Below are positions 1-64,000 of a stretch of 64,000 bases of DNA, piece after piece. Origin of the DNA: Sporodiniella umbellata (lineage: Eukaryota > Mucoromycota > Mucoromycetes > Mucorales > Rhizopodaceae). The stretch covers positions 496,001 through 560,000 of the forward strand of contig JAIXMR010000001.1 of the NCBI GenBank assembly GCA_025677835.1, given 5' to 3'. The notes under the pieces are model-generated. The model worked only from the letters and a program-made list of their open reading frames with translations, was not told the DNA's origin and did no database searches. Each line of letters opens with the position of its first letter. Position 1 is the first letter of the stretch. Made by a program: the position numbers and the translations under genes.

Positions 1-749
1 AAAAGACAAACGTGCCAAAGTGGAATGCAAACATGATGAAGCTGTAAACAGTTCTGCTTTACTTGTCAAAGGCTTTGTCCGCCCTTTGATTCTTCGCCAA
101 GCACAGGAATTGTTTTCAAAGTATGGCAATCTTGAAAAGTTTTGGATGGATTCTATAAAGACACATTGTTATGTGATAGTAAAGTTTTGTTGCTGTACAA
201 TAAAAAAGAGACTAAATCTTTTATTACAAATATAGTATAAAACTGTAGAAGAAGCTAGGGAGGCATATAGTCAGGTAAACGGAATTACCTTCCCTTCTGA
301 AACAGGTAGACAGCTTACAGTTGAAGGTGTAACACCTGAACAAGCCGAGAGCTTAATCGAATATGAACAATCTGCAGCCGATCAGCGTCTTCGTATTGAC
401 TGGGAAGATGCATTTGAAAAAGTAAAAGCAGGCGAAGATCTGCCTTCATCGCCAGCTTCAGATGTAAGAAAGTCTCGTGCATTAGGTATTGGTCAAATCA
501 CAAAGCAACTTGCTCAAGGTAATAAACACGACAATCGTGCATATATTGTATTCTAACTGCTTATATGCAGCTGCTATGCCCACAGACAGATCTGCTAACG
601 CTAAAGCTGAACAGGTCTGGGAAGATAAAAAGAGTGTTTCTCTAGAGGATTTGTTTCGTAAAACAAAGACAGTTCCTCATCTTTACTATCTTCCTGTATC
701 CGAGGAAGAAGCAAAAGTTAGAGCAAATGAACTCAAAGGTTCATCTTAA
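1..749 (+). CDS. Acinus-like RNA-binding protein, C-terminal part
   Basis: Incomplete at the left edge; the open frame runs in from base 2. Exons are 2-178, 236-518 and 571-749, joined in phase by introns starting GTAAAG and GTAATA and ending TAG and CAG. The first two exons hold the end of an RRM fold (start LLVKGFVRPL, then FSKYGNLEKFW and THCYVI joined to YKTVEEA). Exon 3 ends with SLEDLFRKTKTVPHLYYLPV. This matches the RSB motif of Acinus/SAP-domain splicing proteins, by which the animal protein contacts RNPS1 and SAP18 in the ASAP/PSAP complex at exon junctions. That role is known for the animal family and only inferred here. Only about 210 residues are visible, so an N-terminal SAP domain cannot be checked. 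The stop at 747-749 is followed by a T-rich 3' flank. Confidence 0.8.
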
Positions 750-1419
750 AGCTGTCATTGTTTCTTTTCCTTTTCCTCTTTTTTTTTTTTTTTTAATAAA
801 TAAAACCAAGAGAATGTATAATTTTTTAAAGTCGCCTTCTAACAAATCATAGAATACAAAAGTCTTCATACTAAAGTGTTTCTGTAAAAGATTTTGGTAT
901 GTAACCAAATGAATCAGTTTGTAAGTATATCGTATTATAATCACATGTATCATCAAATAGACTCACTGGCTTTCTTTGGTTGCAGATAGTTTACTACACG
1001 ATATTAATGATCATGAATTACAACTATATAGAGCCTCAAGACTGATTAAAACTCTACAGGCTATTGAAATCTTTATATTTCTACGATTTCTAATTCTAGT
1101 TAAACTATATAGTTACCATCAGCAGGCATTATTGTAAAAAATTGCAAGCAGTCAAATGCTCAAAATCTTACTGATAAAAGCCTTTTGTATTTTGATGCGG
1201 CGCTATTTTGATACAGTATAAGTAATGTTCTTTCTATATTTCATAAGCTATAGCAAAAGTACTAATAAATACCGAAAAAAACATGATCCAAAAAGCACTT
1301 TGTACGTAGTCTAAGATATGTATATTGTTACAAAACGAAGGCCTTTCCAGACGAAAATAAAATTGAGGGCTTTAAACAAAAAAAGAAAAGACTGTTTTCG
1401 TTTATAGATAGCTCTGGTT
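750..1419. other. Intergenic, no gene seen
   Basis: AT-rich flank between the Acinus-like stop and the first transposase fragment. It contains a T15 run near 780. Short open frames here have no recognisable protein content. Confidence 0.5.
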
Positions 1420-1611
1420 TTGAGATTGAGCCCACGATATCAAACTACAGTAGTCAAAAAAGCGTGCATTAGTTTCGATTCACAAAAAAGGAAATTGAAA
1501 ACAACGCTAATAAAGGTTGAAAGCAGAGGGTACAAGGTCATATATTTGCATTCATACTCACCAGAATCAAATCCAAAAGAACAGTTTTGGTCTCTTGTTA
1601 AAGATAAATGA
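1420..1611 (+). pseudogene. Decayed IS630/Tc1-mariner-type transposase, C-terminal fragment
   Basis: A short open frame ends with GYKVIYLHSYSPESNPKEQF followed by WSLVKDK. This fits the conserved tail of IS630/Tc1/mariner DDE transposases (consensus like YLPPYSPELNPIEQFW), where the residue after the N-P pair is the last catalytic acid. Here that position is lysine in NPKEQFW instead of the usual isoleucine-glutamate. The upstream catalytic core is absent or unreadable, and a poly-A run at 1634-1656 follows. It is a dead fragment. Basis: motif match seen in sequence; family assignment from known transposase signatures. Confidence 0.6.
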
Positions 1612-3810
1612 AGCGCGAGAGTCTGATTAACGAAAAAAAAAAAAAAAAAAAAAAAAGATCTCAAAGAACTGGTGGGTCATGCAATAACGCGCAATTCAGT
1701 GGTTTTTGAGTATTGTGTTGTCACTCTAAACTCCAACTGTTGAGGTAAAGTCAATTTTTAGGGGCTTTCTGAAAGAAATACTATTTTTAATTGTTATTAT
1801 AAAAAAACAAAATTATGGATTATAGCGATATCATTTTTTTTTAGAATGAATTATATCTGTAGACTTTCTTTCTCTGAAAGGCAAAAGATTTTCTCAGTAT
1901 CGGATTGAACCACTGCATTTAGTTCAAAAACGATATCGCTAAATTTTGCTAGAAACAAACATATCACCTACCAAGAACAATCCAAGGCATAAACAACACG
2001 TAAGTGACTTTAAACAAAATGCAACACCTGCATATCACTAGCTTATTTTTACAAATATACACTACAAAAACCGCCTTTAAACTTTGTTAAAACGTAGCTT
2101 CTATTTCGAAGAGCGAGCTTTTCGGCACTTGTTTTGATCGCACTCTCTCTTCAACTATTTTTGATCCGGGAAAGCGCGCTTTGCTACGACGGTCAAATAA
2201 GGGGCCTGAAAAAAACAAGGATATGTGTCCAAATGCCACTTTTATAAAATTCAGCAATTGAAATATGAGTACAGTTTAGGGCATGGTGAAGCTAAGGTGA
2301 AAAGTACTACCTGCGATAACTGTGCCTTGGTTCACAATCTTTCCGTATCAGTGTACTTACAAAAGACACTTTAGATTGCAGTAAACTATCGCACATACTA
2401 TCCTTTCAGATGAATAGATCTACAGTTACCTTTTATCTGACGAAGTAACAGTTTACTAAAATACACACTTTGTTCGGGATTGCAAGAATGAATTTCTCCA
2501 GATCTTTAACTGAAGTTTCAACTTTTTCAGTTTGAAAAAAAAACGAGACATTGATCTTGGTCTGTAAGATATTTTGAGGCGGCTACGGCCCTTATTTGGC
2601 ACTGAAAATTATAAAAAGTAGATATAACTTAACCCTTGGGATCTTGTATGAACCATTTCATGGTAGCAAAAATCGTCAGTGGGAGTGCTCTTTTCGTTTT
2701 AAGTCCTAGTTCTCTGTGTACTCTGCTCATTTCTTATTGCATTTTTTTATGTTTTGTTCATTTACTAAAATAAAACAGTGAAGTCCAAGCTATGTAAAAT
2801 ATCATATAATCTAACCAAATCCATAAGAAGACTTCTCTGCTAAGTATAATTAATCAAAGTTAAGTGCGGCAAGAAATGACATCCAAAACATTATATAAAA
2901 AATACTGAAACAAAGGTACTTTGATTTGTTGATCTTTATATCATACAAATAAAATACACTTTTGATTTTTGTCTTCAAAGCAGGCAACGAAATTTACCAA
3001 AAACGACTGAGTTGCGCTTAAAAAAAAAGCCGGTTTAAGCCCTAAGAAAAGATATGTTTTTGTTGACGAAACGGGTTTTTGACTTTAAACAACAAGATTC
3101 TGTGCCTGATATAAATCATTTCATGCTCAAAAAGACATAAAAAATAACATTGCCAAGGACTTGAAGTCTTGTATAGACATCTTGACAAATATGGCGGAAT
3201 AGATATCTGCATTGTGGTGTATATTTGTAGAATAAATAACTCTCGTCTTTTAGCGGTCATTATAAACATACATATAAACTTTTGTTTATGTCATCCTATT
3301 CCCTAAAAATTGTAAAACTGCGACTATAGAAAACTGCTAAGTCTGAATAAGATATGCTGGAACTTAATGAGATGTATGTCATCACAGTCCAGAAAAAAGA
3401 TTAGTCCGTAGTTTCCAATCTAATTTCGTCTAGAAACACGGGGAGCGAGAAATGGAAACAATCATGCGTAGTACAGCATTTTCTTTTGGTTACTGCTTTT
3501 GAACAACCGGCCAACTTAGTATTCAGACGAACTACCCTTCCCTTATTTTATAACATTCAGATCATACACCTTTCAACGATAGCAGACTTTATTAATTACG
3601 CTTTTTATGTAGTTGCTGAGGAGGTTGGTGATGAAATTTTCTCGGATGCGATAGATTTAGAGTACACTGAAAAAATATGACAAAATAATAATGTTAGCGG
3701 ATGCATTCGCCTTTGCTATTGATGATGACCATAATAGTATCAACAAACAAGAAAACTATCAAAGGACTATCAGCTGCCGCTTCTGATAAGAAATTTTCAA
3801 ATACAAACAT
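1612..3810. other. Non-coding or degraded DNA
   Basis: No gene recognised. A, T and mixed low-complexity runs are common and all open frames are under 80 codons without familiar motifs. The 3486-3680 frame looks protein-like in composition but matched nothing I know. Probably decayed transposon sequence given its flanks. Confidence 0.4.
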
Positions 3811-3938
3811 AAAAAGTACGGTGAAGACCAAGTAAAAATATTTTTCGAGCTGATAATGGAAGGAGGCTAAACAATACTAAAAGTATCAAAAATTGCGGTA
3901 TCGCCAGAAGCACAGCTTACGAGTTAAAAAAGGTCTGA
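3811..3938 (+). pseudogene. Decayed transposase, N-terminal helix-turn-helix fragment
   Basis: One frame reads KKYGEDQVKIFFELIMEGG and then meets a stop. After a frame change at about 3891 the sequence reads NCGIARSTAYELKKV and meets another stop. Together these resemble the N-terminal helix-turn-helix of IS630/Tc1-type transposases in Mucorales, in which a D-Q-V-x-x-F-F helix precedes an I-x-R-S-T-A-Y recognition helix. At least one frameshift and two stops make it inactive. It need not belong to the same copy as the C-terminal fragment near 1.5 kb, which lies upstream on the same strand. Confidence 0.45.
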
Positions 3939-4299
3939 AACGACAATGTTAGACGTAAAAAAAAATAAGGCGTATGGTTCATCCAACAAACAAGGGAGCA
4001 TCTTAGAACAATAGCCTCAAAATAAATAAGACTGACAAGTCGAACTATACTATGACTTCGATGCCTTCTGGAACAAGTATTAACAAAAAAAATTGAGCAT
4101 GAACAAATTTTTTAAGCATGAAGCTGAGATCTGTACAAAAAAAAAAGAAAGTATGTAAAGCCATCCTGGCTTTAGAGAATGGAAGAATAGAAGCTTTGTT
4201 TGTCAGTTTGGCTGTATTTAGTGATATATGTGTACATAGAACTACATGTTTTATGTTGTACTGTTGCCCTAATGTTTTAAAGAAAAAGGATGGCATAAA

Positions 4300-4917
4300 A
4301 CCTAGAGATTAGGGTTTTTATCGTCATAGGCTGTTTGTATGTAGTTAGTAAAGAAAAGACTAGCTTTTTCTTTGAAAAGCGGCCTGTCTACACTCCAGAA
4401 AAGACCTAGTAAGAACGCAGCTTGACAGCCAACCAACGTCCTCATCAGCTAACTCAAGTATCATTTTACAACGTTAGCTACTATCAATGCAAAATCTATG
4501 CAACTTGGATTTTTTGACATGACTAAATAGACAACCAAAAAGTAAAACTGCGAACGAAAACATAGCAGTAACAAGAGCTGTCCTTGACACTGTTTTAGAG
4601 ATGGCATTCCACAGACTGTTGCTACTTTTTGTCTTTAAAAATAGTGTATATAGCCCGGTTGACACTTTTTTTTCTCGAGAAAAAAAAAACACAGAGCCCT
4701 TTTTGGTATAACACTCGTATACTTTTCAGAAAGGTGGTACTTTGGCACCAACCGTACAAAGTCCAGTAGACCAAGTTTCACTATTTGTTTTATAGACGTC
4801 TAAAATGTAGCAAAGGTGGCTTACATCAACAGCGTTTAATGGGGGCTTTTTTTTAAGATTGCTACAAAGATCTGAAATAGAGACTTGCTTTATATAAAGT
4901 AAAGTTTGATCATCATT
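4300..4917 (-). repeat. Long inverted repeat, left arm
   Basis: About 620 bp that is nearly the reverse complement of 16620-17248. Shared landmarks in order include CCTAGAGATTAGG, the GGCCTGTCTACACTCCAG block, a hydrophobic reading frame on the minus strand (4692 down to 4474, with KTVSRTALVTAMFSFAVLL), and the end GACTTGCTTTATATAAAGTA. The arms differ mainly in homopolymer lengths and a few substitutions. No terminal inverted repeats or target-site duplication were evident. Likely a dispersed mobile or repeat family member; class unknown. Confidence 0.8.
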
Positions 4918-5257
4918 GCCAAAGGCTATTAATCATCTATTAAAAAAACGAGATTTTTTTTTGCACCAGATATTCCAGCCAATACACAAAGAAAAACATA
5001 TATATAGACACCAAGTCATTTTAGCAATAGAGCGATACAGAACTAAGTCTCTTTTGTCTTTTTGTTGTTTTTTCCTCAAAAAGCATATGCTAGTTGGAAA
5101 ACCCACGGACTATCTAGTCCTACAGAAAAAAAAAAAATATGTATACAATCTAACCCAAAGAAGGTAGACAGCGTTTTTCTCTAAAAAAGGATAAAGTTAT
5201 GTTGCTTGTAAGGGCATTTAACTTTCGGTCTTTTATTGACTTTTTAGTGCCTGAATC

Positions 5258-5258
<1 letters not shown>

Positions 5259-5290
<32 letters not shown>
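5259..5290. repeat. Poly-A run (A32)
   Basis: Uninterrupted run of 32 adenines, one of the longest in the window. The true length may be uncertain in assembly. Confidence 0.9.
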
Positions 5291-5291
<1 letters not shown>

Positions 5292-8200
5292 AATAATCAA
5301 AAGACAAGACAAAATAAAATATTCAGGGGAAGCAACAAATACAACTGAGAACCAAAGTTCAAAAAAAAAAAAGTGTGTAATTAAAAAAGTCTATAGTTCC
5401 CTTGAGTGCAATATTAACTCATGTACCCAAAACTCTTTAGTGGCATTTACGACCATTTAAACTATGTCAAACAAATACGTAAAGCGCATTTTTGTTACAA
5501 TTATTGTGTATTTGTATACGCTACACCAATACGATAAATAGCCCTGTCTTTCCTTTGTTATCGTTTACTTATCTTGTAAAAATAAAATAAAAAAAGCCTC
5601 ATTTCTTTGTAGTTTATCTTGATATCAGAAAAGTTTATCTTTGTGAGTTGATCTGAGTTATTTACAGCGGTCCTTTTGAAAATTCTAAAGGGCTCCCGGA
5701 AATTTTTTTGCGAGCGTAAATGATTCCGCGGTTGTTTTGTGCTGAAATTGAAGCATCATATGTTACAACGAGAACGGTGAAATTTTGTTAATTTGAGAAG
5801 ACTGAATGTCCGCAACCGAAACCTAAATTTCAGTGACGCCAACCCAGAAACGAATGTCTCTGTGTCTAAACGGAATAGAAGGCAGATTGAACGAACTCCA
5901 GAATACAGAGCGACATGCAATTCTTTTCTGAAAACGATTACAATATCTAATGGTCCCATCATTTGCAATGACAAGTATATACAGCTATGACGTTACATAT
6001 TACAGAAATTCTGGATTTTTTTAGATCTTCCGTACCACTTATTTTTTCCCAAATACTTACATCTTCCACAAACCTCTAGTCAAATAGGATCTTCTTTTTC
6101 AATGGCCACGGTTCCATCTGGTGCCTTATAATCATTACTATTTGACTTTAGCACTACCTAACATTAAAAAGTTTAGGGGAACTTTATTTGACTAATTCGA
6201 GATTTTATTTCCAAATATAAAAGATATTGCTTTCACTGGATCTTTGAATAGGAAAATGAACTTGAGAAACAATCCACTCAGTTTTTTTTCGCCCTGTTTT
6301 GGAATATAACTTTTTTTTTTTGTTTTTTAATCAAACGTTCAACTTTGATATTTTCCGAGTCCATTTTAAGTGACAGATATACCAGGGCGCCTGATTCCCA
6401 AGTGCGGATTTCATCAAAGACATGTCTTTACAAAGTTCGTCAAACTAATAGTAGTACAAATGCAAAAAAAAAAAAAAAAAAATAGAGTCCTTTGTATAAC
6501 ATAAAAAGATCCGCGTAGTGGGCAAACTTGAATTCATAGAACTTGAAAAAAAAAAAAAAATTGTATAGCAGATATATGGGGACAGGACACACCTTCTAAT
6601 GAGCAAAGGGATTCAGCCCTTGACAGCTTCAGTAAATAGGAATTTATACTCACTATCAACAAGTATGAACCACTGTGTTGGTCTCAAATGTAATCGTGAG
6701 TTTTTTAGGAATAGCTTTATGAAAAGTTTTTGTCATACTAATAGAGAAACAAAAACAAAAAAAAAGAGGGCCAAGTTAGGTTACACGTTTGAAAATAAAA
6801 TTTATGTTCTAAACTGCCAAAACTCTGTCGCACACACACTATGGAACTCGTGTATTGAAAAAGATGAAGATTTGTGTTTTATTTTTCTTCAAGTCCAAGT
6901 AGACTGAAATGATAGCAATAATAAGAAAAAAGAAGGTTCTTTTTGTTTGGGTGTTTCTTAATCCAATTGGGAAGCCTTATTCAAATTTTATGCTGTGCGG
7001 AATAAGAGGTCAAAACATAGGGTGATTCAGTAAAAAAAAAAAAGAAGGATAAAGAAAAACAACAAGCGTTGGGCTAAAGTGATACGAAAAGCGCTTTATG
7101 TTAATTCAACTAAAAATGTGGCAAAGATATGTACACTCCCTATATATGTGTGACTTTGAAAGTTGAAAACAGGGAGTCGTTTCTATAGCTCAAAGTTGTC
7201 AAACTGTTTTTATTGGTCATCTCTCTCTCTCTCACTCACAGCGTCTTTTTTTTTTTTCTAAGTTTTAGCCATGTGACCTGACTGTCATCCCATTATAGTT
7301 AAGCTTACTTTACAAAGAGGAGGTTACCGCTATAAGTTTCTCTCCTTTATTTTTACAAATTATCCTTACTGCTGTCGTTTTATTTTCCTAAAAAAAAAAA
7401 AGGGGGGGGTGAGTAAGAGATAAGGTGTGAGAAGATAAACAAGTTTTATTGTAGTTTATGTAAACCTTTTAGTCACTTTGAAAGCAAAATATTATTGTGG
7501 ATGTGTAACATCGACGCATTTTTTATTTATATATGGGATTTATCGTCTTAAAAGTGACACAACAACTGTACAGAAAATAGCGAAACAAGTTTTATTATTT
7601 ACAAGGGAGAGGGAAAGATGAGGATAATAAATATGTCATTTTTATTTTTGGTCAATTGAATTAGTCTATGTGGCCTTTACTTCAATTTACCGCTTTTGAT
7701 TAGTTTTTGTAATAAAGTGAGATAAAATGTGGGGGAAAGAAAAAAGAAAAAAGGGAGGCGATCCTCTCAAGTAACACGAGAGTTATCAGACTGGAAGAAT
7801 ATTCTCTATACAAGATTTCAAGGTACAGAACGATGATTGTTATTGTTTCTCTTTCAATGTTACAGATACATGTACTTTGAAACCGTGGTTAATCAATTTT
7901 TTTAAAGGTGTCAAAGTTGCGACTTAAAGTTTTAGCCATTATCAAAACGAGAAAAAGTGTATGTGGCGTGATCGAGAATAAACTCTTATAGAAGAATCTA
8001 TCGTGTTCTGGACAGAAAAAAAAAAACATAAAACAAACAAGCAAACAAACAAACACATATCAAACAAAGGGCACTTTCTTGAACGCGTTTCCTTTTCAGT
8101 ACGTGCTCCCTTTTTGTTTTGTTTAGTTTTTTAAAACGATTTGGGCTTCCGTACGGTTAAAGTTTTTCCGGTCAGTTCCTTCGATGTCAGGCATTTAAAT

Positions 8201-8398
8201 TGCACGACCTGAACTGACACCAACACAGTCCAAAAGAAAAGCGCTACAGTTTTGCGCCAATAGAAACCCGAAATAAATCCCCGGGGGCGTTGATAAAAGG
8301 GAAACGTGTGATGAAATAAGCATCCAATGGAATACGCGATTCAATGTGTGCCTGAAGACGCGCTTTTTTTTTCATTCTACGACTGTGCTTTTAAGAAG

Positions 8399-8429
<31 letters not shown>

Positions 8430-9422
8430 AGGGCTTTTATTTAGCTTTTGAAACATTTACTGATGGTATTACATTTTTTTATTCATTCTTGCACGACGCG
8501 TTTTCTGAGTAAAACTCTGTTTCCAAGTTTTCTCTCTACCATCAATTCATCTGGCGTGTTGCATTATATGTGACACCGGATATTTTTTTTTTAAAAAAAT
8601 GCAAAACACTTGTCACCCTTTTCTTTTGGCTAATGAACCAGCAGAATGGTTAATAAATAATTGAGTGCCAGGAGCGGAATGGCTGGTTGTATATAAAAGA
8701 AAATGAACGGTGTTTATTGCGGCTAATGTATTATGTTCTTATTTAATAATGACTACTTCATTTTTTAATGACATAATCGTTTAAATGAGAAATCGCTATT
8801 TTCTGACAAAGCTAAAAAAAAAAAAAAAAAAAAAAAAAACTTGTGCCATAGCAAAAAAAAAAAAAAAAAAAAAAAAAAGAGGTCCGCCAATTTTCAAGTA
8901 CCGGAAATGGAAAAAAAAAAAGAAAGCTAGGTTAATTATCAGTGCACGCTAGGAAAACTTCCTAATATTGCCGATACTTCTCAAGCCCGCACCTTTTTTG
9001 TTTATAGCCTAATGGCTCCCCAAAAAAAGAATTTAGCCACGTTGGATAATGTTACGTTTACCTTTTGAGTGAGACCTGTGGTTTTTTGAAACTCATAATG
9101 CTTTTCTGTACGTATTCTTTGATTTAGACAGCAAACCTCTCTTTTTTATGTTGCGGCATTATAAAAGGAGCTTTGCACATGAAACACTTTTTTTTTAGAT
9201 TTGCAAGGGAAAGGTGAATGAACACATGGTGTGATCTTTTGAAATAATTTTCAAAAAAAGAAAAAAAAAATTCGTTTGATATATTTTTATACTTTTTGAT
9301 ATATTTTGTTGACACACACCACACATGTGCATGAACATGCAGCTTTATTTTATATTGTTTGTGTAAAAAGGTTACTAGTGAGTTACTATCTCTCATTATC
9401 TGTCCTGTCTTTTTTTTAGTCT

Positions 9423-9425
<3 letters not shown>

Positions 9426-9459
<34 letters not shown>
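9426..9459. repeat. Poly-T run (T34)
   Basis: Uninterrupted run of about 34 thymines in non-coding DNA. Confidence 0.9.
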
Positions 9460-9460
<1 letters not shown>

Positions 9461-10814
9461 GCTTTCTATAGTCTCTAATGAGTTTCAAAAAAAGCTTGGT
9501 TCAAAAAAAGAAAACGGTTTCTCTCAAGGATGGTCTTTGCCAGAGTGTATAACAAAATATATTTTGAGAGATCTACGTTTAAAAAGCTTATTTACATAGA
9601 CTGGGGAATCAACAAGCTTTTGTTTTCTATATTTTCCATTGTCAATTACCTAAAAAAGAAGGATAATGAGAAGGTTCTTTGGTCATTCAAACACTGTCTA
9701 TTTTTGCGTACTATCTGGGGTTGAACGCATATGTTGTTTAGGGGGGGGTTCCATGTGAGTTTGCTTTGTGTTCAAAAGTCTTACCTAAAAATAGAGAAGC
9801 TTTTTTCTACACGGACACTAGTCGATCTTTTTTTTTTTTTTTTTATAATCGTTTGAGAAAAATAACATTTTAGAACTATATTTAGCTTCTCAGGAGTGTC
9901 TGTAAAGGTGTGTGTGTATAGACGGCCCAAATAAGAAGCCAAGCTGTCAGGGGGGGGGATCAGAACCAAGAAAGCACTAGAGCTTTACAAATAAAGAAAG
10001 CACTCCTTTCGTCTCCTAAGCTGTCGTCTGTCAAAGGAAAACAAGTTGAAGGAGAGCGGCTCCCATTGTTCATTCATTCACTTGGTTGGCCCCCTTTTCA
10101 GTGGCGCGCCATGTGAATGTCTCTGTAAAAACTAGAGGCTATTAGGGGCGGGGAGAAAGAATAAAAAGAAAAAAAAAGAAAAAGACAGAAAGGGGAGACA
10201 ATATAATGCGCACGACTAACTGTGTCACCAAAGCTAGAACTTTTATGTTTGTATTGTTCATGCTTCAATTATCAAAGTTTGTCTCTTTGTTGCAAAAAGA
10301 GGTGTCCCTTGAAAGCGTTTTGTTGGCGACCAATATAAATATACTTTTTTTTTTTTTTTTTTTTTTTTTAAAAATCGATTCTTTTTTAATTTTTTTTTCT
10401 TTTTTTTCTTTTTTGTATTTTTCAAAAAAACGGAAAACTTTTCCAACTCTTCAAATTTTTTTTTTTTTAACCTAAACTCACCAAAAAGAAAAAAGGTTTT
10501 AATTTTTTTGTTATTGAAAGTTTTACAAAAGAAAAATGTCATTCATTGCCACTGACTTTAATCAACAAAATCAAAGATATACCTTTTATGACTATTGCAA
10601 CATGAATTTTAATGAAAGGTAAAATTGTTTGAAAAAAAAAAAAAAAAAGAAAGAAAAAAAAAACAAAAAAAAAAAAAAAAGGAGGAATATGAACCTTATA
10701 AAACCGGTTTTTTTTTCTTTTTTTTTTTTTGTTTTTTTCTTAAAAACAAAAATCACGTCGCTAAAAGGCTTTCTTTTTCTTTTCTTTCACTTTCCCTTCT
10801 TTAAAAGCAGCGCG

Positions 10815-13315
10815 ATGTCAAGAAACAGTATGGAAGATAGGAACGCTATCATGACCAGCACAACCACCACCACTCGTTATGCTTCTGATCTTCCATCCTT
10901 TCACCCACCGAACTATTCAGAGTGGCCGATACAAAAGATGTCACCCCCTTCCTTTCTTATGCAAACCCATCCTTATCCCTCTACATCTTTCCCAGGTTAT
11001 CCTACTTACCCGACCGCCCCACCACACACAGCAGCCACGGTCTCCACGCCTTCTTACTGTAGCACTTTTTCAGAGGCCAGCCATTCTTCCCCCACCCTAT
11101 TCTGGGCTCACCCTAACCCGCCCGAGACAGACCATACACATCTGCTTACAGAAGTGGCTACACCCACCACTACAGCCACAACCACTACTACCACTACACA
11201 ACCTAATAATAACAGCCAAGAGATATCCCCAGAACCGTCCAACAAAGTCTCATTGACCTCTGAACTCTTTAGCCCCATCATTACCCGTGATTTACCTAAC
11301 CCTTACAGTCCAGTCATCTCACAAAAAGTACATCCGCGCTATAAAACAACAAACACTTGTACTCTGGCCTATGATCAAAGATCAAGACAAAAACATTCCC
11401 AACATTTCTTATCGCCACCTTTACATCCTATCGATTCTTCCTCTCAGCTTTTGACAGCTCCTTCCCCAGATTTATGCAAATCGTAAGTTTTTATTTTCAT
11501 TTTTTTTTTTACGAGTCCAATGAAAAAGCACATTTTTTTATTTTTCAGAAAACAAAAAAAAAAAAAAAAAAAAAAAAAAAGGGGGGTAAAAAAAAAAAGT
11601 GCGCAGAAAAAGAAAGATAAATTATACAAATTTACATATTTAAAGGGGTGAAGAAAAACATGTCTTTCTTTATTAGAAAGCAAGCTTTATCATCCTTTTC
11701 CCCCTTTAAAAAATACACCCATCTCCCCCCCTTTCCCCTTTATATATATATATATATATATCTTTTTCAAGCGTATAAACTAATCACTCCACTTTTTTTT
11801 TTCTCCTCTTTTTTTATTTGACATGTTCTAGGTCTTTCCAATTCCAAGCCATTCTTCATTGTAAGTTGGATAGATTATCCTCTCCCCTCCCCCCCCTTTT
11901 TTTTTTTCTTTTAGAAAGAAAAACTCACCTGTCTTTTTTTTTTTTTTTTATGATTTGAAAGCACCGACAGCGACAATGAAAAGCGAACATCAAAAACCGA
12001 TTACTTATCTGAACCGTGGTCAGACTTATCTTTTAGAACTCAACTCCAATAATCCTGAACGAGGCACATTAACAAGCACGCTATCGATTGCATTTCATGA
12101 ACACGATCATCGCAAGGTAGCCAGTGGCTACTGGAAATTCTGGTTGAGTCAACAACTCGAACCTCAAAAGGCCCGGGCGATTGACCTCGACGAACATCAG
12201 ACCACCGGTATCTACAATATTCGTTACGATACGTTTGATAAAATCACGTTTGATTGGCATGGCAGATTGGGCGCAAAGATCTATGTTCGTTTTCATTGTC
12301 TTTCCACTGACTTTTCTAGAATTAAGGGGGTCAAGGGGATTCCTATGCGCGCTAATATTGAAACCAGAACGCGTTATGCTCAGCTACCTGAACATTCTCA
12401 TGACTACTCGGGTCATTTTGTTCAAAAAGAAAACGACACACATTTTATTCATCACCAACCCAACTATTATGAATACGTTGAAAAGTCTTTTTGTCAAATG
12501 AAGCTGTTTCGAGACAAGGTGAAAAATTTATCAATCTATAAAGTATACAAGTTAGCTTAAACTTTTTAAAAGGGAGCCGAACGTAAAAATAAAGACGACG
12601 CCAAGCAAATTCATAAGCAATTACAAAAAGCTACAGGTAACCTACAAGTAACAAAATACGTGTTTCTCACTCGTTTCTAGCTTTGACGATGAACAATGCG
12701 CAACAACACCCCTCCTGGTCTATTCTGAACCAACCCTATAAGCCTGTGACCTTACTCAATCAAATTCCTCAATCACCTGAAGAAGAGTTACTTATGGACC
12801 CCTTGGATCCTGAGAGCAACTATCCTCCTGAACTGATAGATGCACTTCATGTACCACTTCAAGAAACTGGCAAAAAACGTAAACGGGTCATGGTGAATAC
12901 TACTACTCTTACTACCACAGCCAACGAGCCAAATGAATTTGCATTGTTTGAACCAAACACTACAGCCACATTAAACAAACGATGGCCCTCACCAAGCCAT
13001 GGACTCGAATTTTTTTTATGTTCCAAACACTCATTTCCAACATTACAGGAAAGAATCACACTTGAAACGTTAACAAAAGAACATCTCAGACTCAAGCTGG
13101 CCACTGCCCTTTCACTTTACCCTCAAAGGGTCACTGAGGTCTTGTGGAAAAAGAAGAAAAAGACCGTGGATGACGAAACATTCATGTTAGTAGACGATCC
13201 TTTGATAGCTGAAAACATCGTACAAGGTGAAACAGTATGGATCGAATGTGAAATGAAACCTGATAGTTCAGTTCGACTTGTGCTTGAATTCAATAGTAGA
13301 TTCAACAACCCATAA
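10815..13315 (+). CDS. CP2/Grainyhead-family transcription factor
   Basis: Five exons: 10815-11482, 11832-11860 (29 nt), 11962-12518, 12573-12636 and 12681-13315. They join in frame to 650 residues. Residues 1-220 are Ser/Thr/Pro-rich and probably disordered. The CP2 DNA-binding domain starts across exons 2-3 (FQFQAILHSPTATMK, then ITYLNRGQTYLLEL). It continues with YWKFWLSQQ, IYNIRYDTFDKITFDW, HCLSTDFSRIKGVKGIP, and CQMKLFRDK joined to GAERKNKDDAKQIHKQ across an intron. These are family hallmarks. The last exon (KRKR, then LEFFLCSKHSFPTL) fits the C-terminal ubiquitin-like/oligomerisation region. It acts in the nucleus as a sequence-specific DNA binder; targets are unknown. The ATG at 10815 follows a pyrimidine-rich AAGCAG acceptor-like site, so a 5'UTR intron is possible. 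In-frame codons upstream are poly-Lys/poly-Phe noise. Confidence 0.85.
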
Positions 13316-14000
13316 GCTTCCTTACACCAACATACATACACACACACACGCACATATATAAACTCTTGTATTACTAACAGCATACACACACTCGCTCACA
13401 TAGAAAAAAAAAAAAAAAAAAAGAAAACAGCCAAAAAAAAAAAAAACAAGTGTTTATGCTCTTTCCTCTCTCTCTCTCTTATTTTATATAGCTTCCTCAT
13501 CAAACCATACACAAGCACACACACACAGCTCTTTCTCTTCATCCCTTCCTCTCTCTCTCTCTCTCTCTCTCTCTGGTCAAAAAAAATCCTTTTTTGTTTT
13601 ATGCACTGTTTTGTTTTTCCTAGTATATTGTTTTCATTATGTATATACATTTTTTATATAAAATTCACCCTTTCTTTCACATACGTATACATCTCTTTTT
13701 GATTGAAATATTACAATGGCTTTTAAGGGAACATATATCGAGTTTAGCGTACACACTTGGACATTGTACAAATGCAACATTAAATTCTGTTTTATTTATT
13801 AAAAAAAAAAAAAAAAACAATAAAGAACACGGGCTTTCAAAAGTTTGCTTTGTAACCCACGTGTATATGTGTGTTGGTTTATAAACATCAAGGAGAGATG
13901 GCCGATGAAGACTGTAAAAAAAGAATAAAACAAAAGGGAGGGGAAAAAAGGGGAAAACAAGTATATATATATATAAAAAAAAAAATATGCAGAAAGGTAT

Positions 14001-14032
<32 letters not shown>

Positions 14033-14077
14033 GGTTTTTTGGTTTTTTAAAGAGAGGGTGTGGTGAATGGGAAAGGA
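13316..14077. other. Convergent intergenic region with simple repeats
   Basis: 3' flanks of the CP2 gene and of the zinc-binding protein gene. It holds CA/TA repeats near 13335-13390, poly-A runs, CT repeats, (TA) near 13965 and a T26 run near 14005-14032. No gene seen. Confidence 0.5.
13549..13574. repeat. (CT)13 microsatellite
   Basis: Perfect dinucleotide repeat in the intergenic region between the CP2 gene and the convergent minus-strand gene. Confidence 0.9.
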
Positions 14078-15033
14078 TTATAAAGATAATGGATCAAAGG
14101 TGGAATCAAGCACATCAGACGATTTAAAGATATCTTGAAGGTCGTCAAGCCATACTGTAGATGTAGGGGTTGCTTTGGGTGTAGCAATAACGGTATCAGA
14201 AGGTGATTCGATGTCATGGAAAAGAAACGAGTCGATATCGTTGACAATCGCATCTAAGCCTTCGTCGTCGTCGTCATCATCGTCGTCATCATTATCGTGA
14301 TTGTTATTGCTGTTATCATCTGTTTCTTTCAGAAGACAGGTGTTGTTTACAGGTGTCTCTGGTATGTTTATGATATTGGTGGTTTTAGCAGCGGATGCAG
14401 GCGGAAGCGCCAGATGAAACGGTAGACTGGCTGTATTGATCTCTGGTTTAGACCGCATCTTCTTTTTTGATTGTCAACTAAACAAACAGAATAAATCAAT
14501 GAATTCTTGTTCTTTATCTAAAATCCTGCTTTCGTATATATATATATATCTGTGTATGTTTTCACCGAACAATAACTTACCTTCTATGTCAACCACGCGT
14601 TTTCTTTTATTACAAACTACCTCAGTAGTACTGTTTGTATGGGGTGTATCTTTCTGCTTTGTTTGAGAATCACTAAACTTGGTACTGCTCAAACCTCGTC
14701 TAGGATTCTGAACAGATTCTGCACTACAAGCAACAGAGGCTGCAGATGAGCTCGTGGTGTTAGCTGTAAGTGGTGCATTGTGTTTTTTGGTACTGTACCC
14801 TTTTAGTGCATTAGGGTTCTCAATAATAAGCCCTTCAACACTACTTTGAGTAAACGGATAAGCGCACTAGATTTCATTGGATTAGCTTTGTACAAAAACA
14901 ATTTCTTTTTTCAAAAAAAAAAAAAAAAAACCTTTTCATTTTCACACATTTCAATCTCGCAATCGAAATTGATAATGTAGTTTTCAACTAAAGAGCTACA
15001 AAAAGGACAACGACTATTGCTTAATCCTGCCAT
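14078..15033 (-). CDS. Small zinc-binding protein with acidic C-terminus
   Basis: Read on the minus strand. Exon 1 is 15033-14932, starting MAGLSNSRCPFCSSL; exon 2 is 14866-14581; the last exon is about 14458-14078. Exons 1 and 2 together give a four-Cys pattern: CPFC, then C-x5-C-x4-C with IEMCENEK joined to CAYPFTQSS. It resembles the N-terminal zinc motif of USPL1-like proteins, but this is a weak match and no peptidase domain follows. A basic KRKR cluster near the end of exon 2 could be a nuclear signal. The last exon is very acidic (a run of nine Asp) and ends with WLDDLQDIFKSSDV, like an activation or peptide-binding tail. The consensus donor at 14580 leaves phase 1, whereas the last exon needs phase 0, so that junction is unresolved. 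Function unknown. Confidence 0.55.
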
Positions 15034-16619
15034 TGTTTTGTTTTTTGTTTAAAAGAAAACTATTGTATAATTTTTTCAATCTAAAAAAAAAAAAAAAAAA
15101 GCAGCAGCTCTAAAAATAGAAAAAGCCACATCTTCTCAGCTAGTCTTTTTTTTTGGTTGTTACCAATAAAAGTCGAATAGAGTAGGTATTAACAGAGTAT
15201 CAAATAGTCATAAAAATACATATGGATATATAATTTAGAGTCATTTTCTCTCTCTTTGTCAAAGAGCGATATTATATTGCCATAATGTACATATAGACGG
15301 TTCAATTCTATCAAGAAATACAGTGATCATTATAATACTTTGAGCAATTGGTATCAAGTAACAACTAAAAGACATGGATCCAGCCATTTAAAATATATAT
15401 ATATATACATCTCTAACAGAAAGCAGCACATAAACAGAAATACAGGAGCCTTTTTATAAAAAAAAAAAAAAAGCAATAATCATGCTCTATTTCTTTTACT
15501 GCTTAAAAAGAAAATAAAGACACCTATCAATATAGAGTGGTGCCTTGATACTTTTTACATGGCCGCCAATTGCTATGTCTAAAAATTGAAGAGGAGTTGG
15601 GACATCAATCGCATTTTTTTTCCTTACTTTTCAAACGTCTTTGAGGGGACAACTCTAACTGAACTCCGTCTAACGAAAAAGAAGAACAAGTTCTTGTTCC
15701 TGGTTTACTTATTTTATGAGAGCTTTGTCGTTTTCTTTTTTCTTCTCTATTGAAGAAGAGTTTTGATATGTTGGGTTATTAAACAGCTAGATAGGAAATT
15801 TCATTTAAATATCACAACGATAAAAACTGTATTTTTTTACTATTCAGATAGGATCGGGGTAACATGGTTATCAACATACGGCCGACGGGGTAGGCTTCTT
15901 GAATTTGCTAATTGCTCACTGACTATTGATGTTTGCTGACTAATATCACAATTTTGAGACTACGATTCTCTTAGCTCATTATCACCCTTCCAGCACGACT
16001 AGTGTGCTTTTTTTTTTTCGTTGTTGTTAGACAACTCGATGAATTCTGTGTACAAGTGTTTATCTCACTATCAGAAATCTTAAAGAAGCTTAGTTCGCAA
16101 TGTGTACAAAACCATAGGTTGCTACAGTGAGTCACCTACCCACAGTGGTATTGGTAAGTTTTTTCAAGCCATAGTGAATAACTTTTGTCAACTATCATTT
16201 ACAAGCAGACTGTATTTACCCGCTTTCAGCCAATTATCTATCTTATTTGTTCTTAAAAACACAAAAGTTGATGTTGCCCAGGGAAAAATAAAACTCAAAC
16301 AGAGAACCTTTGAAGATATATATTGGATCCACTATAGGCACGTGGATAGATCTAAAACTTACAAAACATGAAGCTTGTTTGATGTCAGTCGGTTTTGTTG
16401 AATAAACAGCTAAATCAACGATACAATTTATTTTATTGAAGTAATTCCCATAGTCAAAACCACTCCTCAGAGGTGACTGATAGTGTTAGTAAACTGTTTT
16501 AGTTGAGATCCATGACTTGATAGCAGATAATAGAAAAACTCAAATATGAAAAAAAAAAAAAAAAGCAAGTAAAAGTCTTTGACTTTTTATATGTATCTAT
16601 TAATTTTGAAAACAAAAAA
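15034..16619. other. Gene-poor AT-rich region
   Basis: No gene recognised. It has A/T homopolymers, a (TA) run near 15394 and short frames without motifs. It separates the zinc-protein start from the right arm of the inverted repeat. Confidence 0.45.
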
Positions 16620-17248
16620 AGCGATGATCAAACTTACTTTATATAAAGCAAGTCTCTATTTCAGATCTTTGTAACAATCTTAAAAAAAAAAAAAAGTCCC
16701 CATTAAACGCTGTTGATGTAAGCCACCTTTGCTACATTTTAGACGTCTATAAAACAAATAGTGAAACTTGGTCTACTGGACTTTGTACGGTTGGTGCCAA
16801 AGTACCACCTTTCTGAAAAGTATACGAGTGTTATACCAAAAAGGGCTCTGTGTTTTTTTTTCTCGAGAAAAGAAAAAGTGTCAACCGGGTTATATACACT
16901 ATTTTTAAAGACAAAAAGTAGCAACAGTCTGTGGAATGCCATCTCTAAAACAGTGTCAAGGACAGCTCTTGTTACTGCTATGTTTTCGTTCGCAGTTTTA
17001 CTTTTTGGTTGTCTATTTAGTCATGTCAAAAAATCCAAGTTGCATAGATTTTGCATTGATAGTAGCTAACGTTGTAAAATGATACTTGAGTTAGCTGATG
17101 AGGACGTTGGTTGGCTGTCAAGCTGCGTTCTTACTAGGTCTTTTCTGGAGTGTAGACAGGCCGCTTTTCAAAGAAAAAGCTAGTCTTTTCTTTACTAACT
17201 ACATACAAACAGCCTATGACGATAAAAAGCCTAATCTCTAGGTAGGGT
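16620..17248 (+). repeat. Long inverted repeat, right arm
   Basis: Reverse complement of 4300-4917. This copy keeps a longer reading frame on the plus strand (from about 16761, ending at 17069): KLGLLDFVRLVPKYHLSEKY, a Phe/Lys-rich segment, then one hydrophobic segment (TALVTAMFSFAVLLFGCLF) and a basic tail. The frame has no upstream ATG near it and no domain I recognise. In the left copy a T-run length difference breaks the same frame. The sequence is therefore probably a remnant of a mobile element, not a host gene. Confidence 0.8.
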
Positions 17249-19420
17249 TTTTATAAATCATCAGGTACATAACTGATAAAGAGAAAAAGGGGGATTTGGC
17301 AGACAAAGCGTCAAAACTTAGAGAGCTATCCTTTCACTCTAAATACACACAGACCAATGTCTACATTCAACTGTCTGTTTTTGTACAAGTCTTTGTGTAG
17401 CTTTGTCTTTTTTTTTTGAAGGTAAGCCGTGCCATTGGAACTACTAGACTTGAAAATTGCCGATTAAAGTTCTCTAAAGGTGATCCCAGTGATTTTTAAA
17501 TCCTTTGACATAGATGGTGCGTATTTAAATAAACTTAAAAAAGTTTGTTTACACTATTTTTTGGTTTTGTATCGTTAGTATCTTTTTTATTCAACTGATC
17601 AAAAGCTGTAGAAGTTGTAATGTATCAAGAAATTTGATGCACCAGATGGCCACTAGTTGATTATTGAAATTAAAGCAGCTACAACCTTTTTATATGTTTC
17701 AAAATTGAGAGTTCCTTTTAAACTATTTCAGACAAACCCGATTAGATGTAATTCAGATTCTTCGAATAAAGCCTTTTTTTCCTTATCATTTAGTAAATGA
17801 AAAGCTTTATTAGGATTGAACTAATGTCACTTATTTGCAAAAATTTCAGTATTTGATAAAAATACACTACGTCTCATGGTAGCCTTCAATCTCAAAAAGA
17901 TATATGCTGAATGACCCTACAATAAAACGAAAACTCTACACAGAACTCAAGTCAAGTATATGCTGGTAAGTACTCAATTTTTTTATTTTGTGAAAGTAGA
18001 TGCTCAGATAGTCTGTCTTAGGAAGAACAGCCGATTTATACAAGAGAGGTTATTTATATACTGTTTTTTTTTTAAAAGAGAAAAAAAAACATTTGAAGTT
18101 TGTGCAAATCAAGTGAGAAAATAGCCCAAACTTTATTTCAAACACTTCAAAATCGGAATTCACTTCAGTACAGACGTGACACGAAATTTTTTAAAAGGTC
18201 CGAAAGCTAAGTTAAGATATGACAAGTCTATTTGAGCCAGAACACTTAGAAAGAAGTCATTATGATATATTTATATGTATATATTAGCATGCTGTAACCA
18301 TCGAACATAATAAATAGTTCTAATGTACAGAATTAAGGAGATGTAGAGCAAAAGAAAAACAAGAAGAATTCTTCTATTTACTTTTAGGAGAAATTATTTT
18401 TTTTATCAAAATAATAACAAATAATAATAATAACAATAATAATAACCAAACTATGAAAACTGTTTTATTTACCGTTTGCAAAAAGCATGTATGTAAAAAT
18501 GAGCAAAAGGACTCCAATCGACTGAAGCTAAATGTCATTTGCTGAAAAAGACTTTTTTTAGAGACTTGAGCCAATCGGGTTTTATGATCGCTTTGTCCTT
18601 GCCTATTATTTAATACCTCTTGTACACTTCAAATATAGACTTTATGAGCTTGAAAGGGTATTGTCGATTGCAATCTTTCAAAATAAAAATAAAAGTAAAC
18701 AATAATAATGATGACCAGCCTACCATTTTTCTTTCCCCTCTTCTTCTTTTTCTATTGTTGTGCCTTTAGTGATTTTATCCATAATTTGTTCTATTTTTGC
18801 GTTTTTTTTTTTTTTTACCTCTTTTCATAGTCTTATTGGGGTTTTTTTTTTTTTTTTTTTTTTTTTTGCAATTCTTCTTGGGCAGTGCAGTCAAAATAAA
18901 AAGAACAAAAATAAAATACACAAAAAAGGAAATATTCAAGTATTAGATTACACAAAGACGGTAAAAGGTTGGGGCCAATTGCACGCCACGAAAACGGTAA
19001 AGATATATTATTCTTTGTTTGTTTTGAAGTATTTTACTCCCCTTTCTTTAGAGACAAGCTCATTTCTTTTTTGACAGGTGGATTTTAATTGGATGCGGAA
19101 TGAAACAGAGCGACTTCTGCATAGGATTTCGTTCATACTTAAGAGCTTTTACTAAATCGCGTCTTATAAACTCCATCTGATTCTTATTGGGTTGAGCTTA
19201 TTTCCCACACACCTCCGATTGAAATTATGATACGGAAAGATAACTGAAGAGCAAGACAAAGAGGAGGTAGAGGAGATTGATAGGTATATATATATACATA
19301 TCTTATCTTTTTTTTTGTCAATATTATCTCTTTTTTCATTTCCAGTTTCCGTATTTTTTTTTTTTTTGTTTCTTTGTTGCCTTTTCCTCTTTTCTTTTTG
19401 TTCTCTTATTCTTCTGTTAA
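17249..19420. other. Gene-poor region upstream of urease
   Basis: No gene seen. Contains AT-rich DNA, an ATT/ATA-rich patch near 18410-18445 and poly-T runs at 18802-18815 and 18842-18866. The last few hundred bases are pyrimidine-rich and would include the urease promoter; no clear TATA element could be assigned. Confidence 0.45.
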
Positions 19421-22257
19421 ATGCATTTGATACCAAGAGAATTAGACAAGTTGCTTTTGCACCAAGGTAATTGAATTTTTCATCTTGTTTTGTGTTTTAG
19501 GTATCAGGAAATGTTAAAGCTCTGTTATAGTTGGTTTTCTTGCTCAAAAACGCCTTGCTCGTGGTATCAAACTTAACCGAATAGAAGCTACAGCGTTGAT
19601 TGCATCTCAGCTTTTAGAGTTGATGCGCGATGGCATTTATTCTGTTGCTCAATTAATGGATATTGGAAAACAAATGCTGGGTAGATGTCACGTTCTTCCT
19701 GACGTTAACTATACCCTTCACGAAGTTCAGGTCGAAGGCACTTTCCCAGACGGTACCTATCTAGTTACAGTGCACGACCCTATCTGTACTGAGCAAGGGA
19801 ACCTTGAGATTGCTCTTTACGGTAGCTTCTTACCTATTCCTACAGCCGACAAATTCCCTGAGACCGAGATGCTCGACCCTCTTCAAGCGCCTGGAGCCAT
19901 GATCATCAAACCAGGCAAAATTGAGCTAAATGCTGGTCGAAGAAAACTAGCCTTGTCTGTGACAAACTTTGGTGACCGCCCAATTCAAGTGGGATCCCAT
20001 TTTCACTTTATTGAATCCAACGCTGCTTTACATTTTAACCGAGCCCTTTCTTATGGTATGCGACTGGATATCCCATCTGGATCAGCTGTACGCTTCGAAC
20101 CAGGTGACTTCAAAACGGTGACTTTAGTAGAAATCGGCGGCAATAAGATCATCACCGGGGGTAACAATTTAGCCTCAGGCCCATTAGATCTGATGCGTCT
20201 CCCTGAGATTATCAACAACCTTTCAATCCAAGGATTTAAGCATGACGTGAACGCACCTCTCCTGCCCGCGCCTACCGTCACAGTGCTCGATAAAGAGTAC
20301 TATGCCGATCATTTTGGTCCGACCACAGGCGACTTGATACGTTTGGGTGATACGGAACTCTGGGCGCGCGTCGAAAAAGATTATACTGTTTACGGAGATG
20401 AGTGTAAGTTTGGCGGAGGTAAAGTCTTGCGTGAGGGAATGGGTCAAGCTACAGGAAAACTGGATCATGAAATTCTCGATCTTGTCATCACCAATGCTCT
20501 GATAATCGATTATACTGGTATTTACAAGGCTGACATCGGTATCAAAAAAGGTATTATCGTCGGTATAGGAAAAGCGGGTAATCCGGATGTTATGGATGGT
20601 GTCACACCAGGAATGATTGTAGGAGCTGGTACAGAAGCCTTGGCAGGCGAAGGCAAAATTTTTACAGCTGGTGCAATCGACTCCCATGTCCACTATATCT
20701 GCCCTCAGATATGTTATGAGGTAAGTAGTGTGGGTTATTATCTAGTTTTCTCACAAATGTCTACCAAAAAAAAAAAAAAAAAAAAGGCATTGGCTAGCGG
20801 AATCACCACTTTGATTGGAGGTGGTACGGGTCCCAATACAGGCACTAATGCAACCACTTGTACTCCAGGAAATCACCATATTGAGATGATGATGAAAGCC
20901 ACTGACGACATTCCTTTGAACTTTGGTTTTACCGGTAAAGGAAACAGCGCAAATCAAGAAGAGTTAGTAGAACATATCAAAGCTGGCTGTCTTGGTCTGA
21001 AAATTCATGAAGACTGGGGCGCTACACCAGCTGCCATTGATGCCTGTTTAAGTGTATGCGATCAATACGACGTACAGGTAAGTTTTAAACAATGAAGGAG
21101 GGAAAGGAATCAATGATTATATAAATCTGTATGTATCATTCACCAGTACATAGACTACTATTCATACGGATACTTTAAATGAAGCTGGTTTTGTTGAATC
21201 TACTGTAGATGCTTTTAAAGGAAGAGCTATACATACTTATCATAGTGAAGGTGCAGGAGGAGGACATGCACCCGACAGTAAGTTCAAGCTGATCTTTTGT
21301 TTATTCCTATTTTAACAAAAAAAAAAAACTCCTAGTTATCACTGTCTGTAGTTTGCCTAATGTATTACCTTCTTCAACAAACCCTACACGACCCTTCACA
21401 TCCAACACGCTTGATGAGCATGTCGATATGCTGATGGTTTGTCATCACTTGTCAAAAACAATTCCTGAGGATGTAGCATTTGCTGAAAGCCGAATTCGTG
21501 CTGAGACAATAGCTGCCGAAGATGTTCTTTTAGATATAGGTGCGATCAGTATGATCAGCTCAGACTCACAGGCAATGGGTCGGGTAGGGGAAGTAGTTCT
21601 TCGTACATGGAAAACAGCTAGTAAGATGAGACAACAAAGAGGCAAGTTGAGTGAAGACGAAGGTGTAGAGGGTGATAACTTTCGAATTAGAAGATATATT
21701 GCTAAATACACAATCAACGTGTAAGTACAAAAGAAAGTACTGTAAGAAAAAAAAAAACAAAAATTTGACAAACTTTTGTTATTAGTGCCCTGGCTCATGG
21801 GGTAGGCCATCTGGTAGGTTCTATTGAGGTTGGCAAGGTGGCAGATTTAGTCTGCTTTACACCTGATTATTTTGGATCTAAGCCAGAGATGATTTTAAAG
21901 GCCGGTATCATTGTTTGGAGCCAAATAGGGGATGCAAACGGATCTATTCCAACTACGCAGCCTATTGTATCCAGGCCAATGTACGGGGCTAATCCTTCTA
22001 GCTTATCTTTTTCGTGTTTCTTGTTTGTATCTCAGTTATCTGTGGATGAGGGCATTATACAGAAATACAATGTGCGTAAGCGTGTAGAACCTGTCAAAGG
22101 ATGTCGTACGGTGAGCAAGAAAGATATGAAACTAAACGATACAATGCCTAAGATCACAGTGGATCCTGAAACCTATAAGGTTACTGCTGATGGAGAAGAA
22201 TGTGTTTGTGACCCCGTTTCTTCTTTGCCTTTAACACAATCCATATACCTATTCTAA
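19421..22257 (+). CDS. ure1: Urease, single-chain eukaryotic type
   Basis: Hydrolyses urea to ammonia and carbamate with a dinuclear nickel centre, in the cytosol. Six exons: 19421-19466, 19531-20720, 20787-21077, 21154-21277, 21336-21720 and 21786-22257. They give 835 residues, close to plant ureases (about 840). The gamma, beta and alpha parts are fused in order. Active-site features are all present: HVHYICPQ (two nickel His), GLKIHEDWG (carbamylated Lys), [24 protein letters not shown], flap MVCHHLS with its Cys and His, and SSDSQAMGR with the nickel Asp. The start is [15 protein letters not shown], typical of the gamma subunit. Intron 2 (20721-20786, 66 bp) ends in A20 directly before the acceptor and is a stop-free multiple of three; no urease has an insert there, so it must be spliced. 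Activity needs UreD/F/G accessory proteins, not seen here. Confidence 0.95.
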
Positions 22258-23482
22258 CGATCGTTGTATACGCTCCACACCGAAAGATTCAGGAAATCTT
22301 TCTCCTAGATATTTCCCTTTTAATCGTTTGTAATAATTAATCTTTATCAAAATAAATGACGTGTCCCTTCTTTGAAGTGAATATACAGTAAATTTTGTCA
22401 CTTTGGGAAAACAAAGTGTCCATAACAAATACTACACTTTAAAAAAAAAAAAAAAAACTAATGGCACGAGCTTAAAAATGATTGTTCTTTTATGTCTAGT
22501 AATTTCTAAAGCTGAAGAAACGAAAGCAGCGTGATTGTCATGAAAAAATTTTGAGAGAAATAGAACACAAGAAAATAGAACGATAGTATTGAAAGTAAAA
22601 GGGAAAAGCTAGAGAAAGAAAGAGAAAGAAATGAGAAAAGTCAGAGCCACTTAGAGTATACTAGTTGTGACAAAGACAATGCTACCGCTATAATACAAAC
22701 TTTTTTTTTTTTTTTTTTTTTTTCGTTTTTCAATGATATATGTATTTGAAGAGGGCGTTTTTTCTTCTTTTTGTCCTTGTCTCTTTGAACTGCTTTTTAT
22801 ACTTTCTGCCAAAACATGTATGCAGAAAAAGTCGCTTTGTCTGAATGATATCAATATGACTTTAACATTGTAGCCAAACACAAACAATAGGATTATACAT
22901 AAATTACATGTAACATATACACTTACAATTCCTTTGAGGGCTTTACTGCAACGTTAATCTGTGAACAGATTGAGCTAAACTAGGCGATTGTTGATATATG
23001 CTTACAGCAGCAGGCTCAGAAAAGCAAAAGTAACACAGTCTATGGAAAGCTTGTGACAACAAAGAAATCGTTTTTCTCCAAATGATATTGTACAGCCAAT
23101 TAAATATAAATGGCTTTGAAATAATCATGAGGCTACATTTTTGCTGTTACCTTTTTTTTGGTTGTTACGTCAATGGCTTAATTGCTTGTTAGTCTGCGAT
23201 CGTAAACAGTATGCATCAGATTTCCCTTTGTTGGATATGCAGGAACATACACTCCCTTATTTTTGTTGTTAAAGAAATCCAAGCACGACATTTTAAAATG
23301 ACACAAAGCAAGTTAAAATTTTACATGGCGGACTAACCTACAGACTTTTTTAAATGCTGTGCTTAAAACAAGAGTGTACAAAATAAAAGAAGGCTATTCT
23401 TTTTTTTTATTTCCCTTTTTTTTTTTTCTCTCTTTCAATTGTTCTTGCTGCTGTTTTCTCTTTCTTTTCTTTGTTTTTAGAA
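22258..23482. other. Intergenic between urease and sterol desaturase
   Basis: No gene seen. Has A17 near 22441, T23 near 22701-22723, an AGAAAG-rich patch near 22610-22640 and a pyrimidine-rich stretch just before the desaturase. That stretch ends TTTTTAG two bases before the start codon and looks like a splice acceptor, so a 5'UTR intron may lie here. Confidence 0.5.
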
Positions 23483-24552
23483 ATGGACACTGTATTACAC
23501 TATGCTGATCAATTTGTGTTTGATACAATGTATGCCAAGATCTGGCCCTCTTATACGAAAACAGTAGCCGGTCATGTAGTCTCATCCTGGCCTCGCGATG
23601 ACCTGTGGCGAGTGAATCTGTCTATTTACATAATCACCGTTGTCTTCGGCTATGTGCTTTATTTTTTGACGGCTACAGCTTCTTACTATCTTGTTTTCGA
23701 TCAAGACTACAAAAAACATCCTAAATACTTGAAAAACCAAATCTATTTGGAGATTGAATGTGCCCTGAGTGCCATGCCTTGGATGACATGTAAAAAAAAA
23801 AAAAAAAAACAAAGAGTGACTGAAGGCTTACATGCTTTTATTATGATAGTATTTACAGTCCCGTTCTTCAGTGGAGAAATCTTTGGAAAGTCAATGTTGT
23901 ATGGTGGTGTGCCCAAAACTACATTTGATTGGTTGTATATTCTAGTCTCCATCCCCTCATTTTTGTTTTTCACTGATTGTGGTATTTACTGGTTCCACCG
24001 CTGGATGCACCACCCAAAGGTGTATAAATATCTTCATAAGGTAAGTCCACAAACCACGCAATGGCTTTTTGACTAACATCTCTTGTTGTCCAACAGCTTC
24101 ATCACAAGTGGGTTATTCCTACTCCTTTTGCATCCCACGCATTCAACCCTATGGATGGCTTCATCCAATCCCTCCCCTATCATTTATACGTCTATGCTAT
24201 TCCCATGCACAAGTGGCTTTACTTGGGTCTCTTTGGCTTTGTCAATCTGTGGACAGTGATGATTCATGATGGTAAATAGAAACAACTGTCTAACTAACAT
24301 AGGGTCTCACGCTTCTTTTCTTTAGGTGAGTTTATTTCTCATTCAGAAATCATCAATACTAGCGCACATCATTTTATCCACCATGTCTATTTCAACTACA
24401 ACTACGGACAATATTTCACTCTCTGGGATCGTATCGGTAACTCTCACCGTCAGCCTACAAATGAGCAATACGATAAGGCTCTTCGTGACGATCATAAAGT
24501 AAGAGCTCGCCAAACATACAACTCAGACAACATAGAGAAAAAAATCAAATAA
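23483..24552 (+). CDS. ERG3: Sterol C5-desaturase
   Basis: Introduces the C5-C6 double bond of the sterol B ring in ergosterol synthesis, at the endoplasmic reticulum membrane, using a di-iron centre. Exons: 23483-23789, 23850-24040, 24097-24271 and 24326-24552, giving 299 residues. The three His clusters of the fatty acid hydroxylase superfamily are present: HRWMHH, HKLHHKW across the exon 2/3 junction, and [15 protein letters not shown]. Other ERG3 landmarks are [19 protein letters not shown] and the terminal [13 protein letters not shown] segments are predicted near residues 45-68 and 100-150. Intron 1 (23790-23849) is 60 bp, stop-free, begins GTAAAA and contains A17; splicing restores the family-like PWMTLFTVPFF, while retention would insert a Lys-rich segment. 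The start is the ATG after an acceptor-like TTTTTAG. Confidence 0.92.
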
Positions 24553-24784
24553 GCTTTTCATTACATTACTATTTACCTTAATTACCCTTAATTCTTACAA
24601 TAAATTATCATTTTGTAAAACCTTGCCCTCCTCGCCTGTCAGCCACTGATTTCCTTTTACGTCCATCCTACAAAAGTCCGCCCTTTTTTTTTTTTTTTTT
24701 TTTCGGAAAACGATAAGGTAGGGGTTGTTAAAAAAGGGAAGCCTTTTTTTTTTTTTTTTTTTAGTATTTACAACTCCAATAAAT

Positions 24785-25789
24785 ATGTTACGATTTGCTT
24801 CATCGTGTAGAAACATAGCACGTCCCAGTACAATTTCAAGAGCTTTCTTCTCAACTGGAATAACACGTCTTCAACAAGTTGAAAAGAAAACCACTCATTT
24901 TGGATTTACCGATGTTGCTGAAGAAGACAAGGAATCACTTGGTAAATATTTATACAAGAGTGCAAAGCAGTTCCTCTCCTCTTTTTTGTTTTTTTGACTG
25001 TAGTTTTATAGTTCATAAGGTGTTTGCTAATGTGGCTGGAAAGTACGATGTGATGAATGATGCTATGAGTTTGGGTATTCACCGTATTTGGAAAGACGAA
25101 TTTATCCGTTCCATGGCACCTGGTCCAGGCACCAAATTATTAGATGTGGCTGGCGGTACAGGCGATATTGCACTTCGATTTTTAGATTATTGTAAAAATG
25201 TACATAGAGATAATACAGCCACGGTCAAATTGGTGGATATCAATCCTCACATGTTGGGAGAGGGAGAAAAGAGATTTAAGACAACAGCCTATGCTCACAG
25301 TAAATATCCCACGTGTATTTATGTCAAAAAAAAAAAAAAAAAGTTCTAACAAACGAGGTTGTAGCAAACCAAGCAAGCTTTCTAGTTCAAAATGCCGAAA
25401 ACTTGACCGACATTCCTGATGAATCTGTAGATGTGTATACCATTGCTTTTGGTATTCGTAACTGTACGCATGTCGATCGTGTAGTGAAGGAAGCATACCG
25501 CGTATTGAAAAAAGGAGGTCGATTTATGTGTTTGGAATTTAGTAAAGTAGATAACCCATTGATTGGTAAAGTTTACGACTTTTATTCATTTGATGTGATT
25601 CCTGCGTTGGGTGAAGTGATTGCCGGAGACCGCGCTTCCTATCAATATTTGGTAGAAAGTATCCGTAAATTCTATACGCAAGAAGAATTTGCTCAAATCA
25701 TTCGTGAAGCTGGATTCAAGACTATTGGAAATGGTTATGAAGACCTTACGTTTGGTGTAGCTGCTATTCACAGTGGTTTCAAAATCTAA
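24785..25789 (+). CDS. COQ5: Ubiquinone C-methyltransferase
   Basis: SAM-dependent C-methylation of the 2-polyprenyl-6-methoxy-benzoquinol ring in ubiquinone synthesis, in the mitochondrial matrix with the CoQ synthome. Exons 24785-24941, 25012-25299 and 25344-25789 give 296 residues. The first 30 residues ([20 protein letters not shown]) are Arg/Ser-rich without acids, as in a mitochondrial presequence. Family motifs: [22 protein letters not shown] motif [16 protein letters not shown] near residue 96, and the second UbiE/COQ5 signature around [19 protein letters not shown], followed by [20 protein letters not shown]. Intron 2 is only 44 bp with A18 before its acceptor. The stop is 51 bp from that of the convergent GH36 gene, with a poly-A run between. 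Confidence 0.95.
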
Positions 25790-25840
25790 GAAAAGAAAAA
25801 AAAAAAAAAAAAAAAAAAAGGAAAATTTGTTATTTTATTA

Positions 25841-27603
25841 TTAAAAAGTGACTTTGATGACTGAAATATCTTGATTCCAAACGTATTTTTTTACATGTAC
25901 AGATTTTTGATTCACATAGGTTTTGGGCAATTCTTTATCAGAATCCAGTCGAATGTATAGTTTATGAGTGTGGGCTTGATAGCGTTTTTTGAGTGTGATG
26001 TGAACCTCATCAGCGACCGAAAGAGAGGCTAGCTCAGTGCCAGGAACGAGATGGGCAGTGGAGCCCATAAAATGATCTGTGATTTTCATAAACATTCTTG
26101 TTTCGTGAGGGCTTAAAAAGACAGGTGCTTGGGATTTAAGCCAGTCAACTTTGTCGTGTGTCAAGACGTTACTGTGCTCAAAATAGTATGTTGGTTTTCC
26201 GTTTGATTCGAAGGGAAGATGTGCAGTGTAAGGTAAAGGCGAGAGGTTGGTAAAGAAGACGTATTGTCTTTGGTTGCAGGTATAATCAATACGATAGGTT
26301 TCTAGTCCCAAATTGGTCAGACCTGTGACGGTTGCTTCGGGTTTGGGGAATGTCGATTCGTACAGTGCGTGTTCGAGGTCACTGTAGAGAGCGACATTAT
26401 CAGACATCAGCGTGAGCTGGCCCAAGATGAGATTGACAGCAAGCAAGGTGTGTTTCTCGGTTGGGCTCAATTGGTTGTTATTCGACCGAATAAAAAAGAC
26501 ATCAGGATCGCTACCAAAGATTCTGGAGCCCATGGGCCATCGATGCAACGTGGAGATGATAGCGTTAGAAGTCGAGACGCGTTCGCGGACGTGGGCGAGT
26601 TTAAGAACGGTGTGATCCCACCAGGGAGATGCATCGCTGCTTACTCGGTTGTACTCGAATTTTCCCCATACAGAAGGCAGTGTCACACCAGAGCCTAATA
26701 TCAAAGCGCGCTTGCGAACCCATTCAACAACCAGGTCGGTAGCATCCCACATAATCTCTCCTCGACTCTTTCCCAATCGCGGCACCATTGCGGCGGCAAA
26801 CAAAAAATCCAACTTGAGCAGCTTATATCCCCAAGTATCGATCACACAGTCAAATACGCTCTGGAGGTAGACGCGGACGTCAGGATGGTAGATATCTAAG
26901 GCATAAAAGCCTCCCCAGTTAGGACCGGCCACCAAGAATTTTTCTGTGCCAGGGTACTTGAGAAGCCAGTCTGGATGTTCCTTGACAATTTTGCTTTTGA
27001 AGCCTACTGCAAAGGGCGCCAGCCAGAGACCGGGCATCTTGCCTGCCCCTTGGATGGCTTCAGCTAAGGCTTGCATCCCTTTTGGAAACTTGTGGTTCAC
27101 GTTCAGCCAATCTCCGATTTGGGTTTGATACCCGTCGTCTATCTGAATGACGTCTACGGGGTAAGGATGCTTCTCGAAGGCGTCCAGGCTGGCTCTAACA
27201 TCCGCTTCCGTCACACGCTCATAAAAGTTGTACCAAGAAGACCATCCGGTCAGGTGCCGAGGCTGGCGAAACTCTCCTTGGGGATCGTAGTACGTTGCAT
27301 AACGAGACCAGATCTGGCCCAGATCTGCGCCCTCTAACACCACGTATTTAAGACTCAACGTCTCGCCTTTTTTCAATCGCTTGCCTTCCACATCTTTATA
27401 GAACGTCCACCGATTACGATTCATGTCTGCTTTAAAGTAAGAATAGCCGTTGTGCTCGGATACAGAGCCTATAAAAGTCAGCTGGCCTGAAGGCACATGG
27501 CGAAGATAAGTATAGCCAGTGGCATGTAAATGACCTGATTGCCCGGAATAGTTGAAAAAATCATAGTCTCTACAGAGCAGAGAGATGAGCTTGGTGGCAC
27601 CTC

Positions 27604-27634
<31 letters not shown>

Positions 27635-28013
27635 GGAGGTTAAACTTAGTTATCCAACTCACAGGGGTTGGAATGGCAGGAAGTTTATTATGCTTAGACA
27701 TCTCCTTTGTCGTGCTCCAGCATTGGAATCCTTCGGTCATCATGACCAAGTCTTTAAAGTCGAGGTCTGATTCAATTTCAAGTGATTGCAACAAGACTTC
27801 TTCTTGTGCTGTAATTCGATACTCAAGTTCTTTACCCACATATTTCTCAATGTCTATGACGCCAGCGGATACCTTGGTATTATCAAGGGTGACCGCAAAA
27901 GAGGACGTTTGTTTATTTCGCATGTATTTTATTTTAGCTAAAGAAGGTTCTTGTGTAATCTTAATAGAGGTGGCCATAAGCATAGGAAGAAATAGGATGT
28001 AAAAGAGGATCAT
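25841..28013 (-). CDS. GH36-type alpha-galactosidase-like protein
   Basis: Exons 28013-27631 and 27602-25841 give 714 residues. The (beta/alpha)8 domain begins TGWSSWYNFYE and shows VDVIQIDDGYQTQIGDW, GLWLAPFAV, EHPDWLL, YKLLKLDFLFA (the Asp of KLD is the expected nucleophile, near residue 390) and SSDASPWWDH (the Asp aligned with the family acid/base, near residue 450). These match clan GH-D, family GH36, best like the Thermotoga enzyme type. An N-terminal beta domain and a C-terminal beta domain flank it. The N-terminus (ILFYILFLPMLMATS) is hydrophobic and may be a signal peptide; if so the enzyme is secreted. The substrate is inferred as an alpha-galactoside; raffinose-synthase-like activity is not excluded. 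The exon junction requires removing a 28-nt intron made of GT, A25 and G. Confidence 0.85.
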
Positions 28014-28070
28014 CAGAGACAGACAGAAAAAAAAAAAAAAAAGAGAGAGGGAAAAGAGAGGATAGTTAAA

Positions 28071-29297
28071 TTAAACCGGCGTTATTTTCTGTGCAGCAAC
28101 GATGTTAAAGTAAACAAAACAGTCCGAGTTTTCAAGGCAGTGTTTCAACTGTTGCAAGAATTCTTGTACTTCGTTTGGTGATTTCAAACCCATAAAAGGG
28201 TTAATCCACGGAAGGATGCCTTTTGTGAGCTCAACCCAGTCCCATGATAATTTCTTTGCTGTACAGTTGTTTCCACCTGGGATACGATAAAAGGTAAGTA
28301 TACGGAAATGGAAAAGGTACAACCTACTCATGTTGCACGATCTGTAGTCGCTCGCCAAGACACGCGCATTTTCATTCTTGGATACCAGCCTTTCTATTTC
28401 CAATGCGATTCTGGGATTTTGGTTGCGTTGTTTACATACTTTGTGAACTAGTATCTGTTACAGACAAGTACCGATTTAGTAACTTACCTGCTGTCAAAAG
28501 CTTGTGAAAAGGCCTGTTTTGTTCCTCAGTCATCTAATAAAGCAAAATCAACAAGCTGTGAGAGAAAAAGCTGCCTGTTTACTTTTAAGTCGACCTCAGC
28601 AATCTGTATGAAGCCGCCCTTCTTGACTACTCTTAACAGTTCCTTAATCACCAACGGCCACTGATCTTCGCTTAGTGCAAAAACAAAGAGCCTGATATGC
28701 ACAAGGTCAAACGTGTTGTCTTTATAAGGCAGCCCGTTGATGATATTTCCCACCTTTAGCTTAAAATTGAGTTTGAGGTTTTTGTTGGTGGTATCCACCA
28801 TGTCACACCCATGATAGTTACAATTGGGATAATCGAAAAGCATATCCTAAACAGGCAAGATTAGGCTCTGTTCACAAAGTCTTTCAAGGCTTACTGTCAG
28901 CCAAATCCCAGACCCACATCCAACATCCAATACAGAAACTCCTTTCTTGAAATCCAGTCCGCTTTCCACACACGATAACACATTGCTTTGTTTTTGAATG
29001 TCAGTAAGAAAGAACAAGCCATGCGTTCTTTGAGAGGTTTACCTTCCATACATTTCCTTAAGAGCATAATGTTGCTATGATAACAAGAATCAGCATAAAT
29101 AAATAACATATATTTATAAATCGCCCTTTTACACCAGTCAATCTCTGTTGCTCCTCGTCGTCTTTAGGAAGCCAGTAGGTGGATGTCTCGTCTGAATGGT
29201 ATTCTCTGGAAGACTCTGTCGTACTCACACCCACTTTGTTTTTTGGTTTTGGCACAGAGGCTGAATGCCTCGCCTCTTTGGATGAGTTTGCCCCCAT
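28071..29297 (-). CDS. Class I SAM-dependent methyltransferase
   Basis: Seven exons on the minus strand: 29297-29133, 29074-29043 (32 nt), 28985-28895, 28846-28583, 28533-28488, 28447-28328 and 28276-28071. They join in frame to 307 residues. The N-terminus (MGANSSKEARHS) is polar; the M-G start could allow myristoylation, which is only a pattern match. YWLPKDDEEQQRLTGQHYALK leads into SAM motif I VLDVGCGSGIW (about residue 83), the ribose-binding acid in YHGCDM, NIINGLPYKDNTFDLVHIR (motif post-I/II) and LLRVVKKGGFIQIAEVD. This is the Methyltransf_11/25 type common in Mucorales, often of unknown substrate. It lies 57 bp from the GH36 start on the same strand; no functional link is evident. 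Confidence 0.85.
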
Positions 29298-31752
29298 AGT
29301 AGTTATCAATAGAATTAAAAGCTTTTTTTGGTTGAGAGAGAAAAAAAAAAAAAAAAAAAAAAAAAGTAAAAGAAAGAGAAGCAAGTCGATGTAAGTGAAA
29401 GCGAGAAAACTTTTTCCCCATTTTTTTTTTTTTAAAAAAAATAATTTTTCTTGTCTGTATGAGACACAGACAAGAAAATATGATTCGATGAATACAAAAG
29501 CTGAAAATGAAACACAAGAACGAAAGATAAAGAAGAGGAGGGTTTGGAGAGGTATGTGTGTAATGAATGGGATTTAAACCATGCTATTCGCTACTATAAA
29601 TGTAAAATAGGAAATTTGCTTTGTAAGAAAATGGCTTGGTCCAAGCAACTGTCAAACCTAAATTCTAAACACTGCAGCTCACGTATCAAATCCCAAAGAA
29701 AAATACAGTTCAGGCAGTGGATAGCGTTGGCCACAAAAGGATATAATTGGCGGCTATATAAAAAAGCCTGTCGGCCAATCAAATTCAAGCCATCGAAAGG
29801 TAGCATTCAATTTGTCAGTTAATGCAAAAACAAATTGTTGATCAAATGTAAATAAAAGAAATTGTGCTACTTGATTTGTAACGCCTAACCGTATAAACCA
29901 TTGGCTTGCAACCCCTTATGATTTGGTCCAAAATCCTGTAGATGTTTTCTCTAGGAGCAGAATTTGCCTAAAACGATTATTTTTAAAGAGATCACCAAAA
30001 CAAGCGTTATCCGCCACTAGCTAGCTGCCTTTCAAAAATTCGCCCTCACCAACAATAATGAATAGCTCATTAATAAAATAAATAACTGACGCTGTATCTT
30101 TCAGAACTGGCTTTATATCAATTGAAATAGTATTATTCTCTTGGGTTTTTTTCTTTTGGTTACCGATTTCAACTACACGTGCTTTTTATTTCACTACAAT
30201 TCCTTGTTGGCCCATTTGTGTTTTAAAACAATGGTTCTTACTAGAGTTTCTCACACTACGATTGGGTTGCAGAGAAGTCTAGGAACTGCCTAATGAGCTA
30301 CTCTATATCAAATCGGTCCCGGAAGGTCTTTTTCATAGATAAATATGGGCCCTAGTGAGCCGGAGGGCATCTTGGTGTGCTTTATCAGGGCTTGTTTTTA
30401 AAAACCTAGACATTGTCTATATTTCTAACAAAGAAGTCATATGAAACAGTATATTGTGTCAAACGTCAATAATGTAGCGCAAGCAGTTAGAAGGCTTAAT
30501 GAAGTAACAGGGTACAACATAATACGATGGCTGAAAAAAAACGGTGCTAGTTCTTTAAGTGCGTTTGTCTAAATTAATGTCGTATTGGATTCTTTTTGCC
30601 ATGTATACCTGGCAACTATTCTCCGAGTATCTTGAAAGTTTATCTTTCGTCAAACAGTCTTTTCACGCCGCATCTCTATAAACAGCTTATGAACGATTTT
30701 CAGAGGGATTCCTGATCCTTTTCCCGAATGTGTGTTTGATTCCACAGTGCTGCTATTGATCGAGTTATAAAACAGAATTGGGTTTGGCTAGCAAGAATCT
30801 GTAGAGGGTTTGTACTCGGACAGGGAGTACGGCTCGGAGAGCGCATGCTCCTTGGAAAAGCGAGTCGGAGCCAGTGAAGATTGGCTCACTTTTGCATCCA
30901 CCGGTACAACACATAGCAGTCCCTGCTGGAAATCAACCCAGATCCCGACGATCTCTCTTTTTTAAATGTCACGAGCCTAGGCGAGCCTTCACAACCCTGA
31001 TTGTTGCACGTTATTTTTATTATTTATTTCTTTAGCGGGGATTCATATGGCATGCACAAGAATATATCGCCTCATTAATCTTCGTAACTTTATACAAGAT
31101 TTCCCACTTGACTACCACTTGCAAACTATATTTGTTTTGTGTTCAGCATTATGAAATGCTAATACAACTAATGCGTGTGCTAAAATAGCTCTCCTCGATC
31201 CTAAACTAAGAACAAAATGAAAAAAAAAAAAAAAAAAATTAACTAAAGAATCTATTGATACATACAATCTTGGTGACTCTGTTCAAAATTAATTTTCCGC
31301 TTCCAAGCAACTAAAGAAATACTGCTTTATCTATACATTGTTAAGAATCTCTATTACTTTTATTTGCTCTTTAGGCTTCATATATATATGTATCTCCGAG
31401 CTTAGTTTTATGAAATAGCAAGAATGGTCTTGGAAGTTGACTTGATTTGGTCGTCTTTATAAAAAAAAAAAAGCTTTCGTGAGTCATCTTCCCTTTTTCC
31501 CCCTGGGACTTCTGAGATCAATTGAAATCCAGCGCTGCCTAGAACCCAAACGAGATGGGAAAAAAAGTGATGCGTGCGCTGAATGATTGGCTAAAATTTT
31601 ATCTCATCTCCTATTTCACTTTATAAAATCCATTTTGCTTTTTTTTTTTTTTCTTTTCCTTCTCATTATTTATTACAAACTACTTTTAGAATCATCTGCT
31701 TTTAAGCAAACAACGTACCAAAACCAAAAACAAACAGACAAACTATTGTACT
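29298..31752. other. Intergenic region
   Basis: No convincing gene. The 29544-29822 frame is a basic, protein-like 90 codons without recognisable motif. A locally less AT-rich patch at 30780-30960 contains nested inverted repeats (see findings). A TTTATAAAA box at about 31620-31628 is a plausible TATA element for the downstream Ecl1-like gene. Confidence 0.45.
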
Positions 31753-32070
31753 ATGGATCTCTCTTGGTGTATTATCTGCGATCGTCATTGTACTGAGGAC
31801 AATGTAAGTTGAAACGTTCAGGGCTTCGGGTTCTTATGAAATTCTTTTTAGTTGTACTGCTCAGAACCTTGCCGTATTAAAGATAAGAGCTTGAAGCCAG
31901 CCTGCGTAGTCAGCCCCGTTTCTTCCACTACCGGTCTTTATACTCCACCAGCCTCTCCTCTTCTAGAGCCATTCCTTTCTTCTTTTAAACACGAAAGAAG
32001 AACATCCATCAAGCCAATTAACATACTCTCTATGAGTCCGTCAAGTATACCCAAGTACAGCTTATATTAG
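31753..32070 (+). CDS. ecl1: Ecl1-like zinc-binding protein
   Basis: Two exons, 31753-31803 and 31852-32070, joined in phase 0 to 89 residues. The N-terminus reads MDLSWCIICDRHCTEDN, then LYCSEPCRIKD after the intron. The C-x2-C ... LYCS-x2-C spacing and the MDL start match the ECL1/2/3 zinc-binding family. In fission yeast these small nuclear proteins extend chronological lifespan and respond to nutrient limitation (zinc, sulfur). The remainder is Ser/Pro-rich with TGLYTPPASP and a basic HERRTS segment, as in family members. The predicted TATA box is about 125 bp upstream of the ATG. The role here is inferred from family only. Confidence 0.75.
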
Positions 32071-33297
32071 TCTTTCCCTTATAAGAAAAGCAAACACTTC
32101 ATACCCCATTTTCTTTATTATCTCTTCCCAAGAAAAAAAATGTCACCCCTTTGTTTTATTTTAATCTCTTTTGATCAGCAACAGCAACAACAGCAGTTAT
32201 TAAAAAAAAAAAGGTTACACTTTTTTTTTCTTTTTGGCTTTGGTGATGTCTCTCTCTCTCACTATGTATGTATCTATCTTGTTTTTTTTTTTTTTTTTTT
32301 TTGAAAATATGTATATGCACAAATGCCCTTACAAGCAATATGTGCCTTTATTGTTTTTTGAAAAAAAAAAAAAAAAAAAAAAAAAGGGAAGCTGTATACA
32401 TAGTGTAGACGAGTATATAGGTATGTGTATGTACATACATGCGAAACGCGAACAAAGTGTAAAAGAAAAAAAGATGCTTTATTGTATATATTTTTTTATC
32501 TACTGTTTGTGTGTGTGTGCGTGTGTGTGTGTGCGTGTATGTATATACATGTGTATTCTATTGAAGAGAAAGGATGCAGTTGTTGTTTGTTTATTATAGG
32601 ACTTCTTTGCTATGGTGTTTACAGTACGTAAGATGCCATTGGCGTCTCGATTCAGTAGAAAAGCCAACTCGACAGTGCGAACAATAATACCACATATCAC
32701 CACCAGTAGTTGAACAGCTCTTTTTGGAAGACAAGAGAAGACCGAGGTAATAGTTTAAACTGACGTTGAACATGGGTTGTACAAAAGATGAAAATAAATA
32801 AATACTTTTTTTTTTTTTTTTGAAATAAAAACACTTTGTATTTATACACCTCATTGACAACAAAGAGTGGGTGAATGTAAAAAAGGAGTGGGGGAAACAC
32901 AGAGGGGGATTTGATTATATAAAAAGAGCTTTATATTATTATTTTATTATTTTTAGTTCAATTCCCCTGGTTTAATCTAGAGTGTATTGTCTTTGAATCA
33001 TAGCCTTTAATTAATTAATTTCGTCTCTTTGTCCAAAGAGAATTGCTTTTTAAACGTAAAGGCATCCCCCCTTTCTTCCCTTGCCTCCTCTCTAGGTTAC
33101 AACACGTTCAAAAATGCCCTTGCTGGGAATGACATGCAAGCTTTTTTGAATGCTATAATACATATATATATATATATATATATATTTATGACAAGTGAAT
33201 TGTTTATTATTAGAGTAGTGTGTGCGTGTGTATATATTTATAGTATATATGAATATGTGTGTGTATGTATAGAGGTTAATATTAAGAATGATGGTTT
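32071..33297. other. Intergenic, rich in simple repeats
   Basis: Contains T and A runs (T21 near 32283, A25 near 32361), a GT/TG repeat near 32505-32535 and a (TA) run near 33162-33185. A minus-strand frame (about 32863-32594) contains a C-x2-C-x12-H-x3-C zinc-finger-like pattern but has no gene context. No gene is called. Confidence 0.5.
33162..33185. repeat. (TA)12 microsatellite
   Basis: Near-perfect AT dinucleotide repeat between the Ecl1-like gene and the 3' end of the RGS gene. Confidence 0.9.
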
Positions 33298-34575
33298 TTA
33301 TAATCGATGAGCAGGAATAAAGACAAATAGAATCGTATTAAGAACAGACAGCAAAACAATAAAGGCTAACCAGAGCCATCCTCGTTTGAAATGTATTTTC
33401 TTGACTACCACATCCTGGATCTCGGTATAATCCATAAATTGTATCTCACTAAGAACAAAAGAGTTTAAAAGACGCCTGTCTCTGCTAAACTTTTTTTTTA
33501 TATACCTAATACTCGTTAGACCGAACCACCAGGCAAATTCAGTGACACTTGTCAATAGCGCAGACCAACCAAAGAAGAAGGGTATGAGAGGAATCCAACG
33601 TGAGGTGTAAGAGTCCAGAAAGATAAGAGCAAGCTCGATAGAGAAAGCCAAGGTGAGCAGTAGAATACCCAACAAAAATAACAGACGGGAAGTGGCTCTC
33701 GAGATATTTTTGGAAAGAATCTGTTCTACAAACAAGGGGTAGTAAAACATGTTGAGTACTTCAAACACATGGGATTTAGCTGAATCAAATACGAGGGGCT
33801 CAGGCCGCTTGCTAAAAATAACCGTCTCTTCCAGAACAGCTCGGTAATCTTCTGGTAGATGGACTCGCTTTGCTTCTCGGGCACAAAAGGTGTAATAGAT
33901 CCTTTGGGCGTTCTGCACTAGATCTTCATGAGAGAGCGATCGATCGCTGGTAGGCATCGTCAGTGTGGTGGCCATAAACGTAGGCGGGTTCAATAGATCC
34001 TCTGTGTCAGGCGTTTCTGCATAATGTGTCTGTGTTTCGATAGCTCGATAACTCGGCTCCTTTTTCTCTGCTGCCTCTAGAAACCGAGAAAGACGTTGTC
34101 GGTTCTGTCGGTCCACGCTCTGTAATAACGCTCGCCAAAGCTTCTCATGTGTCTCTAGTTCCATCAAAAAAGTCAAGTTCTGTCGGGCATCTCGATTCTC
34201 TAAAAAAGTAGAGAAATGAGACTGTGTCAGTGGATTATAGGTGTGCAGTCGCATCATTTGCTCTAACGTAGGTAGTCCATTCACTCGTAAATTGTAATCC
34301 TTAATCTCCTGCCAAGCCTCCATAGGTGCTGAGGCAAAAGGGTCCTGGAACCCATACGTTTTTGCTTTCAGTCGACGTTGACTCGAAGGCGCTCGAAGAT
34401 AGGGGTTGGAAGTATTGAGATTATCGAGTGGAATGGCAATGCCTGTCTGCACTTTCTCATCTTGTATCTTTCGAGAAAGATCGTTATCTAAAGAAGTGTG
34501 TATGTCGTGGGCATGAAGTCGGCTGTTGGCTTGTCTAATGCTCCATCGATTCATAAAATCTGTATTCTCAAGCAT
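33298..34575 (-). CDS. RAX1: RGS-domain membrane protein, RAX1-like
   Basis: Single exon, 425 residues, close to yeast Rax1 (435). An N-terminal polar region is followed by an RGS-like box from about residue 105 (LPTLEQMMRLHTYNPLTQSH, FSTFLENRDARQNLTFLMEL, later EDLVQNAQRIYYTFC and HVFEVLNMFYYPLFV). Three membrane segments follow near residues 297-319 (LLFLLGILLLTLAFSIELAL), 326-350 and 400-421, with a short basic tail. In yeast Rax1 marks bud sites and pairs with Rax2 at the plasma membrane; in a hyphal fungus a role in polarity is inference. No introns. An A17 run sits 14 bp upstream of the ATG. Confidence 0.75.
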   Translation of the reverse strand: MLENTDFMNRWSIRQANSRLHAHDIHTSLDNDLSRKIQDEKVQTGIAIPLDNLNTSNPYLRAPSSQRRLKAKTYGFQDPFASAPMEAWQEIKDYNLRVNGLPTLEQMMRLHTYNPLTQSHFSTFLENRDARQNLTFLMELETHEKLWRALLQSVDRQNRQRLSRFLEAAEKKEPSYRAIETQTHYAETPDTEDLLNPPTFMATTLTMPTSDRSLSHEDLVQNAQRIYYTFCAREAKRVHLPEDYRAVLEETVIFSKRPEPLVFDSAKSHVFEVLNMFYYPLFVEQILSKNISRATSRLLFLLGILLLTLAFSIELALIFLDSYTSRWIPLIPFFFGWSALLTSVTEFAWWFGLTSIRYIKKKFSRDRRLLNSFVLSEIQFMDYTEIQDVVVKKIHFKRGWLWLAFIVLLSVLNTILFVFIPAHRL

Positions 34576-36671
34576 TTTGTTCTTTGTAAAGAAAAAAAAA
34601 AAAAAAAAGAAAAACTACAAGAAAACGAGATAAAAAAAAAATTACCAATAAAAAAAAACGTTTTATTAAAAAAGGTACATCAATTGGCTCATGTGTAACC
34701 CGCATAAGCTAGTATTTATTTTATTTTATTTTATTTTTTTTTTAGAAAAAAGACCTCTTGAAGAACAAAAGAAAATAGCAATAAATGAAAAAAAAAAAAA
34801 TAAAGGGGAAAGATAGGATTCGTTATTTTACAAAATAACTCTAGGAGAATTGAGGAGTTTTTTTTATTCTACAGAGTCTTGCTTTAAGAAGTGTGTCTTA
34901 TTGTTACAATTTTAGTTTGGTTGATTGGTTATTTTATTCCCGCCTACTCTAATGAGCATACTTCAGATTGACTTTTAAGGCAGATAACTGTCCATCGCAC
35001 AAATAATAATAGTAATGGTTTTTTTTTTGTTTTGCTTTTTGTTATTCTTCTTTTATACTTTTAACGAAGTATTTTTAAAGATCAATTAATGATGCTTATA
35101 ATTAGGACAAACAAACCCTATCCCAGTTTAATTGTGATAAGGAACAATGAGAAGGTGGTAATTGAAAAACATTATGTTAATTGTGGGTCAGGCCAGTAGC
35201 TTTTGTCGGCAAATAAAAGCCAATAATCGGTTGTTCAATAGTGATTTAAAGAAAACCCTATCTTTAATTTCATTGTGCTTTTTTTTTTTTGGCAAAAGAA
35301 TGTTGCAAAAATAATAATAAAAATAAGGCTAGCAATTCAGTCTTTTAAAGGGATATCAAATCGAATCTGATCCTTTTTTGCTTGGAGTACAATAAACTCT
35401 ACTGTTACAATGTTGCACAAAAAGAGCCACGTTACAAATATTGAAAATAAAGTAAAACATGTTCTGTTTATAAAGAACAAGCTAGACTTTAAGGAAGAGG
35501 GGAGAGAAAGCAGCACAAGCAGTCACAGTTTATTGTAAATGAACCATTTGTCGCTATTTTAGCATGCGGCAATAGCATTACTCAGAAAGATACAATAGTA
35601 AGATCATCTGTTGATATTTACACTACAAAACAAAGTTGCCCTGTTTACAAGTCTTTTGTTTAACACTTTTTTTCTCTTGGCTAAATATTCAAAGATGTCG
35701 CGCATGAAAAAACTTTGAGTACGAACCAATATGCCATCGATATACTTAGTAATCGTATCGCCCATAAATATGCATACAAAAAAGCAAAACAAACAAAAAG
35801 CCTTTGCTATCTTTCTCCTAATTTAACGCTGCGCGACAGCTGTAATACAGGCAAAGCAAAGAAAAAAATCTAACGCCTTTTGCCGAATTTTAATGTGTTC
35901 TATCCTGAGTCTATAAAAATAGTAGGTCATTCAATTTCGTCATCTTAAGTAGCTATTTACATTCTTTAGGTTTGCACAAAGCTCTAATGATTTTGCAAGC
36001 AATCTGTGTCTTGTTTAGCTGTATCTAACGGTTTTTTTTCACTGCTGCTAAAAAAAAACTATCGAGATAGTAGGTCTTGAGCTACAAGAAACGTATTGAA
36101 AAAGAAAAGAAGAATAAGCATAGATACATCCTTTCTCGTCGCTTTTGCTATTTATTGCATTACAAAAAAAAAGGGGGGGGAGAGAGATGTGAGAAGGGGT
36201 TACTAAAAAGTTTTATTTGTTATAGCTTAGTGGTCGCTACTTGTATTTTGTTTTTCGTTTTGCCAACGAATATGGCTATAATCCAAGCCTTTGATCAACT
36301 AATTGTCTTTGTTGTGTTTAAAATACCATGTTAGAAAAAGCGCTGCAACAAGCGTTAACTCAAAAAAGAAACAGAAGCATCAGCTTTCACATGAAAATGT
36401 GCATAAACTACAACAATCAACATCTATCTACAAAGTATAGATACATGCTGAACTTGATCAAATTTAAAGAGAAAACTACTACCGCCTATTTTTATTCTTA
36501 TTTTGTTTTGGAAAGATATTCAGCGCGTTTTAAAGGGGGGAATAGAGTTATGTCATTTTAGCTCACAGTCGGAAGAACAGGATCGCCATAAAAGGTAAAC
36601 GAATTTATCCCTTCTTTTTTTTTATTCCCTTTATTCTTTTTGTAAGCAGTGTACAGAGATTAGTTTAAATC
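34576..36671. other. Intergenic region
   Basis: No gene recognised. AT-rich with A/T runs and an A9G8 run near 36165-36181. The minus-strand frame 35792-35604 (GDTITKYIDGILVRTQSFF) looks protein-like but has no start context, splice partners or family match. The last 60 bp before the NRAMP ATG are T-rich. Confidence 0.45.
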
Positions 36672-38522
36672 ATGGCAAAGAACGATGAGCCAGAAGAGGG
36701 TTCCGGCCTATTGAGCAAAGTATACAACAGCAACAATTACCAGACAGTAGATGCCGATGAAGAGAATGACTGGAATGTAGAGATTAATGCTCGAGAACAG
36801 GTGAACACTGAAGCTGAAGACGACGATACCTCTTTTTCGATAAAGAAACTGCTTCATTACACGGGACCTGGTAAACTGTCCGTCTTTATAACCTAAGCTT
36901 ATCTATCAATTTGTATATAGGATGGCTTATGTACTATTTTTTTTTATATATACATGTTTTTTTTTTCATTTTCTTTAGCTACTGCTTTATTTAACCTACA
37001 ATGCTATTTAGGTCTATTGCCTATCTTGATCCAGGCAATCTAGAGTCCGACTTGCAAGCTGGGGCCATTGCTGGTCATAAGCTTCTTTGGCTTCTTTTAT
37101 GGGCTCATGCAGCTGGCCTCTTGATCCAGATACTTTCTGCACGACTGGGCGTAGTCACACAAACTCACCTTGCTCAATTGATTCGCAAAAACTATAGCCG
37201 GCCTGCATCCGTAGCGATCTGGCTATTCACACAATTGGCTATTATCGGGTCTGATATCCAAGAGATCATTGGCACTGCTATTGCACTCAAGATCCTTTTC
37301 AGCCTTAAGCTTTGGGTCGGTGTTATGATCACTGCGACTGACACCTTCATGTTCATGTGGTTACAGCAGTATGGTGTAAGAAAGATGGAGATCTTTTTTA
37401 TGACATTGATTGGTTTTATGGTGGTATGTTTTTGGGTGGAAATGCTCGCTTCACATCCAAACCTTGAGTTACTTTTAAAAGGTATCTTTATACCTGAAAT
37501 ACCTGAAGAAGCCAAAGTACAAGCTGTTGGCATGGTGGGATGTGTTATTATGCCTCACAACATGTTTCTACACAGGTAGATTTACATACGTATATACAAC
37601 GGTATCTCTGTATTTGTCTCAACATTATGTTTGTATAGCGCTCTTGTCATGTCTCGCCATTTAGGAAAGAAACCGAGTGAGAAAAAGAAAAAGGAAGCCA
37701 ACTACTATTTTGCCATTGAATCTACTTTGGCTCTCATCACCTCTTATTTCATCAACCTGGCAATTGTCGTTGTATTTGCCCAGGTGTTTTATAAACCAGA
37801 TCAAGTCATTACACAGCTACCAGGACTGTACGATGCTTCTGAGGTGCTGTCGCGCACCTTGGGAAAATATGCAAAGTATTTCTGGGCTCTAGGACTATTA
37901 GCTGCAGGTCAATGTTCCACAATGACTGGAACTCTAGCTGGTCAATACGTAAGTAGAACTCCCCCCTTTTTTTAAAGAAAAAAAAACAATAACAATGTAG
38001 TTCAACTTGTTTTTAGGTGGTTGAAGGGTTTTTAGGTGCTATATTTAAAAAGCAATGGCATCGTGTAGCTATGACACGGGCTGTAGCTTTAGTACCCAGT
38101 ATGTTGGTTGCTATTTATGCAGTAGATAGATTTGATACCATGGGCGAATTTTTGAATGTTTTACAGAGGTTAGCATATACAACAAATACTGAAGAAAAAA
38201 CTCATTTTTTTTCAATTTTGGTAGCCTTTGTCTTCCTGCAGCTATTATACCAATTTTGAAACTCACTGCCTCTTCAAAAATCATGACAGCCTCTTTCCAA
38301 AACTCACTAACCGTGAATATAGTTGCTTGGCTTATTTCGTTTGTTGTTATTGGGTTCAATGTTCACTTATTCTTAAACTACTTGGAAGATTTAAATTGGC
38401 CGGCCTACGCAGTTGTGTTTAGTTTGGTATACTTTATCTTTGTAGCGTATTTGATGTACATACCCCTTGAAGTACCCGCTAGTACAAAGGAGATCGAAGA
38501 AGAGCAGCTTGAGACATCATAG
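36672..38522 (+). CDS. NRAMP-family divalent metal transporter
   Basis: Proton-coupled import of Mn2+/Fe2+ and related ions across the plasma or endosomal membrane. Six exons: 36672-36870, 36921-36930 (10 nt), 37012-37575, 37639-37948, 38017-38168 and 38225-38522; 510 residues. The acidic N-terminal tail (about 65 residues) precedes TM1, with the metal-binding DPGN in SIAYLDPGNLESDL. TM6 carries the matching MPHN in GCVIMPHNMFLHS. About 11 TM helices are seen. The 10-nt exon supplies residues G-W-L-M between the N-tail and TM1 and is required for frame. Sites: GTAAAC/ATATAG before it and GTACTA/TATTTAG after it. The C-terminus is acidic (KEIEEEQLETS). Orthologues are yeast Smf1-3; which one is not clear. 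Confidence 0.92.
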
Positions 38523-38814
38523 ACATGCACACCTTTACAAACATTTATAATTATTTATTGGGGTTTTCCTTTTTCCTTTATAGAAGCTTGAATAAAAAAG
38601 CAAAAGGATAATAAGGTTTATACTGGAATTTCAAGCAAACGGACTTTTTTAAAGTAAAAAAAAAGAGAAAAACAGTAACCGAGGTATTTGTCAAGTACAG
38701 GATTTTTTAAAGCTTTTATTTATATTTTCACTTTAATTTCTTGGGAGTTTCTTTTTTTTTTTCTTATCAAAATAGTTGGACAGTCATTACAGGTTCAAAG
38801 AAGGGTTTTTAATG

Positions 38815-39081
38815 CTATATGGCCTTGGTAGTGGCTCTATGGGTGACCATTGCATTTAATTTGGGAACATGTTTTGGACAAAAGAGATCGCCGCTGTGGT
38901 GATGAAAGTTAGCTAGTGTCAGTCGACATCCTTCATCTTTACACTGAAAAAAAAAAAAGATTATTACAATACTTGTTATGTCTGAGTATACCCTAAAACA
39001 GTTTTTGTGGTAAATCCGTCCGTTAGCTTCTACTTTTTCAATCACATAAACAGTTTTTGTACAATTTGAGCAGACGTCCAT
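38815..39081 (-). CDS. Single LIM-domain protein
   Basis: Two exons, 39081-38992 and 38943-38815, joined in phase 0; 72 residues, essentially one LIM domain. The zinc ligands are visible: CSNC, then YHKNCFR joined to CKDEGC, and DLFCPKH at the end, fitting C-x2-C-x~18-H-x2-C ... C ... C-x2-H spacing. Such small LIM-only proteins act as protein-protein adaptors on actin or in the nucleus; nothing here decides which. The intron (38944-38991, 48 bp) carries A12 on the plus strand, a pyrimidine tract before the acceptor in the sense direction. The gene is convergent with the NRAMP gene (292 bp between stops). A TATA-like box lies about 55 bp upstream. Confidence 0.8.
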   Translation of the reverse strand: MDVCSNCTKTVYVIEKVEANGRIYHKNCFRVYSDITSIVIIFFFFQCKDEGCRLTLANFHHHSGDLFCPKHVPKLNAMVTHRATTKAI

Positions 39082-39511
39082 AATTGGCTGTTGATTATTG
39101 GGAAAGAGAAGAAGAGAATAATAAATAAAGTTGATGCTTTATATACCCAAACTTCTCCTGCACCCTTCCCCTATCAATTGTGTACATGAAAACTCTAATT
39201 TGCGTAGATTCAGTAACCGTTAAAGAGGAATTTGAATTAATTAGCATGAAGGATGTAAACAGAAAAAAGCTTGGATATTGCTTTGTTTATACAGTCAATC
39301 CGATATAGCGGACAGATGAGATATGAAAACAGGCAGTCTAATTTCATTTTTCTTCTCAAATCCTGAAAAGGAAAACGACATATATTTCCGTTTCTTGTTT
39401 TGTTTTCTTTATTTTTGGTTGTTTGTTATGCTTTTTTCTTGTTTTCTTTTTGTTTTTATTAATGTATACATACACATATACACACACGAGTACACATAAA
39501 TTAGAGACTGG
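39082..39511. other. Intergenic: LIM promoter and 3' flank of coiled-coil gene
   Basis: Contains the LIM TATA-like element and a T-rich 3' flank with TACACATA repeats next to the coiled-coil gene stop. No gene seen. Confidence 0.5.
39136..39148 (-). promoter_or_regulatory. TATA-like box of the LIM gene
   Basis: Minus-strand GGGTATATAAAGC about 55-67 bp upstream of the LIM start codon. Position and consensus fit a core promoter element. Confidence 0.5.
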
Positions 39512-40216
39512 TTACATAAATGAAGGTTTTCGTCTACGGTGGGTAGGACCTGCTGGTGGATGATGAGGTAGCTGTAGAGGGCCAAGTGACATGTCGTTCA
39601 TCCAATGTATAAGAGGCTCGTCCACTTCTGGGTTCTCTTCCTCGTATCTACCCTTTGGCTTCTTGCGTAAAGCCCAAGGTGGACACCCAGGAGGAGGACC
39701 AAGACTAGACGGTGGGGGGAGGGGGCCAAAGCTAGGCGGGGGAGGATGGTGATGGTGATGCATCAGGTACCTTCTACTCCTCTCCTCCTCCATATCCTCT
39801 TCTTCATCATCCTCTTCATCATCAGGGTGGTTATGGTATCCATATGGATCTGTGCGGTAGGGATCTATGTCACCGAACGACCTTCTTCTCTCAGAAAAGG
39901 TATCTCGTTCCTGTTGCTTTCTTAGAGCCCATCGCGTTTCTAGAAAGTCATTTCGAGCCAATGTATGGCGAAGTTGGCGTTCTAAGCCCATTCTCTCCGC
40001 ATCGAATTGATGGTGAATCATATCTAGCTCTTGTCGAAGCGAATAGTTTTCCATAATGATATCCTGAACATCTTGAACAGAAAGATGGTCTACTCTTATC
40101 ATAGACTTCCTTTGTTTTCTTCTTGAAGGAGGAGGGGGAGCTTCATTGAACTCCAGTTGCTCTTCAAATCGACCCGCATCTTCGTTTTGTATTTCTTGCC
40201 TATCTTTTGATGACAT
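39512..40216 (-). CDS. Uncharacterised coiled-coil, Pro/His-rich protein
   Basis: Single exon, 234 residues. Residues about 45-100 (DVQDIIMENYSLRQELDMIH and following) form a predicted coiled coil with regular hydrophobic spacing. It is followed by an acidic block (DDEEDDEEEDMEEERSRR), a His/Pro-rich segment (HHHHHPPPPSFGPLPPPSS) and the tail LIHWMNDMSLGPLQLP. The start MSSKDRQEIQ is the first ATG and lies 248 bp from the divergent RPL24 start, so the two share an upstream region. Composition and single open frame support a real gene. I do not recognise a family. A scaffold or RNA-processing role is only a guess. Confidence 0.65.
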   Translation of the reverse strand: MSSKDRQEIQNEDAGRFEEQLEFNEAPPPPSRRKQRKSMIRVDHLSVQDVQDIIMENYSLRQELDMIHHQFDAERMGLERQLRHTLARNDFLETRWALRKQQERDTFSERRRSFGDIDPYRTDPYGYHNHPDDEEDDEEEDMEEERSRRYLMHHHHHPPPPSFGPLPPPSSLGPPPGCPPWALRKKPKGRYEEENPEVDEPLIHWMNDMSLGPLQLPHHPPAGPTHRRRKPSFM

Positions 40217-40464
40217 AGGGAGGAAGAAAAGAAGAGTAAAACAAGTGACCTCATACCTCTTGTTTGTAGTACATCTTTATCATGTGCATAATAAGTTACC
40301 TTTTATTATGAAAAGTCATAACAAATCGAATTTTTTCCGGCCCGGACTTTTGGTTGTTTTGACAACACCCCCTCCCCTCTCTAGGCGTCACTTTCCCTTT
40401 AGCTATGATGGCCATGCCCCACTCTAAATACTCTCTCTTTCAGCTCTCCCCCTAAGCAACAACA
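40217..40464. promoter_or_regulatory. Shared divergent promoter, coiled-coil gene and RPL24
   Basis: 248 bp between two divergent start codons. The RPL24 side ends in a pyrimidine-rich leader (CTCTCTCTTTCAGCTCTCCC at about 40431-40450, then CCTAAGCAACAACA before the ATG). This resembles the pyrimidine-rich leaders of ribosomal protein genes. No single TATA box stands out. Confidence 0.45.
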
Positions 40465-41209
40465 ATGAAGTAAAAATATAATCCATCCATCCAAAAAAGT
40501 TGTACTTATAGCAATCGATTCTACCCACTACTAATACACAGGCTTGAGATTTGTTCCTTCTCTGGTCAAAAGATCTATCCTGCCAAGGGTAAGACCTACG
40601 TCCGTATTGACTCCAGGTAAATTCTTATAATCACCACTTCTATTGAATCCTAACTTTTCCTCCTTGCCTGCTTTTCTTATTTATTTTTCTTATATAGAGT
40701 AAGTCGTCAACACAGTTGAAAAACAGAAAAAAAAAAATATTATAGTCTAATGAACAACTGAATTGACTTTGACATTGTTATAGACTTTCAAGTTCATCAA
40801 CGGAAAGACCGAATCTTACTTCCTTCAACGTTTGAACCCCCGTAAGATCAGATGGACTGCCATCTACCGTCGTTTGAACAAGAAGGGTATGACTGAAGAA
40901 GTTCAAAAGAAGCGCTCTCGTCGTACCGTCAAGCACGAACGTGCTGTCGTTGGTGCTTCTTGGGATGCTATTCGTGCCAAGCGTAACCAAAAGCCCGATG
41001 CCCGTGCTGCCGCTCGTCAAGCTGCCATCTCTAAGAGCAAGGACGCCAAGAAGGCTGCTGCTGCTGCTAAGAAGGCCAATGCTCCTGCTGTAAGTTATAC
41101 AAAAAATGGCGATAATCAGTAGCTTATTGTTATTTGATAGGGTCAATCCAAGGTTAGCAAGCAACAAGCTAAGGGTTTTGCCCCTAAGGCTGCTGCCACT
41201 TCTCGTTAA
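40465..41209 (+). CDS. RPL24: 60S ribosomal protein L24 (eL24)
   Basis: Component of the large ribosomal subunit. Proposed exons: 40465-40469 (ATGAA), 40542-40616, 40698 (one nucleotide), 40784-41089 and 41141-41209, giving 151 residues (yeast 155). The start reads MKLEICSFSGQKIYPAKGK; then YVRIDSR, TFKFINGKTESYFLQRLNPR, KIRWTAIYRR, KKRSRRTVKHERAVVGAS and the tail SKVSKQQAKGFAPKAAATSR, all typical of eL24. Exon 2 ends in phase 2 (AG) and the next long exon begins with a full codon (ACT), so one base is missing. An A at 40698 sits between TTTCTTATATAG and GTAAGT and supplies it, making AGA (Arg); yeast has Lys there. The first two bases of that codon come from exon 2. Confidence 0.9.
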
Positions 41210-42282
41210 GAAATAAACTCTTTAGCTTTGCATGAATACACTGAATCCTAAAACTGAGATTGCCTAAGGCTTTGATGCTTTTATTTTTTTATTTTTTGGG
41301 GATTTTGTTTGCGCCAAATAACCCTTTTGCTCGTAAACCAACAGCCTTACTGACCTACTTGAACATTTCGAAGAGTAAGGTACAACAATAATAGTGAATC
41401 GTTCTTTTTGAGTAGGACGGTACTGTATATACATCTAGTTGTCCCAAAAAAAGCATTTGATTTGGAACAGGTTCCATATTAGCTTACTATGGCTGACATT
41501 CTAGTTTCTTTTTTTAAAAAAAAAATCTGATATGCATCTTGACCGCGTTTTCATATCAGTGTTTAAGACTACCCTCCAAAGATTGGCTGAAATCAGCTCT
41601 TTTTTTTTTGAAAGTTTCTAATATATTCCCTGTTTGTGAGTCGAAGCTTTGCACCGAGAATCTATAGCTATTCTAGCTACCTTCAGTAAATTAAATTAGG
41701 CGCTCTGAGATTTTTCGGATTTGGCCTTAAATGTCAATATAAAAATTAAACAAGGTGTTTGCCCTTAGATACATGCTTTTTTTTTCTTAGCTATAAATAA
41801 TGTACAATAAAAAATCCGTCGGGTCAATCTTTGGTATTTTGGTATTACACGTTTACTCTGTATTTTTGTTGTATACAAGATATGTGTCTGGTTACAAAAA
41901 AAACACTTGAAAAATAAAAAATACAAAGACTTGGTATTTGACTTGAAAAAAGGCAATAACTGCATATTTTTTTTCTGAAAAATATTGTACTAAAACTACT
42001 AAGCCCTGCATTATAGTTGTGTAAGGGAGAGGTGAATTAATATCTAAGACGAACCCCTTCTTGCCAATTAAAAGAAACAATTGTCATTATTAAATTTTTT
42101 TAACGATCAAGAATGTATTTGTCAAACAGCAAAAAACTTTAGATTCCTTTCCCATTCCATCTGTTTGCTTTTCTTTTTCAGAATTTGTAAAATCATAAGA
42201 ATCGAAGTTATTCATCAACTGTTTTTGTTTGATTCCATTCTACATAACTTAGTATACCTTTGATACCCAAAGAAGAAAACAT
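41210..42282. other. Intergenic region
   Basis: 3' flank of RPL24 and upstream region of the CotH gene. No gene seen; AT-rich with short A/T runs. Confidence 0.5.
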
Positions 42283-44279
42283 ATGAGCGAGAAGAGTAAA
42301 AAAAGCGTTTTGCAGCTGCTTATAGGTAATGCTAAAATGATCTTTACTCATAGAAGAATAAAAGTCTAATATAGACACGCCTATACATTAGTTCTACTAT
42401 TATGCTGTCAGACTCTTTGGGCCCAAACAGTATACAGTCTTATTCTAAATTCTCCAGATACAGATGCTGCTGTAGTTGTTGGCGATCGAGTTTATAAGCT
42501 CATACCATCCAAAAAAAGCAGCATTGTTTTACAAACTAAAGCACCTACAGGAAAACCATACTTTTACGTCAAATTGAAAAAAGGCACTATGGATATTATC
42601 GATCAAGAGACATACATGAGACCTGCTGAGACTAGAAAAAAAACTTATAATGAATTTTACAACCGATTGGTTACCGTGAGAGACATGACTAGATTTGATA
42701 TATTGGATGAGTTCACACCACAGTTCAACAGGGCTCCTGATAAAGACCTCCACCCTCTAGGAGAAATTGCTACAGTTCATGTTGTGGCAGACCAAGAATT
42801 AATTGACAGCGTTCACGACAGATTTTTGGATGACTATAAAGTGAAAGTCAATGTAACATTCATAACGTAAGAGAAAAGTAATAATACATACAAATACGAA
42901 TACAAACCGCGTGTATCTGCTCTATGATAGCTCTACCAAAGTAAAAAACTTTGCAGACTGTGATTTTGGAGTTATTGGCCGTACATCTAGGTTTTTTAAC
43001 AAGCTCCCATATAAGATTGTACTTCCAGAAGGTGAAAAAGGATTGAATGGCTTTAGACATTTGAGATTCCGTACTACTGAAAACGAGCCCAGCTATATTC
43101 GTGATTATATGGCAACTGAACTATTACGTGCAACCAACCAACCAGGGTCAATAACGTCTTATGTTAGGTAATACGTGTTTCCGTGGAAGCATACATGTGT
43201 TTAAAAAGTTTGGGAAATCTCACAATATTTGCTTTTAGACTCTTTTTAAACAATAGGGCTATTGGATTGTTCCCTATGGTCGAAAAGTACGACGATACAT
43301 GGCTTGAAAGAGAGTTTAATCCAGACAAAGACGAACCTTACGCTTACGGATATCTTTATGAAGGCGATGGTGGAAAGTCTCAAAAAAATCGAGCTGATCT
43401 TTCTTATTTGCCTGTTGCTGACTTCAACACCAGTGCATATATAATCGAAGAAACACCCAAAGGCCAAGAAAGCTCATTTCAGCCATTGCATGAATTCACA
43501 GCATTTATTAGTCACCAACGTAATGCAGCAGAACAATATAATGGAGATATTGCAATAAGACGTAGAGTCATCGACGAATGGCACAAGTATTTTGGAGTTG
43601 AAGGATTCTTAGCAAAGTAAGCACTCATGCGCAAATATAAATGGCTGTTTACTAAAGTTTCAATAGCATGGCTCTTGAGTTTCTTATTGGCTCTGCTGAC
43701 GGTTATCTTCAAAATACCAACAATTATCATTTGTATGAAGATCCCATTCAAAACAAACTTATATATATTGCATGGGACTTTGATTACACTTTTGCTAATG
43801 GCCCTTACGATACAGCGAAAGTTGTGGAAGGACGCTACGAGCATTACGGCTGGTTGGATAAGCTTCCTTTAACGACTGCTCTCCTAATTGTTCCAGAATA
43901 CCGCTTATTGTTTGAGAGACAGGTGTCGCTTATCGCATCCCAATTATTAAGCCCTACATACTCTTTCCCAGTAATTGACTCGGTGGTTGAGTTGATTAGA
44001 GAAGATGTGGTATGGGACCAAACGTTGCCACGTGTTCGCACAGGTCCAAGTTATATTTCAGGCGGTCTTGAAGGTTTTATTGAAGGCAAAATTGATGCAA
44101 ACGGAATTCTTCCATATGCTTTTGATCTACCACTCGCTATTGATTTTGTGATACGTGTTAACAAAAACATTGACCTTGATAAAGCTATTGAAGGTCCTAC
44201 AGGACATCCATCTGTCCTTGGTATTAAAGAGTTTATTCAAAGAAAACTTAGCAACTACCTTGCAAGTTTAGAGTCTTAG
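42283..44279 (+). CDS. CotH-family secreted/surface protein
   Basis: Exons 42283-42325, 42392-42866, 42931-43167, 43239-43616 and 43667-44279 give 581 residues. Exon 1 joined to exon 2 makes a signal peptide (MSEKSKKSVLQLLIVLLLCC, then QTLWAQ before the likely cleavage). The CotH kinase-like domain spans about residues 190-520: SRFFNKLPYKI, GLNGFRHLRFRT, PSYIRDYMATELL, GLFPMVEKYDD, EFLIGSADGYLQNTNNY and AWDFDYTFANGPYD, the last with Asp residues fitting a metal-binding site. Bacterial CotH is a spore-coat protein kinase. In Mucorales the family is expanded, and some members are surface ligands important in mucormycosis; nothing here shows this member does that. No GPI-attachment tail is visible (ends ASLES), so it may be secreted. 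The acceptor at 42391 was chosen because it alone keeps frame. Confidence 0.85.
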
Positions 44280-44415
44280 TTTTTATTTTAATAAACTCAC
44301 GCCTACCAGACCCCTGAGGGCCTAAAGCCAAATTCTTTTAGAAAAAAAAAAAGAGCTCAAAACAACAACAATTTTTTTTACATAAATTATACGTTCTATT
44401 CAAGAAAAAACACGA

Positions 44416-46233
44416 TTATTGAGGACACACAAATCCACCTGTAGCTGGGGTAGCAATTACTGTGGGATTGTACTTGATCCAGTCCAAACCAAAAAAATGT
44501 AGAGTTATCCAGAAGTGTAAAGGTAAAGCTTTGTTTTGCCCTATAGTATAGTCATTTGAACTGAGGTGATGACCAGGTGAGCACGCCTTTAGAAGATCTA
44601 TAAAGGTTGTGTCTGTGCTGTCCCTTGCTTGGTAATCTACATGAATTGGTATCTGTATCGTACTGATTTCGTTTGGAGGAATAACAACAGCTCCGAGGCT
44701 CGAGCTTTCATCACGGCTGCCCTTTCCTAGCATGAGTCCAGTAAGAGCATTTTTGGCTACCACTTGGATTAGAGATAAGCGTGTTGGCACATGGTTTTGA
44801 CGATTGTCTACTGTGATATTTACAAGCCAGTCACTTTCAAAAGCAACATTTCCAACCAAAGCACTTTGTTTTGTTTCTGAAATCTTAGGTGGCGTTGTCA
44901 AAGCTGCGCTATCAATACGCATTAAAGGTGTTCGTGGCCAAATGTAGCCAAACACGATAGCACCAGTAATTAATATTAGAAAAACAGACACTACCCACAT
45001 TTTTCTTCCGCAGCCCCCCCTTTTTTTGTTTTTTAGGGTTTTTTCTTGCTTTAAGGTTTCCAGATCTGATCTTTGTCCACAACTTACAAAACAACATCCC
45101 AACCAGACACCTGAAACGCTTTCAGTATCTTCTGGCTGCTGATTTTTCGGTCTCCTGGGTACTTGTTTGTCCATACTTTCTTTTACTTTTACTTCTATAC
45201 TGTTTAATCCAATTTCTATGTCCTCATAATTGATGTTTTGCTCTTTATACAAGCAATCTGTTGACTGGTTATAATCGCCTAGTTCTGCAATTTCTCTTGA
45301 AGAAAGAGAACGAGCATCTGAAAAATCCATATTTGAATCTGACAGTTGTGCATAGAGTGACTTTTTTTTTTGTTCCATTTGTACCAAAGTATCTTGGCTG
45401 CCCCATGGTCTTTTGACTTTTTCCAACGTATAATCCAGCGAGGAATCAAAGCAAGAGTCTATATTGAAGCTGTTTAGCTCATCAAAAGGGTTTTGGACGG
45501 CATTTTCTTCTAGTGGGTGTGCTGTATTAAATATCGTTATTTAGAAACTGTAGTTAGACCTTAACATTGGGTAAATTTTACCAGAAAACAAATCAAAGGA
45601 GGAGCCAACATATTCTGATACAACACTAGGACTTTTTGAAGAACTTATGCTAGTTCTTTTATTTAAAGGAAGAGTTCCTGAAGATTTCATAAAAGTTTCT
45701 GCTATTGTTAGCCTTCCAGAAACGCTGTCTCCGAGTGGTGTTGTAGGGCAACTCTCTTGGTATTTTCCGCTATTCGAAGACAAAACAGACTCTTTTACTG
45801 ACTGCTGAAAATTAGATGTCGAGCTAGAAATGGATGGCTCTTTACTCATAAATCGATCTGCTACAGAGAGTGTCTTAAGAGATGTTATATCAATAGAGCT
45901 AGATGCTTCTATGGTTTGGTCAGTGTCAAAGTAAGACGGCGTCGAAGCCATAAAACGACTAGCAATAGATAAACGAGGTGTACTGCTCATAACAGGGGCA
46001 GAGGGTCTACGGTAATCAGTACGCTGACTATCAGCGCTCGCACATACTGAACGTGAGCGCCTTTTTTGAGACTGCTGCGTACGATGCACAGCCAAAGGCT
46101 TTGAAGGACCAGCAGCAAGAAAGTGTCTTTCTGAAGATTTACGGTAGGAAGGTCTCTGTTTGGGTTGGTTATTGCGTCTGGGTGAATCTGGAAGATCTTC
46201 TGTTGATGTTGTAAAAAGATTACTTGCTGACAT
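44416..46233 (-). CDS. Uncharacterised type II membrane protein, LEA2-like ectodomain
   Basis: Two exons, 46233-45582 and 45521-44416, joined in phase 1; 585 residues. The first half is Ser-rich and low complexity, with a repeated motif: LSIASRFMASTP, LSVADRFMSKEP and LTIAETFMKSSG. This is a short S-V/I-A-x-x-F-M repeat seen three times. A basic KNKKRGGCGRKM precedes one TM helix (WVVSVFLILITGAIVFGYIW, about residue 390-410), giving an N-in, C-out topology. The C-terminal 180 residues (FESDWLVNITVDNRQNHVP, IQIPIHVDYQARD) look like a beta-rich LEA2/NDR1-type domain, a tentative call. The gene is convergent with the CotH gene, 136 bp between. Start taken at MSASNLF; an upstream in-frame ATG (46332) would add poly-Phe sequence and is less likely. 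Confidence 0.65.
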
Positions 46234-48097
46234 AATGTTATAAGTTTTAAAGGTACTATAAGTGTCTTTGTTGGTTAAAAGTTTGAGAGCTTTCTTATTT
46301 AAGAAAGCAAAAAAAAAAAAACGCTGCTTCAAGAAATAAAAATGAAATAAAATAAAAGCGAGGCTATCATGAATAGGAGCAATAGATAAGCTGTGCTTTC
46401 AAAAAAAAAAAAAAAAAAAAGAAAGTGTTAAGGAGTTGGGGGAGTTTCTGTAGTATAAAGCGTGCCCCGTTTCTCCTTACAAGACAGGTTAAATTTTACT
46501 TTTATATTCATTGTAACTTTTTAAACTGATCCTATTTTAGTCTTTTTGTACTTCTAAAAAAGAGCAGAAATTCTCTGGCAAAGCTCTTTATAGAAACATC
46601 CTGATATCTAAATTCAACGCTCAAAAAGTTTCAAGTGAGAAAGAGAGATTGGAGGAGTAATATTCTACCAACATACAAAACGGGGCAAATTCGTTTTCTC
46701 TCTCTTAAAATCACAAATGGTACATGATTTTTTATCTGTAAATCCAAAACCTTAAAATTGAATCACTAAAAGTGATATCTTTCTGTTTTTTTTTTAAAAA
46801 AAAAAAGACTTTGAGTTGTTAAGTTACTTACATATATTTAAAACAAGCGCTACTTGACAAGAGGTTGGAAGCCAATTAGTCTTTAGTTCTTGCTACCACG
46901 CTATAAAATAGGAGATGTCACTACACTTATATTTATAAAAAAACAGTTTATTTATATACAAATATAAACATATATATTTATGTATATTCCAAACTATAAA
47001 AACTTGCTTGCAAAAAAAAAAGCCAGCTACTTGTGCTGTGGTTTTTTTGAAGCTGCCTTTTGGTTCATTAAATGAACTAACTCTTTTTATGCCACTACTA
47101 AAAAAGAGACAAGTTATGCATATTTTTCTATGAAAATGTTTAAAAACAGCCCTGTTTTCTCTAAAGCAGCTGAATTGAAAGTAAACATCTAATCTATAAA
47201 AGCAGTAGAAGTCCCCTGAACTGAACACATAAGGAAAATAGTCGATCCCTACCTCTAAAGCAGTAGTCCGAACAGAGGCACTCTATGGTCAAAATTACTA
47301 TCTTTTCCTTCCTATTTTTTGCTCTTTGTTTTTCAATTCATTAAAAAGCTGCTGCTTTTCTATATTTATCTGTTAAGTTATTTAGGGAAAGCCGTAGCAG
47401 TTTCTTCTTAATACAAACGTTCTTTTAAAAAAATCAGGGCGGAGCTATCCTGCTCTAACACGACTTTTCTATTCAAATACACACCATCGCTGTTGTGTTC
47501 GGTTACTAATTATTGTCTTCACTACAGCCAAAATAAAGACTAAATACAATTATACGCTTTCAAAAGTATTTCTGATAGACTGTAGCAAAAAAAAGGGGAG
47601 AAGCGCAACAGTTATGTACGTTTGACCAACACAAGCGCAGTTTGAAAACAGCATCCTTTGAGATGTAGATACAGTTTCCAAAATCAATGTCGTATTTTAT
47701 AATACAAACTATACAAAAATATACAAGATAAATTTTGGAAACACTGTAACAACCACTCTATTTGATAAAAGGGTCGTTATTTGTAGTTTACAGTTGTTTT
47801 ATATGGATATAGCTGTTTGAACAGTTTTTCTACTTGTACTAGTAAAACACTATGAAATGGCCGTATTTATGCGTGTGGATATTATTCCTGCAACGTTTAG
47901 TACTTTTCTTGTTAAGTTATTTAGTTCATAGTCTATTTGTGAGAACATCCTAGAATAGTTCTAAGCTTGTACTTCCTTTATTGTACTGACAATCATTTTA
48001 TGGTTTATGAGTACTTTAAAGTAATATTTAAGAAACATTTTAGTTTGACTGCATTTTTTTCTGAAAACAATATGTTATTAAAACCAATTGTTTATTT
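46234..48097. other. Intergenic region
   Basis: No gene recognised. AT-rich, with A20 near 46401-46420 and several shorter A/T runs. Short frames lack motifs. Confidence 0.45.
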
Positions 48098-50488
48098 TCA
48101 ATTCGCTGCCATAACTTCTTCTATATGAATCTCGCAAACATTTACAGCACTGTTGATATCCCAGTGAAAAAAAGGAGATCTGTCTAGAGGAATGTTGTAG
48201 CTCAAGTCAGAGCTATACGAATATTTACTACGGTTACTAGGCATACTGCATTCGAGGTGACTGTTTTTTAATGTGTGGTGGGCTTTGAGGTTATGCTGAA
48301 AAGGAGTATGCAGCTCAGATATATCACCTGACTTCTCAACATCTATATGCTTACTTTCTTTGCTAAGAGAAAATGAGTAAGACTCACTGTCGCTACTACT
48401 TTCTTCGGCAGTAGTTTTTTCTGGTAGAAAAGGAGTTCCAAACCCACTCATTAAAAGGGTATGTCGAATATTGGAATTTGGTATATTTGCAAAATGCCAC
48501 TCTATTGTACTATTTGTATAGTGCTGAACAGCAGCTCGGAGATCTTGAAGTGACTGTGCTCCTGTAGAATCTAAATAGCTCATACCAGAGCAATCAAGAA
48601 TTAAAGCGTATAGTTTTTGTAAATTACATTCGTCTTTAGTTTTTCCCCGGTCGTTCCATAGTCTATCACCTTTTTTGCTAGGTGGAGGAATACCAGAAGC
48701 AAAGTTGTTTTTTATGTGTTGTTCCATTTTAGCCGTAATATAGCCAGAGTTGAGATAGGTCAAAGACTCTTCCATACGAAACGCTAAAATTCCATAAGGT
48801 AATGGTAAAACAAGATGTGACAGTGCCTGATGATCGTGTCTTATGTAAACATAAGAGGATTCCGGCGCATTTTCTCGGCTTTTGGCTTTTTTTGATTGAA
48901 AAAAAATCCGGCCCAAAACAGAACAGCGAGGGCGAGCTATTTTTAAAAGCAGGCCTACTAGAGAAAGCGCAACAGAAGCATATATTCCATATTCGACATT
49001 GGTAAAAAAAGTAACCAAGACAGCTGATATAAAAGTAAAACTCTCAAAGGGGCTGATGCTAAATAGGTGACGGACATACTTTGGTCCTGACGCAAGATCA
49101 ATGACAGCATGAACAATAACTGCAGCCAAAACAGCATCTGGTATGTAATAGAATGCAGGTGTGAGAAAATAAAGACACAGAAGAACTACAAGTGCCGAAA
49201 AAACACCGGCCATAGGTGTTCTGGCACCGCTTCGTGCTGTAATGGCTGTGCGTGAGAACGATCCCGTATTGGGATATGCGCCTAAATGTATTTTTTAGAA
49301 TTAGTTCCAAGATATACGTCAATTGCTTGCAAAATTAGATTGATTCTGCTCTTTTTTTCATTACCAAAAAAGCTTCCAGCAATATTTGCTGCGCCAATAG
49401 CCAAAATCTCTTGATCAGGATCTATTTTGTAATTACTAATACGGCCAAACGATTTTGCAATTGCGATATGCTCTAAAATTAGAATAATAACAACAGAAGG
49501 CAAAGTAGTAGATACTTCAGAAATCAAACGTGTATGTATCTTAGGAACCTCCATAGCTGTAAGCCCTGAAGGAACTTTGCCCAAAATAGAAACAAGACTT
49601 TGCGGTCTTCCTATGTTTATCAGGTAGGCAACAAGAGTACCAAGAACGACAAGAATTCCGTTGCGCATAATGTTGAAAAAAAAAAAAGCGTTTTCATATT
49701 TGGGATATTTTTTGGTGAGATACGCAGAGCCTAGTTTAACAGAGTATAGCCAAATAAGACCTAGTAAACCAAAGGCAGCATCCAGTTTAGTCTCTGATAG
49801 ATATTCGAAGAAGTGTCCAAAATTGAGGTACGCAGAGTCGCTGGTATGTACACTTTTAATTCCAAACAGTTTTGGCAGTTGTCCTATTGATATAGTAAGG
49901 CTACTACCTGTCATAAAGCCATGAATAGCTGGACTAGGGATAAAATCCACGAGAATTCCAAGACGCGTGAGCCCAATAAACAAAGCAATAAAGCCACCAA
50001 AAAGGGATAGAGTCACAGCAACTTGTGGTCCGTTATAAAGGCCTGTAGACGTAATATTGGCGACAGTTTGACCAACAAGTAGTGACATAACGGCTGTTGG
50101 ACCTATGCTGATATCTTTCGATGTTCCGAGAAAGCAGTAAATACAAAGGCCAACAAATGAAGAATATAGCCCATATTGCTATGACAACAAAAAAATTATT
50201 TTTTATGCTACAGTGAGTTAAATGACAAGTACTTACTGGCGGTAAATTAGCTATTTTTGCGTACCCCATCCCCTGAGGTACTGCTATAATACCCACAGTT
50301 ACTCCTGATATAAAGTCGGATATTAGCCATGTCAAATTGTAATGATGGAGCCAGTATATGATAGGAAGCTTATTTGAAAGATAGCTTTTTGCATAGCCTG
50401 GTATTTTTTTTAAAAGTTTTTTTGTTTCGTTTTTAAAAGACACTGGTTCATAATTTATGAAATTTGTGGTGCTTTTCATCTTATACAT
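48098..50488 (-). CDS. SUL1: SulP/SLC26 sulfate permease with STAS domain
   Basis: Proton-coupled sulfate uptake at the plasma membrane by family. Exons 50488-50237, 50178-49365 and 49281-48098 join in frame to 749 residues. The SulP region shows ISDFISGVTVGIIAVPQGMG, YAKIANLPP joined to QYGLYSSFVG, GPTAVMSLLVG, FIPSPAIHGFMTGSSL, HIAIAKSFGR and GAYPNTGSFSRTAI across exon 2/3, with about 12 TM spans. The STAS domain covers roughly residues 490-640 with the core LYALILDCSGMSYLDSTGAQ; the ST pair is the usual phosphoacceptor region. A Ser-rich cytosolic tail of about 100 residues follows (EESSSDSESYSFSLSKES). The start is the first of two Met codons (MYKMKS). Specificity for sulfate rather than molybdate is inferred from the overall architecture. 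Confidence 0.9.
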
Positions 50489-52024
50489 TCTTTTTTATAG
50501 TATACAAATAAATTAGACAAAGAAATAGAAGCCCCAATAAAACTGCAAAATGTATATACAAAAAAGGCGAAAGTAAAGTAAAATCCAATAAAACATTCTC
50601 TTCAAGAACAATCTACTTATATATTTTTTTAAAAAAAAAGTAGTACCGGTATTTAGTAGGAAGTATCAGAATGTTAAAACATACTGACACCAATATTCGT
50701 ATTTTCTGAGCGCTGCACGAAAAAAAAAAAAAAAAAAAAAAAAAAACAAAGCTTTATAGTTGTAGCTCTATTTTTAGTATTAGATAGTAGATATAGGGGA
50801 TGGGTTATTTTGGGATTAAACACTTGCTTTATTATAGAAGTGTTATAGCATTTGTGGTAATCGAAAGAAACTTAAAGATAACAGCAAACGTCATTTAAAG
50901 GTATCGAAAAAAAGGGGGTGATGAAGAAGCAAGCAAGCAAAGTTGGATGTGAGAAAATAGGTCATTGACAGCTACAAAGACCAAATACCTTCATGAGCCC
51001 ATGACTGATTTAAGGTTTCATACTTTTTAATCATATCAACAATAAATGTGACTTACTAGCAACTATCAATCGAAAAAAAAAAATATATACTAAAGCTTTT
51101 TTTTTTTTTGCTTTTCTTTTTTACTATAATTAATTTGTAATGAATAAAACCTTTGTATACACACGTGTCTATGTAAACCTACATCACTTAACCCGATATA
51201 ATTGTCTTTGTAGTTGTTTTTTTAATACCATTACTATACCCTGTAAATAGTTATAAGCTACTGACTATTTGCTTTAAATAAAAGCCAAGTACTAGATCTG
51301 TAAAGAACGATACCAGTGAAATCGCCTAGCATTGGCTATATTTGCAACTAAAAATTTTTCATTTTCTTTTAGCCTTCTTCCACCTTTCGCTCTATATACA
51401 TGTATATATATGTATATATACAGTATCATCATGTAATAGAATTGTTTCAAAATAAGTCTGTTTGCTAAAACAATTTCTAAAAAGTCTGTACAAAAGACGA
51501 TTGAACCGGTACTTATATAACCTGATTTCTTTTCACATAGAACAAGCAAAATGACATTTGTTTTCTAAGAAAAAGCTTGTTACAGTAGTAAAAACTATAA
51601 TTGTTGTCTATGATTGAATTTTTTTTTTTTTTTTGGAAGCTGACTGTTCTGTACATTTGGTTACAAGTAAAGTTTGAACCAAGTTTGAGTAGACGAATGT
51701 AGTTATAGGCTGCTGTTTTCACTAAGCGCATAATATATATATATATATATATATTCAAATGTTTGGTATTCTCCCGGTATCTCTGTTTTACTCTCTCCGT
51801 AGACTTCTACATATACCTACGAGAATGATTGTGGCTATAACGGGTCAAAAATTGGCTTCTAAAGCTTAATTAGTAAAACTTTCAAGTACTTATCTGAGCT
51901 TCATTTTTTATATCCACCATAAAGAAAAAATTGTGAAGACTCTGAAAGGTAGACAACTAAGCGTGTGTTGCCAAAGTTTTGCAAAGTACAAACATAGATT
52001 CCACTTTATGACCCGCAGCTTGGT

Positions 52025-52057
<33 letters not shown>

Positions 52058-52433
52058 ATTCGTTCTAAATTCTAATTTTTGTGAACCAAGACTCAGTCTT
52101 TGACATTGTTCTGCATAAGGACACTATCATTACCATAATTTTAGGCTCCGTTTGTATTGAATTTTCCTTAAATCAAAAAGAAAAAGCAGTGACCAGTGTT
52201 TTCATAGACAGTCAATATTATAGGATAGCAAAGCCTGTTGCATATTAATTGATTTATTTCTCTGGGTACATATATATATATATATATGTGTGTGTATAGT
52301 TTAAAATCATATATAGTAGTGGAATTAAAAGTGGAATGGTTCTTTGAAAAAAAAAAAAAAAAAAAAAAAAAAGAAGCAAGAATGAGTAGGGAGGAAAAGT
52401 TAGTTTAAAAGATTAGGCTTAATAGCATTTGTA
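50489..52433. other. Intergenic region
   Basis: No gene seen. Contains A29 near 50718-50746, A31 at 52026-52056, A26 near 52347-52372 and TA/GT microsatellites near 51735 and 52270. The pyrimidine- and A-rich flank next to 52433 is the 3' side of the multi-TM gene. Confidence 0.5.
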
Positions 52434-53895
52434 TTATAAGTGTTCAGGTTTCCCCTTCCAGTTGTGAGATGATTGTGAGTAATTGCTATTTGAAGAAAGG
52501 GTCATTGTATAGTCGAAGCCTTCTTGATCGCCTCTCATACTGCTCATAACAAACGACTCGTTAGACGGAAGCTTTGTGGACGTCATTGAAGTGGCAGAGT
52601 CAGTTGATTGAAATATTCCTTCTTTCTTAACGGGTAGGGTCGGCCTTGGTGCGAGAGAGGTGGAGAAAGAAGCTGGGAATGGAGGTGGAGGATGTCTGGG
52701 ATTGAACATTACAGGCTCCACAGGGGCGATGTTTTCCCTTGTGTGGTCACCGCACTCTACTGTTCGATTGTCACAGGATAGATTATCCTCTATATCAGAC
52801 TTATATTCACTTTTGCTTTTTTCACCAAAAGACTTGACTAGCATCTGACTGTGGTGTTCTTCGCTTTGATTGGGTCTTTTATGGCCTGCAGAACGACTCA
52901 ATTCCTTTATTTAAGGTTAAAAGATTATTTTAGGTATTAAAATAGCGCGTTTACCTTATGACAGCTTCCGCAAATAGAAGCGCTGGTACCAGCTCTCATA
53001 CTACTATCGTTTCTAAGAGCCTCAACCAGCAGTGTTGACTCGATCAATTCAAAATATACGGTGAAAGCCTATTTATGACATATGAATACTTTGAGTCTTT
53101 AAGTATTTCTTTAGTATTACATCAGATTCAGGGCCAAGAAATCTTGTAACTTTAAGTAGGTTCATGATGAGATTAACAACAAAGGTCAGTGTCAAACATA
53201 TAAGAGATTTTTTGGCTATGCTTCCAATAAGTTTGCTGCTTTCGCTGTGTAGTGTTTTGGTACTATTGATATGGATGAAAAGTCTATAAAAGCATTAGAA
53301 CTAGCCAAGCATAATTAAACCTGCTACCTTCTAATAAACATGCCACTCAGAAACAAGTTAGCTAACGCGTCGCCAACGAAATTCAATATGATGACGCCAG
53401 AACCCCTATCAATTTCGATTAGTTGGCGAATGGTCTTTGCTTTATATCTCAAATGTACCACTCAGCCCAGCAGGTTGCATCTCTGCCAGGGGTTTGGGCC
53501 ATAATGCTTTTTTGAATTGAGATGAATGCTAGCTCATATGGCCAGTCAGCAAAACGTAACCCAATGAGTAAAATGCCGACACCTTTGATCCAGCGAGAGT
53601 ATCTGTCTAATTCTAATATGACAAGTCGCATAAACATAACAACATAAAACAGTAAATATGCTAATACAAGGCATTAGCATTAAGCTGTATGAGGCTTCTT
53701 TAATTTACTCAAGTGCCAAAATCTATGTAGGAAAATGGGCGTTATAATTTTTTCAACAGCTTTCCTTTTTTTTAAAAAAAAAAAAAAAAAAACTTACGAG
53801 ACCAACAACGGAAAGTAAGCACACGTGCTTATTTCAAACAATGGAATAATTCCGTACATAAATCTATGGACACCCAAGACTAGAACTTGAGCCAT
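52434..53895 (-). pseudogene. Multi-TM membrane protein with one frame break
   Basis: Exons on the minus strand: 53895-53798, 53722-53709 (14 nt), 53660-53328, 53283-53121, 53068-52955 and 52904-52434. All splice sites are GT-AG and phases agree except inside exon 3. There the frame reading RYSRWIKGVGILLIGLRFAD ... CWAEWYI meets TGA at 53449-53451. The next frame continues at once with RYKAKTIRQLIEIDRGSGVI and LNFVGDALANLFLSGMFIRR. A one-base deficit would explain it. Later exons give KKSLICLTLTFVVNLIMNLL and AFTVYFELIESTLLVEALR, then a long polar tail with a Pro-rich patch. About six TM helices are seen. Family not recognised. Either a pseudogene or a local sequencing error. Confidence 0.55.
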
Positions 53896-53925
53896 GTTAA
53901 CCAAGTGACTAGAAAAACGACTCAG

Positions 53926-53962
<37 letters not shown>

Positions 53963-54935
53963 TTTTTCCCCTAGTTTTTTTGTACTGTCTGAGACACACA
54001 GAGAAATTTCTTATGCTGATCAGCACTGACAGCCACATGCCAATAAGGTTAATCCTTAAGACAACTCTTTTCCCGTAATCTGATAGCTCTATCATATAAA
54101 GTCTAAATGAATTGAACTAGAATAACAATAACAAAAAAAAAAAAAAAATATAAATTTAAAAGAAAGAAAACACAAGAAATTTCTAAAAAGCTATTAAAAA
54201 AGTATAAATAAAAAAAATCACAATTCAGGTTCAATGTCTTCCAATGGCAGCCTTGACTCTTTCTTTCTTCTATTTTAGACAATCGTGTAGCACAAATTGC
54301 CAACTTTATTTGGAATAATCCGAACTTTTTTTATGTTTTCTTTTTCATATTTCATAAGTTTGTTCCCCACATTTTTAATGATCAGCTCACAATTATAGTA
54401 CATTCAGAACAATAAAATTTGTACCTTTTAATCTCATTTAAACCATTGATCTTGTAATCATTTCCTGTTACAAAGAATACGTCTTTTTGGGCATATGGAC
54501 TTAGTGTCCAACACGTCACCGCTTGGCTGATCGGGCGTTCAATGAAGACCATGCTATTGATTCCATGAGTGGAAGAGTTTTATACAAACATTTCCCCTCG
54601 AGCTCTCATTGGATAAAATCAGACAGTTTCTAAAAGAGAATGCTACGGGAGAAAGTACTTTGAATAGACAGTTTAAAGGCGTCTGCAAAGTAGCAGTGTA
54701 TTTGAAACCACACTTTCTTAGACTTCCTGTTTTGATTAAAGTACGAATATTACAAAGCATCAGGTTAGCAAACGGAGCGCTCGGTAATTGCCAGTAAATA
54801 ATATAAAACTTTGAGTAACAAGAAATCCTCCCGTGTTCGAATGTATAGAAAAAAGAGCAGCCTGTCAAATACTCCGTATATTCCATCTCAAAATACTTTA
54901 TTGTTTAAGTAGTCTTTTTATTATTTCCCCCCTCC

Positions 54936-54970
<35 letters not shown>

Positions 54971-55972
54971 CAGAAATCTTTCATTCAATAGGATGCAACT
55001 GGCTAGCTTTATCGATCTCAAAAACAAACCACCTGGTTTTGCTCATAAGCTTCTCGAAGGGTTGTCCCGTATCTTTCCACATACAGCTCCAGTTGTTCTT
55101 GTGTAACAATCCAGAAGACTGAATACAATCTACGCAGCTTACATAAATATTTTTTTAAATAAACCCTGTTATCCCCGAGAAAATGGAACCTTTTTTTTTT
55201 TTTTTTTTTTTTTTCGGGTTCCTTTTTTTGATTTCCTTCAAGGTACGCCAACAAAAAGAAAAAGGATCAAAGAGAAACTGAAAAGAAAAGACCTGACACA
55301 AAGGCGAAGCAAATTGCTTCTAAAAAGTCTTGGTCTTCCAAACTAGGCTAATTTTGCAAAGCCTCGTACCTATCTAATGTTCAACAAATAAAGCAGATCA
55401 AAATGGTATAAGGTTTTTTTTTTTTTTTTTTGTGAACAAATTTTTTCGCCCTTTCAACATAATCCCTGAATTTTCTTATGCTTTCCTTTTCCTTTTTTTT
55501 TATGATTATTATAACATTTATGTATATGTAGACATCTTAGTAAACGTTTTTGTCTCTCGTGTTGGATCTTTTAGTTTCAAAAAAAAAAAAAAAAAAAAAA
55601 AAAAAAAGCCTTTGAAAGGAAACAACAAGACGAAAATAGTGGATGATCATATACAATGCACGGGCTCTTTTGCTCACAATAAAACTATTAAATTGAAAGT
55701 TTATACGCGTGTTACGCGTTATGATCTATTGTTTCAAACCAACAATCTTTAGTCGACTTACCCGCTTTTTAGCTGATAACCTCATGAGGCGTACATTGTG
55801 TCACTTTTTTTTTTTTTTTTTTTTTTCTTAAGCGTCCCTGGTTTTGTTTTCCACATTGTGGCTGTCCTTATTTAGCCTCATGAATAAAAAAAAAAAAAAA
55901 AAAAAAAGGATTTGATTGATCGTCCGTCTCCGGTCTGTCTGAAAAAAAGCCTTTCCGAAAGAAAACAGCAAG

Positions 55973-56011
<39 letters not shown>

Positions 56012-56898
56012 AGCGGCCCTTTCTCTGGGCACATGGTTTCTTTTTTCAAAAAAAAAAAAAAAAGAGCAAAAAGTAGCCCGCTACAATAAACATAGCGTTC
56101 TGTAACTAAAAACACTAAAGGTAAAGACAAAACAATTTTTAGACCTAAAAGGTACTTAATCGCGTAATAACTGAGCTCTAAACAGCTCAATAAAAAAAAA
56201 AGCAGACTGTCCTTTTGCTAGCTACTTTTGAAAGGGATTTTCAAAACTAATATATAATGCAATTCAGTATGGGCCCATGCTCATTGTCTTGAGGTGTATG
56301 TTTTGCTTTTATAGAGAGCCAAAAACAAAATGCCTTTCAGATAGTCAATGCCACTGTTCTCTAATAGTCCGTTGATTACTACTACTACTACTACTACTAA
56401 AGAACAATAACAGACACTTGATCTCTTAATTAAAAAGCCATTCGTTGTCTGCTTTTCGCCTTCTTAAAACATGGTAGGGTCGAATCTACGCATGCTATCG
56501 AAAGGCGAACCATCTGTAATACAATTCTCGGCACGTTTAATTTGAAAAAAAAAAAAAAAAAAAGAAAACCCATTGGTGTTAAAAAATATTGCAGCACCAA
56601 TCAAATAGACTATTTTGAAGTCAAGAAAACGCGGGTTAACATAAAAATAGCATAGAAGTCTATGTGGGAAATTTTTTTTTTTTTTTTTTTTCCTAACGTT
56701 TACATATATAAAATCTGTCGTGTAATATAGTATATAAATTGTGTTTCAAAAGATGACAGCCAACTAATATACCGCAATGACATTGGGTATAATGATTGCA
56801 AAATAGAATACAAAGTCTATTTCATCATTCCTGTTTCATGGGCATATGACTTTGTGTCCAGCGCAGCCATGTTTTTGTGCATGTGTATAGATTTTGTG
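53896..56898. other. Non-coding DNA with protein-like fragments
   Basis: No complete gene. Fragments such as 55018-55254 minus (VTQEQLELYVERYGTTLREA) and 54609-54797 plus look like old coding sequence but have no family match. Many long homopolymers: T31 near 53929-53959, T33 near 54939-54970, A28 near 55579-55606, A32 near 55975-56006. Confidence 0.45.
56377..56400. repeat. (ACT) trinucleotide repeat
   Basis: Seven to eight copies of TAC/ACT in tandem in non-coding DNA. Confidence 0.85.
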
Positions 56899-56992
56899 TT
56901 TGAATACTGTTTTTGATATACTTTACATTACAAATTCAACAAGTGTTTGAATACTGTTTTTGATATACTTTACATTACAAATTTAACAAGTG
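56899..56992. repeat. Tandem duplication, two 47 bp units
   Basis: Two adjacent copies starting TTTGAATACTG at 56899 and 56946 and ending AACAAGTG. They differ by one base (TTCAAC versus TTTAAC). A third, diverged start (TTTCAACACTG) follows at 56993. Confidence 0.9.
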
Positions 56993-58252
56993 TTTCAACA
57001 CTGTATTTATACACGTCTATTTCTTTTTTTTTTTAGCTTTTCATAAATTGTCCAGGTTGGGAGTAAATGAATACAAAGAAACGATAAGGATGAATATCTA
57101 CAGGCATATGTAAAGAACAATAGAAAAGTAGAAACCAAAAGGAAAAAAAAAAAAAATCAGACACCACTTTAAAGAATTCAAAGGACAAGGGGTCAAGTTA
57201 AAGTACATACATTCAGTAATAAGCTGGTTATTTGATATTTTAGTACGATACGATGTTTGACAACGGATTTGATGATAATAAAATAATAGAATGGTTTGAC
57301 AATTGAGTACAGTGTGCAGTTGTAAGCGGTAGTCAGAAGCTACGAGAACTTATTATAACCTACATATTACATTCAGTTTTTTTTTTTTTTTTTTTTTTCA
57401 AGGCCAAAGGAATCACAACTCGCTAAAAGTACTTTCCTATTTAAGAGAAAATGGACTCCGATGACTGATGCCATACTGTTTTAATTTCCTGATTGAAGTC
57501 CTTCTGGGATCAAGCCTCTCAAGTGACAGGGTTCTTCAATGGATATGCAGCAAAAACGGTTTCCATAGAGAGACATCTCAGTTTTAACGAAATGTGGCCA
57601 AGTTTCTGTTCTTTTTTTTTTTTTTTTTAAAAAAAATGTATATCAGCCTACCAAGTCACTGCAAAACCTTCAACTTTTTGTTAACTTTTAAATGGAATCA
57701 CCCTATAATATTAGAAGAATCCTTAAATTTGACCTCATTTCTTAGATTTAGTGGTTTTTATTTTTTTTTCTGACAAATTTTTATATTTCTGTATGGGTTT
57801 TGTCATATTATATTACAACGGCGGTCTATGGCATAGCTGTATGAATGTGTTATCTCATTATTAGAATTCAAGATGCGATTCATGATATGAGGAGTGATCC
57901 ACCACTACTACTATGTGTAGTCAGTTTACCTTTTACCAACATCCACATGGTGTGTGCGGCCTTTAAAATCTCTGGAGTACAAAGAGTATTGGATCTCTCT
58001 AGCAGTCTTATAAAGGTATTCTTTATCAACTCCTGACTTTATTATGGCATAAAAGTGTTTTTCAAACAACGAGCTGAGATGCAAAGCCCAACTCTTAGTT
58101 TTTATCATGATGTTTTATGTGAATTTTGATTGGAAAAGGGCTGGGCTACCAAGACGGATAGGGTTCTGGTTTCAATAGAGCGCACTTGGAGTACAGCTTT
58201 AATCAGATGACTGCAGTTTTCAACCTTGTGGTTTTTTGTCATCTTTCTATTG

Positions 58253-58283
<31 letters not shown>

Positions 58284-58488
58284 CTATCGCGGAATAAAGT
58301 TGATCAGTCAACCCAAGAGCCAGTATTTTCAGACCACAATTCCATCTTTTGACCCTCTTTCTTAATAAAATCTAGGCTCTTATCAGACCCTGTCCGATAC
58401 AGTTGGAAAAAGATTTTTTTTTTCTAAAGCAAACGCGGTTTTTTGAGAGTGGGTGTTTTTGAAGCTAGGCAGCTTGGGAACCCCTTTT
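56993..58488. other. Intergenic region
   Basis: No gene recognised. A minus-strand frame at 58108-57926 is protein-like (KTKSWALHLSSLFEKHFYAI) but isolated. Long T runs near 57378-57398 and 58254-58280. Confidence 0.4.
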
Positions 58489-58791
58489 GTTCAATGTGTT
58501 TTTCCCTAGAGAATCGATGTTTGTTCAATGTGTTTTTCCCTAGAGAATCGATGTTTGTTCAATGTGTTTTTCCCTAGAGAATCGATGTTTGTTCAATGTG
58601 TTTTTCCCTAGAGAATCGATGTTTGTTCAATGTGTTTTTCCCTAGAGAATCGATGTTTGTTCAATGTGTTTTTCCCTAGAGAATCGATGTTTGTTCAATG
58701 TGTTTTTCCCTAGAGAATCGATGTTTGTTCAATGTGTTTTTCCCTAGAGAATCGATGTTTGTTCAATGTGTTTTTCCCTAGAGAATCGATG
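58489..58791. repeat. 34 bp minisatellite, about 8.9 copies
   Basis: Units start with GTTCAATGTG at 58489, 58523, 58557, 58591, 58625, 58659, 58693, 58727 and 58761. Each contains TTTTTCCCTAGAGAATCGATG. By eye all copies are identical, so the array is recent or homogenised. It lies in non-coding DNA about 1.2 kb upstream of the amino-acid transporter. Confidence 0.97.
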
Positions 58792-59130
58792 CGTATCCTT
58801 TTTCATCCATAGATTAAAAAGAGATGGTATCTGAAAGATACAGATGGCTTACCCAATAGAATGAGGTAGTGTTGTTTTCTGACATAAATCAAGTAAATTA
58901 TATTACAACGTACGCTTTGCAGTGAACAAGACGCTTTAGGAGTATGTCTCGATCGACGGTTCAATCCCAGCGGTTGTTGTTGTTGTTGAAAACAGCTTTG
59001 GTGATCAAACAAGACTCGGTTGGTTAGCCAATGGTGTTGTGTTCTGATTTTGAAATAGATCTGCTTGAAAAAGATAAAAGTCAGCTCATTTTTTTGTTTT
59101 GTTTTTTTGAGTAGGCTTTGGTTTGCTCTC

Positions 59131-59165
<35 letters not shown>

Positions 59166-59981
59166 CCATTGAGAGGTGCCAAAGACAGACAGGCATGACG
59201 CGTTTTTAATAAAAGACACGTGGTATCATATGAGATGAAATTCGATAGGGCGAAAGAAAAGCTGATTCCGAGGTACAGAACGCGGAAGTTTAAAGCTTTT
59301 GTTTTTTAAAAGAGCAAACAAAAATAGGCAAATCAGGCTTATCTTATCTCGTTGGGGTCGGAGCCAGAGTGGTGGTTGTTTCAGTGATGGGTTGAAGCAA
59401 GAAAGGTATGAAAAGAAAAAGAAAAAAAAAGGGCGTGAAAAGGTGAAAGGGACCGTGGTAAAAAGAGGGCAGTAAGCGTAACACTGAATCGGTCTAACCT
59501 TAATCTTATCTTGGGTCATTTCTACCCAAAGATCTTCCATTGTATTCCGTATCTGGCCGCCAAAACTACAAACCATCTTTTCATCCAACTCCCCCCCCCC
59601 TTCCCTGACTCTATCAAAACTCTCTTCTTTGACTTATCACGTCAAAGCCTATCCTCAGCCTCTCCCCTCACTTACCGGTCTCTCTCTTTCTCTCTTTTTC
59701 TTTAATTTTTTTTATTTATTTTTTTTTTCCCACCGTTCAATTGAAAGCCAGGCTCGATTTCTGTCATTTTTTTTTTTTTTTTTAAAAAAATTTTTTTTTT
59801 TTTTTTTTTTTTTCTAAATTCAGAGTATTTAAAAAGCCTTGCTGATTCCAGAAAAAAAAGACCCATGTTTTCTTTTTCTGTTTTTAATATTATTCTAAAA
59901 GTATCACACTACGATTGATTGATTGATTATTTTTTTTTTTTTTTTTTTCTAAATACAAATTCACTACGCCCTTTTTTCACC
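58792..59981. other. Upstream region of the amino-acid transporter
   Basis: No confident gene. A possible short minus-strand reading frame near 59580-59495 (MVCSFGGQIRNTMEDLWVEM) is followed by a GT but no clear second exon. Pyrimidine-rich DNA and long T runs (T29 near 59137, T23 near 59791) lead to the transporter start; three GATT repeats lie at 59914-59928. Confidence 0.45.
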
Positions 59982-61460
59982 ATGGCTATCTACGAAATAG
60001 AAAAAACCAATACATCCTCACCTCCTTTGAGTTTTATGGAGAATCAAAAGATTGAAGAAAGAGCGGTAGACAACGGAATGGAAGAAGATGAAATGTCTAC
60101 TACCAACGAGTTTGGTCATGGCAACGGCAATTTTATGACAGCTTTCTTTAACGTGACATGTATTGTGGCAGGTACCGGTACCCTCGGTCTTCCACGTAAG
60201 TTTTATTCACGTTAACAAAAAAAACAGAAGGATTGATTGATCTTTTTTTGGTGGTGGAAAACAGGCGCATTTGCTTTGGGTGGTTGGTTAGGTATTCTGA
60301 TCATGATGTTGGCTTATTTTATGTCTGTGTACAGTGGTACGATCCTTATCCGCTGTCTTTACTATAAGCCAGGTCAACGACTTCATGACTACAAGGCGGT
60401 AGGTACTGCAGCGTTTGGTTGGGCAGGCTATCTGATTGCATCTGTACTTCATCTGTTGAATCTCTTTGGTTGTCCATCGCTCTATCTGGTGTTAGCCGCC
60501 GGTAACTTGAACTATCTGCTTAGCAATACGGTAAGTGCCATGGGTTGAAGAAAAAAAAAAAAAAAAGAAACTCACGCAACCCCCCCCCCTCTCTCTCTCT
60601 AGAGTGGCGCTTTGGATCGAACCACCTGGACTTGTATTGTGGGCGCGATCCTTTTGATTCCTTCCCTGGTAGCCAAAACGTTGAAGGAAATCACGATTCT
60701 TTCAGCAGCCGGTGCGCTCTGTACGATGATTGCGGTATGTGTGGTGATGATTCAAGGCCCTTTGGATCACAACGCGCATCCGGAACGTGAGGTGATTCGT
60801 GACGGTGTGATCTGGACTGGTTTTCCCTCAGCTCTAGCCACCATCGCCTTCTCTTACGGTGGTATCAACACTTACCCTCATGTCGAACATGCCTTGAAGA
60901 AACCGCATCAATGGAAATGGGCTGTATTGGCCGGTATGTCTGCCTGTACCGTACTCTATCTGTTGACGGCCATTCCTGGCTATTGGTCTTATGGGCGTGA
61001 GACGCTCTCCCCGGTCTATAACTCGTTGCCTGAAGGCGCTGGTAAAATGTGCGCTGTGATTGTAATGACAATCCATGTCATCCTGGCCATCCCTATCTAT
61101 ACTACCTCTTTTTCACTCGAAATGGAAAAATGGACCGACGCTACCGATGAACGCTTGGGTCGTGTCAAGGCTTGGTTGGTCAGAGCGTTCATCAGAACCT
61201 GTTGTATGGCTATTCTTGTCGTCTTGGCTATCTTTGTACCTTACTTTGATGATTTCATGAGTTTGATCGGTGCGCTTTCTAACTGTGGCCTGGTCTTTCT
61301 CTTGCCTGTCTCTTGTTACCTTAAATTGACCGGTGTACGTAACAAACCGATCTATGAACTCGCCTTTTGTGCTCTCACCTTACTCTTGGGTGTCGTTGGT
61401 TGTGTCTTTGGTACAATCGATGCCATCAAGGCTTTGATTCATGACTTTCAATCCTCTTGA
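59982..61460 (+). CDS. AAAP-family amino-acid transporter
   Basis: Exons 59982-60195, 60265-60530 and 60603-61460 give 445 residues. A polar N-tail of about 50 residues (MAIYEIEKTNTSSPP, GMEEDEMSTTNEFGHG) precedes TM1 with the family signature FFNVTCIVAGTGTLGLPRAF across exon 1/2. About 11 TM helices follow, including GILIMMLAYFMSVYSG, IGALSNCGLVFLLPVSCYLK and the last LGVVGCVFGTIDAI. This matches the amino acid/auxin permease superfamily (Pfam Aa_trans), such as the yeast vacuolar Avt proteins. Vacuolar versus plasma-membrane location and substrate cannot be decided. Codons are noticeably less AT-rich than the flanks. Introns are 69 and 72 bp; the second ends in CTCTCTCTCTAG and carries A18 and C9 runs. 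Confidence 0.9.
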
Positions 61461-62116
61461 ACATCTTTACCCCCTCCATCTCTTTTTGTAAATAGCCACC
61501 TTTCAATAAACTTCCCTCTCTTTCAACCTACCTCCACGTGACTTGCATTCCGTAACCATGGCATGCGTCATACCATCTTCACTCCCAAGCGTCCTGGGGC
61601 TCACGTGACGCAGTTTCCCCTTATGTGTTGTCTTTCAAAGTGATGTGAAAGAAACGACGCGGTACTTGAAACGATGCAGGCCAATCAACAAAACGGTGCG
61701 GGTGACTCTTGTCAACGTGTGATGTTTTCTGAAACACAAACAACGAGGAAAAAGGCTGTCAATAAGAAATCACTCCAAGTATTTTGTCCCCTGTCTTGGA
61801 ACAAACGTTCTGGCTTAAAATGCGTACCTGAAAAAAAAAAAAAAAAGATAGCCTTCAGGGACACACTTGGGTGTGGTGTGACGTAGGCACTCTCAACACA
61901 CACAGTGTTTATGTGTTTCAAATGCATTTCGTTCTAAACAAGCATTAAAGAGTGTGTAGGACAATGCGTTCACATGACGCTACGATTTAGGTTTACCTTT
62001 TTTTTTTTTTTTTTTTTTGACAAGCTCATATTTTTGTCTATAAAAAGGGGGGGGGAAGAGCTTACGTCTTGTTCTTTTCAATCTATTTTTTTTTTTTTTT
62101 TTAAAGAACAAACAAA
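61461..62116. other. Intergenic region
   Basis: AAP transporter 3' flank (AATAAA-like CAATAAA near 61504) and upstream region of the small Cys-rich gene. Contains CACGTGAC-type motifs near 61535 and 61602 and T runs near 61998. No gene seen. Confidence 0.5.
62039..62046 (+). promoter_or_regulatory. TATA box of the small Cys-rich gene
   Basis: TATAAAAA followed by a G9 run, 71 bp before the start codon at 62117. Spacing fits a core promoter. Confidence 0.5.
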
Positions 62117-62380
62117 ATGCAATGGATGACTATCTGCCCTGCTACTTGTGAACTGTGCGGTAAATGGATTCCAGCTCATTCGGTAAATACATACATACAC
62201 ACACAGGCCCTCATCTCCTGTTAGTCAAACTGCCCTAGAAACGGTGTTCATCCTTCCCAGTGGACTCTCGACACGCCTTTAGAACAGGATGACGTCTACC
62301 TATTGGAAATGGTAGAACGAGAAGTGAGTTTCATAGACAGTTCTCTCAAAGACGATCTCTATGGTTATTTCTCTCGATGA
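62117..62380 (+). CDS. Small Cys-rich protein, possible zinc binder
   Basis: Two exons, 62117-62182 and 62225-62380, joined in phase 0 to 73 residues. The N-terminus reads MQWMTICPATCELCGKWIPA, then HS joined to SNCPRNGVHPSQWTLD after a 42 bp intron (GTAAAT ... TGTTAG). Cys residues at about 7, 11, 14 and 25 could bind one zinc ion (C-x3-C-x2-C-x10-C). The second half is acidic (PLEQDDVYLLEMVEREVSFI, DSSLKDDLYGYF). Support comes from the TATA box, a start in good context, in-phase splicing and a clean stop. No family recognised. Too short for standard ORF calls. Confidence 0.6.
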
Positions 62381-62521
62381 TGTTTACCCCTTTTTTTATT
62401 ATTATGATGATGATGATGATTTTTCACTCAGCGCTTATCCCCTTTTATACCCCCTTGATAACCCTCCCCACACTGTAGGATGAGCAATATTTTATACAAG
62501 CCTATAAACTATCGATAATTG

Positions 62522-62554
<33 letters not shown>

Positions 62555-62922
62555 GCTGCTGTTGTTTAGAGTTTTTCTTTTACAAAAGGACACATGTGTG
62601 TGTGTGTACCTTGATTCAAGAATGCTTTTCTATGGGTCGCTTGAGGAGAGAGAGAGAGAGAGGGGGGGGGCGTACGACATGATTCATTTTAAAATCTCGG
62701 AAAATAATCATAGAGAAAAGAACCGCAGAAGAGAATGTGATTCTCATCATCCGACAGCTCCACATTTAAATCAAGTCATCCACAAGCAATCCTTTTGGTT
62801 TTGACAGAAAGACAGTAAACATTGAGATGACTTTTTGATTTCTTTTCTTTTTCTTTTTCTTTCTTTCAATACTATTTGCTTTCCCCCCCCTTTTATAGAG
62901 GGAGAAAAAAAGAAAGAAAGAA

Positions 62923-62962
<40 letters not shown>

Positions 62963-63023
62963 AATTTTAATTACATTTCCTATCCATAGTAGATTTTTTC
63001 CCCCCCCCTATTCTATTATCCAT
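62381..63023. other. Intergenic region with simple repeats
   Basis: Holds GATGATG repeats near 62405-62421, A30 near 62522-62551, a GAGAGA-G run near 62647-62670 and a GA array at 62931-62959. This is the promoter side of the F-box/WD40 gene. No gene seen. Confidence 0.5.
62931..62959. repeat. (AG) microsatellite
   Basis: About 14 AG units preceded by GAAAGAAAG, upstream of the F-box/WD40 gene. Confidence 0.9.
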
Positions 63024-64000
63024 CATGACTTTATTGACCTCTTCCCTTATCTCCCCTTCTACCGCCAAACTGTTATCGTATTTCAGTCACAATAAATTAC
63101 ATGCCTACCCTCCAACTGAAGCCAAAGCAGAAGCCCCTACGTATGTGACGATTGTGATGCGCAAAGACGGAACGCCGACGATCCAAAACCAAAGTACGGT
63201 AGTACCCAAGAGTGGGGAACGTTCAGCCAAACAACGAAAGATGATTCTCTCCCATTTCTTACCCAGGCTAGGCTCGTTGAACGCCAACCCTCCACGTCCT
63301 GTTTCTTCCCCTTCACAGACCAGGACAGGCCGACTGCAGCGTCTTCCCTATGAACTAGTGATTCACATTCTAGGTTACCTTGACTACCGTACGTTACTTG
63401 CACTTTCACGTACAAGCCAAAGCATGTATCGATTAGCCCATCAGGAACATCAAGGACTTTGGCAAACGTTGTTTCGACATGACTTTCCACTTTTGGCGAG
63501 AGAAGAGACGCCGAGTGCGTATAGGCTCTACAAGAACCATTTCGAACTCCGGAAACGATGGCAACAGGGCCATGTCAAGACACGTTATTTGACAGGGCAT
63601 GAAGATAGCATCTACTGTCTGGTCTGGTGGGGTCAACATCAGATCATCAGCGGTAGTCGGGATCGGTCGATCAAATGCTGGGATCTGAACGCGGCTGAAC
63701 CTTTACAGATCACCAAGACGCATCATGAAGGTAGCGTGTTATGTTTACGGATGGCCACCGATGGCTCCTTTCTCGTCTCTGGTTCTTCTGATGCTACCTG
63801 TCTCGTCTGGTCTTTACCTGCCCTTGAACCGCAACAGCGCTTACGGGGCCATACGGGAGGCGTGCTGGACATCTGCCTGGTGCAGGATCACATCGTGAGT
63901 TCTTCTAGAGATAATACCATCCGCGTCTGGCATCGATCGACCGGTGAAGAAATCAGACGCTTGGTCGGTCATGCTGGCCCTGTAAATGCCTTGGCTGCTC
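63024..64000 (+). CDS. F-box/WD40 protein, N-terminal part
   Basis: Open from ATG at 63024 to the window edge with no stop (325 codons), so the 3' end is missing. The N-tail (MTLLTSSLISPSTAKLLSYF) is polar. An F-box sits at about residues 105-150: LPYELVIHILGYLDYRTLLA, LSRTSQSMYRLAHQEHQGLW. WD40 repeats start near residue 188: LTGHEDSIYCLVWW with SGSRDRSIKCWDL, then SGSSDATCLVWSL, GHTGGVLDICLV with SSSRDNTIRVWH, then GHAGPVNALAA. Such proteins recruit phosphorylated substrates to SCF ubiquitin ligases through Skp1 binding by the F-box. The target is unknown. GC content is higher than in the flanks. Confidence 0.88.

Follow-up and report, generated by a model that had tools for sequence, protein, structure and literature searches.

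Two neighboring coding exons of a gene in Sporodiniella umbellata (Mucorales, Rhizopodaceae) cannot be joined directly without losing the reading frame, and the question arises how this gene is spliced to give a full-length product. The gene is located on the forward strand of the 64,000 nt stretch of DNA that we analysed (hereafter the window). The L24e family (Pfam PF01246) matches above cut-off on both exons, which identifies the gene as RPL24 (eL24). With the L24e domain in frame, the spliced product (residues 1–151) can be aligned end to end with a fungal eL24 chain of known structure (1–155). We read the parts of the gene as follows:

40465..40469, + strand: coding exon 1 (ATGAA, 5 nt)
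40470..40541, + strand: intron 1 (GTAAAA...ACACAG, 72 nt)
40542..40616, + strand: exon 2, ending GACTCC-AG in phase 2
40617..40697, + strand: putative intron A (GTAAAT...TATATAG, 81 nt), with a CTAAC branch-like site (A at 40653)
40698..40698, + strand: putative one-nucleotide exon A, third base of the Arg27 codon AGA; the same base is found in the paralogs C133 and C90
40699..40783, + strand: putative intron B (GTAAGT...TTATAG, 85 nt), phase 0, with a CTAAT branch-like site
40784..41089, + strand: exon 3, starting ACT TTC AAG on a codon boundary
41090..41140, + strand: last intron (GTAAGT...GATAG, 51 nt)
41141..41209, + strand: exon 4 with the stop codon

The first coding exon (40465–40469) comprises five bases only, and many database models from early-diverging fungi start incorrectly at this point.

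The gap between exon 2 and exon 3

Exon 2 and exon 3 are separated by 167 nt (40617–40783). Exon 2 ends with AG at 40616 and the next exon starts on a codon boundary at 40784, as originally predicted; joining the two directly leads to loss of the frame and to stops. Within the gap an A at 40698 is flanked by TTTTTCTTATATAG (40684–40697) on its 5’ side and by GTAAGT (40699–40704) on its 3’ side, so that one base stands between a complete 3’ and a complete 5’ splice site (TATATAG-A-GTAAGT). When this base is included, a 151-residue eL24 with the sequence ...VRIDSRTFKF... is obtained. The A between acceptor and donor, the CTAAC of the first half-intron and the restoration of a full-length family member had all been part of the original prediction and were confirmed; the second half additionally contains CTAAT. 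It had also been stated that yeast eL24 has Lys where Arg stands here; of the five eL24 chains aligned, all three from fungi have Lys at this position (DNK, DSK, DSK).

In the whole window the pattern YAG-N-GTRNGT was detected at three sites on the + strand (15178, 20726 and 40695) and at one site on the - strand (6841). Around site 15178 the DNA is AT-rich and shows no clear gene. Site 20726 lies in the apparent intron of a urease-like gene, just past the donor at a distance of six bases; at neither of these two + strand sites was a micro-exon seen by eye. The urease-like open frame (19518–21095 and beyond, + strand) was recognised by eye as well. With an apparent 66-nt intron (20721–20786) its frame stays open.

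Paralogs and alternative splice products

Three RPL24 genes are present in the genome (26 Mb, 198 contigs), namely the copy in the window (C1) and the copies C133 and C90. All three have the same phase gap, with exon 2 ending AG/GTA and exon 3 following TAG/ACTTTCAA, and in all three copies a frameshift and stops result when the single base is left out. The central block reads TAG/A/GTAAGT in C1 and C133 and TAG/A/GTACGT in C90. In the latter it was read from the sequence and by pattern; the MAFFT alignment of the gaps misplaces C90, which has long A runs and differing ends. Gap lengths are 167, 143 and 188 nt in C1, C133 and C90, and the A divides them into 81+85, 69+73 and 114+73 nt. The half introns across the three copies (69–114 and 73–85 nt) are about the size of the gene’s other introns (50–87 nt).

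Pairwise identity over aligned positions amounts to 55–63% in the gap versus 89–91% in exon 3. With dN of 0.012–0.014 and dS of 0.40–0.69, the paralogs are under strong purifying selection. The point of the comparison is that the block stayed and its surroundings changed. We estimated its occurrence by chance from 20,000 dinucleotide shuffles per paralogous gap: YAG-N-GTRNGT at least 30 nt from both ends was found in 0.08%, 0.24% and 0.10% of the shuffles of the three gaps, and TAG-A-GTANGT in 0.010%, 0.015% and 0.020%, values that cannot be multiplied as independent because the three copies are related. Branch-like sites in introns A and B are CTAAC and CTAAT in C1, CTAAT in both introns of C133, and weaker in C90. 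Intron B is weak in C90, with the donor GTACGT and TTAAT as sole branch-like site, and its acceptor is weak in C133, where 6 pyrimidines are found in the last 15 bases. The deposited Sporodiniella umbellata protein P0001, the best protein hit and a model that is possibly homology-driven, is identical to the product predicted for C133 with the extra base.

For a systematic view of the splicing alternatives (ALTERNATIVES) we enumerated all products obtainable between the first base of exon 2 and position 150 of exon 3 by removing either a single intron (GT-AG or GC-AG) or two GT-AG introns in succession, with a minimum intron length of 30 nt. The three genes gave 107, 114 and 181 different products that were in frame and free of stops, and 20 of these occurred in every gene. 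Among these 20, only the product with the one-base exon keeps every residue of exon 2 and exon 3; the other 19 lose at least 6. In each gene it is reached by two routes, corresponding to either order of intron removal. The one-nucleotide internal exon proposed originally is therefore supported, being the sole full-residue solution enumerated and having flanking sites that are kept in three diverged paralogs.

We also considered a stwintron and rejected it, the donors and acceptors of both introns being uninterrupted. The [D1,2] version, in which the internal intron would end at 40699, consumes G40616, gives the wrong frame and does not appear among the common enumerated solutions.

The eL24 junction in public protein models

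Conservation of the single base among homologs can be followed on the DNA level in the three paralogs; outside the Sporodiniella umbellata genome it was read indirectly from protein models, as scans of viral and prokaryote contigs for DNA of other Mucorales yielded no relative. We classified the best 120 of 358 eL24 homologs, comprising 66 models from named Mucorales/Umbelopsidales, 47 from other named fungi and 7 without organism name. The junction was broken in 47 of the 66 Mucorales/Umbelopsidales models and intact in 19, but broken in none of the 47 other named fungi (Fisher p ~1e-16) and in none of the 7 models without organism name; with the models grouped into 90%-identity clusters from a capped list, broken ones are split into more entries than intact ones, and those with severe damage may have escaped the list. 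The 19 intact models are consistent with a one-base exon and with a simple intron alike.

The sister gene Rlp24 served as a control. Here the matching junction was intact in 48 of 49 models from named Mucorales/Umbelopsidales and in 71 of 71 of the rest (best 120 of 5766 homologs, again 90%-identity clusters from which badly broken models may be missing), with an intact-pattern slightly looser than that for eL24, as it also accepted A before Lys/Arg and T in its place. Since 48 of 49 models are intact, generally poor annotation is not a likely cause of the eL24 breakage. The start-of-gene junction provides no clean control, because exon 1 contributes just 5 bases of coding sequence and is frequently modelled wrongly: among the best 120 of 358, 31 of the 66 Mucorales/Umbelopsidales models do not start with MK[LT]EIC, and 34 of the 47 other fungi miss the start pattern used, some of them having truly different starts.

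The 47 broken models fall into 12 that skip VRxDSR (11 drop the whole stretch, P0021 keeps VR), 19 that change after VRxDS, 10 with a wrong-frame exon 2 and 6 that have lost all or most of exon 2. Skipping of VRxDSR by 12 of the 66 models (best 120 of 358) is what would be expected from a single intron without any micro-exon, spliced from the upstream alternative donor TAC/GTCCGT to ACT with loss of the six residues VRIDSR, and this join is in frame in all three paralogs. However, these positions are present in 5 of 5 aligned eL24 chains and in 47 of 47 models from other fungi (best 120 of 358), TAC/GTCCGT is a poor donor, and both the conserved TAG/A/GTRNGT block and the AG/GTAA donor would be unaccounted for. 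We regard this arrangement as very improbable.

The models changed after VRxDS allow a closer reading. If exon 2 has the same AG end in these species, read-through of the exon 2 donor (AG/GTAYG) would give R-Y, and read-through from the micro-exon into its donor (AG/R/GTNNGT) would give R-V. An R-V with R, S or C as the next residue was found in 8 of the 19 models (best 120 of 358; rough binomial 1e-5 for V in 8/19); GTACGT, GTAAGT and GTATGT translate into VR, VS and VC. These models come from Rhizopus stolonifer (P0009, P0023), Mucor fragilis (P0012), M. circinelloides (P0015, P0036), Absidia glauca (P0042), Rhizomucor pusillus (P0082) and Lichtheimia ornata (P0084). The other 11 carry no R-V trace and read SSA, SRY and SRL (2 each) or SSG, SRF, SRW, SRR and SSV (1 each). 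The two SRL models, P0038 (R. arrhizus) and P0080 (M. hiemalis), read DSRLSVS, as would result from joining AG directly to ACTTTC out of frame. This pattern suggests that the one-base exon is probably common to Mucorales. In Umbelopsidales breakage was found alone and the fingerprint is absent; the exon is perhaps present there as well.

Independently of the junction, the C-terminal tail SKQ[QG]AKGF is missing in 20 of the 66 Mucorales/Umbelopsidales eL24 models, e.g. in Absidia, Cunninghamella, Gongronella and Lichtheimia (P0026, P0029, P0032, P0037, P0042, P0048, P0051, P0052, P0055, P0060, P0068, P0073, P0075, P0079, P0081, P0082, P0084, P0090, P0098 and P0102), possibly a real loss in these lineages.

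Three further explanations were considered. Intron boundaries of the GT-TA or TA-AG type are not standard. One intron with such a boundary could draw the missing base from the G beside exon 2 or exon 3, which is present in all three copies and gives AGG, also an Arg codon; these Gs, however, are the end bases normal for GT-AG introns, and the conserved central block is left unaccounted for, making this solution still less probable than use of the upstream donor. We place at the same low level a direct exon join followed by a -1 slip of the ribosome after AGA. Reading AGA and then ACT would produce the same residues, but none of the three copies has an XXXYYYZ heptamer in the 27 bases surrounding the junction, and the splice block would again have no explanation. 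Least probable of all is a pseudogene or a sequencing or assembly error that dropped a base at an exon edge, which could account for one copy but not for the same gap at three separate loci with dN far below dS, nor for the failure of many other species’ eL24 models at this junction.

Splicing, origin and known one-base exons

Judged from the genomic sequence, RPL24 very probably contains two ordinary GT-AG introns around a constitutive one-base exon, A40698, which would supply the third base of the Arg27 codon. Introns A and B would be removed successively, because an acceptor complex and a donor complex cannot share one base. If intron A is removed first, AGA/GTAAGT would be left as donor; if intron B is removed first, TATATAG/AACTTTC would be left as acceptor. 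Either order would lead to the same mRNA.

Two Rlp24 genes are present in the genome, on C166 and C5. Both contain one phase-0 intron at the site of RPL24 intron B (DSK/TFRF; 54 and 47 nt), located at C166:155081-155134 and at the matching place in C5. As this position is common to RPL24 and Rlp24, intron B is likely the older of the two, and its position suggests an age beyond the split of the two families. Intron A, one base upstream and in phase 2, is likely the newcomer. It may have been gained as an additional phase-2 intron in the ancestor of Mucorales, perhaps also of Umbelopsidales; alternatively, it may be a part of intron B that became separated after a boundary base was lost. For the one-base exon of Fusarium CYP621A, the proposed scenario is that an exon lost a base and a cryptic exon made up for it (PMC12940212). 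The RPL24 gap is of double length, which speaks more for the gain of a second intron than for such a rescue, though the latter could still apply. A rather doubtful extension is that the exon arose before the split of Mucorales and Umbelopsidales, was kept through duplications in a very highly expressed gene and acts as a splicing gate: removal in two steps could set the level of eL24 output or autoregulate it, because any failure would result in a frameshift and a target for decay.

If confirmed, the exon would show the limit of exon size to be reached in an essential kind of gene with high expression, and it would explain why many public eL24 records from these fungi are broken. RPL24 in Mucorales would constitute an order-wide natural series, testable by RNA-seq, for how the spliceosome handles one base. 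Among the open-licence papers listed by our searches, none reports a one-base exon in RPL24. Within this literature no ribosomal protein gene with such an exon would have been described before, and among fungal nuclear protein-coding genes CYP621A would be the one earlier case. A micro-exon mention in PMC4651352 refers to a mapper option only.

The original prediction named Arabidopsis APC11 as the one published case, which has to be extended by VPS55, Fusarium CYP621A and snoRNA host genes of Candida. The RPL24 exon would thus add to one-base exons already known; what is notable is the gene and the apparent depth of conservation. That a ribosomal protein gene would be a notable place stands, but the exon is probably order-wide and not peculiar to Sporodiniella umbellata.

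In APC11 the single-nucleotide exon was proved by cDNA and mutant constructs (PMC4674806). Like that of RPL24 it is a constitutive, frame-essential A between two introns, and the APC11 annotation had been wrong; unlike RPL24, APC11 is a plant gene for a subunit of the anaphase-promoting complex and is not homologous. The one-base microexon of plant VPS55, supported by RNA-seq and RT-PCR, resembles the RPL24 exon in its deep conservation, its conserved GTRAGT donors and its absence from annotations, but some plant lineages have transcripts both with and without it (PMC8831610). The one-nucleotide exon of CYP621A is described by its authors as the first in a fungal gene (PMC12940212). It was likewise discovered in a fungal protein-coding gene through exon phases that could not be joined, and is kept in orthologs. 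There, however, the base is a G in a rarely expressed Fusarium P450, with support from SRA reads, whereas RPL24 is a universal ribosomal protein gene with three paralogs in a mucoralean fungus; the main text of that paper does not mention ribosomal, Rhizopus or Mucor.

Single-base exons had been reported earlier than CYP621A in snoRNA host genes of the Candida parapsilosis group, where RNA-seq shows a predominant order of removal (PMC5033589). These are also fungal spliceosomal introns one base apart, but the base has no role in a reading frame because the clusters are non-coding. Stwintrons (spliceosomal twin introns) share with RPL24 two consecutive splicing reactions inside one apparent intron; there, one of the two introns lies within a splice element of its partner, whereas in RPL24 all elements are complete and one base would stay in the mRNA. 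Finally, the fungal mitochondrial introns rnl-576/577 are also separated by one A as exon, but they are group II introns that do not depend on the spliceosome (PMC12308204).
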